Positions 1 through 43,203 of a stretch of DNA of 43,203 bases are shown here, in pieces; position 1 is the first letter of the stretch; every line of letters begins with the position of its first letter. The translations under genes were made by a program, and so were the position numbers. Origin of the DNA: Gammaproteobacteria bacterium (GTDB taxonomy: Bacteria; Pseudomonadota; Gammaproteobacteria; Pseudomonadales; Pseudohongiellaceae); NCBI GenBank assembly GCA_030427065.1, contig JAUHWU010000013.1:1-43203 (forward strand), given 5' to 3'. A model generated the notes under the pieces. The model ran no database searches. It worked only from the letters and a program-made list of their open reading frames with translations, and had not been told where the DNA came from.

Positions 1-256
1 GGGTGAATATACCTGACAGGGGCATATCAGTTGGCGCATCTGCGCAGGAGTTGGTAATCAGGGTAATGCCATCGCCGGTGTCTATGTTAAAGCGTATTTC
101 TACCGGCCCCAGATCATCAAAATCTATTCTGGGGACAAGCAGATACTTTTCCTGAATGGTCGCGGGGTCTGCATTCAACATGCTGCTGAAACTGCATAAC
201 AGAAAAACCAGCAGGGTGTTTAGGGCGACCAATGATCGCGTTGACAGATATTTCAT
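1..256 (-). CDS. Secreted protein of unknown function, 5' part only
   Basis: An open frame read from ATG at 256 runs to the left edge without a stop, giving the first 85 residues of a protein. It opens MKYLSTRSLVALNTLLVF and continues with a hydrophobic stretch ending SSMLNA-DPAT, a good Sec signal peptide with a likely signal peptidase I site after LNA. The mature part begins with a segment resembling the start of a beta-rich domain (YLLVPRIDFDDLGPVEIRF). I do not recognise the family. The ribosome binding site is weak. The rest of the gene lies outside the window, so function cannot be called. Confidence 0.6.
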   Translation of the reverse strand, partial: MKYLSTRSLVALNTLLVFLLCSFSSMLNADPATIQEKYLLVPRIDFDDLGPVEIRFNIDTGDGITLITNSCADAPTDMPLSGIFT

Positions 257-468
257 GGGCAAATACTTTTTTCATCGAAGTTCAACGATGGGCCCAGTCT
301 ATGTCAGCAGCTGAATCCTGATTATTAACCAGGTCACACTCCGGTTTTTAAGCAGCACGAATGTGAAAAACTTTGAACTGGTTGGGATTGCGGGAGTTGA
401 TGGCGGGCAAACGGGTTGACAGGCAGACCCGTGCATAATTTGCGTCTAGTCAGGTGACAGAAACAGGC

Positions 469-492
469 CGGGCCATATTAATTAATGGCCCG
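469..492. other. Inverted repeat 3' of aroG
   Basis: A perfect 8-bp stem, CGGGCCAT (469-476) with ATGGCCCG (485-492), has loop ATTAATTA. It lies 28 bp past the aroG stop codon. No thymidine run follows on either strand, so it is not a canonical intrinsic terminator. It may stabilise the aroG mRNA 3' end. The remainder of 257-520 shows nothing else I can support. Confidence 0.4.
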
Positions 493-520
493 TACAGGGC
501 GAAAAATCGAATAGGCGTGT

Positions 521-1585
521 TTAGCCAGTGATTCTGCGTTGTTTTACAGAGTCGGCGAGTTCGGCCAGCAGGCCACGGGTGTCATCCCATGACATACAGG
601 CATCTGTAATACTCTGGCCATAGGTGAGTTCCTGACCGGGTACTACTTTCTGGTTGCCTGCTACCAGATGACTTTCCAGCATCACGCCTTTGATATTTTT
701 TTCGCCATTGGCTAATTGATAGGCGACGTCACGACAAACCACAATCTGCCGCCCCGGATCCTTGTTGGAATTGGCATGACTGCAGTCAATAATAATATTG
801 GGGCGCAGGCCGGCCTTCACCAGTTTTTCAGACACGTCCTGAACATTTTCCGGGTCGTAATTGGTATGTTTGTGCCCGCCACGCAGAATGATATGACAAT
901 CCTCGTTTCCCGCCGTCTGGAAAATAGCCGAATGACCTTGTTTGGTCACAGAGAGGAAATGATGGGAATGTGAAGCGGAACCAATGGCATCTATGGCTAT
1001 TTGTACATCGCCGGTAGTGCCGTTCTTGAATCCCACCGGGCAGCTCAAGCCGCTGGCCAGTTCGCGGTGACACTGGGATTCGGTGGTGCGGGCACCGATT
1101 GCGCCCCAGGAGATCAGGTCTGCCAAATACTGTGGACTGATCAGGTCAAGATATTCAGTGCCTGCCGGAATGCCCCGGTTAGCCAGTTCCAGTAACAGAT
1201 TGCGCGCCGTGCGCAGGCCTTCATTTATCTGGAAGCTGCCATCCATGAAGGGGTCATTGATCAGGCCTTTCCAGCCTACTGTGGTTCGGGGTTTTTCAAA
1301 ATACACGCGCATGACAATAAGCAGATCATCCTTCAGGGCGTGCATGGACTCGGCCAGGTGATCGGCATATTCCAATGCGGCTTTGGGATCATGAATGGAA
1401 CAGGGGCCGACTATAACCAGTAGCCGGTCATCCTTGCCGCGTAATATATCCTGAATGCCGGAGCGGGCACCCAGAACTGTTTCTGAGGCCTTTTCTGTCA
1501 ACGGATATTCCTGCAACAGCTGCTCCGGAGAGAGCAGCTCTTTCATGGCTTTTATTCTGAGATCGTCAGTTGCTTGCAATACCAT
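521..1585 (-). CDS. aroG: 3-deoxy-7-phosphoheptulonate synthase, class I
   Basis: Condenses phosphoenolpyruvate and erythrose 4-phosphate to DAHP, the first step of the shikimate pathway. The 354-residue protein is collinear with E. coli AroG (350 residues) from its DDLRIK start to its SITDAC and final VKQRR region. Metal- and substrate-site residues are visible: Cys62 in GPCSIHDP, Lys98 in YFEKPRTTVGWKGL, GARTTESQ near 165 and FKNGT near 188. The fit is to the Phe/Tyr-sensitive AroG/AroF branch; which inhibitor it senses cannot be read from sequence. It starts 41 bp after the ileS stop on the same strand, with no terminator between, so co-transcription with ileS is likely. That places it downstream of the leader peptide at 4892-4942. 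Confidence 0.93.
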   Translation of the reverse strand: MVLQATDDLRIKAMKELLSPEQLLQEYPLTEKASETVLGARSGIQDILRGKDDRLLVIVGPCSIHDPKAALEYADHLAESMHALKDDLLIVMRVYFEKPRTTVGWKGLINDPFMDGSFQINEGLRTARNLLLELANRGIPAGTEYLDLISPQYLADLISWGAIGARTTESQCHRELASGLSCPVGFKNGTTGDVQIAIDAIGSASHSHHFLSVTKQGHSAIFQTAGNEDCHIILRGGHKHTNYDPENVQDVSEKLVKAGLRPNIIIDCSHANSNKDPGRQIVVCRDVAYQLANGEKNIKGVMLESHLVAGNQKVVPGQELTYGQSITDACMSWDDTRGLLAELADSVKQRRITG

Positions 1586-1626
1586 GGTGTTTTCTCTTTT
1601 GTTTCTCTTTTTCGTTTATGGGTTAA

Positions 1627-4600
1627 TTACTTTTTTTGAATGTCTAAAGTCAGTGCGTCGCCTTCCACATCAAAACCATGCTCACTGGCAGAGTCCTGCT
1701 GAGTGAAACTGGTACACAGGGTTTCCCTGGCAATATAGTCTTTATGTTTTTCAATAGCCCGTCCCAGAGCGTTTCCGGCAGCATAATGAATGATAATGCG
1801 ATCGGTCACATTCAGGCCAATATCCTTGCGGGTTTTCTGGATACGGTTGATGACTTCCCTGGCGAGCCCTTCATCGATCAGCTCTTCATTGAGGGAGCAA
1901 TCCATATCAATGGAAATAAAGCGGTTGGACAGGGCTTCGGTGCCTTCCTTTGCTTCCCGGAACACCAGAATGTCTTCAGTGCTGAAGGTTTCCTCGCCCA
2001 GAGTAATACTGCCATTGTCCTGCAAAGCATTGAGCTGGGCCGCATCCAGATCCTGGATCTGCTGCCGATAGCGATTGAATTCCTTGCCCAGGCGTTTGCC
2101 CAGTACCGGAGAATTCGGCTTGGCAAACAGGGTGATGTATTTGTCTTCCTCGGTGGAGTAGGCGATGGTCTTCACATTCAGTTCAGAACTGATGTAATCC
2201 TCCAGACGCGCGATTTCATCCAGCATGTCCTGGCTTTCATGAATAATGGTAAGTCGGGATAGCGGGATTTTGGTTTTTATCTTGACCTGCTCGCGCTTTT
2301 GTCGCCCCAGCAGAATAATATTCTGCATGCGCGAAACCGCCTGTTCCAGTACCGGCTGTATCAGATCCTGATCGGCTTCCGGGTAATGACACAAATGGGC
2401 GGATTTATGACGGGTTGCGCTATCGCCGGCAAAAACAGCTAGTTCCTGATAGATATGTTCTGCCAGGAAAGGCGCAAATGGCGCCATGCAAACGGTGAGT
2501 TCGCTGATAGTGGTGTAAAGCGTCTGGTAGGCCGCATGCTTGTCCGCGGTCATTTCTTCCACCCAGAAACGTGAGCGGTTCAGGCGGATATACCAGTTGG
2601 TCAGGTCTTCAATGAATTCAAACAGGGCCGGCACCACGTTATAGAGTTTGTATTCTGCCATTTCCCGGCTGACATTGGCTTTGAGTGACTGCAGGCGCGA
2701 CAGAATCCACTGGTCGGTAATGTTTTCCGGGACTACATGGTGGGTGTCGGCTTTCCAGTGATCAATACCGGCATAGGTCTGCAGGAATTTAAACGAGTTG
2801 TACCAGGGCAGCAGGGCGCGGCGCACCATGTCTTTTACGCCACTATCGGTAAAGCGCTGCTCTTCGCCTTTTACCAGACCGGAGTTGATCAGGTACAGAC
2901 GCAGGGCATCGGCGCCGTATTCTTCCATGAGGATGTCGGGAGCGGTGTAGTTTTGCAGGCGCTTGGACATCTTCTTGCCGTCTTCCGCCATGACGATGCC
3001 GTTGACGATAACGTTTTTGAATGAGGGTTTATCAAACAGCGCGGTGCTTAATACCAGCAGGGTGTAAAACCAGCCGCGAGTCTGGTCCAGACCTTCAGCA
3101 ATGTATTCCGCCGGAAAGCCGGCTTCAAACAGGGTCTGATTTTCAAACGGGTAGTGCAGTTGCGCATAGGGCATGGAGCCTGATTCAAACCAGCAGTCCA
3201 GTACTTCTTCCACGCGCCGGTAGACACCTTCTTCACCGTCGATACTAAAGGTAAGTTCATCCACATATTCCCGGTGCAGGTCCTCGACCCGGGTGCCGGA
3301 ATATTTCTCCAGCTCTTCAATTGAACCAATGCAGATTCGATTATCAGTGACATCATTAATCCAGATCGGCAGCGGTGTCCCCCAGTAACGATTGCGCGAA
3401 ATACACCAGTCGATAGCATTGTCGAGCCAGTTGCCCATGCGACCGTCGCGAATATGGTCCGGTACCCAGTTGATTTGCTGGTTGTTGGCCGCGATGCGTT
3501 CCTTGATTTGTTCCACTTTCACATACCAGGAAGGAATGGTGCGGTAGATGATGGGTGTGTCGGAACGCGGACAGAAAGGATAGCTGTGCTGATACACTTC
3601 CTGGATATAGAGCTTTCCTTCGTCCTTGAGTTTGCGAATGATGTCCTTGTCGGCATCCTTGACGTAAATGCCGGCGAAATCTGTGACTTCGTCAGTAAAT
3701 TTACCTTCCAGATCAACCGGGCAAACCAGAGCGTTAATGCCATTGGCTTTCAGGACCCGGAAATCATCCTCACCAAAAGCGGGGGCCTGGTGCACGATGC
3801 CGGTACCAGCTTCAGTGGTGACATAGTTGTCTGCCACCACCACAAACGCACCTTCAGCTTCCAGTTCAGAAAAGTACGGCATAAGTGGTTCATACTTCTT
3901 GCCGACCAGTTCGCTTCCAGCATGTTCGCTAATGACTTCGAGGGACTTGTGTTTGCCAATAGCTTCCAGACGTTCCTGAGCCAGGTAGATATCCCTGCCA
4001 AGCTCAGCGTCATGGACTTTGACATAGGTAATATTGGCATTCACACACAGCGCCAGATTGGAGGGCAGAGTCCAGGGTGTGGTGGTCCAGGCGCTCAAAT
4101 AGGCGTCTTCGTCTTTCAGTTTAAAAAGAACGGTGACCGCCGGGTCCTGCACATCCTGATAATTGGAGCCAGCTTCGAAATTTGACAGTACCGTGCCCAG
4201 GGCGGTAGAAAAAGGGACCACTTTGACGCCCCGGTAGATCAGGTCTTTTTCCCATAGCTGCTTCATCACCCACCAGACCGACTCCATAAAAGAGGGGTCC
4301 ATGGTTTTGTAGTCATTGTCAAAATCCACCCAGCGACCGATACGGGTAATGGTCTTGCGCCATTGCGTGGTATAGCGCTGGACGATGCCGCGGCATTCAT
4401 CGTTGTAGCCTTTCATGCCGAGCTTTTCCACGGCTTCGCTGGCAGACATGCCCAGGGCTTTGTCAATTTCATGTTCGATGGGCAGGCCATGGCAATCCCA
4501 GCCGAAACGGCGCTGCACATAATTGCCCTTCATGGTGTAGTAACGGGGAATAATGTCTTTCAGGGTGGAACCCACCAGATGACCATGATGCGGCAGGCCG

Positions 4601-4761
4601 GTGGCAAACGGGGGGCCGTCATAGAAAATATAGGGAGGATTATCCTTGCTCTGCTCCAGGGACTGCTGGAAAACATTTTCCTTTTCCCAAAAGTTGAGCA
4701 CATCATGTTCTGCCTGAACGAAGGAAAAACTCTCGTTCACTGTTTCTTTAGTATCTGTCAC
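1627..4761 (-). CDS. ileS: Isoleucyl-tRNA synthetase, type 2 (eukaryote-like)
   Basis: Charges tRNA-Ile with isoleucine. The protein has 1044 residues, about 100 longer than E. coli IleS (938). The class I signature reads HHGH (58-61, in TGLPHHGHL) and the second signature KKMSKR ends at residue 601. The CP1 editing domain shows TTTPWTLPSN (about 227) and GTGIVHQAPAFGEDD (about 319). The start (FYDGPPFATGLPHHGH, RRFGWDCHGLP) and the long C-terminus match the eukaryotic/type 2 IleRS class, a class known for mupirocin resistance. The HxGH motif is canonical here, not the swapped GxHH of the described hyper-resistant subgroup. Start is GTG with a weak ribosome site. Transcription appears to begin near 4945 and to pass through a leader peptide and attenuator. 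Usual neighbours of type 1 ileS (ribF, lspA) are absent. Confidence 0.93.
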   Translation of the reverse strand: MTDTKETVNESFSFVQAEHDVLNFWEKENVFQQSLEQSKDNPPYIFYDGPPFATGLPHHGHLVGSTLKDIIPRYYTMKGNYVQRRFGWDCHGLPIEHEIDKALGMSASEAVEKLGMKGYNDECRGIVQRYTTQWRKTITRIGRWVDFDNDYKTMDPSFMESVWWVMKQLWEKDLIYRGVKVVPFSTALGTVLSNFEAGSNYQDVQDPAVTVLFKLKDEDAYLSAWTTTPWTLPSNLALCVNANITYVKVHDAELGRDIYLAQERLEAIGKHKSLEVISEHAGSELVGKKYEPLMPYFSELEAEGAFVVVADNYVTTEAGTGIVHQAPAFGEDDFRVLKANGINALVCPVDLEGKFTDEVTDFAGIYVKDADKDIIRKLKDEGKLYIQEVYQHSYPFCPRSDTPIIYRTIPSWYVKVEQIKERIAANNQQINWVPDHIRDGRMGNWLDNAIDWCISRNRYWGTPLPIWINDVTDNRICIGSIEELEKYSGTRVEDLHREYVDELTFSIDGEEGVYRRVEEVLDCWFESGSMPYAQLHYPFENQTLFEAGFPAEYIAEGLDQTRGWFYTLLVLSTALFDKPSFKNVIVNGIVMAEDGKKMSKRLQNYTAPDILMEEYGADALRLYLINSGLVKGEEQRFTDSGVKDMVRRALLPWYNSFKFLQTYAGIDHWKADTHHVVPENITDQWILSRLQSLKANVSREMAEYKLYNVVPALFEFIEDLTNWYIRLNRSRFWVEEMTADKHAAYQTLYTTISELTVCMAPFAPFLAEHIYQELAVFAGDSATRHKSAHLCHYPEADQDLIQPVLEQAVSRMQNIILLGRQKREQVKIKTKIPLSRLTIIHESQDMLDEIARLEDYISSELNVKTIAYSTEEDKYITLFAKPNSPVLGKRLGKEFNRYRQQIQDLDAAQLNALQDNGSITLGEETFSTEDILVFREAKEGTEALSNRFISIDMDCSLNEELIDEGLAREVINRIQKTRKDIGLNVTDRIIIHYAAGNALGRAIEKHKDYIARETLCTSFTQQDSASEHGFDVEGDALTLDIQKK

Positions 4762-4826
4762 TTGTCTGGCCTGAAAGTATCAATAAAATGAGCGCTCTAT
4801 CTATTTGGTCGCTGACGGCTAAAATA

Positions 4827-4852
4827 AAAAACCCGCCTGGTGGCGGGTTTTT
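4827..4852 (-). terminator. Attenuator terminator in the ileS leader
   Basis: The stem ACCCGCC/GGCGGGT with a 4-nt loop (arms 4831-4837 and 4842-4848) is extended by A/T pairs. Read on the minus strand it is followed by TTTTTTATTTT, so it is an intrinsic terminator for leftward transcription. It sits between the leader peptide stop (4892) and the ileS start (4761), where no other minus-strand gene needs terminating. Its 5' arm in the RNA carries CCGCC, complementary to GGCGG just after the leader stop codon (plus-strand 4883-4887), which gives a possible antiterminator. This geometry is that of amino-acid attenuators such as pheM-pheST. Confidence 0.82.
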
Positions 4853-4891
4853 CAAACTTTATTACAAAGATCTACTATTCATCCGCCCGGA

Positions 4892-4942
4892 TCAGCGCCG
4901 AATAATAAAAATGAAAATGGAATAGATCAGCTTGTTTGTCAT
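4892..4942 (-). CDS. Isoleucine-rich leader peptide of ileS
   Basis: A 16-codon open frame from ATG at 4942 encodes MTNKLIYSIFIFIIRR followed by TGA. Five of 16 residues are isoleucine (one ATC, four ATT), four of them between positions 9 and 14, immediately before the last two codons. Two Phe and one Tyr also occur. The stop is about 40 nt before the terminator stem at 4852 and 130 nt before ileS. This is the composition and placement of an attenuation leader that senses charged tRNA-Ile: a ribosome stalled on the Ile run would free GGCGG to pair with the terminator arm. No good Shine-Dalgarno is seen; the predicted transcript starts only a few nt upstream, so it may be read as a nearly leaderless ORF. 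Confidence 0.78.
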   Translation of the reverse strand: MTNKLIYSIFIFIIRR

Positions 4943-4951
4943 GGGTCGTGA

Positions 4952-4979
4952 AGAATAGACTTTTATTCTTATTTGTCAA
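4952..4979 (-). promoter_or_regulatory. Predicted sigma-70 promoter of ileS(-aroG)
   Basis: On the minus strand a perfect -35 TTGACA (plus-strand 4974-4979) is followed after 16 bp by TATTCT (plus-strand 4952-4957). The expected start point falls about 4944-4946, only 2-5 nt before the leader peptide ATG at 4942. The spacer plus -10 region also forms an inverted repeat AAGAATA/TATTCTT (4951-4957, 4964-4970). The position fits transcription of leader, attenuator, ileS and aroG. Confidence 0.6.
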
Positions 4980-5055
4980 GTAGTTGGGTACTTTTTACAG
5001 GTTATTGTGCAAATAATGGGGAAAAGTATCCGCAGGGCAATCCGTGGTTCCATAA

Positions 5056-5072
5056 AACTATCCCGGATAGTT
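5056..5072. promoter_or_regulatory. Perfect 17-bp palindrome, possible operator
   Basis: AACTATCC-C-GGATAGTT is a perfect 8-bp inverted repeat around one base, 95 bp upstream of the gene at 5168 and about 75 bp upstream of the ileS promoter on the other strand. ATTTTT follows on the plus strand, so a small terminator is an alternative, but no rightward gene precedes it. A regulator binding site between the two divergent units is more likely. A second short repeat, CCGAT/ATCGG, lies at 5116-5134. Confidence 0.35.
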
Positions 5073-5167
5073 ATTTTTCCTGAAAACTGGGTTATATTTC
5101 CAGCGACTGAATATACCGATACACAGATTATCGGATAAGTATAAAAATATTGGGGGAAGTCATTTCA

Positions 5168-5548
5168 ATGAAAGCCGCATGGTTGTTCCTATTACTGTCT
5201 TTATCCTTGAGCACCAGTGTGCATGCGCAGGAAGGTTTCCCCCTGGATGGTACCTGGCGTGGCTACTGGGGTGTTCCCGGGGGCGAAGAAACCCTTGTTG
5301 TGATTGTGATGAACTGGGATGGAGAAAACATCAACGGTCGAATTAATCCCGGTCGCAACATGATCTTCTTTGAAGATGCCAGTCTTGATCCTGAAAACTG
5401 GATCGTTAATTTTACCTCTACCTCGAAAGCAGGTGAGCCTATTGCCTTTTCTGGCACTCTGGAAAATATTGGTGCTTATGACAGAACCATAAACGGTACC
5501 TGGACCATTGGCGGAATTGAGAACCAACTGGTATTAACCAGGGAATAA
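5168..5548 (+). CDS. Small secreted protein, unknown function
   Basis: A 126-residue protein begins at ATG 5168, preceded at a good distance by GGGGGA (5152-5157). An in-frame TTG at 5150 overlaps that ribosome site and is rejected as start. MKAAWLFLLLSLSLSTSVHA-QEG is a clear Sec signal peptide with an AxA-type cleavage site. The mature ~106 residues alternate polar and hydrophobic positions with Trp/Gly turns (GTWRGYWG, INGTWTIGG), suggesting a small beta-sandwich or barrel outside the cytoplasm. I do not recognise a named family. It precedes, on the same strand, another exported protein with a 53-bp gap that contains two CAAGT-type heptamers. Confidence 0.75.
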   Translation: MKAAWLFLLLSLSLSTSVHAQEGFPLDGTWRGYWGVPGGEETLVVIVMNWDGENINGRINPGRNMIFFEDASLDPENWIVNFTSTSKAGEPIAFSGTLENIGAYDRTINGTWTIGGIENQLVLTRE

Positions 5549-5569
5549 AAAGTCTCAGGTTACGAGCTT

Positions 5570-5583
5570 CAAGTCACAAGTAA
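5570..5583 (+). repeat. Heptamer repeat CAAGTCA/CAAGTAA
   Basis: Two tandem 7-bp units, CAAGTCA CAAGTAA, lie in the gap between the genes at 5168 and 5602. It is the shortest member of the CAAGT-type arrays also found at 40335-40355 and, inverted, at 30782-30802 and 40431-40451. Alone it would be unremarkable. Confidence 0.4.
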
Positions 5584-5601
5584 AAACAGAAAAAAGTGAA
5601 T

Positions 5602-6450
5602 ATGAAAATGGGTTTGAAAAATTTTGGCAGTAAGGGGTTTGGGGTAGCAGTTGTGTTGTTGATTGCTGGCTGTGGGGAGTCTGATGCACCCTCTGCGGGG
5701 ATGGCAGCTTTGCCCGCCTCGTCGATTGAGGCGGTGAGAGAGACGCCACGTTTTGATGATGGCATGGTGCGTTTTGACCGGATTCCCGGAGAATTGGGTT
5801 ACTGGAGTAATCCAAGCAAGCATTCCCTGATTGAAGACGGTGTCCAGCTGAGCATGGATGAAAATGGTCTGCTGTCAGATATCAACACTGCTGATCAGGT
5901 TGCACCTTTTATGCCCTGGGCACTGGGTCTTTATAAATATCGTCAGGCCAATGGTCTGGCTGATGATCCGGTTAATGCCTGTATTTCGCCTGCGGGCCCA
6001 AGGCATCTTCATTATGAAGGCGGTTTCCGAATTATTCAGGACAGAAACTATAACCGTGTATACCTGATCTTTGGTGGCGGTAATCGAGGCTGGCGTCTGA
6101 TACATATGGATGGTCGACAGGCACCGAATCCGGACGAAGTCGCTGGAACCTATTACGGGCATTCAGCGGGTCACTGGGAAGGCGATACACTGGTAGTGGA
6201 GTCAAGCGGCTTTAATGATCGTTTCTGGTTTTCCAATGGGGGGCTTCCCCATACTCCGGCGCTATCACTGGTTGAGCGTTTTAGTCGTCCTGACTACGAG
6301 ACCCTCCAGTATGAGGTGGAGATTACTGATACGCTAGCCTACACCAGACCCTGGACCGCTTCCTGGACGCTGGATTGGGTTGATGGTGAAATAAAAGAGA
6401 AGTTTTGTGAGCAGATCGAGCCGATTGATCAGTACACAGGAAACAATTAG
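5602..6450 (+). CDS. Lipoprotein of the GHWEGDTLVVE family
   Basis: A 282-residue protein. The start is taken at ATG 5602; GTG 5596 and ATG 5608 are in-frame alternatives, and no strong ribosome site decides. A lipoprotein signal ends in LLIAGC, so the mature protein is probably lipidated and periplasm-facing. The C-terminal half carries the family's landmarks: GWRLIHMDGR, then YGHSAGHWEGDTLVVES, FWFSNGGLPHT and TRPWTASWT. The same landmarks recur in the genes at 7171 and 31625. Biochemical function is unknown to me. A DUF6152 gene follows after a repeat-rich gap, and a paralogue follows that. The 31625 protein fuses both domains, arguing that these products act together. Confidence 0.75.
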   Translation: MKMGLKNFGSKGFGVAVVLLIAGCGESDAPSAGMAALPASSIEAVRETPRFDDGMVRFDRIPGELGYWSNPSKHSLIEDGVQLSMDENGLLSDINTADQVAPFMPWALGLYKYRQANGLADDPVNACISPAGPRHLHYEGGFRIIQDRNYNRVYLIFGGGNRGWRLIHMDGRQAPNPDEVAGTYYGHSAGHWEGDTLVVESSGFNDRFWFSNGGLPHTPALSLVERFSRPDYETLQYEVEITDTLAYTRPWTASWTLDWVDGEIKEKFCEQIEPIDQYTGNN

Positions 6451-6531
6451 AAAGGCGGATAAAGGAAAGGCGGATAAAGGAAAGGCGGATAAAGGAAAGG
6501 CGGATAAAGGATAAAGGATAAAGGATAAAAG
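6451..6531 (+). repeat. Four 15-bp tandem repeats plus three heptamers
   Basis: Starting on the base after the stop codon of the lipoprotein gene, AAAGGCGGATAAAGG occurs four times without a mismatch (6451-6510), followed by ATAAAGG, ATAAAGG and ATAAAAG (6511-6531). The 15-mer is two 7-mers plus one base, and its GGATAAAG core is shared with arrays at 7135 and 30594. Perfect copies imply recent expansion by slippage. Confidence 0.9.
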
Positions 6532-6581
6532 TGGAGCAGGTATGGAATGCGTGCAGAGCTTTTATTCGACAGTTAAGTAAC

Positions 6582-6618
6582 GTAGGTCGGATAAGGCTGC
6601 AAGCCGCCATCCGACGTA
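6582..6618. repeat. REP-like palindromic element, copy 1
   Basis: GTAGGTCGGATAAGG opens the element and CATCCGACGTAAG closes it. The stem arms are GTCGGAT (6586-6592) and ATCCGAC (6609-6615). Layout matches enterobacterial REP units (GCCGGAT...ATCCGGC with an internal TAAGG). Two close relatives lie at 30721 and 30844 in this window. It lies between the lipoprotein and DUF6152 genes. Confidence 0.7.
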
Positions 6619-6705
6619 AGGGTTAAGATCGAATTTATTGCTTAAGAAGGTTAAAGAGAAGAGTGAAAGTTTCAAATGAACGGGTTAAGTAAAGAGGATT
6701 TTAAA

Positions 6706-7131
6706 ATGAAAAAATTAATTAAACAGGGGCTTGGTCTGCTTGCCTGCTCCTTGCTGCTCGTTGCTTTTCAGTCCCGGGCACACCATTCATTTGCGGCGCA
6801 ATATGATGCCAGCAAACCAGTTACCTTGCAGGGCTATGTCACCAAGGTGGAGTGGTATAACCCACATGTTTATTTCTATATTGATGTGGAAAATCCTGAC
6901 ACCGGTGAAATAGAAAACTGGGGCGTGGAAATGGGCCCCCCCCACATGCTGCAAAATCGCGGCTGGAAAAAGAATGATATGCAGATCGGTGATGAATTGC
7001 TGGTTGAAGCCACTCGCGCAAGAGATGGCAGCACTACTTCCAATGCCCGCTCGGTAAAGATGGTTGCCTCTGGCAAAGTATTGGGTGCAGCTTCCAGTGA
7101 GGATCAGACCCTGACCGGTGGTGGCAATTAG
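6706..7131 (+). CDS. DUF6152 family exported protein
   Basis: A 141-residue protein. ATG 6706 is chosen because AGAGGA stands 7-8 nt upstream and MKKLIKQGLGLLACSLLLVA begins a proper signal peptide; the in-frame ATG at 6676 would add ten polar residues. After cleavage near SRA the mature protein begins HHSFAAQYD, the hallmark of DUF6152, followed by TLQGYVTKVEWYNPHVYFYID and the conserved NRGWKKNDMQIGD segment. The fold is expected to be a small beta-barrel in the periplasm; function is not established. It lies between two GHWE-family genes and is the stand-alone version of the N-terminal domain of the protein at 31625. Confidence 0.85.
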   Translation: MKKLIKQGLGLLACSLLLVAFQSRAHHSFAAQYDASKPVTLQGYVTKVEWYNPHVYFYIDVENPDTGEIENWGVEMGPPHMLQNRGWKKNDMQIGDELLVEATRARDGSTTSNARSVKMVASGKVLGAASSEDQTLTGGGN

Positions 7132-7134
7132 TCG

Positions 7135-7169
7135 GATAAAAGAAAAAGAATAAAGGATAAAGACAAAGT
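7135..7169 (+). repeat. Degenerate GATAAAG heptamer array
   Basis: Five successive 7-bp units, GATAAAA GAAAAAG AATAAAG GATAAAG ACAAAGT, fill the gap between the DUF6152 stop and the next ATG at 7171. They match the heptamers at 6511 and 30594. Because the array abuts the start codon, its purine-rich units may also serve as a weak ribosome binding region. Confidence 0.6.
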
Positions 7170-7170
7170 A

Positions 7171-7998
7171 ATGAGACTTATCTGGAGCAAGACGATGGTT
7201 AGGCGATTTATCAGAATTCCATACAAAGTGATCACGTTGTCACTTTTCTCCTTTTTCTTTTTTCCTTTAACCGCCCTTCCCCAGGATGAGGAAGGCGAGT
7301 CAATGCCGGTTCCCATAAACGAATTCGGGCATCCGAGCTTTGCCGGCACGCCAGAGAGGGTTGGTAATTGGCAGGGCTTGTTGGGCACTCTGGCGAACAG
7401 GGGGCCGGAACGCAGCCAATTCAATATTCCCGAGGCGCTGATGTACGATGAAGTCCCTTTTCAGCCCTGGGCGGCAGAACTGCATGCAGAGCGTCGAGCT
7501 AAAGGTGGCGCTTATGATCCTCATACTCGCTGCAAACCCTCCGGTGTAGCCAGAATGTTTCACACACCTTACGGCATGGAATTTCTCGATCTTGGCGAAG
7601 AAATGTTACTTATCAATGTCGGTGCGCCACATTCCTGGCGCAGAATCCGGGTTGATGGTCGACCCTTTCCGGAAGATATTGAGCCAGGTTGGTATGGCTA
7701 TTCCATCGGGCATTGGGAAGACGATACGCTGGTGGTGGAAACCCGCGGTTTTAATACCGGTTTCTGGATGAGTCGTGGTGGCTTCCCGCATACGGAGCAA
7801 CTGAAAACCATTGAGAAGTTTTCCCGACCTTCCTGGGACCGCCTGCGTTACGAAGTAACCATTGATGATCCGGGTGCCTACACCAAGCCCTGGACCGGCG
7901 GCTGGTATATGACCTGGGGGGATGGTGTTGAACCGTTTGACTATCTTTGCCAGGAAAATAATCTGGACCCTGACAGAATGCTGGGTATTGATCAGTAA
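7171..7998 (+). CDS. Exported protein of the GHWEGDTLVVE family
   Basis: A 275-residue paralogue of the gene at 5602, with a hydrophobic N-terminus (VITLSLFSFFFFPLTALPQ) that is a signal peptide or anchor; no lipobox. Landmarks in order: PFQPWAAELHAERRAK, CKPSGVARMFHTPYGMEF, WRRIRVDGRPFP, YGYSIGHWEDDTLVVET, FWMSRGGFPHTEQL, and YTKPWTGGWYM. ATG 7171 has a weak site; ATG 7195 (MVRRFIRIP) with TGGAG upstream is an equal candidate. Function unknown. It ends 35 bp from the convergent LysR gene with no visible terminator. Confidence 0.75.
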   Translation: MRLIWSKTMVRRFIRIPYKVITLSLFSFFFFPLTALPQDEEGESMPVPINEFGHPSFAGTPERVGNWQGLLGTLANRGPERSQFNIPEALMYDEVPFQPWAAELHAERRAKGGAYDPHTRCKPSGVARMFHTPYGMEFLDLGEEMLLINVGAPHSWRRIRVDGRPFPEDIEPGWYGYSIGHWEDDTLVVETRGFNTGFWMSRGGFPHTEQLKTIEKFSRPSWDRLRYEVTIDDPGAYTKPWTGGWYMTWGDGVEPFDYLCQENNLDPDRMLGIDQ

Positions 7999-8033
7999 TT
8001 CTGACGTTGAAAAACTAATGTGCAGTTATAGTC

Positions 8034-8939
8034 TTACAACGTTTCAGTAGCAAAAAAATCGCCGATCATTTGCTGATGAATGCCATCTTTCAGGTAGATG
8101 GCATAAAAATTGATTTGTGGCAGGCCATTCAGTTTTTGTATCTTCAATACTCCATTATTAACATCTTCCTGCACGCCTACCTCGGGAATAATTACCAAAC
8201 CCTGGCCAGAATTGGCAAAAAACCGGAGTAGTGAAATATCATCAGTTTCCATGCGTGAGCTGACTTGCAGCTTCATTTTCTTATAAAGGATGTCCTTGAT
8301 GACGTCGCCTTTATAAGGAAATTTGAAATTAAAGATATCGACAGGTTTTTCGTTTTCGGGTGTTTTTGATTTTTTCGAGGTTTTTTGGCTGCTATTGAGT
8401 ATTTTTGCTTTGCCGGCCAGGCATAAGGGGCTGGTACCTATTTTACTGTAGCCAAAAATGCCGAGGTCTTTTTTCTGTGGTATTTCGATTGATATGATTA
8501 AATCCAGTTCATAGGTTCTCAGTAAATACATCAGTTCTTCGTAGGCGCCACTAATCACATCAATAGACACATCATCATTATCCTTGATGATGCTGGACAG
8601 ACTTCTGAAGACGAAGTTTCTTGAAATACCACCAACCATACCGACATTCAGGTTTTTTGGTGCTCCCGCCATCTGTTTGTTTTTAATAACCTGGTTAATT
8701 TCACGGCTCTGCGTGAAAATATTTTCGGCATATTTCATCAGCATAGTGCCGGTCTGGGTAAGGTTTACCGAACGGGTTGTGCGATCAAAAAGCTTCTCTT
8801 CAAAATATTGTTCAAGCTGCGAGACATGCTCACTGACAGCAGATTGTGAGACATACATCTGATCTGCGGCATGCTTAAAGCCGCCATGCTTGCAAACCAT
8901 CCAGAACGCATACAGGTGTCTAAAGTTAATCCACTCCAA
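8034..8939 (-). CDS. LysR family transcriptional regulator, NhaR-like
   Basis: A 301-residue LysR-type regulator. Its N-terminal winged helix (FRHLYAFWMVCKHGGFKHAADQMYVSQSAVSEHVSQLE, given here only as a run from residue 6 to about 43) is followed by LFDRTTRSVNLTQTG and an effector-binding domain from about 95. HLYxFW at the start resembles NhaR rather than CysB. Start is TTG at 8939, supported by GGAGG eight bases upstream. It is divergent from the isocitrate dehydrogenase-cysDN operon and is its most likely regulator, though that is inference. Residues 185-200 are a Lys/Ser-rich insertion (SSQKTSKKSKTPENEK), unusual for the family. Confidence 0.88.
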   Translation of the reverse strand: MEWINFRHLYAFWMVCKHGGFKHAADQMYVSQSAVSEHVSQLEQYFEEKLFDRTTRSVNLTQTGTMLMKYAENIFTQSREINQVIKNKQMAGAPKNLNVGMVGGISRNFVFRSLSSIIKDNDDVSIDVISGAYEELMYLLRTYELDLIISIEIPQKKDLGIFGYSKIGTSPLCLAGKAKILNSSQKTSKKSKTPENEKPVDIFNFKFPYKGDVIKDILYKKMKLQVSSRMETDDISLLRFFANSGQGLVIIPEVGVQEDVNNGVLKIQKLNGLPQINFYAIYLKDGIHQQMIGDFFATETL

Positions 8940-8968
8940 AAGTCTCTCCTCCGGGTGCCGCCAATATA

Positions 8969-8981
8969 TCTATATATAAGA
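8969..8981. promoter_or_regulatory. Candidate LysR box in divergent promoter region
   Basis: The 13-mer TCTATATATAAGA is a near-palindrome of T-N11-A form in the 175-bp AT-rich space between the LysR gene (8939) and the dehydrogenase ATG (9115). LysR regulators usually bind such sites in the divergent intergenic region. The surroundings are so AT-rich that the match could be chance. Confidence 0.3.
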
Positions 8982-9114
8982 TAAACAATATACATTTTAT
9001 ATATTTTACAGATCTATTGCCATGGCTATAAACTACGCCCCGTTGAATGATTGATGAGTGCTTTCAGTCAATAAACCGGACCATAAATTAATAAATAATA
9101 ATTGCGGAGAATAT

Positions 9115-10557
9115 ATGACAAGCAAGATAACAGTAGCATATGGTGATGGTATCGGACCTGAAATTATGGAGGCATGTCTTAAAATTATGCAGGCTGCCGG
9201 TGCGGATCTGTCCTATGATGTCATAGAGATAGGTGAAAAATGTTATCTCGAGGGTCACACCTCTGGAATTCGTCCCGAGGATTGGGAAAAAATAGTCAGC
9301 AACAAGATTTTCTTCAAAGCCCCCATTACGACTCCGCAGGGTGGCGGCTATAAAAGCCTTAATGTCACTATTCGAAAAACACTCGGTTTGTTTTCAAACA
9401 TTCGCCCGATTCAGTCTTTTCATCCCTTCGTTAAAACCAAACATTCGGAATTGGATTTGGTGGTCATTCGGGAAAATGAGGAGGACCTGTACGCAGGAAT
9501 AGAGCACCGCCAGACCCAGGAGGTTTATCAGTGCCTTAAACTGATGAGCCGATCCGGTTGTGAAAGAATTATTCGCTACGCCTTTGAATATGCACGACAT
9601 ATGGGTCGCAAGAAAGTCACCTGCATGACCAAAGACAACATCATGAAGATGACTGATGGTCTTTTCCGCAAGGTGTTTAATGATATTCGGGAGGAATACC
9701 CCGAGATTGAATCAGATCATCTTATTATCGACATCGGCGCCGCAAGATTGGCCGATACGCCGGAAAACTTTGACGTTATTGTTTTGCCAAATCTGTATGG
9801 CGATATTGTGAGTGACATTATTGCCCAGATTTCCGGCTCTGTAGGATTGGCTGGTTCATGTAATGTGGGTAAAGAGTCAGCAATGTTTGAGGCGATCCAT
9901 GGGTCAGCACCAGATATTGCAGGTCAGGATAAAGCCAACCCAAGTGCCCTGTTGATGGCAGGCGTCATGATGTTGAATCATCTGGGACAGGTTGAGGTTG
10001 CTAATACAATCAAAAATGCCTGGCTGAAAACGATCGAAGACGGTATTGCCACACCGGATATATTTTCTGAAGTATCAACAAGCAAAGTGGGTACCCAGGG
10101 TTTTGTTGATGAGGTTATCAGGCGCCTGGGTCAGCAGCCAGAGCATCTGCCAGCCGCTACCACACAACAAACCGGTGGTGAATGGGATCTTACTGAGTCA
10201 GCACTGACCATTCAGGAGCGAAAGCTGGAAGGTATAGATGTATTTCTTTATGAAGAAAATCGTGACCCGGAATACATTGGCAATAAGCTGACCGAACTCA
10301 GCCAGGATAATCAGCTTGTGTTGCAGATGGTGACCAATAGAGGAATTAAAGTATTCCCGAATGGAAATCCTCAAACCTATTGCACGGACCATTGGCGCTG
10401 TCGTTTCAAGCCTGAAAATACCAGCGGTGCTCTTTCCCAGAAACATCTCATGTCTTTGCTGACTACGCTGACAGAGAACAACTTCGACATTATTAAAACT
10501 GAAATGCTGTATTCCTTTGACGGGGAGCTGGGTTATTCATTAGCCCAGGGCCAGTAA
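9115..10557 (+). CDS. icd: Isocitrate dehydrogenase, probably NAD-dependent
   Basis: A 480-residue member of the isocitrate/isopropylmalate dehydrogenase family. ATG 9115 follows GCGGAGA closely; the in-frame GTG at 9058 adds residues with no family match. Isocitrate-binding residues are visible: Ser81, Asn83 and Arg87 in SLNVTIR, Arg97 in NIRPI, Arg119 and Tyr126 in VVIRENEEDLYAG. At the nucleotide site HGSAPDIAGQ (262-271) has Asp-Ile where NADP enzymes such as E. coli Icd have Lys-Tyr, predicting NAD preference. The catalytic domain ends near residue 345 and a C-terminal domain of about 135 residues follows, as in Thermus/rickettsial-type enzymes. It is the first gene of an operon with an orphan gene and cysDN, an odd partner for a Krebs-cycle enzyme. 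Confidence 0.88.
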   Translation: MTSKITVAYGDGIGPEIMEACLKIMQAAGADLSYDVIEIGEKCYLEGHTSGIRPEDWEKIVSNKIFFKAPITTPQGGGYKSLNVTIRKTLGLFSNIRPIQSFHPFVKTKHSELDLVVIRENEEDLYAGIEHRQTQEVYQCLKLMSRSGCERIIRYAFEYARHMGRKKVTCMTKDNIMKMTDGLFRKVFNDIREEYPEIESDHLIIDIGAARLADTPENFDVIVLPNLYGDIVSDIIAQISGSVGLAGSCNVGKESAMFEAIHGSAPDIAGQDKANPSALLMAGVMMLNHLGQVEVANTIKNAWLKTIEDGIATPDIFSEVSTSKVGTQGFVDEVIRRLGQQPEHLPAATTQQTGGEWDLTESALTIQERKLEGIDVFLYEENRDPEYIGNKLTELSQDNQLVLQMVTNRGIKVFPNGNPQTYCTDHWRCRFKPENTSGALSQKHLMSLLTTLTENNFDIIKTEMLYSFDGELGYSLAQGQ

Positions 10558-10596
10558 CCCAAGACGATAATCACATACCAAAAACAGGAGATAACC

Positions 10597-11037
10597 ATGT
10601 TTAAAACTACCTTGCCAAAGCAGCTTGCTGGCCCTAAAACTTTTGAATTTGAGTACCAGAATCTATTTGATACAGTCAATGTGCAGATCAGGATTCCTGA
10701 TGTGGAAAATAATGAATGTGAGCTGAGTGGTGAATGGGGGCCTCATTACAAGATCCACCTGAATCGATCCCAGATGATTCGTGTTGGTTACAAGTCTGCT
10801 AAACAGCATGATTTTCAATCTTTCATGCTGTTTCCTTCATACCTGCAGATTGAATCACCGGTTCTGCATGCTGATCGAGTGAAAACGCCTTTTGTCTATG
10901 TAATTAATGATGATGTGAACAATCTGCGTTTTGAAATTTGTCTCGACAGCAAAGGCTGCATTATCAAGGCAAGAACTACCGTGCTTGGTGGATTTGACAA
11001 GCTAAGAATGAAAGCGCCGAAGCTGGGTGTGGTTTAA
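10597..11037 (+). CDS. Orphan protein in icd-cysDN operon
   Basis: A 146-residue protein with AGGAGA eight bases before ATG 10597. It lacks a signal peptide and membrane segments. The sequence alternates beta-type stretches (TFEFEYQNLFDTVNVQIRI, LRFEICLDSKGCIIKARTTV) with two Cys (Cys115 and Cys120 region) and ends in a basic segment (KLRMKAPKLGVV). I recognise no family. Tight placement 39 bp after icd and about 66 bp before cysD suggests it works with one of them, for example as an accessory or binding subunit; this is inference only. Confidence 0.7.
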   Translation: MFKTTLPKQLAGPKTFEFEYQNLFDTVNVQIRIPDVENNECELSGEWGPHYKIHLNRSQMIRVGYKSAKQHDFQSFMLFPSYLQIESPVLHADRVKTPFVYVINDDVNNLRFEICLDSKGCIIKARTTVLGGFDKLRMKAPKLGVV

Positions 11038-11103
11038 GAACCATCAATAATCTTGATCAGGTAGAGATTGTTGTATAGAGCGTTAGTGTCTGAGGTGGGG
11101 AAC

Positions 11104-12015
11104 ATGAATACATCAATAAATGCAGTACTGGCCCAGGATGAAAAGGAAGCAGAGGCTATTTATATCTTCAGGGAAATTGCTGCACAGTTTGAGAATCCTG
11201 TGCTGCTTTTTTCAGGGGGTAAAGACTCTATTACCCTTGTGCGTCTTGCGCAAAAAGCATTTTTTCCGGCAGCGATTCCTTTTCCCTTGTTGCATATAGA
11301 TACCGGTCATAACTTTACTGAAACATTGGTCTATCGCGATGAGTTGGTAGAAGAACTTGGACTGAATCTGATAGTCAGAAAAGTTCAGGATGCCATTGAT
11401 TCAGGAAAAATTTCTGAGGAGAGTGGTCGCTATGCAAGCAGAAATGCCTTGCAGACTCCCGTATTGCTGGATGCCATTGAGGAGTTTCAATTTAATGTCT
11501 GTATCGGTGGTGCGCGTCGGGACGAAGAGAAAGCGAGGGCGAAAGAAAGAGTTTTCTCAATTCGTGATGATTTTAGTCAGTGGGATGAGAAAAATCAGCG
11601 GCCGGAATTTTTCCGCATGCTCAATGGCCTCATTCCCAAGGGCTACAATGTCAGGGCATTCCCGATTTCAAATTGGACAGAAATGGATGTATGGGAATAC
11701 ATCCGCAGTGAAAAACTTACTCTTCCTTCCCTGTATTTTGCCCACAAACGCAAAGTATTCCAGCGTGATGGGATGCTTTGGCCGGATAACCAGTTTGTGA
11801 ATAAAAGTAGTGATGAAGCCTCTGAAGAGCGAATAGTACGTTTTCGCACCGTTGGGGATATGACCTGTACCGCAGCAGTAGAATCTTCAGCCTCAGCTCT
11901 GGACGATGTGATAGAGGAAATCCGGCTGGCGGAATTGTCTGAAAGAGGCGCCAGGATTGATGACAGACGTTCAGAGGCGGCGATGGAAGAACGCAAGCGG
12001 GTTGGCTATTTCTGA
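11104..12015 (+). CDS. cysD: Sulfate adenylyltransferase subunit 2
   Basis: Small subunit of ATP sulfurylase, which makes adenosine 5'-phosphosulfate (APS) from ATP and sulfate with CysN. The 303-residue protein matches E. coli CysD (302) in length. The PP-loop SGGKDS is at 37-42, followed by LLHIDTGHNFTET, GGARRDEEKARAKER, and the C-terminal GDMTCTAAVES and MEERKRVGYF signatures. ATG 11104 has GAGGTGGGG just upstream; the in-frame TTG at 11068 is rejected. cysN follows after 74 bp. No cysC, cysH or cysIJ is in the window. Confidence 0.96.
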   Translation: MNTSINAVLAQDEKEAEAIYIFREIAAQFENPVLLFSGGKDSITLVRLAQKAFFPAAIPFPLLHIDTGHNFTETLVYRDELVEELGLNLIVRKVQDAIDSGKISEESGRYASRNALQTPVLLDAIEEFQFNVCIGGARRDEEKARAKERVFSIRDDFSQWDEKNQRPEFFRMLNGLIPKGYNVRAFPISNWTEMDVWEYIRSEKLTLPSLYFAHKRKVFQRDGMLWPDNQFVNKSSDEASEERIVRFRTVGDMTCTAAVESSASALDDVIEEIRLAELSERGARIDDRRSEAAMEERKRVGYF

Positions 12016-12089
12016 TAGCGATTTTGCAATCAAAGCAAGGTTGGCAAGACCTGGAAAATAACCAGGGCAAGCATTCGGGAAAATTAATA

Positions 12090-13343
12090 ATGAACAAGAG
12101 AAACAAACTCATACGAATTGCCACCGCTGGCTCGGTAGATAATGGTAAAAGCACGCTTATTGGGCGTCTGCTTTATGACACCAAGTCTCTGGCCAGCGAC
12201 AAAATTGAAGCAATAAGAAAACAAAGTGCTGCCAGGGGTTATGATTATCTGGACTTTTCCCTGGCCACAGATGGCCTTGTTGCTGAGAGAGAGCAGGGCA
12301 TCACCATAGATGTAGCGCATATCTATTTTGCGACTCCCCAATCCAGATACATTATTGCCGACACCCCCGGGCACGAAGAATATACCCGTAATATGGTGAC
12401 AGGTGCATCAACTTCTGATGTAGCGCTTATTCTGGTTGATGCAAGAAAAGGCATTACTGAGCAGACTATCAGGCATTTTTATATCAGCCATCTGTTACGC
12501 ATGCAAAAAATTCTAATCGTTGTCAACAAGATGGATCTGGTGGATTACAGCCAGGATGTGTTTGACACTATCTGTTATGACTTTAAATCGCTACTGGCTA
12601 AAACAGATTATGATCCGTTCCGGGTTGAATACCTGCCAATCAGCGCGCTGTATGGGGAGAATGTTATTAGCTCTTCTCTGGCAATGCCCTGGTATGAAGG
12701 CAGTACCATGTTGTCGTGGCTGGATAATCTGCAGCTGGAGAAAGACTATTATCGCAGTGCACGTTTTCAGGTGCAGTATGTACTGAGACCCAAGACGCAT
12801 CAGTTTCATGACTTCAGAGGTCTGACCGGCATGCTCACTGGCAGTAATCTGCGAAAAGGGGATAAAGTGACTGTTCTGCCAGGCGGCAAGCAAACCGTTA
12901 TCAGTAGTATTCATTTCCATGATCAGGAATATCTGGAAGCAGAAGCTGGCTCTTCCATTACCCTGGTGCTTGAAGATGATTTGGATGTCAGCCGTGGAGA
13001 CATGATTGTTAAAAGCGGTCAGCTGCCTCAAGAAGACAATTCCCTTAAGGCCACCCTGTGTCAGGTCAACAAATCCTCACTCAAGGTGGGTGATCGATAT
13101 ATTCTCCAGGCCGGAGTCAAGCGTTTGCTGGCCAAAGTGGAGCAGGTCACCGGTATTCATGGCATGGATTTCACCATGAACAACGATAAGTCGGATGTTG
13201 GTCTGAATGAAATTGCTGATGTTGTATTGAGACTTAATAAACCTGTGCAATATGATCCTTATGAAATCAACGCTGCGCACGGTAGCTTCATCCTGATAGA
13301 TGAAAGCAATAAAAATACCGTGAGTGTAGGATTTATTCGATAG
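12090..13343 (+). CDS. cysN: Sulfate adenylyltransferase subunit 1 (GTPase)
   Basis: The GTPase subunit that drives APS synthesis by CysD. A 417-residue translation-factor-like protein: G1 GSVDNGKST (14-22), G2 within REQGITIDVAH, G3 DTPGH, G4 NKMD and G5 SALYG, then beta-barrel domains II and III. It is shorter than E. coli CysN (475) and carries no fused CysC (APS kinase) domain, so it ends at APS. The start is ATG 12090 by alignment to the family; an in-frame TTG at 12024 is possible but unlikely. It is the last gene before a strong terminator. Confidence 0.95.
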   Translation: MNKRNKLIRIATAGSVDNGKSTLIGRLLYDTKSLASDKIEAIRKQSAARGYDYLDFSLATDGLVAEREQGITIDVAHIYFATPQSRYIIADTPGHEEYTRNMVTGASTSDVALILVDARKGITEQTIRHFYISHLLRMQKILIVVNKMDLVDYSQDVFDTICYDFKSLLAKTDYDPFRVEYLPISALYGENVISSSLAMPWYEGSTMLSWLDNLQLEKDYYRSARFQVQYVLRPKTHQFHDFRGLTGMLTGSNLRKGDKVTVLPGGKQTVISSIHFHDQEYLEAEAGSSITLVLEDDLDVSRGDMIVKSGQLPQEDNSLKATLCQVNKSSLKVGDRYILQAGVKRLLAKVEQVTGIHGMDFTMNNDKSDVGLNEIADVVLRLNKPVQYDPYEINAAHGSFILIDESNKNTVSVGFIR

Positions 13344-13363
13344 TCTGCTAGCGAAAAATTACC

Positions 13364-13394
13364 GGGGCGCTTTCCATTGTATGAAAAGCGCCCC
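13364..13394. terminator. Bidirectional terminator between cysN and the transglutaminase gene
   Basis: A 10-bp perfect stem GGGGCGCTTT (13364-13373) / AAAGCGCCCC (13385-13394) lies between the convergent genes ending at 13343 and 13416. On the minus strand it is followed by a T-rich stretch (AATTTTTCGC) and on the plus strand by TGATCTTTTGAT, so it probably serves both. Confidence 0.75.
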
Positions 13395-13415
13395 TGATCT
13401 TTTGATACTACCGAG

Positions 13416-16400
13416 CTAGATATCCAGATAACGCAAATCCAGCGTATAGGGTCGTTCTGGATGTGGCTCCTCTTCCCTTATTTCAATTTCGCCCTGGGTA
13501 TGTCCGAAAGAATTAAAACGCGCAACTCGCCGCGCTTCAGCCTCATTGGCATTCACCGGGAAGGTTTCATAATTTCGTCCACCGGGATGCGAGACATGGT
13601 ACTCACAGCCCCCCATGGAGCGATTATTGCTGGTGTCTACGACATCAATCACCAGTGGTGTGTGTACCTTGATAGTTGGATGCAGGGCTGAATAGGGATC
13701 CCAGGCCTTGTAGCGTATGCCGGCCACAAACTCTCCTTCCTGTCCGGTAGCCTGCATGGGCAGTTTTCTGCCATTGCAACATATTGCCAGACGATTTCCT
13801 GTCATGCCCTGAATCTGCACCTGGATTCTTTCTACTGAGGAGTCAACGTAACGTGCAGTACCACCGCCGCTCATTTCCTCGCCCAGCACATGCCATGGCT
13901 CGATAGCACCATGGATATCCATTTGCAGCCCTGCTACATGAAAACGTCCGTAGTGGGGAAAGCGGAATTCCTGGAAGGGGAGAAACCAGTCCAGATCTAT
14001 CGGGTAGCCCGCATCATTTAAATCACGGATCACCCAGGATAAATCGTCCCATACATAGTGTGGGAGCATGAAGCGATCATGCAATTGGCTGCCCCAGCGA
14101 ATGAAATCTCCGTGGTAGGGCGTTTTCCAGAACCATGACACCATGCTGCGAATCAACAGCATTTGCACGGCGCTCATTTGCCAGTGTGGTGGCATTTCAA
14201 AGTTTCTGAATTCCACCAGGCCAAGTCTGCCTGTAGATGAATCAGGAGAATAAAGTTTATCAATGCAGAATTCTGATCGATGGGTGTTACCGGTAAGGTC
14301 CACCAGGAAATTACGCAGAATCCTGTCGATCATCCAGGGTTTATCGTTCCCGGCTTTTGGCAGCTGTTGCATGGCGATTTCAAGTTCATAAAGATTGTCA
14401 TCGCGTGCTTCATCAACACGGGGAGCCTGACTGGTTGGTCCGATAAACTGCCCTGAAAACAGGTAGGACAGACTTGGATGATTTTGCCAGTAACGCAGCA
14501 TGCTGGAGAGCAGATGAGGCTTTCTCAGGAACGGGCTGTCTTCAGCTTTGGCGGCGCCAAGAGTGACATGGTTGCCGCCACCGGTGCCGGTATGCTTGCC
14601 ATCGAGCATGAATTTTTCTGTTCCCAGTCGACATTCCCTGGCCTGTTCATATAGTCCGGAAATGGTTTTTATCAGGTCATTCCAGCTATTAGCGGGATGC
14701 ACGTTGACTTCGATAACGCCCGGGTCAGGTGTAATCATCAGCTTTTGCAAGCGTGGATCCTTTGGCGGTTCATAACCCTCGAAAACCACAGGGAGTTTTT
14801 CTTTGCTGGCAATTTTTTCAATACAGCCCAGTAACTCGAGGTAGGATTCGAGCCGCGTTAGTGGGGGCATAAATATATAGAGTTTGTCATTCCTTACCTG
14901 AACACAAAGCGCCGTATGGATTATTTTCTGCTTAACTTTCTGGCGTCCCTTGAGTGTGCTGGAAGGCTTCTGCTTTTCTCCGGTATTTGAATTTAGCGGA
15001 TAAGCCAGTGGCTCCCATTCAGAAAAAGGGTCCTTGTCAAAATCGACTTCCCGCTCCACTTCCCAGGGCAGGCTATCCAGAGGTAAACGCAAGCCCATGG
15101 GGGAATCTCCGGGGACAAGGAACATCTTGCGACGCCTGAATTTCCAGGTGCTTGTCTGCCAGCCAATATTTTTTGACGAGTCCGCCGCAGCGATGGGCAG
15201 GGCATAGCCTGTTTGGCTGGTGAGTCCGTCATCAAAAACTTTGCGAATTCTTGCACGTTCCTGCGCATCATTGATCTTGCTATCGGCAACACTGACGTTT
15301 TTAGGCAGCGCGCCTTCCTTATCCAGGTAGTATTCCTTGTCTTCGTAGCCCGGCACTATGTATTTATCGGGCAATCCAAGTTCTACACACAGGCTTTTCA
15401 GAAAACGTTTTGCTGCTGCCCTGGGAATCTTGGTGTCATCCCCGGGTGTGGCGAGTAATGCAGGGTCATGCCATAAGGGTTTTTTATCGGTGCGCCAGAA
15501 GATTCCCAGCGCCCATCTAGGCAGTTGTTCTCCCGGATACCACTTTCCCTGCCCATGATGAATGAAGCCCTGGGGAGCGTAGTGCGCTTTGAGTCGTTGC
15601 AGAAGTTTTTCAGAGAGTTCGAGTTTTTTCTCGCCCAGCGCATCGGTATTCCATTCCGCACCGTCCATATCATCAACAGAGACAAAAGTGGGTTCACCGC
15701 CCATGGTCAGCTTTACTTTTTCCCTGTTTAATTTTTTGTCGACTTCCTTGCCAAGGGTATTGATGGTGCTCCATTGCGCCGAGGAATAGGGTTTGGTCAC
15801 CCGGGGATCTTCATGGATACGGGTAACCTTGTTGTAAAACCTGAAGTCTACTTCACAGGGACCAGTTGCGCCTGTGATTGGCGCCGCACTGAAAGGGTCA
15901 GGTGTGCAGGCGAGGGGAATATGCCCTTCACCGGCAAATAATCCGGACGTTGCATCCATGCCCAGCCAGCCAGCACCCGGGATATAAACTTCAGCCCAGG
16001 CATGCAGGTCAGTAAAATCCTGTTCCGTCCCGGACGGCCCATCCAGTGCCTTGACGTCGGCCTTGAGCTGGACCAGATACCCTGAAACAAAACGTGCCGC
16101 CATACCCAGGTGACGCAGAATCTGAACCAGCAACCAGGCGTAGTCACGGCAAGACCCCTGTCTGAGGGTCAGAGTGTCTTCGCAGGTCTGTACACCGGGG
16201 TCCATTCTGACCAGGTAACTGAGTTCACTCATCAGTTGGCTATTCAGGGCAACCAGAAAATCAATGGTCGGTGTTTTTCTGCGATCTACTTTGCCTAGCC
16301 AGTCCAGCAGCAGAGGACCTTTTTCTGTAATCTGCAGGTAAGGCGCCAGATCTTTCTTTAATTGCCTGTCATAACGAAAAGGGCAGTAATCAAATTTTTC

Positions 16401-16688
16401 ATCAAGAAAAAAATCAAAAGGATTTATCACCGTCATGTCGGCAATAACTTCCACATCGAACATCAGTTTGCGTGCTGGCTCAGGAAAAACCATACGCGCA
16501 AGATGATTGGAAAAAGGATCCTGCTGCCAGTTAATGAAATGATTTTCCGGCTGTACTTTCAATGAATAGGATTCAATCGGAGTTCGGCAGTGTGGTGCTG
16601 GACGCAGTCTCACTACATGTGGCATGATCGACGTCAATCGATCAAACCTGTATTCGGTATGGTGTTTAATAGCAATTTTGATTGCCAT
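13416..16688 (-). CDS. Transglutaminase-like / DUF2126 protein of the Anbu cluster
   Basis: A 1090-residue two-part protein. Residues 1-90 match the bacterial transglutaminase N-terminal domain (HHTEYRFDR). The transglutaminase core follows with catalytic triad Cys180 (RQGSCRDYAW), His229 (DLHAWAEVY) and Asp245 (LGMDATSG). From about 330 (LTMGGEPTFVSVDD) to the end it is DUF2126. The core is predicted to be a papain-like peptidase or amidase, acting in the cytoplasm since no signal peptide exists. Such proteins are encoded with ATP-grasp, alpha-E and Anbu genes, as here, and were predicted by comparative genomics to make and remove a peptide modification. It is divergent from the ATP-grasp gene with only 40 bp between starts. 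Confidence 0.9.
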   Translation of the reverse strand: MAIKIAIKHHTEYRFDRLTSIMPHVVRLRPAPHCRTPIESYSLKVQPENHFINWQQDPFSNHLARMVFPEPARKLMFDVEVIADMTVINPFDFFLDEKFDYCPFRYDRQLKKDLAPYLQITEKGPLLLDWLGKVDRRKTPTIDFLVALNSQLMSELSYLVRMDPGVQTCEDTLTLRQGSCRDYAWLLVQILRHLGMAARFVSGYLVQLKADVKALDGPSGTEQDFTDLHAWAEVYIPGAGWLGMDATSGLFAGEGHIPLACTPDPFSAAPITGATGPCEVDFRFYNKVTRIHEDPRVTKPYSSAQWSTINTLGKEVDKKLNREKVKLTMGGEPTFVSVDDMDGAEWNTDALGEKKLELSEKLLQRLKAHYAPQGFIHHGQGKWYPGEQLPRWALGIFWRTDKKPLWHDPALLATPGDDTKIPRAAAKRFLKSLCVELGLPDKYIVPGYEDKEYYLDKEGALPKNVSVADSKINDAQERARIRKVFDDGLTSQTGYALPIAAADSSKNIGWQTSTWKFRRRKMFLVPGDSPMGLRLPLDSLPWEVEREVDFDKDPFSEWEPLAYPLNSNTGEKQKPSSTLKGRQKVKQKIIHTALCVQVRNDKLYIFMPPLTRLESYLELLGCIEKIASKEKLPVVFEGYEPPKDPRLQKLMITPDPGVIEVNVHPANSWNDLIKTISGLYEQARECRLGTEKFMLDGKHTGTGGGNHVTLGAAKAEDSPFLRKPHLLSSMLRYWQNHPSLSYLFSGQFIGPTSQAPRVDEARDDNLYELEIAMQQLPKAGNDKPWMIDRILRNFLVDLTGNTHRSEFCIDKLYSPDSSTGRLGLVEFRNFEMPPHWQMSAVQMLLIRSMVSWFWKTPYHGDFIRWGSQLHDRFMLPHYVWDDLSWVIRDLNDAGYPIDLDWFLPFQEFRFPHYGRFHVAGLQMDIHGAIEPWHVLGEEMSGGGTARYVDSSVERIQVQIQGMTGNRLAICCNGRKLPMQATGQEGEFVAGIRYKAWDPYSALHPTIKVHTPLVIDVVDTSNNRSMGGCEYHVSHPGGRNYETFPVNANEAEARRVARFNSFGHTQGEIEIREEEPHPERPYTLDLRYLDI

Positions 16689-16728
16689 ATGTTTAGAATA
16701 CTCCTAGCAAAATAATCTTAAAATATTT

Positions 16729-18174
16729 ATGAAAATAGACTGGAAATCATATCACCACGGCGACTTTTATGATGAAATAATTAGTTCATCAGGTCGTCCC
16801 CAGCCTGGAGCAAGTACCTTAACAAAGTATCTTGCTTCAATGAAACCCGAAGAATTACAACAGCGGAAGGATTCCGTGGCGAATGCCATAAAAACCATGG
16901 GCATCTCGTTCACAGTGTACAGTGATGCCGGAAATATAGACAGGGAATGGCCATTCGATATCATTCCCAGAATAATTCGAGCCAAGGAATGGTCAGCTAC
17001 CAGCAAGGGGCTGGAGCAGCGCTTGCGTGCGCTTAACTGTTTTATCAACGACCTCTATAACGACAAAAAAATTCTGAAGGACAAGGTTGTCCCCGCTGAT
17101 CTGATTAACAATTCCGGTAACTACAGGAAAGAGTGCGAGGGTATAAAACCTTTGCATGGTGTATGGGCACATGTCTGTGGCACCGACCTGATCAGGGGGG
17201 CTGACGGTGAGTTCTATGTGCTGGAAGATAACCTGCGTGTCCCTTCCGGCGTGTCCTATATGCTGGAAAACCGCAATGTTACCAAGCGAGTATTTCCCGA
17301 GTTGTTTGAAAATTACGACATTCAGCCTATTACCGAATACCCCAGTCAGTTATTTGATACCCTGGCCGATATCTCACCGACTCCCAAAGACTATCCCGAG
17401 GTCGTTGTGCTAACGCCGGGTATATATAACTCCGCCTATTTCGAACACTCTTTTCTTGCGCAACGCATGGGCGCCGAGCTTGTACAGGGCAGCGACCTTG
17501 TAGTTGAAAATGACCATGTGTTCATGAAAACCATCAATGGACTGTCACCTGTTGATGTAATTTATCGTCGTATTGATGATTTGTTTATCGACCCTACCGT
17601 GTTCAATCCAGAGTCCACACTGGGTGTGAAAGGTCTTATGGGCGCATGGCTGAAAGGTAATGTGGGCCTTGCCAATGCACCGGGTGCCGGCGTCGCTGAT
17701 GACAAAATAATTTACACCTACGTTCCCCAGATCATCAAGTATTACCTCGATGAAGATCCCATATTACCGAACGTGCCAAGTTACATCTGTAGTGATAAAG
17801 CACAGATGCAGCATGTATTGCAGAACCTGGATAAACTGGTGGTCAAACCAGCCAATGAGTCCGGTGGTTACGGTATGTTAATGGGCCCTCAGGCCAGCAA
17901 AAAAGAACGCGAAGAGTTTGCTCGAAAAATCAGGGCGAATCCGCGCAATTATATGGCGCAGCCATTAATTTCACTCTCTACTGCACCAATCCTCGCTGAT
18001 AATGGGGTGGAACCGCGTCATCTGGATTTACGTCCCTTTATACTGCAGGGCTCCAAAAGTTATGTCACTGCCGGTGGCTTGACGCGAGTGGCCATGACAA
18101 AAGGCTCCTATGTGGTCAATTCATCCCAGGGTGGCGGCAGTAAGGATACCTGGGTAGTAGAAGATGCCAAATAG
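16729..18174 (+). CDS. Circularly permuted ATP-grasp protein of the Anbu cluster
   Basis: A 481-residue circularly permuted ATP-grasp type 2 protein (former DUF404/DUF407). It opens WKSYHHGDFYDE, and carries GTDLIRGADGEFYVLEDNLR, VVKPANESGGYGM and HLDLRPFILQG, the nucleotide and metal binding elements. The family is predicted to form amide bonds, joining amino acids to a protein or small molecule with ATP. An alpha-E gene follows after 100 bp and Anbu lies beyond it. The ATG has no Shine-Dalgarno in the 40-bp divergent space, so translation initiation may be inefficient or leaderless. Confidence 0.92.
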   Translation: MKIDWKSYHHGDFYDEIISSSGRPQPGASTLTKYLASMKPEELQQRKDSVANAIKTMGISFTVYSDAGNIDREWPFDIIPRIIRAKEWSATSKGLEQRLRALNCFINDLYNDKKILKDKVVPADLINNSGNYRKECEGIKPLHGVWAHVCGTDLIRGADGEFYVLEDNLRVPSGVSYMLENRNVTKRVFPELFENYDIQPITEYPSQLFDTLADISPTPKDYPEVVVLTPGIYNSAYFEHSFLAQRMGAELVQGSDLVVENDHVFMKTINGLSPVDVIYRRIDDLFIDPTVFNPESTLGVKGLMGAWLKGNVGLANAPGAGVADDKIIYTYVPQIIKYYLDEDPILPNVPSYICSDKAQMQHVLQNLDKLVVKPANESGGYGMLMGPQASKKEREEFARKIRANPRNYMAQPLISLSTAPILADNGVEPRHLDLRPFILQGSKSYVTAGGLTRVAMTKGSYVVNSSQGGGSKDTWVVEDAK

Positions 18175-18274
18175 AAATGCAAGCAGGCTGCCAAAAGCTA
18201 ATAGCCGGTAACTTGCAGGTAGAGTGAGTAAAAATTAAAAAAATTTAAAAGAAAATCAGGAATAAAAACACATA

Positions 18275-19603
18275 ATGCTTTCAAGTGTTGCAGAAAGAGT
18301 TTACTGGCTAGGCAGGTATCTTGAGCGAATTGAAAATTCAGCTCGCCTCATGGATGTCTATTCTTCCATGCTGTTTGATTTGCCTGGCACGACTGATATC
18401 GGCTGGGGTGTGTTGCTGGATATTACCGGAGAGCGGGAGAATTATGCTGCCAAAGAAGGCCGTATTGATGAGTTGCCGGTATTAAAATTCCTGATTGCTG
18501 ATCAGGGCAACCCTTCTTCCATTTTCAGTTGCATGAAACTGCTTAGGGAAAATGCCAGAACAACAAGAGAAGTAATTCCGTCTGAAGCCTGGGAGCAGAT
18601 CAATGATTTATACCTGGATACCAAAGCTTCTATTGGGTCCAGTATGGGGCGGCAATCAAGACGAAATCTTTACGATACAATTATTTCCGACTGTCAGCGC
18701 CTGGGTGGCTTGCTGTCCAGTTGTATGAGTCATAACACGGCTTATACCTTTATCCAGCTGGGAAGAGGTATTGAGCGGGCTGATATGACCACTCGTATAG
18801 TCGATGTTGGTTCTATTTCGCTGCTTCCGGCATTCAAAAAATATGGTCAGGTCGGTCACTATATGGAACCTTTTGAAAACGTAGTGTGGATGAATATCCT
18901 GCGTTGTCTGAGTGCCTACCAGGCTTACCGGCAACATATTCATAACCGGGTCAAGGGGGCTGAAGTAGTGCGCTTCCTGTTGCAGGATGAAGAATTTCCC
19001 AGAGCGGTAAACTACAGTCTTGCAGCGTTGAATCGCTATCTGGAACAATTGCCGAATCACGAAGAAGTTCAGCGTGCAGTACTCAGGGTAAAACGTATCA
19101 CCTGCGATGCAAAAGTTTATACACTGCTTGATAAAGGCCTGTTGGACTTTATCGATGAATTACAGATATCCATTGCTGACATTCACGATGAATTAAGTAA
19201 AACATGGTTTGGGCCAGCGGACGTTCCGGAAGTGACTGAGGGGGAAGCAAATCGGGAAGTCAGTAAAAAACCGGTGAATTCTAAAACAGCGGCAACCCTG
19301 ACAGCCGGTAATACAAAAACCTCTCCTAAAGCGTCGTCTACTGTGCCAGCCAAACCAAAAGCCAAACCAAAAGCCAAAGCCAAACCAAAAGCCAAAGCCA
19401 AATCTAAAGCCAAGCCAAAAGCCAAGATAAAAGCCCCGGCAAAAGCAAAACAGACGACCAGTGCCAAGGCCGGCGCTAAATCAAAAGTTAAAGCCAAAGC
19501 GAAAGCGAAAGCGAAAGTTAAAGCAAAATCCGCGGCTGAATCAAAAACCCGTGCTAAAGCGCCTGCCAGAAAGGCTGCCGCCAAGACTGGCAGAACAAAA
19601 TAA
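18275..19603 (+). CDS. Alpha-E domain protein with histone H1-like tail
   Basis: Residues 1-315 form an alpha-E (DUF403) helical domain: MLSSVAERVYWLGRYLERIENSARL at the start (residues 1-25), RNLYDTIISDCQRLGGLLSS, FIQLGRGIERADMTTRI. The family always accompanies ATP-grasp/transglutaminase genes like those next to it. From about residue 320 the protein becomes a ~120-residue tail of Lys, Ala and Pro (PAKPKAKPKAKAKPKAKAKS and similar), resembling bacterial histone H1-like or AlgP-type tails. The coding DNA is correspondingly repetitive (units of AAAGCC/AAACCA at about 19350-19510). Alpha-E proteins are normally about 310 residues, so the tail is an addition. It could bind nucleic acid or be the lysine-rich acceptor of the cluster's amide ligase; both are inference. 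Confidence 0.9.
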   Translation: MLSSVAERVYWLGRYLERIENSARLMDVYSSMLFDLPGTTDIGWGVLLDITGERENYAAKEGRIDELPVLKFLIADQGNPSSIFSCMKLLRENARTTREVIPSEAWEQINDLYLDTKASIGSSMGRQSRRNLYDTIISDCQRLGGLLSSCMSHNTAYTFIQLGRGIERADMTTRIVDVGSISLLPAFKKYGQVGHYMEPFENVVWMNILRCLSAYQAYRQHIHNRVKGAEVVRFLLQDEEFPRAVNYSLAALNRYLEQLPNHEEVQRAVLRVKRITCDAKVYTLLDKGLLDFIDELQISIADIHDELSKTWFGPADVPEVTEGEANREVSKKPVNSKTAATLTAGNTKTSPKASSTVPAKPKAKPKAKAKPKAKAKSKAKPKAKIKAPAKAKQTTSAKAGAKSKVKAKAKAKAKVKAKSAAESKTRAKAPARKAAAKTGRTK

Positions 19604-19619
19604 GGTTTTTATTTAAAGC

Positions 19620-19638
19620 GAATTCCGGTTTGGAATTC
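19620..19638. other. Inverted repeat between alpha-E and Anbu genes
   Basis: GAATTCC (19620-19626) and GGAATTC (19632-19638) form a 7-bp stem with a 5-nt loop in the 126-bp space between convergent genes. On the minus strand it is followed by an AT-rich but T-poor stretch. It may be a weak terminator for the Anbu transcript. Confidence 0.35.
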
Positions 19639-19729
19639 CCGGAAGTGTCTAGAAGAAAAGAGTATGTTTGGTAAGCCTGCACCTACGCAATTTGCAAGCC
19701 TGACTTAGAAAGTCCGGTTGAAAGTCAGG

Positions 19730-20488
19730 TTAGTAAATGCCGCTATTGCTGTCAGCAATCTTGTTCCAGTTGTTGGCCCATGCCAGAGGTGGCAATTGAT
19801 GGAAGGCTTCCTTGAGTCGGCTATCCCAGCTTTTCTTTAACTCTCTTAAATACTCATCATCTTCTTCAAAGCGATGGTAATTTTTCAGGTTAAAACTGTC
19901 TGTCTGATAGACAATCATTTCAATGGGCGGACCCACGGTTAAATTACTGTTCATGGTGGAATCCATGGATACCAGTGCACATAAGGCTGCGGTTTCCAGG
20001 GTTGTATCCAGTCTTATAATGCGGTCCAGAATAGGTTTGCCATATTTGCTTTCACCGATCTGCAAATAGGGCGTGTCCTTGGAACTGGTGATATGATTAC
20101 CTTCCGGATAAATCATTACCACACGATGACGAGATCCTCCGATCTGCCCCCCCAGAATAAAACTGGCTTCGAAGCTTGGACTGGTAGTTCCATGTTTTTC
20201 CTGCTGGGCTCTGCTGACCTCACCGATATAATCAGCTGCCTCACCAATAGTGGCAACCGTGGAGAGATTTATTTGTGAAGCTTGGCGAATATCCTTTTTC
20301 ATCTGGGCAAGGGTGGCCTGGGTGGTGGCAAGATTGCCCGCAGCAAGCACAACAAACTGACGATCTTCACCCAACTCGAAGGTAAACATTTTGCTGTAGG
20401 TACTTACCTGGTCGACACCCGCATTGGTTCGGGAATCAGAACAGAAAATAATTCCAGCATTAACAGATATTGCACAACAATATGTCAT
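19730..20488 (-). CDS. Anbu, ancestral proteasome-type protease
   Basis: A 252-residue proteasome beta-subunit relative (Anbu/HslV clan, Ntn hydrolase). After removal of Met1 the chain begins with Thr (TYCCAISVNAG), the expected catalytic nucleophile. SDSRTNAGVDQVSTYSKMF and FVVLAAGNLATTQATL match the family. It would form a cytoplasmic ring protease without its own ATPase. Genes for transglutaminase/DUF2126, ATP-grasp and alpha-E lie immediately to the left, the classic Anbu neighbourhood. The C-terminus (WDSRLKEAFHQLPPLAW) is typical. Confidence 0.92.
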   Translation of the reverse strand: MTYCCAISVNAGIIFCSDSRTNAGVDQVSTYSKMFTFELGEDRQFVVLAAGNLATTQATLAQMKKDIRQASQINLSTVATIGEAADYIGEVSRAQQEKHGTTSPSFEASFILGGQIGGSRHRVVMIYPEGNHITSSKDTPYLQIGESKYGKPILDRIIRLDTTLETAALCALVSMDSTMNSNLTVGPPIEMIVYQTDSFNLKNYHRFEEDDEYLRELKKSWDSRLKEAFHQLPPLAWANNWNKIADSNSGIY

Positions 20489-20608
20489 AACGGACTGATT
20501 TTTAAGTGTATTATTGATTTTGCAGGACGGACTTTAATGGCACATGTTTCGCTGCAGGAGGGTGTATATTACCCCAATAGCGGAAATTAACCAGAATTAA
20601 TTTCATCT

Positions 20609-21193
20609 TCATCTGCGCCGGTTTGCAAAGCGTCTTTGCAGAAATAGCAAGCGTTCTTTTTGATGTTTGGGCAGGGGTTTTTCTTCAATAATTTCCTTGT
20701 CGGTCAGGCCTATAAATTCGTGGGGAAAAACCAGCCAATGGGTCGTTTCATGAAGATAGAAATCCGGCTCAAAACCGGTTTCATTGTTTACCGGCTTATA
20801 AAAGGGAGTGGCAATTCTGTATTCCGGGGGGCTGCCATCATAGAGACGGTTGAGTTCGTTGATAATGGTTTCCATGCTGAGCCCGGTATCAAAGACATCA
20901 TCCACCAGCAATAATTTCTGACTCACTTCAAGATTACGCTTCAGGTAGTCAAGGCCTTCCACGTCAACCGTACCATGCTCTCCAATTCCGCTGTAGGAGA
21001 TACTACGGATAGCGATATGGTCACTATTAAAGCCGAGATAAGAGAGCACTTCCTGTATAGCTATCGCTACCGGTGACCCACCGCGCCAGACTCCCACAAT
21101 AAGATCCGGTTGGAAACCGCTATCGATGATTCTGAACGCCAGCTCAATAGAATTCGCGAGCAGTTGATCTGCACTGATATATTGCTTGTCCAA
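20609..21193 (-). CDS. Phosphoribosyltransferase family protein
   Basis: A 194-residue PRTase. The PRPP-binding motif LLLVDDVFDTGLSM is at about 94-107 and the N-terminal GVWRGGSPVA loop is present, as in hypoxanthine/xanthine-guanine enzymes. FPHEF near 155 fits the purine-binding region. Start is TTG at 21193, supported by AGGAT a few bases upstream and by alignment of YISADQLLANS with the family start. The substrate cannot be assigned from sequence; purine salvage is the best guess. It lies 120 bp from Anbu on the same strand. Confidence 0.82.
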   Translation of the reverse strand: MDKQYISADQLLANSIELAFRIIDSGFQPDLIVGVWRGGSPVAIAIQEVLSYLGFNSDHIAIRSISYSGIGEHGTVDVEGLDYLKRNLEVSQKLLLVDDVFDTGLSMETIINELNRLYDGSPPEYRIATPFYKPVNNETGFEPDFYLHETTHWLVFPHEFIGLTDKEIIEEKPLPKHQKERLLFLQRRFANRRR

Positions 21194-21316
21194 AACGATC
21201 CTTATGTAATTCGGTTTCTGTATTATTGCGCTAAAACATTTAAAAAGATAATCCGAAGGGAAAACCTCCGAAATTTAAACGTACTTGTTATATACAACAA
21301 TCAGTCCAGAGGTTTA

Positions 21317-21406
21317 ATGAGTGGAAGAGATTACAAGGATGTAAGGGGTCATAAGAGTTATGGCATTAACGCTATGTTTAAGGGGGGATCACCTGATCCG
21401 CAATAA
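21317..21406 (+). CDS. Possible 29-residue small protein
   Basis: ATG 21317 is preceded by AGAGG at 5 bp and opens a 29-codon frame (MSGRDYKDVRGHKSYGINAM, then nine more residues). It lies in the 260-bp space between the divergent phosphoribosyltransferase start and the bamD end. Composition is polar and basic. No family is recognised; it could be chance. Confidence 0.25.
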   Translation: MSGRDYKDVRGHKSYGINAMFKGGSPDPQ

Positions 21407-21453
21407 ACGCAGGGTTAATTATTGCCTGGATCAGCAGGAGACTGGAACGTCGC

Positions 21454-22449
21454 CTACTGCTCTTCGGTTGCTGGCGGCTGGGTTTGAGTGCCGGGATCGC
21501 CCAGCAGGCCAAGACTAATGACATTTAAAAATGACCTCTGCTGCTCCGCTTCAGGCACAGTAAAGCCTTCCTGACCTTCAACTCTGATGGGTCTGCGTGA
21601 TGGAGCCAGCGGCGCATCTTTCTTGTTTGACCCCAGTACACCAAATGTAAGTGAATACAGCATATCCGGGTCGGTAATCTGGGATGAAACGATGAAATTA
21701 CCTTCCGGGGTCAGCTGTGGGCTGTCAGGATAATTGAGTTTGAGGATTTCAAGTGAGGCATCGGCAAGATCATTCAGACCAAGACGCAGATACATTTCGA
21801 TCATGATTTCCAGGGCCCTGGGAACGGCAGGGGCGCCCTGGAAATTTTCAACTACATAGCGGGCACGATTCAATGACGACAGGTATGCCTGTCGCTTGAT
21901 ATAAAACTCCGCCACATGCACTTCATAATCTGCCAACAGGTTTTTCAGGTAGATCATTCTGGCCCTGGCATCACCGGCATACTGGCTATTCGGATAGATA
22001 TTCAGCAACTGGGCAAAATCTGCAAACGATTCCCTGGCCTTGCCTGGATCCCTTTTACTGGGGTCAGTGGGAAGATAACGTCCCAGGATGCGGGAATCCT
22101 CACTATAATAGGCCATTCCCTTCATGTAGTAAGCGTAGTCAAGACTGTCACTGTCAGGATATAAGCGAATAAAGCGATCTGCAGCAGCGCGGGCCGCTTC
22201 CGGCTCGCTATTGCGGTAGTAAGCGTAGATTAATTCAAGCTGGGACTGTTCGGCATATTGACCGAACGGGAACTGGGCTTCAAGCTGTTGAAAAATCGTA
22301 ATGGCCCTGGGCCAGTTGCTTATGTTGATTGATCTGACGCCTTCGGTGTAAAGAAAGTCTTCACCGGAATTGCCAAAGTTCTCTTCGGAAGAACATCCGC
22401 TGAGCAGGGCGATGGTAAAAATTAAAAACGCGGGAAAATGCTTTTTCAC
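21454..22449 (-). CDS. bamD: Outer membrane assembly lipoprotein BamD
   Basis: Essential lipoprotein of the BAM complex, which inserts beta-barrel proteins into the outer membrane. A lipoprotein signal MKKHFPAFLIFTIALLSGC puts the lipidated Cys at 19. TPR-like repeats follow: FLYTEGVRSINISNWPRAI, FPFGQYAEQSQLELIYAYY, and YPDSDSLDYAYYMKG. The 331-residue protein is about 85 longer than E. coli BamD (245), the extra length being a C-terminal extension with PESPQ/TPEGNF and QQRSFLNVISLG segments. It is divergent from rluD, as in E. coli, which confirms the assignment. Confidence 0.93.
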   Translation of the reverse strand: MKKHFPAFLIFTIALLSGCSSEENFGNSGEDFLYTEGVRSINISNWPRAITIFQQLEAQFPFGQYAEQSQLELIYAYYRNSEPEAARAAADRFIRLYPDSDSLDYAYYMKGMAYYSEDSRILGRYLPTDPSKRDPGKARESFADFAQLLNIYPNSQYAGDARARMIYLKNLLADYEVHVAEFYIKRQAYLSSLNRARYVVENFQGAPAVPRALEIMIEMYLRLGLNDLADASLEILKLNYPDSPQLTPEGNFIVSSQITDPDMLYSLTFGVLGSNKKDAPLAPSRRPIRVEGQEGFTVPEAEQQRSFLNVISLGLLGDPGTQTQPPATEEQ

Positions 22450-22543
22450 AACAGTTATAGAGAAATTCTTATCCAGGTTTAATGGTTTGCTTAAGTAGCA
22501 CTGACTAATTCAGGCACGCAGTGTACTATTAATAAAGGTGATT

Positions 22544-22642
22544 ATGAAATGGAAAGCACCATCAGGCAGATTCAAGCTGGTATCCCCTTCAACTATGACC
22601 TTTAATTTATCGTCAACGATGACGATTTACCTCCAACTATGA
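22544..22642 (+). CDS. Possible 32-residue small protein upstream of rluD
   Basis: ATG 22544 has AAAGGTG 5 bp upstream and opens a 32-codon frame (MKWKAPSGRFKLVSPSTMTF...) ending 15 bp before rluD. No family is known. It lies inside the bamD-rluD divergent region, so it may instead be untranslated leader of rluD. Confidence 0.22.
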   Translation: MKWKAPSGRFKLVSPSTMTFNLSSTMTIYLQL

Positions 22643-22657
22643 TTATAAGACATTGAG

Positions 22658-23662
22658 ATGACAGAAAAGTTTTTAGAATCGTTAAAGCCGGAATCTGACA
22701 GCAATAGTGGTGAAACAGCAATCCTTGATGCTGATGTACCCCTTGATGTTGCCGGTCAAAGACTGGATCAGGTTGCTCCCCAGCTATTTCCGGACTTTTC
22801 CCGTTCCCGCCTGCAGAGCTGGATCAAGCTGGGAAATCTTAAGGTAAATGGCGCGCCTGCCCGCGGTAAAGACAAGCTGAATGGCGGAGAAACCCTAACT
22901 TTGGCGGCTGTACTGGAACAGCAGAATCACTGGCAGCCAGAAGCCATTCCCTTTGCAATTGTCTATGAAGACGACGCACTGATTGTCATTAACAAACGCG
23001 CCGGCCTGGTTGTGCATCCGGCCGCCGGCAACCGCAGTGGTACCCTGCTCAATGGCCTGCTGCATCATTGTCCTTATCTTGGCCAGATTCCACGCGCCGG
23101 GATTGTGCATCGCCTGGACAAGGATACCAGTGGCCTGATGGTGGTAGCGAAAACTCTGGAGAGTCATCTTGCGCTGGTGCAACAATTACGGGACAAGCAA
23201 GTGAACCGGATTTATCAGGCGGTTGTGTGCGGCCTGGTGACGGCAGGAGGCAAGATAGATGAGCCTCTTGGCCGACATCCCGTGCACCGAACCAAGCGTG
23301 CCATTAGTCATGGGGCGGACGCACGAGAGGCCGTTTCCCACTACCGGATTCTGCAAAAATTTCGCAGCCACACCCTGGTGCAGGTTACCCTTGAAACAGG
23401 GCGTACCCACCAGATCCGCGTGCATATGACTCATCTTGGCTTTCCGTTGGTTGGCGACCCTGTGTATGGCGGCCGGCCACGAATTCCGAAAGGGTCTTCA
23501 CCGGCACTCATCTCCTGTCTGGAAAAATTCAAACGCCAGGCGCTCCATGCCTGGCAACTGGGTCTCACTCATCCACAGACCGGAGAAGCCATGACATGGC
23601 AGGCGGATATTCCCGAGGATATGCAGGCGCTTATTGAATTGCTGGAAACTGACAATGTCTGA
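22658..23662 (+). CDS. rluD: 23S rRNA pseudouridine synthase D
   Basis: Makes pseudouridines 1911, 1915 and 1917 of 23S rRNA. The 334-residue protein has an N-terminal S4 RNA-binding domain (QRLDQVAPQLFPDFSRSRLQ, about 34-53) and the RluA-family catalytic motif GIVHRLDKDTSGL with catalytic Asp154. ETGRTHQIRVHM is also typical. Its stop overlaps the start of pgeF by 8 bp, so the two are translationally coupled, and clpB follows, as in E. coli. Confidence 0.95.
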   Translation: MTEKFLESLKPESDSNSGETAILDADVPLDVAGQRLDQVAPQLFPDFSRSRLQSWIKLGNLKVNGAPARGKDKLNGGETLTLAAVLEQQNHWQPEAIPFAIVYEDDALIVINKRAGLVVHPAAGNRSGTLLNGLLHHCPYLGQIPRAGIVHRLDKDTSGLMVVAKTLESHLALVQQLRDKQVNRIYQAVVCGLVTAGGKIDEPLGRHPVHRTKRAISHGADAREAVSHYRILQKFRSHTLVQVTLETGRTHQIRVHMTHLGFPLVGDPVYGGRPRIPKGSSPALISCLEKFKRQALHAWQLGLTHPQTGEAMTWQADIPEDMQALIELLETDNV

Positions 23663-24413
23663 TCTCTTGATTGTTCCGCGCTGGCCCAAACCCTGGAATG
23701 TGAACGCCTTGATCACAACGCGCCAGGGTGGCGTCAGCGCCACTCCCTATGATTCGCTGAATCTTGCCTTGCATGTTGGTGATGACGAGCAATCTGTTTT
23801 ACAGAATCGAAAGCTGATGGCTGATGCCATCGGAGAGGATCTAGATTTTCAATGGCTGTCCCAGGTGCATGGTAATTCAGTGCTGACACTTGATCAGGGG
23901 CTGGTTGATGAAACTACTGAAGCGGATGCTATCTATACCCGGGAAAATAATATTGCCTGCGGGGTACTGACGGCCGATTGCCTGTCAGTCTTCTTCTGTG
24001 ATGAAGCCGGGGAAGAAATAGCGGTAGCCCATGCCGGTTGGCGTGGGTTGGTTTCAGGTGTACTGGAAAAAACTCTGGACAAATTCCAGGCTGAGCCCGG
24101 GACACTGCTGGCGTATCTCGCGCCGGTGATAGGCCCATGCCATTTTGAAGTTGGCGTGGAAGTCAGGGAAGCTTTTCTGGATATGGATAATGATGAGATC
24201 TGTGATCAGGATTCCATATTGTTTCTGGAAAGTGAGAAACCTGACAAATGGATGGCGGATCTTTATGCCATTGCCAAAATTATACTGGGGTCTCGTGGTG
24301 TAAAGCATATTTATGGCGATCCAATTTGTACCTATTGTGAATTTGACCAATATTATTCCTACCGACGTGATGGTGACACCGGGCGTTTTGCCAGTCTTAT
24401 CTGGAAAGAATAG
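23655..24413 (+). CDS. pgeF: Peptidoglycan editing factor / purine nucleoside phosphorylase YfiH
   Basis: A 252-residue laccase-domain (multicopper polyphenol oxidase-like) protein. ATG 23655 overlaps the rluD stop; translation from an upstream in-frame TTG at 23634 is unlikely. Motifs: GVLTADCLSVFF, AHAGWRGL and IGPCHFEVG carry the conserved metal-site Cys and His residues, and CTYCEFDQYYSYRRDGDTGR closes the protein. YfiH in E. coli edits peptidoglycan precursors with wrong second residues, and the family has adenosine phosphorylase/deaminase activity. Gene order rluD-pgeF-clpB is conserved. Confidence 0.92.
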   Translation: MSDLLIVPRWPKPWNVNALITTRQGGVSATPYDSLNLALHVGDDEQSVLQNRKLMADAIGEDLDFQWLSQVHGNSVLTLDQGLVDETTEADAIYTRENNIACGVLTADCLSVFFCDEAGEEIAVAHAGWRGLVSGVLEKTLDKFQAEPGTLLAYLAPVIGPCHFEVGVEVREAFLDMDNDEICDQDSILFLESEKPDKWMADLYAIAKIILGSRGVKHIYGDPICTYCEFDQYYSYRRDGDTGRFASLIWKE

Positions 24414-24503
24414 CGGGCAGCATAAACAGTTGTATTCGCCAAAATAGTCCCCATTGCCTATTTGATTTTGATCAATTTATCTTTGCTCAGGTCAACTCTT
24501 TGA

Positions 24504-24531
24504 CTTGAATCATTACGCAATACCCCCACAT
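24504..24531 (+). promoter_or_regulatory. Sigma-32 heat-shock promoter of clpB
   Basis: CTTGAAT (24504-24510), 13 bp, CCCCACAT (24524-24531) closely fits the heat-shock consensus CTTGAA - 13-14 bp - CCCCATNT. It lies 65 bp before the clpB start, so clpB is expected to be induced by misfolded proteins independently of the rluD-pgeF transcript. Confidence 0.85.
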
Positions 24532-24596
24532 TGATAGCATGATAGTCAATACCGCCGCTAAACAGGGGGTAAATAAATGATTGGAGTTTTATTTTC

Positions 24597-27182
24597 ATGC
24601 GAATGGATAAATTAACCAGCAAGTTACAGGTAGCCCTTTCCGACGCACAGTCACTGGCTGTAGGTAAGGATCATAATTATATTGAGCCAGCTCATCTGGT
24701 TTCAGTTCTGGTAGATCAGAAGGGTGGATCCATCCGTCCCTTGTTAATGCAGACCGGGTTTGATATCCCGGCGTTACGCAATGGCCTGCAAAAAATTGTC
24801 GATGAATTGCCAGTGGTTAAGGATCATGGCGGCGACGTAATGATGTCTCCTGATATGGCGAAATTGCTTAATATGGCCGATAAAATCAGCCAGAAAAGTG
24901 GTGATCAGTATATTTCCAGCGAGTATGTTTTTCTGGCGGCCATGGATGACAAGGGTGCCTTGGGCAAACTGCTTCTCTCTTTTGCTGTGACTAAACAGGC
25001 TTTGGAAAATGCCATCAAAAATTTGCGTGGCGGGGCTAGTGTGGACAACCCCGAAGCAGAGGAAAATTACCAGGCTCTGGAAAAATATACTGTTGACGTT
25101 ACACAGAAGGCAGAACAGGGCGAACTTGATCCGGTCATCGGGCGCGATGATGAGATCCGTCGAACTATTCAGGTGCTACAACGTCGCACCAAGAATAACC
25201 CTGTGCTAATCGGAGAACCGGGTGTCGGTAAAACGGCCATCGTTGACGGTCTCGCCCAGCGCATTGTCAATGGTGAGGTACCGGAGGGGCTCAAGGACAA
25301 GCGTATTTTATCCCTGGACATGGGCGCACTGATAGCAGGCGCAAAATTCCGTGGTGAATTTGAAGAACGCCTGAAAGCGGTGCTTAACGAATTATCAAAG
25401 CAGGAAGGCCAGGTCATTCTGTTTATTGATGAAATTCACACCATGGTGGGTGCCGGCAAGGCAGAAGGTGCGATGGATGCAGGCAATATGCTGAAACCGG
25501 CACTTGCTCGCGGCGAACTGCACTGTGTGGGCGCCACAACACTGGATGAATATCGTAAGTACATTGAAAAAGATGCGGCACTGGAACGACGTTTCCAGAA
25601 AGTATTGGTTGATGAGCCGACAGTAGAGGATACCGTAGCCATCTTGCGTGGCCTTAAGGAACGCTATGAAGTGCACCATGGCGTCACTATTACTGATTCG
25701 GCGATTATTTCAGCTGCCCGATTGTCTCAACGTTATATCACTGATCGTCAGTTACCGGACAAGGCTATTGACCTGATTGACGAAGCAGCCAGTTTGATTC
25801 GCATGGAAATTGATTCCAAGCCTGAAGAAATGGATCGTCTGGAGCGCCGTATGATTCAGCTCAAAATGGAGCGCGAGGCGGTTAAAAAAGAAACTGATGA
25901 GGCTTCCAAAAAACGCCTGCAGAAACTCGAAGATGAAATTAATGAACTGGAGCGTGAGTTTTTCGATCTTGATGAAATTCTCAAATCCGAAAAAGCATCG
26001 CTTTATGGTTCGGCAAAAATTAAAAGTGATCTGGAACATGCGCGTATTGATCTGGAGGCGGCTCGAAGGGCATCAGACCTGACACGTATGTCCGAGCTTC
26101 AGTATGGGGTAATCCCGGAGCTGGAAAAGAAAATGAAGGAGTCCGAAAACACCGATACACCGGAGTTGAAACTTCTGCGTGACAAGGTTACTGAAGAGGA
26201 AATTGCTGAAGTCGTTGCTCGTGCCACGGGTATTCCGGTATCCAAAATGCTGGAAGGAGAGAAACAAAAACTCCTGCGCATGGAAGAGGAACTCCACAAA
26301 CGTGTTATCGGGCAGGCTGAAGCGGTTGATGCCGTTGCCAATGCGGTACGTCGCTCACGCTCCGGTTTATCTGACCCGAACAGGCCTAATGGTTCATTCC
26401 TGTTTCTTGGCCCTACCGGCGTAGGTAAAACCGAATTATGTAAAGCACTGGCGCAGTTTCTGTTTGATACCGAAGAATCCATGGTGCGAATCGATATGTC
26501 GGAATTCATGGAACAGCATTCTGTTGCCCGGCTTATAGGTGCGCCTCCGGGGTATGTGGGATATGAGGAGGGCGGATATCTTACCGAGGCCGTGCGTCGT
26601 CGACCTTACTCTGTGCTACTGCTGGATGAAATTGAAAAAGCCCATCCGGATGTTTTCAATATTCTTTTACAGGTGCTTGATGATGGTCGCCTGACCGACG
26701 GTCATGGACGCACAGTGGATTTTCGTAATACCGTCGTAGTAATGACATCAAACCTTGGCTCAGACAAGATTCAGGAAATGATGAGTGCAGATTCTGCTTA
26801 TGATTCTTCCTATGGCTCTGTTAAAAATGCGGTGCTGGATGTGGTCAGCAAGCATTTCCGACCTGAGTTTCTTAACCGTATTGATGAAGTGGTGGTGTTC
26901 CATCCTCTGGGTGCAGATCAGGTTCGGGGTATTGCCGACATTCAAATTCAGATGCTGCAGAAACGACTGGATGATCTTGATTTGCATCTCCATCTGGGAG
27001 ACGGCGTACTGGACAAGATTGCTGACCTTGGCTTTGATCCAGTGTATGGCGCGCGTCCGTTGAAACGTGCCATCCAGCAGAGGATAGAGAATCCCCTGGC
27101 GCAGAAAGTACTGGGTGGTAACTATCCATCGGGTGCGGCTATTAATGTCGATCTGGAAGACGGGAACATAGTGTTTACGTAA
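24597..27182 (+). CDS. clpB: ATP-dependent disaggregase ClpB
   Basis: An 861-residue Hsp100 chaperone that resolubilises aggregates with DnaK. The start [20 protein letters not shown] aligns with E. coli ClpB (MRLDRLT...), so ATG 24597 is used, with GGAG upstream. Domains: N-terminal Clp_N (1-150), AAA-1 with Walker A GEPGVGKT (206-213) and Walker [16 protein letters not shown], the coiled-coil M domain (about 400-530, rich in Lys/Glu heptads), AAA-2 with GPTGVGKT near 605 and [14 protein letters not shown], and the ClpB-type C-terminus. No IGL/F loop for ClpP is seen. Confidence 0.97.
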
Positions 27183-27211
27183 TGCGGATCACTATCAGGT
27201 GATATTAAAAT

Positions 27212-27235
27212 AGGCGCCAGAAATGGCGCCTTTTT
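27212..27235 (+). terminator. Intrinsic terminator after clpB
   Basis: The stem AGGCGCCA (27212-27219), loop GAAA, TGGCGCCT (27224-27231) is followed by TTTTATTT. It lies 30 bp after the clpB stop and precedes the convergent alkaline phosphatase gene. Confidence 0.88.
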
Positions 27236-27296
27236 ATTTCTATACGTCTTTCATGGGTTTGCTTGCTTTTCGTACTTGTTTACAACAATCCAGTCG

Positions 27297-28916
27297 CTAT
27301 TCAAGCGCTGCCCTGGCTTTGTTAACCAGGTCGCCGGCAAAATTCATGACATGGAAAATGACATTCTGCTCTATTGACCCGCTGACCAGGTGGGCACCGG
27401 GACCAACAGCATAAATACCTACATCTTCTCCACCATGGGTTTCTCCGGCAGTACCGACAAGGCTTTCCTGATGATAACCGGGGGCCTGGGTATCGACAAT
27501 GCTCAGATCATGTCTCCCCGGAGCAGGAGGACCACTTCGGGAGTCTGCATCGGTCTGTGCGCCATTGTCATCATAGCCGGCTCCATTGGCATAACTGAGA
27601 GTGGTGTAGGGCAGTCCTTCGGTGTCTTGGCCGGCAAATCCGAGAATGGGATTACCACGTTGCGGATAACCGGCTAAGGTCATGACATGGCTGTGATCAG
27701 CGGTCACGATGACCAGGGTTTCATTGGTGTCGACAGCATTGACAGCGGCTTGTACTGCGCGTGAAAGTTCCGCCGCTTCGTTCAGGGCATTGTAGGCGTT
27801 ATTGGCATGATGGGCGTGATCTATTCGTCCGGCTTCCACCATCAGAAAAAAGCCATCTTCATCGTTGGCCAGCAGCTCAATGGCTTTCAATGTCATTTCA
27901 GTAAGGGAGGGCTCACCTGCAATGTCTTCTAGGCGATTGGCTTCATAGCGCATATGGGAATCCTCAAACAGGCCCAGTACGTTTTCTGCAGTATTGCTAT
28001 CCAGGCTGCTGAAACCCGCCTGATCCATAACATAGCTGCCTCCCTGCTGAAGCCATTCCTGGATAAGATTGCGGCCATCATCCCGGTTGCCTTTGTTGGC
28101 TGTTTCAGCAAAACCGGAGAGGGACGCCGGGTCTGTGCTGTAAAACGCACTACGCCCTCCGCCAAAAGCAACATCAATACCATCAACAAAAGAAAGACTG
28201 TTACCGCTGTTAACTTTGTTTTGAAGACGGGTTTTAAAGTCGATTAGCTGACTGGCAATATCAGTACAGCCCAGTATTTTGGCTTCATCAGGAAGATTAC
28301 GGCTGCTTTCCCAGTTACGGTCAGGTGAATTGGCATAGGTGGCAGCCGGAGTAGCATGGGTAAGGCGCGCCGTTGAAACGATACCGGTAGCCTTGCCTGC
28401 AATTTCGGCAATTTCCAGCGCTGATAACAGTGTTGCCCCGTCAGTATCCAGATAGCTTTGGCATGAACCGCGCAAGGGGTGACCATCAATGCCAATAACA
28501 CCGGAACGGGTTTTTACACCGGACATGATAGCGGTCATGGTACCGGCAGAATCAGCAACCTGGGCATCGGTATTGTAGGTTTTAACCAGGCCTGCCCAGG
28601 GGAACTGTTCAAAACTCAGTGCATATTCCTCGCCGGTAAACCCCTGTTGCTGGCCGGCATAGATTCGCGCAGCGGTCACCGTCGAGGGCCCCATTCCATC
28701 ACCAACAAAAAGAATGATGTTTTTTGCCGCGCCAGGAGTATTCACATAGGCTCTGCGGCTGGCTTCCTCAACCGTATTTTGACCATTGTCATACCAGTTG
28801 TTGCCATTGATAGCGATTTGCGCAGAAACACCGGAAGGCAGCATGATCAGAAAACAGGCAAGCACTGGGAAAAATCGCACTGATAGCGCACAAAGTATTG
28901 AAATCGGCTTAAACAC
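27297..28916 (-). CDS. Alkaline phosphatase
   Basis: A 539-residue exported PhoA-superfamily enzyme that releases phosphate from monoesters. A hydrophobic segment ending VSAQ gives a signal peptide. Catalytic Ser123 lies in ADSAGTMTA, with metal ligands in VGDGMGPSTV (Asp73), MVEAGRIDHAHHANN, VTADHSH, and ETHGGEDV near the C-terminus. Start is GTG at 28916, backed by GAGGAT nine bases upstream. A convincing PHO box was not found in the divergent region with ppx. It is closer to the larger marine PhoA-like enzymes than to E. coli PhoA (471), so I give no symbol. Confidence 0.9.
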   Translation of the reverse strand: MFKPISILCALSVRFFPVLACFLIMLPSGVSAQIAINGNNWYDNGQNTVEEASRRAYVNTPGAAKNIILFVGDGMGPSTVTAARIYAGQQQGFTGEEYALSFEQFPWAGLVKTYNTDAQVADSAGTMTAIMSGVKTRSGVIGIDGHPLRGSCQSYLDTDGATLLSALEIAEIAGKATGIVSTARLTHATPAATYANSPDRNWESSRNLPDEAKILGCTDIASQLIDFKTRLQNKVNSGNSLSFVDGIDVAFGGGRSAFYSTDPASLSGFAETANKGNRDDGRNLIQEWLQQGGSYVMDQAGFSSLDSNTAENVLGLFEDSHMRYEANRLEDIAGEPSLTEMTLKAIELLANDEDGFFLMVEAGRIDHAHHANNAYNALNEAAELSRAVQAAVNAVDTNETLVIVTADHSHVMTLAGYPQRGNPILGFAGQDTEGLPYTTLSYANGAGYDDNGAQTDADSRSGPPAPGRHDLSIVDTQAPGYHQESLVGTAGETHGGEDVGIYAVGPGAHLVSGSIEQNVIFHVMNFAGDLVNKARAALE

Positions 28917-29098
28917 TGGAATATATCCTCGGAATTTTTAGTATTCGCATTATAGGTTGCATTGCTCAATATTATATTAAGAAAAACAGCAGGAAACATT
29001 TATACTGACTTACAAACCAGGGAACCTCCAACAAGAGTTTCTGACGCTTATCCTGTGTTAATACCAATTAATGATTAGCTACTGAGTATCATCATTTT

Positions 29099-30580
29099 AT
29101 GACACCTGATTCACCCTATTTTGCGGCCGTAGACCTGGGCTCAAACAGTTTTCACATGATTATCGCCAGACTACAGGACGGTAAGGTTGAAATTGTCGAC
29201 AGGGAAAAAGAAATGGTACAGCTCGCCCGAGGGATCAAGTCGGATGGGCATTTATCTGTGGATGCCCAGACCCGTGCTCTTGAATGCCTGAAACGTTTTG
29301 CAGAAAGGCTGCGGGATATTCCCGCACACCAAATCCGGGCAGTGGGCACTAAATCACTGCGTAGTGCCAAAGACCCTTTGGTATTTATCCGCAAGGCGGA
29401 AAAAATTCTTGGCACCTCCATTCAGATTATTTCAGGTTATGAAGAGGCACGTCTGGTCTATGTGGGCTTGTCTCACTCCATCCTGAACGATCAGAATCAT
29501 CGTCTGGTTGTGGATATCGGGGGTGGCAGCACGGAATTCATTATTGGCAAGGATTATGAGCCAATAATCATGGAAAGCCTGAGCCTGGGGTGTGTGACGT
29601 CTACAGAACGCTGGTTAAAGAAACCAGCAAAACCGACAAAAAAGGAACTTGAAAAAGTTTATCTGGCCGCGTGTGCGGAGATTGAAGGCATCAGGCAGGT
29701 TTATCTGCGAATGGGCTGGCGTATCGTTTATGGAACCTCCGGCACGGCCAGAGCAATTGCTGATCTCACCTCGGAAAAAGATGGCGGGGCGGTCATCAGC
29801 AGAGCTTCTCTCAGTTGGCTGGCAGAGGAGATTCTCACCAATAAAGCGATTCTTGCGAGCGTGCCATCACCAAGGTCTTCTGTGTTACCTGCTGGTATTG
29901 CGATCCTGAGGGCGGTATTTGATCAATTAAAAATTGATGTGATGCATGTGAGTGATTATGCCCTTAAAGAAGGTTTGCTTTATGACACGATTGGCCGTCT
30001 CAGTGATCAGGACTCTCGCACCCGAACGGTCAAGAAACTGCAGGAGCAGTACAAGGTCGATATAGATCAGGCCACACGGGTTTCTGATACTGCACTGGCA
30101 TTATGGAAGCAAATAGAAGGACCATTGCTCCCGGGTGTGTCACGTTCCAGGATCCTGCGCTGGGCCGCACAATTACATGAAATCGGACTCAGTATTTCAC
30201 ATTCCAGCCATCATCATCATGGTTACTACCTGCTAAGATATGGTGATATAGCTGGTTTTGGCCGTTACGAGCAATATATTCTGGCAAACCTTATTCGCTC
30301 CCATCGTAAAGGTCTTTACATGGATAAATTCGGCGACATGGACGAGACCGCCATAGCCGCCTTCATTCCATTGTTGGTTTGTCTGCGTCTGGCAGCAGTG
30401 CTGCACAGACGTCGGGAAGAGATTCCGAAAGAGGAACTACCCGATATTTCCCTTTCTGGAAATACCTATATCCTGAAATTCCCCCGTGGCTGGTTACACA
30501 AGCATCCACTCACACTGGCCAGCCTCGACGTTGAACGTGAACAGTATGACAGGATCGGGGTTGGGCTGGAATTTAGTTGA
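29099..30580 (+). CDS. ppx: Exopolyphosphatase
   Basis: Removes terminal phosphates from polyphosphate; the 493-residue Ppx/GppA protein opens with FAAVDLGSNSFHMIIARLQDG (residues 8-28), the ASKHA phosphate-1 loop, as in E. coli Ppx. VVDIGGGSTEFIIG (about 139) is the second ATP-grasp-like loop and TSGTARAIAD follows. The C-terminal HD-like helical domain contains QLHEIGLSISHSSHHHHGYYLLRYG. The divergent alkaline phosphatase suggests a phosphate-related neighbourhood. No ppk lies beside it. Two terminators follow after a repeat-rich stretch. Confidence 0.93.
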   Translation: MTPDSPYFAAVDLGSNSFHMIIARLQDGKVEIVDREKEMVQLARGIKSDGHLSVDAQTRALECLKRFAERLRDIPAHQIRAVGTKSLRSAKDPLVFIRKAEKILGTSIQIISGYEEARLVYVGLSHSILNDQNHRLVVDIGGGSTEFIIGKDYEPIIMESLSLGCVTSTERWLKKPAKPTKKELEKVYLAACAEIEGIRQVYLRMGWRIVYGTSGTARAIADLTSEKDGGAVISRASLSWLAEEILTNKAILASVPSPRSSVLPAGIAILRAVFDQLKIDVMHVSDYALKEGLLYDTIGRLSDQDSRTRTVKKLQEQYKVDIDQATRVSDTALALWKQIEGPLLPGVSRSRILRWAAQLHEIGLSISHSSHHHHGYYLLRYGDIAGFGRYEQYILANLIRSHRKGLYMDKFGDMDETAIAAFIPLLVCLRLAAVLHRRREEIPKEELPDISLSGNTYILKFPRGWLHKHPLTLASLDVEREQYDRIGVGLEFS

Positions 30581-30593
30581 AACGATAGGGCAA

Positions 30594-30628
30594 GATAAAG
30601 GAAAAAGGATAAAGGAAAAAGGATAAAG
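30594..30628 (+). repeat. GATAAAG/GAAAAAG heptamer array
   Basis: Five exact 7-bp units alternate GATAAAG GAAAAAG GATAAAG GAAAAAG GATAAAG, starting 14 bp after the ppx stop codon. The motif is shared with arrays at 6511 and 7135. Confidence 0.8.
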
Positions 30629-30662
30629 GTGGGCGGTGCAGGTAGGCGGCTGGAAAATAAAA

Positions 30663-30690
30663 GACAAGAGGCAAGAGGCAAGAGACAAGC
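30663..30690 (+). repeat. GRCAAGA heptamer array
   Basis: Four tandem 7-bp units GACAAGA GGCAAGA GGCAAGA GACAAGC lie between the GATAAAG array and the duplicated REP unit. Same period as its neighbours but a different core. Confidence 0.75.
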
Positions 30691-30757
30691 AACCATTCTT
30701 TCAGGCTTCGATGGTTTTCTGTAGGTCGGATAAGGACCGCAGGGACGCATCCGACAT

Positions 30758-30781
30758 GGCGACCAACAGGTCGCCTTTTTT
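30758..30781 (+). terminator. Intrinsic terminator in duplication unit 1
   Basis: GGCGACC (30758-30764), loop AACA, GGTCGCC (30769-30775), then TTTTTT. It terminates rightward transcription from ppx. Lacking a T-run on the other side, it acts on the plus strand only. Confidence 0.8.
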
Positions 30782-30880
30782 GTGACTTGTGACTTGTGAC
30801 TTAACTGACCCTATTCATTCTCCGTTTTCACATTCAGTTTTCAGTAGGTCGGATAAGGACCGCAGGGACGCATCCGACAT

Positions 30881-30904
30881 GGCGACCAACAGGTCGCCTT
30901 TTTT
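30881..30904 (+). terminator. Intrinsic terminator in duplication unit 2
   Basis: Exact copy of the terminator at 30758 (GGCGACC-AACA-GGTCGCC-TTTTTT), 123 bp downstream. The pair gives ppx a double terminator before the convergent CPXCG gene. Confidence 0.8.
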
Positions 30905-30926
30905 ATGACTTGTGACTTAACTGACC

Positions 30927-31118
30927 CTATTCATTCTCCGTTTTCACATTCAGTGACAGATAGCCCTGCATATCAAAACTCACTGACATTTCAATCGGCC
31001 GGCAACATACCTGGCAATCTTCTATATATTGCTGCTCCTGCTCGGAGTCATCGACAAGTATTGTTATCGATTCATTACAGTATGGACAAAGAATGGACTG
31101 TTCCAGTAACTCAGGCAT
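30927..31118 (-). CDS. CPXCG motif-containing cysteine-rich protein
   Basis: A 63-residue protein with two zinc-finger-like pairs, CPYC (11-14) and CQVC (35-38, then Cys at 39), matching the CPXCG family. It probably binds one zinc ion; function unknown. It follows the ASCH gene by 10 bp on the same strand, so the two are likely co-transcribed. Its last codons are part of the tandem duplication at 30721-30954. Confidence 0.8.
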   Translation of the reverse strand: MPELLEQSILCPYCNESITILVDDSEQEQQYIEDCQVCCRPIEMSVSFDMQGYLSLNVKTENE

Positions 31119-31128
31119 TGTTTAATCG

Positions 31129-31410
31129 TCAGTTTTTTTCGCTGTAGTAAAAGCGAATGAAGTAAATATGCAGGCCGGTGCCATGCTGTGCTGTTTTTAG
31201 TAAATCTTCCACTCCCGAAAACCCGGATTCATTTGCCATGGTTTCGGAAATATCGTGAAAACCTATTTCGCGAATGGACGTAACGACGACCTCTCCCGGA
31301 TCCAGCCGATAGTGGCCACCGCTCATTACCTGAGGGGTTTTCCAGAACCTCACAGAACTGGTGACCTCTCCATTTTTGACCCTGTCACGCAGGGATTTGG
31401 AAAATTGCAT
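31129..31410 (-). CDS. ASCH domain protein
   Basis: A 93-residue protein from ATG 31410: MQFSKSLRDRVKNGEVTSSV, then RFWKTPQVMSGGHYRL, GEVVVTSIREIGFHDISE and HIYFIRFYY. This is the ASCH/PUA-like RNA-binding fold, where small stand-alone members process modified nucleosides or bind RNA. A longer frame back to TTG 31473 adds 21 residues without family support. Specific role unknown. Confidence 0.75.
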   Translation of the reverse strand: MQFSKSLRDRVKNGEVTSSVRFWKTPQVMSGGHYRLDPGEVVVTSIREIGFHDISETMANESGFSGVEDLLKTAQHGTGLHIYFIRFYYSEKN

Positions 31411-31624
31411 TGTTGCCGGATTCTTTGGAAATAGCCATTGGTGTGTGCCAGAAGAGTATACCTTAAGCCCCAATAAACTACGTCAGCAGGGACAAGTGCA
31501 GACCTGAAAAGTCATTTTGTTTGCAAATTCGAGGCTGGTATTGGGCATTAAAGGTCATATAATGTTTTGGCTTGTTAATTTTTTACACAGTCTTACTTTC
31601 TGGATAGTGTAGGGGGGAAATATA

Positions 31625-32722
31625 ATGAAAATAAAATGGGCTTTTTTTAGCAGTCTCTTCCTGGCAGCGTTGTCTGCATCCTGGTCTGCTACAGGCCATC
31701 ACAGCTTTAGCGCCGAATTTACTGAAGAGCCGGGCGAAATATCCGGCGTTGTCACACGGGCCAGTTACAGAAATCCGCACCCACGCTACCAGGTGGAAGT
31801 CACTAATGCCGATGGCTCGAAAGAATCCTGGGAATTACAGGGCTCAGCTGTAACCGGCTTGCGCAATGCGGGCTGGGACAAGGATTTTGTTCAGGTTGGC
31901 GATGTCGTCACGGTTCAGGGATCGCTCGGACGAAATGGTTCCAAAAAGCTGTTTATTCGCGGACTGACCAAGGCAAACGGAGAAAGTTATCCCCGGCGTT
32001 CAAGCGCTACACCGGATCGCAATACGGTAAATGCTACCTATGGTAAAAATTATGGCTATGCCAAGCTTAACCCTGATGCGCCGTTTGATATCAGTGGCCC
32101 CTGGCGAAATTCCTACCGCTTCCAGGTAACCGTTAATGACCTGGAACCAAAACCCACGCCGTTTACACCGCAGGCGGCTGAAATTTATGCCAATACTGTG
32201 CACTATGATGATTATTCATTGCGCTGTGTAGCGCCGGCACTGCCAAGAATATTTGGTGCCCCCTATGATATGGACATTGTTGATGCCGGCTCCCATTACC
32301 AGTTCATTTACATAGAGCACAACACGCCGCGACGAATTTATATGGATGGACGGCAGGTGCCGGAAACTTACCCGGATCGCCCGATGGGCTATTCCGTGGG
32401 TCACTGGGAGGGAGACGAGCTGGTCATTGAAACCACCAAACTTGCTTCAGGTTTCTGGCTCGATGGTTCCGGTCTGCCCATGTCAGGAGGTGATGGTACC
32501 CGTATCGTTGAGCGTTACACCATGGCTGATGACCAGCTTTCCATGGCGAGAGTTATGACAATATACGATGATTACTATACTGAACCTTTAGTTCGCAGGC
32601 GCTGGTCTGCCAGGGATGACAACCTGTTAATTGTTGAGCATGACAGTTGTGATCCTTCCAGCTATTACTCGGATATTCTCGAGGACGGTTCGCTGGAGCG
32701 TCGACTGGACGAGCTACTTTAA
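31625..32722 (+). CDS. DUF6152-GHWE family fusion protein
   Basis: A 365-residue exported protein, ATG preceded by AGGGGGGAAA. A signal peptide ends at about SATG. Residues 25-115 form a DUF6152 domain: HHSFSAEF, VVTRASYRNPHPRYQVEV, LRNAGWDKDFVQVGD, as in the stand-alone gene at 6706. Residues about 150-365 match the GHWE family of 5602 and 7171: PQAAEIYANTVHYDDYSLRC, RRIYMDGRQVP, YSVGHWEGDELVIET, FWLDGSGLP. The order here is DUF6152 first, while the separate genes are arranged lipoprotein-DUF6152-paralogue. The fusion indicates that the domains physically act together in the periplasm. No enzyme activity is known to me. Confidence 0.85.
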   Translation: MKIKWAFFSSLFLAALSASWSATGHHSFSAEFTEEPGEISGVVTRASYRNPHPRYQVEVTNADGSKESWELQGSAVTGLRNAGWDKDFVQVGDVVTVQGSLGRNGSKKLFIRGLTKANGESYPRRSSATPDRNTVNATYGKNYGYAKLNPDAPFDISGPWRNSYRFQVTVNDLEPKPTPFTPQAAEIYANTVHYDDYSLRCVAPALPRIFGAPYDMDIVDAGSHYQFIYIEHNTPRRIYMDGRQVPETYPDRPMGYSVGHWEGDELVIETTKLASGFWLDGSGLPMSGGDGTRIVERYTMADDQLSMARVMTIYDDYYTEPLVRRRWSARDDNLLIVEHDSCDPSSYYSDILEDGSLERRLDELL

Positions 32723-32740
32723 CCTTTTTTGACTGGCTAC

Positions 32741-32768
32741 CCCGGGCCGGAATATCCGCCCCGGGTTT
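32741..32768 (+). terminator. Possible terminator after the fusion gene
   Basis: Nested palindrome CCCGGG (32741-32746), CGGA/TCCG (32748-32758) and CCCGGG (32760-32765) with 1-nt bulges, followed by TTTCC. The stem is very GC-rich but the T-run is only three bases, so termination may be partial. Confidence 0.5.
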
Positions 32769-32809
32769 CCATCAACATACTCCAGACTTTTGCTGTTTAT
32801 GGAGACACT

Positions 32810-32902
32810 ATGAAAACTGTCTTTATTCCTCCCTCTTTCTCAATTTTACCGGGTTGGCGGATGGAGCACCCTCAATTTTCCTGTCATAACGGCAATAAAT
32901 AA
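32810..32902 (+). CDS. Possible 30-residue small protein before the DUF5916 gene
   Basis: ATG 32810 with GGAG 5 bp upstream opens a 30-codon frame (MKTVFIPPSFSILPGWRMEH...) ending 5 bp before the DUF5916 start. No homologue is recalled. It may be an untranslated leader or a translational-coupling uORF. Confidence 0.25.
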   Translation: MKTVFIPPSFSILPGWRMEHPQFSCHNGNK

Positions 32903-32907
32903 TTCTG

Positions 32908-35226
32908 ATGCTGGACTTCAAAATGCAGTTGTATCCCTTTTCTTCATTACTGAACTGTTCCCTGCGAAATGTTCAGATTCGACTGATTTTTATCTCAATA
33001 CTCGCGGTTTTAATCCTGTCACCGCTACCGCTTGCTGCCCAGCTTACCGCTGGCAGCGATGGTGGGAAGACTATCGTTATTCCCAAACTGGATGCCCAGG
33101 TACGGATTGATGGTGTGCTCGATGATGATGCCTGGGCACAAGCCCTGTTAATTGACGACTTTCACCAGTACGAGCCGGTCGAATATGCTGAACCCTCCCA
33201 GAAAACGGAAGTATGGATTTTTTACACCAGCGATGCCTTGTATATAGCCAGCCGTTTTTGGGAAACCGATCCTGATCTGATCAGTGCCAATATTCTGCGC
33301 CAGGGTCAGGGGCTCCAGGCCGATGATCTTCTTGCTGTGATTCTTGATCCTTATCTGGATCGTCGCAACGGTTATCGTTTTGAGGTCAATCCCAATGGCG
33401 TGCGCTGGGAAGGGCTGTTCCAGAATATCACCAACATAGAGAGCAGTTGGGACGGGATCTGGCAGACCAATGCTACCCGTGATGAAACTGGCTGGTACAG
33501 TGAAATGCGCATTCCATTCCAGACCATTTCATTTAACCCGGATTCTGATTCCTGGGGTATCAATTTTCGGCGGGCGATTCGCCGCAATAACGAAAGTATT
33601 GGTTGGGTCTCGCGCAACCGTACGGTCAATCCCAGTATTGCCGGAACCATTACAGGCCTGGAAGGACTCGAACAGGGGTTGGGACTGGATGTTGTTCCTT
33701 CCATGGTGCTCAGACAGGATCGGGTAGTCGGTCCAGCCGGGTTCACTGAGCAAAACTTTGAGCCACAGCTTGATGTGTTTTACAAGATTACCCCGCAGCT
33801 GAATGCTGCCCTGACTCTAAATACTGATTTTTCTGCTGCTGAAGTGGATTCCAGGCAGGTCAATCTGACACGCTTCAGCCTGTTTTTCCCGGAACGTCGG
33901 GACTTTTTTATTCGTGATTCCGATATTTTTGAATTTGGCCAGATTGGTACCGGTGGCTTCGATCAGGGAGCCGGTAATGGCAATCCTGCTGTTCCGAATG
34001 CTGCAGCTCAAAATGCCCGGCCTTTTTTCTCTCGCCGAATTGGTCTGAGCACTTCCGGTGCACCTGTGGATATCAATGCCGGCGCCAAGCTCAGTGGCCG
34101 GGTAGGAGACTGGAATGTGGGTACACTGATAATCAGCCAGGATGAAGATGTGCCTGGCGGTGTGGATGCCGCCGAAATTTTTGTCGGCCGGGCCGCCCTG
34201 AATGTATTGCAGGAATCGCAGCTTGGTGTGTTGGCTACCAGTGGAGATCCCCAGTCCAACCTCGACAATAATCTTGTCGGGGTAGACTTTCGCTACCGTA
34301 ATTCCCGTCTTCCGGGCGGCAGGGTCCTGCAGGGCGTGGCTTTTTACCAACAATCTGATACCGAAGGCAAGAGCGGCGATGATGCCTCCTATGGTTTCGG
34401 TATCAGTTATCCCAATAATCAGGGCTGGCGCGGAGGCTATGATTACAAGCGGGTTGAGAAAAATTTTGATCCGGCCGTGGGTTTTGTTGCCCTGAGTAAT
34501 ATGGAAGATCATGCCGTGAATTTTGGCTATCGGCATTTCTTCAGGCCCGGTGGCTATATGCGTTCTTTCTATACTGGATGGGATGGCTACGAATCACGTG
34601 ATCTTGGTGATGGCGAGGTAATTTCATCCAACATGGGCTTGCGCCTGACCACGAATAATAATTCTGGCGACAGTGCTTTCGCCCGTATTATGAAAAGCCG
34701 GGAGGTATTGAGGACAAATTTCACCATCAATCGCGCCTCCGACGGCAGTCGGCAAATTATCATTCCTGCTGGCGATTATTCCTTTGATGAATATCTATTG
34801 GGAATGCAGATAGGAAATCAGCGCAAAGTATCCGGGCGCATAAGTACGCGTTTCGGGGATTATTATAGTGGTACCCGCTGGCAGCGCGGTGCAGGACTAA
34901 ACTGGCGACCTACGCGTAATTACGATATCGGGGTGAATTACACGGAGACTGAAATAGAGTTGCCGGAGGGTAACTTCACCGTACGTTTGTTTACTCTGGA
35001 CACCAAGATAGCGTTCAGCTCCACACTGTCCTGGAGTAATTTGCTTCAATATGACAATGTGTCTGAAGTGATGGGGTTTAATTCACGCCTGAACTGGATT
35101 CCGGAGGCCGGTCGCCAGGCCTTCCTTGTGTTTAATTATGGGCTTGCCGACCTGGACAAGGATAATACCTTTCAGTCTACCGGTTCTGATTTATCCCTCA
35201 AGTTTAACTACACCTTCAGATTCTAA
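32908..35226 (+). CDS. DUF5916 family outer-membrane protein with CBM9-like domain
   Basis: A 772-residue exported protein. A hydrophobic segment (IFISILAVLILSPLPLAAQ) gives the signal peptide. Residues 55-240 resemble a carbohydrate-binding family 9 domain (RIDGVLDDDAWAQA, VWIFYTSDALYIASRFWETD, GYRFEVNPNGVRWEG). From about 270 the DUF5916 region follows (ALTLNTDFSAAEVDSRQVNL, FFPERRDFFI) and ends in amphipathic strands with a terminal Phe (KFNYTFRF), as expected for an outer-membrane beta-barrel. Start 32908 has no good ribosome site; ATG 32923 is an alternative. Substrate unknown. Confidence 0.88.
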   Translation: MLDFKMQLYPFSSLLNCSLRNVQIRLIFISILAVLILSPLPLAAQLTAGSDGGKTIVIPKLDAQVRIDGVLDDDAWAQALLIDDFHQYEPVEYAEPSQKTEVWIFYTSDALYIASRFWETDPDLISANILRQGQGLQADDLLAVILDPYLDRRNGYRFEVNPNGVRWEGLFQNITNIESSWDGIWQTNATRDETGWYSEMRIPFQTISFNPDSDSWGINFRRAIRRNNESIGWVSRNRTVNPSIAGTITGLEGLEQGLGLDVVPSMVLRQDRVVGPAGFTEQNFEPQLDVFYKITPQLNAALTLNTDFSAAEVDSRQVNLTRFSLFFPERRDFFIRDSDIFEFGQIGTGGFDQGAGNGNPAVPNAAAQNARPFFSRRIGLSTSGAPVDINAGAKLSGRVGDWNVGTLIISQDEDVPGGVDAAEIFVGRAALNVLQESQLGVLATSGDPQSNLDNNLVGVDFRYRNSRLPGGRVLQGVAFYQQSDTEGKSGDDASYGFGISYPNNQGWRGGYDYKRVEKNFDPAVGFVALSNMEDHAVNFGYRHFFRPGGYMRSFYTGWDGYESRDLGDGEVISSNMGLRLTTNNNSGDSAFARIMKSREVLRTNFTINRASDGSRQIIIPAGDYSFDEYLLGMQIGNQRKVSGRISTRFGDYYSGTRWQRGAGLNWRPTRNYDIGVNYTETEIELPEGNFTVRLFTLDTKIAFSSTLSWSNLLQYDNVSEVMGFNSRLNWIPEAGRQAFLVFNYGLADLDKDNTFQSTGSDLSLKFNYTFRF

Positions 35227-35453
35227 TTTGCAGGCAACTGGCAGAATCAGCGGAAATTTTTCATTTCCTGCTCCAGGGTTTCATTTTTCACATTTGATCA
35301 AGCTTTTTATCTATCCTGATGCCGGTAAATTTATAGCCTGCCCAGGCTCTTCGTATTTTAATTCAAAGGTGAGTGGTTTATATTTGAACCACTCACTGAA
35401 TTCAGACCGTATCATAGAGTCTGATCTATTATGCAAACAGGCATGAAAACACG

Positions 35454-36323
35454 ATGCATACCCACCACATATTTATCTCCCCTGCGCTAAAAAAGGCCGT
35501 CAGGCGAGAAAATTTCAGCCTGGCATTACTACTCGTTTTGGTCAGTGGCCTTATGGCTAGCCCATTCAGCCAGGCTCAGGGATCCATGACCATTAATCCC
35601 GGGCTGTCCGGTAATTCCCAGGCAGATCGTGACGGTGCAGAATTTCACTTTGCCAGGCTTCAGTACAGTGGGAACAACCTTGGTGGTCGGGGTGGTTTTG
35701 GGCGGGGCTCGTGGACAACTGACTGGCCAGAGGCAGAACATTTTTTGACAGAAGGCATTTCCAGGTTGACCAATGTGGACGTTACACAGGTGGCGCTCTA
35801 TAACGGCGAGGGCGGCGAGCGCATCAATCTGGCAGACGACTCTATCTTTGATTTTCCCTGGCTCTATGCCGTTGAAGTAGGGCGCTGGGCCTTTAATGGA
35901 CTGGAAGCGGCAAAGTTACGCGAATACTTGCTGCGCGGTGGTTTTCTGATGGTGGATGATTTTCATGGCAGCTATGAATGGAGCCAGTTTGAAAAAGGCA
36001 TGAAACAGGTTTTTCCGGACCGTCCAATCAGGGATATTCCTGATAATGATGAAGTGTTTCATGTTCTGTATGACCTGGACTCGAAAATACAGATTCCCGG
36101 CCTTGGCGCCTTTTACCGGGGTGTGACCTATGAGCAGGATGGTTACGATCCGCACTGGCGTGGAATTTATGATGATCATGGCAGGCTGGTAGTCGCCATT
36201 AATCATAATATGGACCTGGGAGATGCCTGGGAGCATGCTGATACACCCGGCTATCCTGAACCCATGACAGCATTGGCTTATCGCTTTGCCGTTAACTACG
36301 TTATTTATTCGATGACCCACTAA
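35454..36323 (+). CDS. DUF4159 domain exported protein
   Basis: A 289-residue protein with a signal peptide (LALLLVLVSGLMASPFSQAQ). The mature part matches DUF4159: FHFARLQYSGNNLGGRGGFG, WPEAEHFLTEGISRLTNVDV, then YLLRGGFLMVDDFHGSYEW and HNMDLGDAWEHADTPGYPEP. DUF4159 resembles glutamine amidotransferase-like/hydrolase folds found with secreted beta-propellers, but activity is undefined. It is 227 bp after the DUF5916 gene and likely in the same cluster. Confidence 0.85.
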   Translation: MHTHHIFISPALKKAVRRENFSLALLLVLVSGLMASPFSQAQGSMTINPGLSGNSQADRDGAEFHFARLQYSGNNLGGRGGFGRGSWTTDWPEAEHFLTEGISRLTNVDVTQVALYNGEGGERINLADDSIFDFPWLYAVEVGRWAFNGLEAAKLREYLLRGGFLMVDDFHGSYEWSQFEKGMKQVFPDRPIRDIPDNDEVFHVLYDLDSKIQIPGLGAFYRGVTYEQDGYDPHWRGIYDDHGRLVVAINHNMDLGDAWEHADTPGYPEPMTALAYRFAVNYVIYSMTH

Positions 36324-36351
36324 AGAGAAAGTTTTTTGTACTTATCCCTCT

Positions 36352-36396
36352 CTATTTTCAAGCTATCTTCAAACTATCTTCAAACTATTTTTCAAA
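36352..36396 (+). repeat. Four 11-bp tandem repeats
   Basis: CTATTTTCAAG CTATCTTCAAA CTATCTTCAAA CTATTTTTCAAA (the last 12 bp) lie between the DUF4159 stop and the dipeptidase gene. The 11-bp period approximates one DNA helical turn, so bound proteins or bends would be in phase. It could also be slippage only. Confidence 0.7.
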
Positions 36397-36466
36397 CTGT
36401 AGATTTTAACTCCTGATGATTGAATTATAAGCAATATTTCCAATACACCAGAAACTTCCAACCAAT

Positions 36467-37579
36467 ATGGTTTTTACTATGACAAGATTATTTTCTTTTT
36501 CCTTAATTATTTTTTCTTCACTTGTGTCATTAAGCGTTACAGGGGCAAGTGAGGCGGATCTGGTAGCCCGTGCCCGTGCGATTCATGACAATGTGATGGC
36601 CCTGGATACCCATGTGGATATCCCCTTGAATTTTGCCACCAGTGAGCATGATCCGGCAAATGCCGAGGCGCAGGTGACCCTTGATACCATGCATGCCGGT
36701 GGCCTGGATGCTGCATTTTTCATTGTTTATATGGGACAGCAGGAAAGAACACAGGAAAACTACCGTAAAGCCAGAGCAGATGCCGTGGCAAAATTCGATG
36801 CCATCCATCGTATGACGGAATATATGTACCCTGATCAGATCGGCCTGGCGGATACTGCCGCCGAAGTCAGGGCTTTATATGCGCAGGGTAAACTGGTTGC
36901 CCTGATCGGCATAGAAAACGGTTTTGCCATTGGCAAGGATCTGTCCCTGCTGGAGGATTACCGGGAACGCGGTGCCCGCTATATGACGCTGGTTCACAAT
37001 GGCCATAATGACATTGGTGATTCTGCCCAGCCGCGTCCCCAGTTAGGTGACATGGATACAGAGCATGGTGGTCTGAGTGAGTTTGGTTATCAAGTCGTCG
37101 AGGAATTGAATCGTCTGGGCATCCTGGTGGATATCTCCCATGTAAGCCGGCAGACCATGCTGGATGCGACCCGTGCCTCGAAAGCCCCGGTCATTGCTTC
37201 ACATTCAAGCGTCACAGCGCTAACCGATCATCCGCGTAACATGAACGATGAGCAGATGCTTGCTCTTAAGGAAAATGGCGGTGTAATGCAGATCGTGGCG
37301 TTCAACCCCTATGTCAGGGAAGGTGGGGATGCCACCCTGGAATTATTTGTTGATCATATAGATTATGCAGTGGATCTTATTGGCATAGACCATGTGGGGA
37401 TTTCCTCTGACTTTGGTGGCGGCGGTGGTATTGCCGGCTGGAGCAATGCCACTGAAACCTTCAATGTCACCCTGGAACTGGTCAGGCGCGGATATTCAGA
37501 GGACAGTATTCGCAAGATCTGGGGTGGTAATGTCCTGCGTATCCTTGAAGAAGCAGAGCGCGTGGCCCAAAGCTACTGA
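36467..37579 (+). CDS. Membrane dipeptidase (M19 family), exported
   Basis: A 370-residue M19 (renal dipeptidase-type) zinc metallopeptidase. A signal peptide (MTRLFSFSLIIFSSLVSLSV, if ATG 36479 is used) precedes ALDTHVDIPLNF with ligands His49 and Asp51. IGIENGFAIG carries the bridging Glu, DISHVSRQTM and IASHSSVTALTDHPRNMND the distal His residues, and VGISSDFGGGGG the catalytic Asp. It cleaves dipeptides, D-residue ones included, in the periplasm. The choice between ATG 36467 and 36479 is open. It ends the exported-protein cluster. Confidence 0.92.
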   Translation: MVFTMTRLFSFSLIIFSSLVSLSVTGASEADLVARARAIHDNVMALDTHVDIPLNFATSEHDPANAEAQVTLDTMHAGGLDAAFFIVYMGQQERTQENYRKARADAVAKFDAIHRMTEYMYPDQIGLADTAAEVRALYAQGKLVALIGIENGFAIGKDLSLLEDYRERGARYMTLVHNGHNDIGDSAQPRPQLGDMDTEHGGLSEFGYQVVEELNRLGILVDISHVSRQTMLDATRASKAPVIASHSSVTALTDHPRNMNDEQMLALKENGGVMQIVAFNPYVREGGDATLELFVDHIDYAVDLIGIDHVGISSDFGGGGGIAGWSNATETFNVTLELVRRGYSEDSIRKIWGGNVLRILEEAERVAQSY

Positions 37580-37717
37580 TAAAACACAAGTGCGGTCCGG
37601 CCTGCACGGACTTTGCCAAAGGGGGCCTAGCTGCACGAAATAAGTGAAGGTACGCCTATGTTATTGTGCTTTTCTCCTCAAATCATTGATTCTGATCATG
37701 ATATTTTTTACTCCGGC

Positions 37718-37747
37718 TTGACATAACGCCCCACAATCCCATAAAGT
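37718..37747 (+). promoter_or_regulatory. Predicted promoter of the ilvIH leader RNA
   Basis: A perfect -35 TTGACA (37718-37723) and TAAAGT (37742-37747, four of six consensus bases) are separated by 18 bp. Start would be near 37754, giving about 340 nt of leader before the ilvI GTG. It overlaps the end of a 22-codon frame at 37659 that I rejected as a leader peptide. Confidence 0.5.
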
Positions 37748-37753
37748 GCCGCA

Positions 37754-37945
37754 CTTGGTGGACGGGCTGACGGGAGATCCCTTGTTCAGTCGCCAGGACC
37801 AATCGATCCTAAATGGATGTTGGTTGACCCCCAGAGATCAGCTTTAACTGAGCAACTAAACTTGGAACGGGTTTAGAAAAGGTTAAGCTCCCCGGCACCT
37901 ATCTCGTGCTGGGCCTCTAAAGGTTCAACCAGAGCCTGGCTTGAA
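37754..37945 (+). ncRNA. Structured leader RNA of ilvIH, possibly ilvB-OMG class
   Basis: Several strong stems can be seen in the roughly 190 nt downstream of the promoter. A closing helix GCCAGG (37792-37797)/CCTGGC (37935-37940); a hairpin ATCC/GGAT inside CCAA/TTGG (37799-37824); an 8-bp hairpin CCCGGCAC (37891-37898)/GTGCTGGG (37906-37913); TTTAGA (37872-37877)/TCTAAA (37916-37921) with GAAC/GTTC outside it. An alternative pairing TGGTTGA (37821-37827)/TCAACCA (37925-37931) would compete, as a switch needs. A class of structured RNAs upstream of ilvB in oligotrophic marine gammaproteobacteria (ilvB-OMG) has been described; this is a good candidate, from memory and unverified. The ligand is unknown. 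The 518-bp gap 37580-38097 otherwise holds a hairpin at 37595-37611 and the repeats and uORF listed below. Confidence 0.6.
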
Positions 37946-37950
37946 AAGCA

Positions 37951-37978
37951 GATGCAGGATACAAGATGCAGGAGACAA
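37951..37978 (+). repeat. GATGCAG heptamer array
   Basis: Four tandem 7-bp units GATGCAG GATACAA GATGCAG GAGACAA follow directly after the structured RNA. They supply the AGGAG that could act as ribosome site for the uORF at 37985. Confidence 0.75.
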
Positions 37979-37984
37979 GCTGTT

Positions 37985-38086
37985 ATGCAGCTGTTTCGGG
38001 CTTTGCGATTTTCTGTGGCATGTGAACGATTAGACATTTTTTTTGAACTGAAGTTGCCTGGAAATTGCCAGCAATTAACTATTTAG
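37985..38086 (+). CDS. Possible uORF upstream of ilvI
   Basis: ATG 37985 with AGGAG 10 bp upstream encodes 33 residues ([20 protein letters not shown], then [13 protein letters not shown]), six of them Leu, two Ile. The TAG stop (38084-38086) overlaps AGAGGA, the ribosome site of ilvI, 11 bp before its GTG. That placement suggests translational coupling or occlusion of ilvI; Leu enrichment (18%) is only modest, so it may be chance. Confidence 0.3.
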
Positions 38087-38097
38087 AGGACAGAACT

Positions 38098-39825
38098 GTG
38101 GAAATGCTCTCCGGTGGAGACATGCTGATTCGTGCCCTGCACGATGAAGGTGTTGACTTGATATTCGGCTACCCTGGTGGGGCCGCCTTGCACATCTATG
38201 ATGCGATTTTTAACCAGGACAAGGTGGAACACATCCTGGTACGACATGAACAGGCAGCTACCCATGCGGCCGATGGTTATGCCAGATCGACTGGAAAGCC
38301 CGGTGTTGTGCTGGTTACTTCAGGCCCTGGTGCCACCAATGCCATTACCGGTATTGCCACTGCCTATATGGACTCCATTCCCATGGTGGTTATTTCCGGC
38401 CAGGTTACCCGTGACTCCATTGGTTCAGATGCGTTTCAGGAAACTGACATGATTGGCGTTTCGCGTCCCATCGTGAAACACAGTTTTATGGTGCAGAATG
38501 CAGCAGGCATCCCGTCCATCGTTAAACAGGCTTTTCACATTGCCACCACTGGCCGGCCCGGACCTGTTGTCATAGATATTCCCAAGGATGTCACCGATCC
38601 CGGGGAAACTTTTCCCTATGAGTACCCGGAAACCATCAAGATCCGCTCTTATGCGCCGCCAACCAAGGGGCATTCCGGACAGATAAAGAAGGCTGTAGAA
38701 ATCCTGATGAGCGCCAAAAGACCGGTCCTGTATACCGGCGGCGGTGTTATTCTGGGCGATGGTTCTGAATTATTAACGCAGTTGGCCAGAACTCTTGGTT
38801 ACCCGATTACCAATACCCTGATGGGGCTGGGCGCTTATCCTGCCACGGATCCCCAGTTTCTTGGCATGTTGGGAATGCATGGTACTTATGAAGCCAATAT
38901 GGCCATGAGTGAAGCAGATGTCATTCTGTGCATTGGTGCGCGTTTCGATGACCGCGTAACGAATTCCGATGTTTCCAAGTTCTGCCCGAATGCGACAATT
39001 CTTCATGTGGACATCGACCCGGCCTCCATTTCAAAAACAGTCACGGCGCATGTGCCTATCGTAGGTCCAGTGGTTCCCGTGCTTGAGGAAATGCTGGAAC
39101 AGGTCAAGGCATCCAAAATCAAGATTGATGCAGAAGCGCTGGCGGCGTGGTGGAAGAGAATTGATCACTGGCGTGAGCGTGATTCCCTGGGTGTAACACC
39201 GGCAGAGGGAGAAATGATCAAACCCCAGCAGGTCATTCAGGCGCTTTATAAAGTAACCAATGGTGAGGCCTATGTGACTTCTGATGTGGGACAGCATCAG
39301 ATGTTTGCCGCCCAGTATTATCATTTTGACCTGCCAAGGCGCTGGATCAACTCCGGTGGCCTGGGCACCATGGGATTCGGACTGCCAGCAGCCATGGGTG
39401 TGCAGCTGGCTTTTCCTGATGCCATTGTCGCCTGTGTTACCGGTGAAGGCAGTATCCAGATGAATATCCAGGAACTGGCTACCTGTAAACAATGTGCATT
39501 GCCAATCAAAATCGTCAACCTGAATAACGAAGCCCTGGGCATGGTCAAGCAATGGCAGGACATGCAATACAGTGGTCGTTATTCGCAAAGTACCTATGCG
39601 GATTCACTGCCTGATTTTGTTGCCCTGGCTGAGGCTTATGGCCATGTCGGTGTGCGTATTGAAAAAATGAGTGAGCTTGAAAGTAAAATGAAGGAAGCCT
39701 TCGCTATGAAAGACAAGCTTGTCTTCATTGATGTTGCTGTTGATCCCAATGAGCATGTCTATCCGATGGCGATCAGGAATGGCGCCATGAGTGAAATGTT
39801 TTTAAGCAAGACAGAGAGGACTTGA
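38098..39825 (+). CDS. ilvI: Acetolactate synthase large subunit
   Basis: Makes acetolactate/acetohydroxybutyrate, the first common step of Val, Leu and Ile synthesis. The 575-residue protein starts at GTG 38098 ([14 protein letters not shown]), the same start as E. coli IlvI, with AGAGGA 7 bp upstream; a TTG at 38065 is rejected. The TPP-activating Glu51 lies in [13 protein letters not shown]. Its C-terminal TPP/Mg motif reads GEGSIQMN, where E. coli has GDGSIQMN. The terminal [10 protein letters not shown] is conserved. ilvH follows after 1 bp. A long structured leader precedes it. Confidence 0.96.
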
Positions 39826-39826
39826 G

Positions 39827-40318
39827 ATGAGACGCATTATATCTGTTCTTATGGAAAACCAGCCGGGCGCCTTATCCCGTGTGGTAGGTCTTTTCTCGCA
39901 ACGCAGTTACAACATCAATTCACTGACCGTGGCACCGACTGATGATCCGACGCTGTCTCGCCTCACCCTTACTACAATAGGGGATGACCGCAAGATTGAG
40001 CAGATCATCAAGCACCTGAACAAGGTTGTGGATGTCGCCAAGCTGGTTGATCTGACCGAAGGCAGTCATATTGAACGCGAGCTGATGCTGATCAAGGTCA
40101 AGGCAACCGGCGCCCAGCGGGCGGAAGTGAAGCGAGTGGCGGATATTTTTCGTGGTGACGTTGTAGATGTAACACCGACCATGTATACGATTCAGCTTAC
40201 CGGCACGGAAGAAAAACTGGACGGCTTTATCCAGGCTTTGGCTGGTACTACGATACTAGAAGTGGCACGTACCGGGGTCTCGGGTGTTGCCAGGGGCGAG
40301 AAGATACTCAGCCTTTGA
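39827..40318 (+). CDS. ilvH: Acetolactate synthase regulatory subunit
   Basis: The small subunit that raises activity and confers valine inhibition. The 163-residue protein matches E. coli IlvH from MRRIISVLMENQPGALSRVV to the GVARGEKI end. The N-terminal ACT domain (1-80, with RSYNINSLTVAPTDDPTLSR) binds valine; the C-terminal domain (85-163) contacts the large subunit. The start ATG lies 1 bp after the ilvI stop, with GAGG in the ilvI tail, so expression is tightly coupled. Confidence 0.96.
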   Translation: MRRIISVLMENQPGALSRVVGLFSQRSYNINSLTVAPTDDPTLSRLTLTTIGDDRKIEQIIKHLNKVVDVAKLVDLTEGSHIERELMLIKVKATGAQRAEVKRVADIFRGDVVDVTPTMYTIQLTGTEEKLDGFIQALAGTTILEVARTGVSGVARGEKILSL

Positions 40319-40334
40319 GAAAAGTCACCGGTCT

Positions 40335-40355
40335 CAAGTCGCAAGTCCCAAGTCG
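40335..40355 (+). repeat. CAAGTCG heptamer array
   Basis: Three 7-bp units CAAGTCG CAAGTCC CAAGTCG lie 17 bp after the ilvH stop. An array of the complementary type lies at 40431-40451, on the other side of the terminator. Confidence 0.75.
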
Positions 40356-40398
40356 CAGGATTTGATACTGCAAACAGATGAGTTGTTTTCTCAAGAAC

Positions 40399-40430
40399 AA
40401 AAAAAAACCAGGCATTGCCTGGTTTTTTTT
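40399..40430. terminator. Bidirectional terminator between ilvH and ilvC
   Basis: CCAGGC (40408-40413), loop ATT, GCCTGG (40417-40422), flanked by nine A on the left and eight T on the right, so it acts in both directions. It separates convergent ilvH and ilvC. Confidence 0.93.
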
Positions 40431-40451
40431 GAGACTTGAGACTTGTAACTT
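40431..40451 (-). repeat. GAGACTT heptamer array, inverted partner
   Basis: GAGACTT GAGACTT GTAACTT are three 7-bp units, the reverse complement of CAAGT-type units. With 40335-40355 they form inverted heptamer arrays around the terminator, close to the ilvC stop at 40462. Confidence 0.75.
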
Positions 40452-40461
40452 GCGATTGTTT

Positions 40462-41934
40462 TTACACAACTTTTTTCATTGCTGTCATATAGCCACGCAG
40501 TTTACGGCCCACCGATTCAATCGGATGGTTGCGAATCGCCTCATTGGCTTCAATCAGGGCGCGGTCATCAACCCCGTTATCCTTGGCTTGAATACCCTTG
40601 CCAATGATGTCGGTATCTACTGCTTTCATGAAGTCTTCCAGCATAGGCACAGCGGCATGGGCAAACAGGTAACAGCCGTATTCCGCTGTATCAGAAATGA
40701 CCGCATTCATTTCGTACAATTTTTTGCGGCCAATAAGGTTGGCAATCAATGGGACTTCATGCAGTGATTCATAATAGGCAGATTCGGCAATTACGCCTGC
40801 AGCTGTCAGCGTTTCAAAGCATAACTCAACACCGGCCTTGATCATGGCAACCATGAGGATGCCATTGTCATAGTATTCCTGTTCACTGATGTCGGGCGCA
40901 CCATCAGTAGAAGACAGTTCGAAGGCAGTCTTGCCGGTATCTTCACGCCAGCCCAGTAATTTAGCGTCGTTATTTGCCCAGTCTTCCATCATGCCGGAAG
41001 AGAAATTACCTTCCATAATGTCATCCATATGTTTTTCAAATAATGGGCGCAGAATTGTTTTAAGTGATTCGCTGACTTCAAAGGCTTCAAGCTTGGCAGG
41101 GTTGGACAGGCGATCCATCATGTTGGTGATACCACCCTGTTTGAGACCCTCGGACACGGTTTCCCAGCCAAACTGGATCAGCTTGGAGGCGTAGGCAGAG
41201 TCTATGCCTTTTTCCACCATCTTTTCAAAGGCAAGAATAGAACCGGCCTGCAGCATGCCGCAAAGGATAGTCTGTTCACCCATGAGGTCGGACTTAACTT
41301 CTGCGATGAATGAGGATTCCAGAACGCCAGCCCTGTGGCCGCCAGTAGCAGCAGCGTAGGCTTTGGCAATTTCAAGACCATCACCGTTAGGATCGTTTTC
41401 CCTGTGCACTGCAATCAGCGTAGGAACGCCAAAGCCGCGTTTATATTCTTCCCGAACTTCTGTGCCGGGGCATTTGGGCGCCACCATGATGACAGTCAGG
41501 TCATCACGAATCTGCATGCCTTCCTCAACAATATTAAAGCCATGTGAATAGGCCAGGCAGGCTCCTTTCTTCATCAATGGCATTACGCTATTAATAACCG
41601 GCGTATGCTGCTTGTCGGGCGTCAGGTTAAGAACCAGGTCAGCAGTAGGAACCAGCTCTTCGATAGTGCCTACATTGAAGCTGTTTTCAGAGGCATTGAC
41701 CCATGACTGTCTTTTTTCTTTAATGGCTGCCTCGCGCAGGGCATAGGCAATATCCAGGCCACTGTCACGCATATTCAGACCCTGATTCAAGCCCTGTGCA
41801 CCGCAACCCAGGATGACGACTTTCTTGCCTTTTAGTTTTTCCACACCGCCTGCGAATTCCTGGGAATCCATGAAGCGACACTTCCCGAGTTCCTCAAGCT
41901 GCAGTCGCAGGGGAAGGGTGTTGAAATAATTCAT
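40462..41934 (-). CDS. ilvC: Ketol-acid reductoisomerase, class II
   Basis: Second enzyme of branched-chain amino acid synthesis: isomerises and reduces acetolactate with NADPH. The 490-residue protein is the long (class II, E. coli-like) form with duplicated C-terminal helical domain. ATG 41934 is chosen by alignment with E. coli (MANYFNTL) and GGAG six bases upstream; a longer frame reaches 41991. GCGAQG (43-48) is the NADPH loop, and [18 protein letters not shown] and [21 protein letters not shown] carry Mg and substrate residues. It is transcribed toward ilvH from its own promoter, not as part of ilvIH. Confidence 0.96.
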
Positions 41935-42083
41935 TGGTAACTCCGGTGGTTTTTTTATAGTTGAATAAATCAGGGCGGCAATATTAAGCAAAAATGCCCT
42001 GTGGGTAAATTAAAACTCCCCTGATTTCCCTTTCTTTTCGAGATTGTCGGGGGGTATTTGCCCAATTAGGGAGATTTAGCGCG

Positions 42084-42089
42084 TATAAT
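42084..42089 (+). promoter_or_regulatory. Predicted -10 box of pssA
   Basis: A perfect TATAAT lies 39 bp before the pssA ATG. No matching -35 is found at 16-18 bp; TTGCCC at 20 bp (42058-42063) is the best candidate. The promoter is divergent from ilvC. Confidence 0.4.
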
Positions 42090-42127
42090 CGTCAATCTTG
42101 CCAATTTTACAGGATCATCAATACCCC

Positions 42128-43105
42128 ATGAGTGATGAAAAAGAACCAGCTTCCACCCAGGAAAATGATAGCCAAAGCAGCGAATCTATCCTGATGATTG
42201 ATGATCATGAAGAAGTGGTCTCCGAAGGTGGGCGTAAAGTTCGCCGCAAAGGTATTTATCTGTTACCCAATCTGCTGACCACGGGTGCCATGTTTGCCGG
42301 ATTTTACGCCGTAATAGCTGGTATGCAGAACGATTTTCGTCATGCCTGTGTGGCCATAATCGTCGCCATGTTTCTGGATGGCCTTGATGGCCGTGTAGCC
42401 CGCCTCACCAATACACAAAGTGCTTTTGGCGCGGAATATGACTCCCTGTCTGACCTGGTCTCCTTCGGTATGGCGCCTGCATTGATTTGTTTCAGCTGGG
42501 CCTTGTCAGATCTGGGCAAGGCAGGCTGGACTATCTGTTTTATCTACGTCGCCTGCGCTGCCTTGCGACTGGCCCGTTTCAATGTCCAGTTAGGCACAAC
42601 CGAGAAGCGTTTCTTTGTCGGTCTTGCCAGTCCTGCAGCTGCCGGATTAGTCGTGTTCATGGTCTGGGCGTGCTTTGAATACAATGTTGAAGTAACGCGT
42701 TTTGTTGCCATGGTGGCCGCACTGGTCACTTTTCTTGCCGGCGCATTGATGGTCTTGAATGTGCGTTATTACAGTTTCAAGGACCTGGATATGAAGAACC
42801 GGGTGCCATTTATTGTAATGATCCTGATTGTGCTGATTTTTGTCATCGTGTCATGGGACCCGCCCATTGTGCTATTTAGCATGGCGATCATATATGCCTT
42901 GTCCGGGCCTGGTATGGTTATTTATTCACAGCGTGAAAAGTGGATGGGTAAATTACAGTCTGCCACTGTAGCCGTCGATGAGGAAAATGATGAGGAAAAT
43001 GATGAGGGAAATAAACTATCAAAGGATATGCCTGTCGAGAAAGATGGGGCGGCCAATAGTGATGCGGAGACAGAAACCAGGCCTGCGTCAGACACTGAAA
43101 AATAA
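42128..43105 (+). CDS. pssA: CDP-diacylglycerol-serine O-phosphatidyltransferase
   Basis: Makes phosphatidylserine, the precursor of phosphatidylethanolamine, in the inner membrane. The 325-residue protein has the CDP-alcohol phosphatidyltransferase motif DGRVAR-x8-G-x3-D-x3-D (Asp87, Gly88, Ala91, Arg92, Gly101, Asp105, Asp109). Several hydrophobic segments follow. This is the integral-membrane, Bacillus-type (type II) enzyme, not the soluble E. coli PssA. The C-terminus is an acidic tail of about 50 residues (DEENDEENDEGNK). ATG 42128 is chosen over an upstream in-frame TTG at 42098. Beyond the stop (43106-43203) I see nothing besides a short GACAGAAAGACAAGACA purine run. Confidence 0.9.
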   Translation: MSDEKEPASTQENDSQSSESILMIDDHEEVVSEGGRKVRRKGIYLLPNLLTTGAMFAGFYAVIAGMQNDFRHACVAIIVAMFLDGLDGRVARLTNTQSAFGAEYDSLSDLVSFGMAPALICFSWALSDLGKAGWTICFIYVACAALRLARFNVQLGTTEKRFFVGLASPAAAGLVVFMVWACFEYNVEVTRFVAMVAALVTFLAGALMVLNVRYYSFKDLDMKNRVPFIVMILIVLIFVIVSWDPPIVLFSMAIIYALSGPGMVIYSQREKWMGKLQSATVAVDEENDEENDEGNKLSKDMPVEKDGAANSDAETETRPASDTEK

Positions 43106-43203
43106 TCTGTTCGGGAAAGTTTTGGGAATCTTCCGGTCACACTAGGTAATAAGACAGAAAGACAAGACAATAAAAAATGTAAAAAATCCAGAATACGAGT
43201 AAA

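Follow-up and report, generated by a model that had tools for sequence, protein, structure and literature searches.

The region upstream of ileS in the window (the whole 43,203-nt stretch of DNA that was analysed) very probably regulates an isoleucine--tRNA ligase gene of the presumed IleS2 type by ribosome-mediated transcription attenuation in response to charged tRNA-Ile. The first-pass annotation had read the region as attenuation of a tRNA synthetase by its own amino acid, and this reading gains support from the conservation of the leader within the family and at distant loci, from a spacing of 14-16 nt between an Ile codon and the 5' strand of the putative antiterminator, and from the recurrence of the element before a cimA-like gene. 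Our confidence, while high, stops short of near-certainty because 51 of 57 distant loci are without the element and because the antiterminator is only partly supported. As looked for in an attenuator, an Ile-run leader ORF is present (at 27 ileS2 and 16 cimA-like loci), a terminator intervenes between it and the coding sequence, and the target gene belongs to isoleucine metabolism.

Layout of the ileS upstream region and proposed mechanism

Promoter boxes, an Ile-rich ORF, a GGCGG segment, a terminator and ileS had been claimed in this order on the minus strand, and we find every one of them in place:

4974-4979, minus strand: -35 element TTGACA, read from the sequence; TTGAC is present in 20 and TTG in 26 of the 27 ileS2 leaders (automatic pick)
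4952-4957, minus strand: -10 element TATTCT, ending 9 nt 5' of the leader ATG; predicted 5' UTR of about 0-3 nt
4892-4942, minus strand: leader ORF MTNKLIYSIFIFIIRR, with ATG at 4942 and stop codon TGA at 4894-4892
4901-4906, minus strand: proposed control codons ATT ATT, the last one starting 16 nt 5' of segment 2
4883-4887, minus strand: segment 2, the putative antiterminator 5' strand, GGCGG (pairing analysis)
4853-4874, minus strand: inner hairpin of the predicted antiterminator (predicted fold; a similar one in 5 of the 6 sequences of the genus, L007 being without it)
4842-4849, minus strand: segment 3, the terminator 5' arm AACCCGCC, with segment 2 as alternative partner
4821-4837, minus strand: segment 4, the terminator 3' arm GGCGGGTT and U tract (sequence and alignment)
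1627-4761, minus strand: ileS, isoleucine--tRNA ligase, presumed IleS2-type, with GTG start at 4761 and a DUF5915 C-terminus

The leader peptide has 16 residues and five Ile codons (6, 9, 11, 13 and 14). The terminator, AACCCGCC-ACCA-GGCGGGTT, spans 4849-4830, its U tract runs to 4821, and 59 nt separate the end of the U tract from the GTG start of ileS. On the 3' side of ileS, on the same strand and after a gap of about 40 nt, lies a gene (521-1585) that we take to encode a DAHP synthase; the two genes may form an operon.

When both strands of the whole window were scanned for a terminator of at least 7 bp combined with an ATG ORF of 10-24 codons holding at least five Ile, including II, one arrangement passed, the ileS leader; the window holds about seven such terminators. 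None of 3,000 dinucleotide shuffles of the 350-nt upstream region passed the same scan, and since just 1 of the 3,000 contained such a terminator, the shuffles are a test of the terminator rather more than of the ORF. Taken by itself, the promoter match is no better than chance (2 sites in 2.5 kb versus 3.3 in shuffles); support for the promoter comes from the relatives. At 26 of the 27 ileS2 loci, 6-9 nt lie between the end of the -10 box and the leader ATG (L061 is off-pattern, and the box of L076 is poor), and TTGAC lies 36-37 nt 5' of the ATG in all 16 cimA copies. With transcription starting about 7 nt past the -10 box, the 5' UTR would measure 0-3 nt and leave no room for a Shine-Dalgarno site; the leader transcript is probably leaderless.

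From the sequence, its conservation, the spacing, the complementarity and the recurrence before cimA-like genes, we infer the start site, translation, stalling, ribosome coverage and response to isoleucine that make up the following scheme. RNA polymerase would begin transcribing at the leader AUG or no more than about 3 nt away from it, and ribosomes would load without a Shine-Dalgarno site. When Ile-tRNA is ample, the ribosome would translate the Ile run through to the stop codon and cover segment 2 (GGCGG in the window, giving 5 bp; GGUGGGUU in many relatives, giving 8 bp), upon which segment 3 would pair with segment 4 and the terminator would halt transcription before ileS. When Ile-tRNA is scarce, the ribosome would stall once its A site reached one of the last Ile codons, which lies 14-16 nt upstream of segment 2, leaving that segment just free; segments 2 and 3 would then pair, the terminator would be blocked, and ileS would be transcribed. 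The predicted leaderless start would make this a compact system for asking how initiation at an AUG at the very 5' end stays in step with RNA polymerase.

A T-box, or another tRNA or metabolite sensor known to Rfam, was considered as an explanation for the region, ileS carrying T-boxes in Actinobacteria according to PMC1262725. No sequence in the window attains the gathering score of any Rfam family, however, and start and terminator lie only about 120 nt apart, on a stretch that is largely ORF; the T-box riboswitch was rejected, and the chance of any such sensor appears negligible.

Distribution of the leader and of the synthetase type

The ileS product of the window (1044 residues) matches TIGR00392 with 960 bits (cut-off 621); the MupA and MupB models give it 750-766 bits, far under their cut-offs of 1900. 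We take it to be of the IleS2 type, with its DUF5915 C-terminus, and use the label in this sense. The gene is the sole ileS found in its own genome. Across the family, an IleS2-type match (E<=1e-200) was obtained in 22 of 137 genomes, belonging to three of eight genera, with a single ileS match in each of the 22; an ileS match at E<=1e-100 was obtained in 125 of the 137, the other 103 of which are without an IleS2-type match at E<=1e-200, and no family genome was seen with both types. The family appears split, genera g1, g2 and g7 having IleS2-type enzymes with the leader versus other ileS genes in g5, g6 and g8. Two putatively viral contigs from IMG/VR (L140 and L141) encode an IleS-like protein with 40-41% identity.

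The same layout, a short ORF followed by a GGTGGG-like segment and a CCCGC terminator, is present at all 21 family ileS2 loci having upstream DNA; a 22nd locus, L014, has 11 nt upstream only and stands outside this count. Outside the family, it is present at 6 of 57 distinct ileS2-type loci (L028, L029, L061, L062 from an OM182-clade MAG, L076 from Veronia nyctiphanis of the Vibrionaceae, and L086), the element being absent from the other 51. Of these 57 loci, all with upstream DNA, the order search supplied 18 and the class search 14, and 25 are named ones; among L060-L091, six (L060, L063, L065, L066, L069 and L081) repeat other loci and L082 is without upstream DNA, and L092-L139 and the IMG/VR loci L140-L141 lie outside the survey of leaders.

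The six distant leaders were first chosen by eye. R1, a covariance model built from the 27 ileS leaders alone and excluding the promoter and the Ile codons upstream of slot -17, added none when run over 58 ileS2-type loci: it found the leader in five already-known loci, each of them an R1-training sequence or a repeat of one. This check, which is the one applied to the class-level loci L046-L059, is partly circular, the six distant leaders having trained R1, with L029 represented via its repeat L065 and L028 lying outside the 58. Of the 136 family genomes searched with R1 (E<=1e-4, strict filters), 22 have matches, every one of these being an ileS2 genome whose ileS match is found by construction; the 114 others have none. 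The third match in G001 corresponds to a tRNA gene plus terminator, and the L246 match in G013 is probably the ileS leader of that genome on a broken contig.

Ile is the commonest residue of the 27 leaders, accounting for 102 of 467 residues after the start (ATT 73, ATA 17, ATC 12), and ATA occupies neither of the two slots nearest segment 2; Phe (49), Arg (48) and Tyr (34) are also frequent. Leaders from relatives include MNTHRLCNIIIIIPPFSVG, MKINAIISRIISIISFEMVG and MTYAVHTIIINIIPGGMVG. What the first-pass annotation expected of relatives, a short ORF with Ile as its constant residues together with a terminator, is found in the family and at the six distant loci. A stretch upstream of another ileS2 gene (L031:1368-1436) has promoter-like and CCCGCC terminator sequences without GGTGGG or a clear Ile run; it matches R1 weakly (18 bits) and may perhaps be the remnant of a decayed leader.

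A tree of 41 ileS2-type proteins places the leaders in a single starred clade, where 17 of 25 rows have one, as against 0 of the 16 rows outside; the leader label requires at least five changes, three of them forced by starred branches. The rows were chosen by hand, leaving out the other family loci, L030, L036-L059, repeats, L082, L083, L088, L089 and L091-L139. A simple reading of the pattern would be one gain of the leader and several losses, and transfer into Veronia, which sits on a long branch of unsure placement, is possible. The leader seems dispensable, since 8 of the 25 rows of the leader clade and 51 of the 57 distinct distant loci are without it. The idea that it is a general feature of ileS was dropped: the 15 family ileS1 loci inspected have neither an R1 match at E<=1 nor an Ile-run ORF, and a single weak terminator-like hairpin was seen among them, at L169. 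The reading frame upstream of these 15 ileS1 genes is presumably ribF.

Codon geometry, RNA pairing and recurrence before other genes

At 25 of the 27 ileS2 loci, many of which are close relatives rather than independent cases, an Ile codon starts 14-16 nt 5' of the first base of segment 2, and at 18 it starts exactly 14 nt away. This Ile is the last one of the leader in 23 of the 25, L018 and L029 having another at 5 nt; the two exceptions are L016, with Ile at 17 and Phe at 14, and L027, with its last Ile at 27. The stop codon is found 5-7 nt 5' of segment 2 in 13 loci, 7 nt past its first base in 13 and 12 nt past it in one. A conserved Ile spacing combined with a variable stop position is what one would expect if the stall position counts. 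The footprint of a ribosome reaches some 12 nt past the first base of its A-site codon, so that segment 2 would just escape a ribosome stalled on this Ile and be covered by one at the stop codon. The distance from the Ile codon to segment 2 could serve as a direct, testable ruler of ribosome position.

In the alignment of the 27 leaders, 97.7% of the terminator pair cells are paired, as are 87.5% of those of the antiterminator, and a joint change from G-C to A-U at one position is seen between segments 2 and 3 in four loci and between segments 3 and 4 in five. Covariation between segments 2 and 3 is thin, comprising one two-sided pair, with the covariation score reached by 44 of 500 shuffles and the percentage paired by 41 of 500; the weakness arises partly because the alignment places the six sequences from the window's genus one column out of register. 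Outside this genus, segments 2 and 3 fold with 7-10 pairs in 20 of 21 loci (4 in L027, a poor antiterminator), the pairing beats 95% of shuffles in 18 of the 21, and the predicted antiterminator is close to the terminator in energy for most loci. Within the genus (six sequences), there are 5 bp plus an inner hairpin in five, 13.5-23% of shuffles are as good, and the antiterminator is predicted to be about 4-7 kcal/mol weaker than the terminator. The antiterminator that had been proposed between GGCGG and CCGCC is borne out insofar as the pairing is present, but in the window's genus its 5 bp are no better than those of shuffles.

No conserved protector hairpin between segments 1 and 2 was found; at just 5 of the 27 loci does the best duplex of the ORF with segment 2 rank among the top 5% of codon shuffles. 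The ileS2 leader would operate with three RNA segments and without such a hairpin, in contrast to trp-type four-segment attenuators, in which the 1:2 hairpin is conserved.

A search of the window's own genome with R1 returned one other strong match (59.6 bits, E 1.9e-8; the next has E 0.006), the cimA sequences having played no part in training the model:

L227:8827-10576 (contig C167 of the same genome): second copy of the element, leader MNTPMTIIKGIIIQR, before a cimA-like gene

The best match of the cimA-like product is CimA NF042433, at 633.5 bits and under the cut-off of 950, with LeuA models scoring lower. A cimA copy is present in 16 of the 22 family ileS2 genomes (the window's own and 15 relatives), the product having been scored against protein families in the own genome and recognised in the others by its shared N-terminal sequence. 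The Ile runs of the cimA leaders (II, III or longer) are variously flanked, Phe occurring in 2 of the 16 leaders, and the last Ile lies at offsets of -13 to -17 in all 16, that of L255 being measured from a doubtful GGTGG anchor.

These copies bear on three other accounts of the ileS leader. The Ile run could matter as peptide rather than as codons, a nascent chain such as ..IIRR or ..IIQH arresting the ribosome on a small molecule, possibly a drug. Arg or Gln follows the run in 23 of the 27 leaders (slots binned by rounding), His or Arg is often next, and the enzyme resembles MupA and MupB, though far under the cut-offs; four distant loci, however, keep the Ile run alone (IIHN, IIIIIPP, IISFEM and IIPGG), and the cimA leaders are Ile runs with varied flanks, which leaves peptide-dependent stalling a slim chance. 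Phenylalanine or tyrosine might instead be the amino acid sensed, both being common in the 27 leaders (49 and 34 residues, respectively). The two control slots (binned by rounding) hold Ile in 22 and 22 of the 27 leaders, however, as against Phe in 4 and 1, and with the Ile runs of the cimA-like leaders, where Phe appears in 2 of 16, the probability of this variant becomes minute. Finally, a constitutive promoter and a partly leaky terminator would by themselves yield low, steady ileS expression, the ORF being incidental; such an arrangement sits badly with the preservation of ORF, Ile run and spacing over wide divergence, with the preservation of segment 2 apart from the terminator, and with the repetition of the design in the cimA copies, and we regard its chance as very slim. 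Attenuation through charged tRNA-Ile remains the preferred reading.

Farther afield, R1 has matches at E<=1e-3 in 52 of 390 genomes in the order search and in 20 of 369 in the class search. R1 favours ATT-rich ends, so that these wider matches are partly selected for Ile. Among 50 non-ileS matches inspected (matches having a locus; L189 and L200 are unplaced), we took 22 as Ile-run leaders and 28 not. R1 matches L186, L188, L219 and L261 are ordinary terminators after tRNA genes, the tRNAs being confirmed. The 22 leaders precede genes for ilvA (7), a P-loop kinase (8), SnoaL-like proteins (3), a GNAT protein (1) and cimA (3); products of three ilvA genes, one kinase gene, the three SnoaL-like genes and the GNAT gene were scored against protein families and the others recognised by sequence.

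Before ilvA (threonine dehydratase), Ile-rich leaders, GGTGG(G/A) and terminators are seen at L177, L178, L179, L181, L187, L191 and L197, with TTGAC at the leaderless distance missing in 6 of these 7 copies. The leaders before the P-loop kinase gene end in IIIIP, followed by GGTGGGA and a terminator (L180, L182, L185, L190, L193, L195, L196 and L221); the L185 kinase scores 82 bits against 'DNA topology modulation protein', under the cut-off of 215. The same layout stands before SnoaL-like genes (L201, L203 and L224) and the GNAT gene (L202), whose product has as its sole NCBIfam match the acetyltransferase part of ileS_w_GNAT, at 63 bits and far under the cut-off. The kinase, SnoaL-like and GNAT genes are without a known link to isoleucine. 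A loose look for integron core-site patterns at these copies, short of a proper attC search, gave nothing clear for an origin as integron cassettes.

As a tentative and, on balance, doubtful extension, a leaderless promoter, an Ile-run ORF, GGUGGG and a CCCGCC terminator might form a portable Ile-sensing RNA cassette that defines a small, RNA-only isoleucine-starvation regulon in gammaproteobacteria, placed before ileS2, cimA, ilvA (mostly without the leaderless promoter), kinase, SnoaL-like and GNAT genes. The ileS2 copy might, on the same proposal, also be induced by natural IleRS inhibitors, because IleS2 resembles mupirocin-resistant enzymes.

Comparison with known systems

T-boxes, which bind tRNA directly, control most synthetase genes of Firmicutes, and leader-peptide attenuation of such genes is only occasional elsewhere. 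In gammaproteobacteria, pheM is the leader of pheST. As described in PMC1262725, synthetase genes that lie behind a classical attenuator include pheST, as well as trpS and leuS of Streptomyces, and the ileS leader likewise precedes a synthetase gene. It differs from these in the amino acid, which is Ile, in its IleS2-type target, in its predicted leaderless start and in being without a conserved 1:2 hairpin. The T-boxes that the same source describes for ileS in Actinobacteria (PMC1262725) likewise tie ileS expression to tRNA-Ile charging, but without a leader ORF.

The statement that no leader peptide had been described for a proteobacterial ileS proved too strong: an 'ileS leader CDS (CCNA_03934)' is named in Caulobacter, in a figure legend of PMC4117421 that uses it as a negative control and gives neither sequence nor mechanism. 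It is likewise a small CDS before ileS in a proteobacterium, but in an alphaproteobacterium (PMC4117421). Literature listings contained no title on a leader-peptide mechanism for proteobacterial ileS, and a similar prediction may already stand in the 2004 survey of proteobacterial attenuators that PMC1262725 cites.

Branched-chain leader peptides are likewise described for ilvB of C. diphtheriae (MNIIRLVVITTRRLP) and for ilvG and ilvI of Shewanella (PMC5784534, PMC2659441). The genes behind these ilv leaders serve biosynthesis, and the peptide of C. diphtheriae contains both Ile and Val, whereas in the present leaders Ile dominates and the targets are a synthetase gene and a cimA-like gene. 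The C. diphtheriae ilvB leader peptide is also leaderless, by a mapped start (PMC5784534), and in S. meliloti the trpL leader ORF lies at the transcript 5' end, with an established start (PMC7298713). The latter has Trp codons and trpE(G) as its target, and its start is established, whereas that of the ileS leader is only predicted (PMC7298713).

The ileS leader adds isoleucine and ileS, with comparative support, to the synthetases for which leader-peptide attenuation is proposed. Within the family, the putative device goes with enzymes of the IleS2 type, not with IleS1, and the same RNA logic would couple the supply of synthetase with isoleucine biosynthesis through the cimA-like gene. Three points would make the system unusual: an ORF predicted to be leaderless, the absence of a conserved protector hairpin, and a design common to the synthetase gene and a cimA-like gene.
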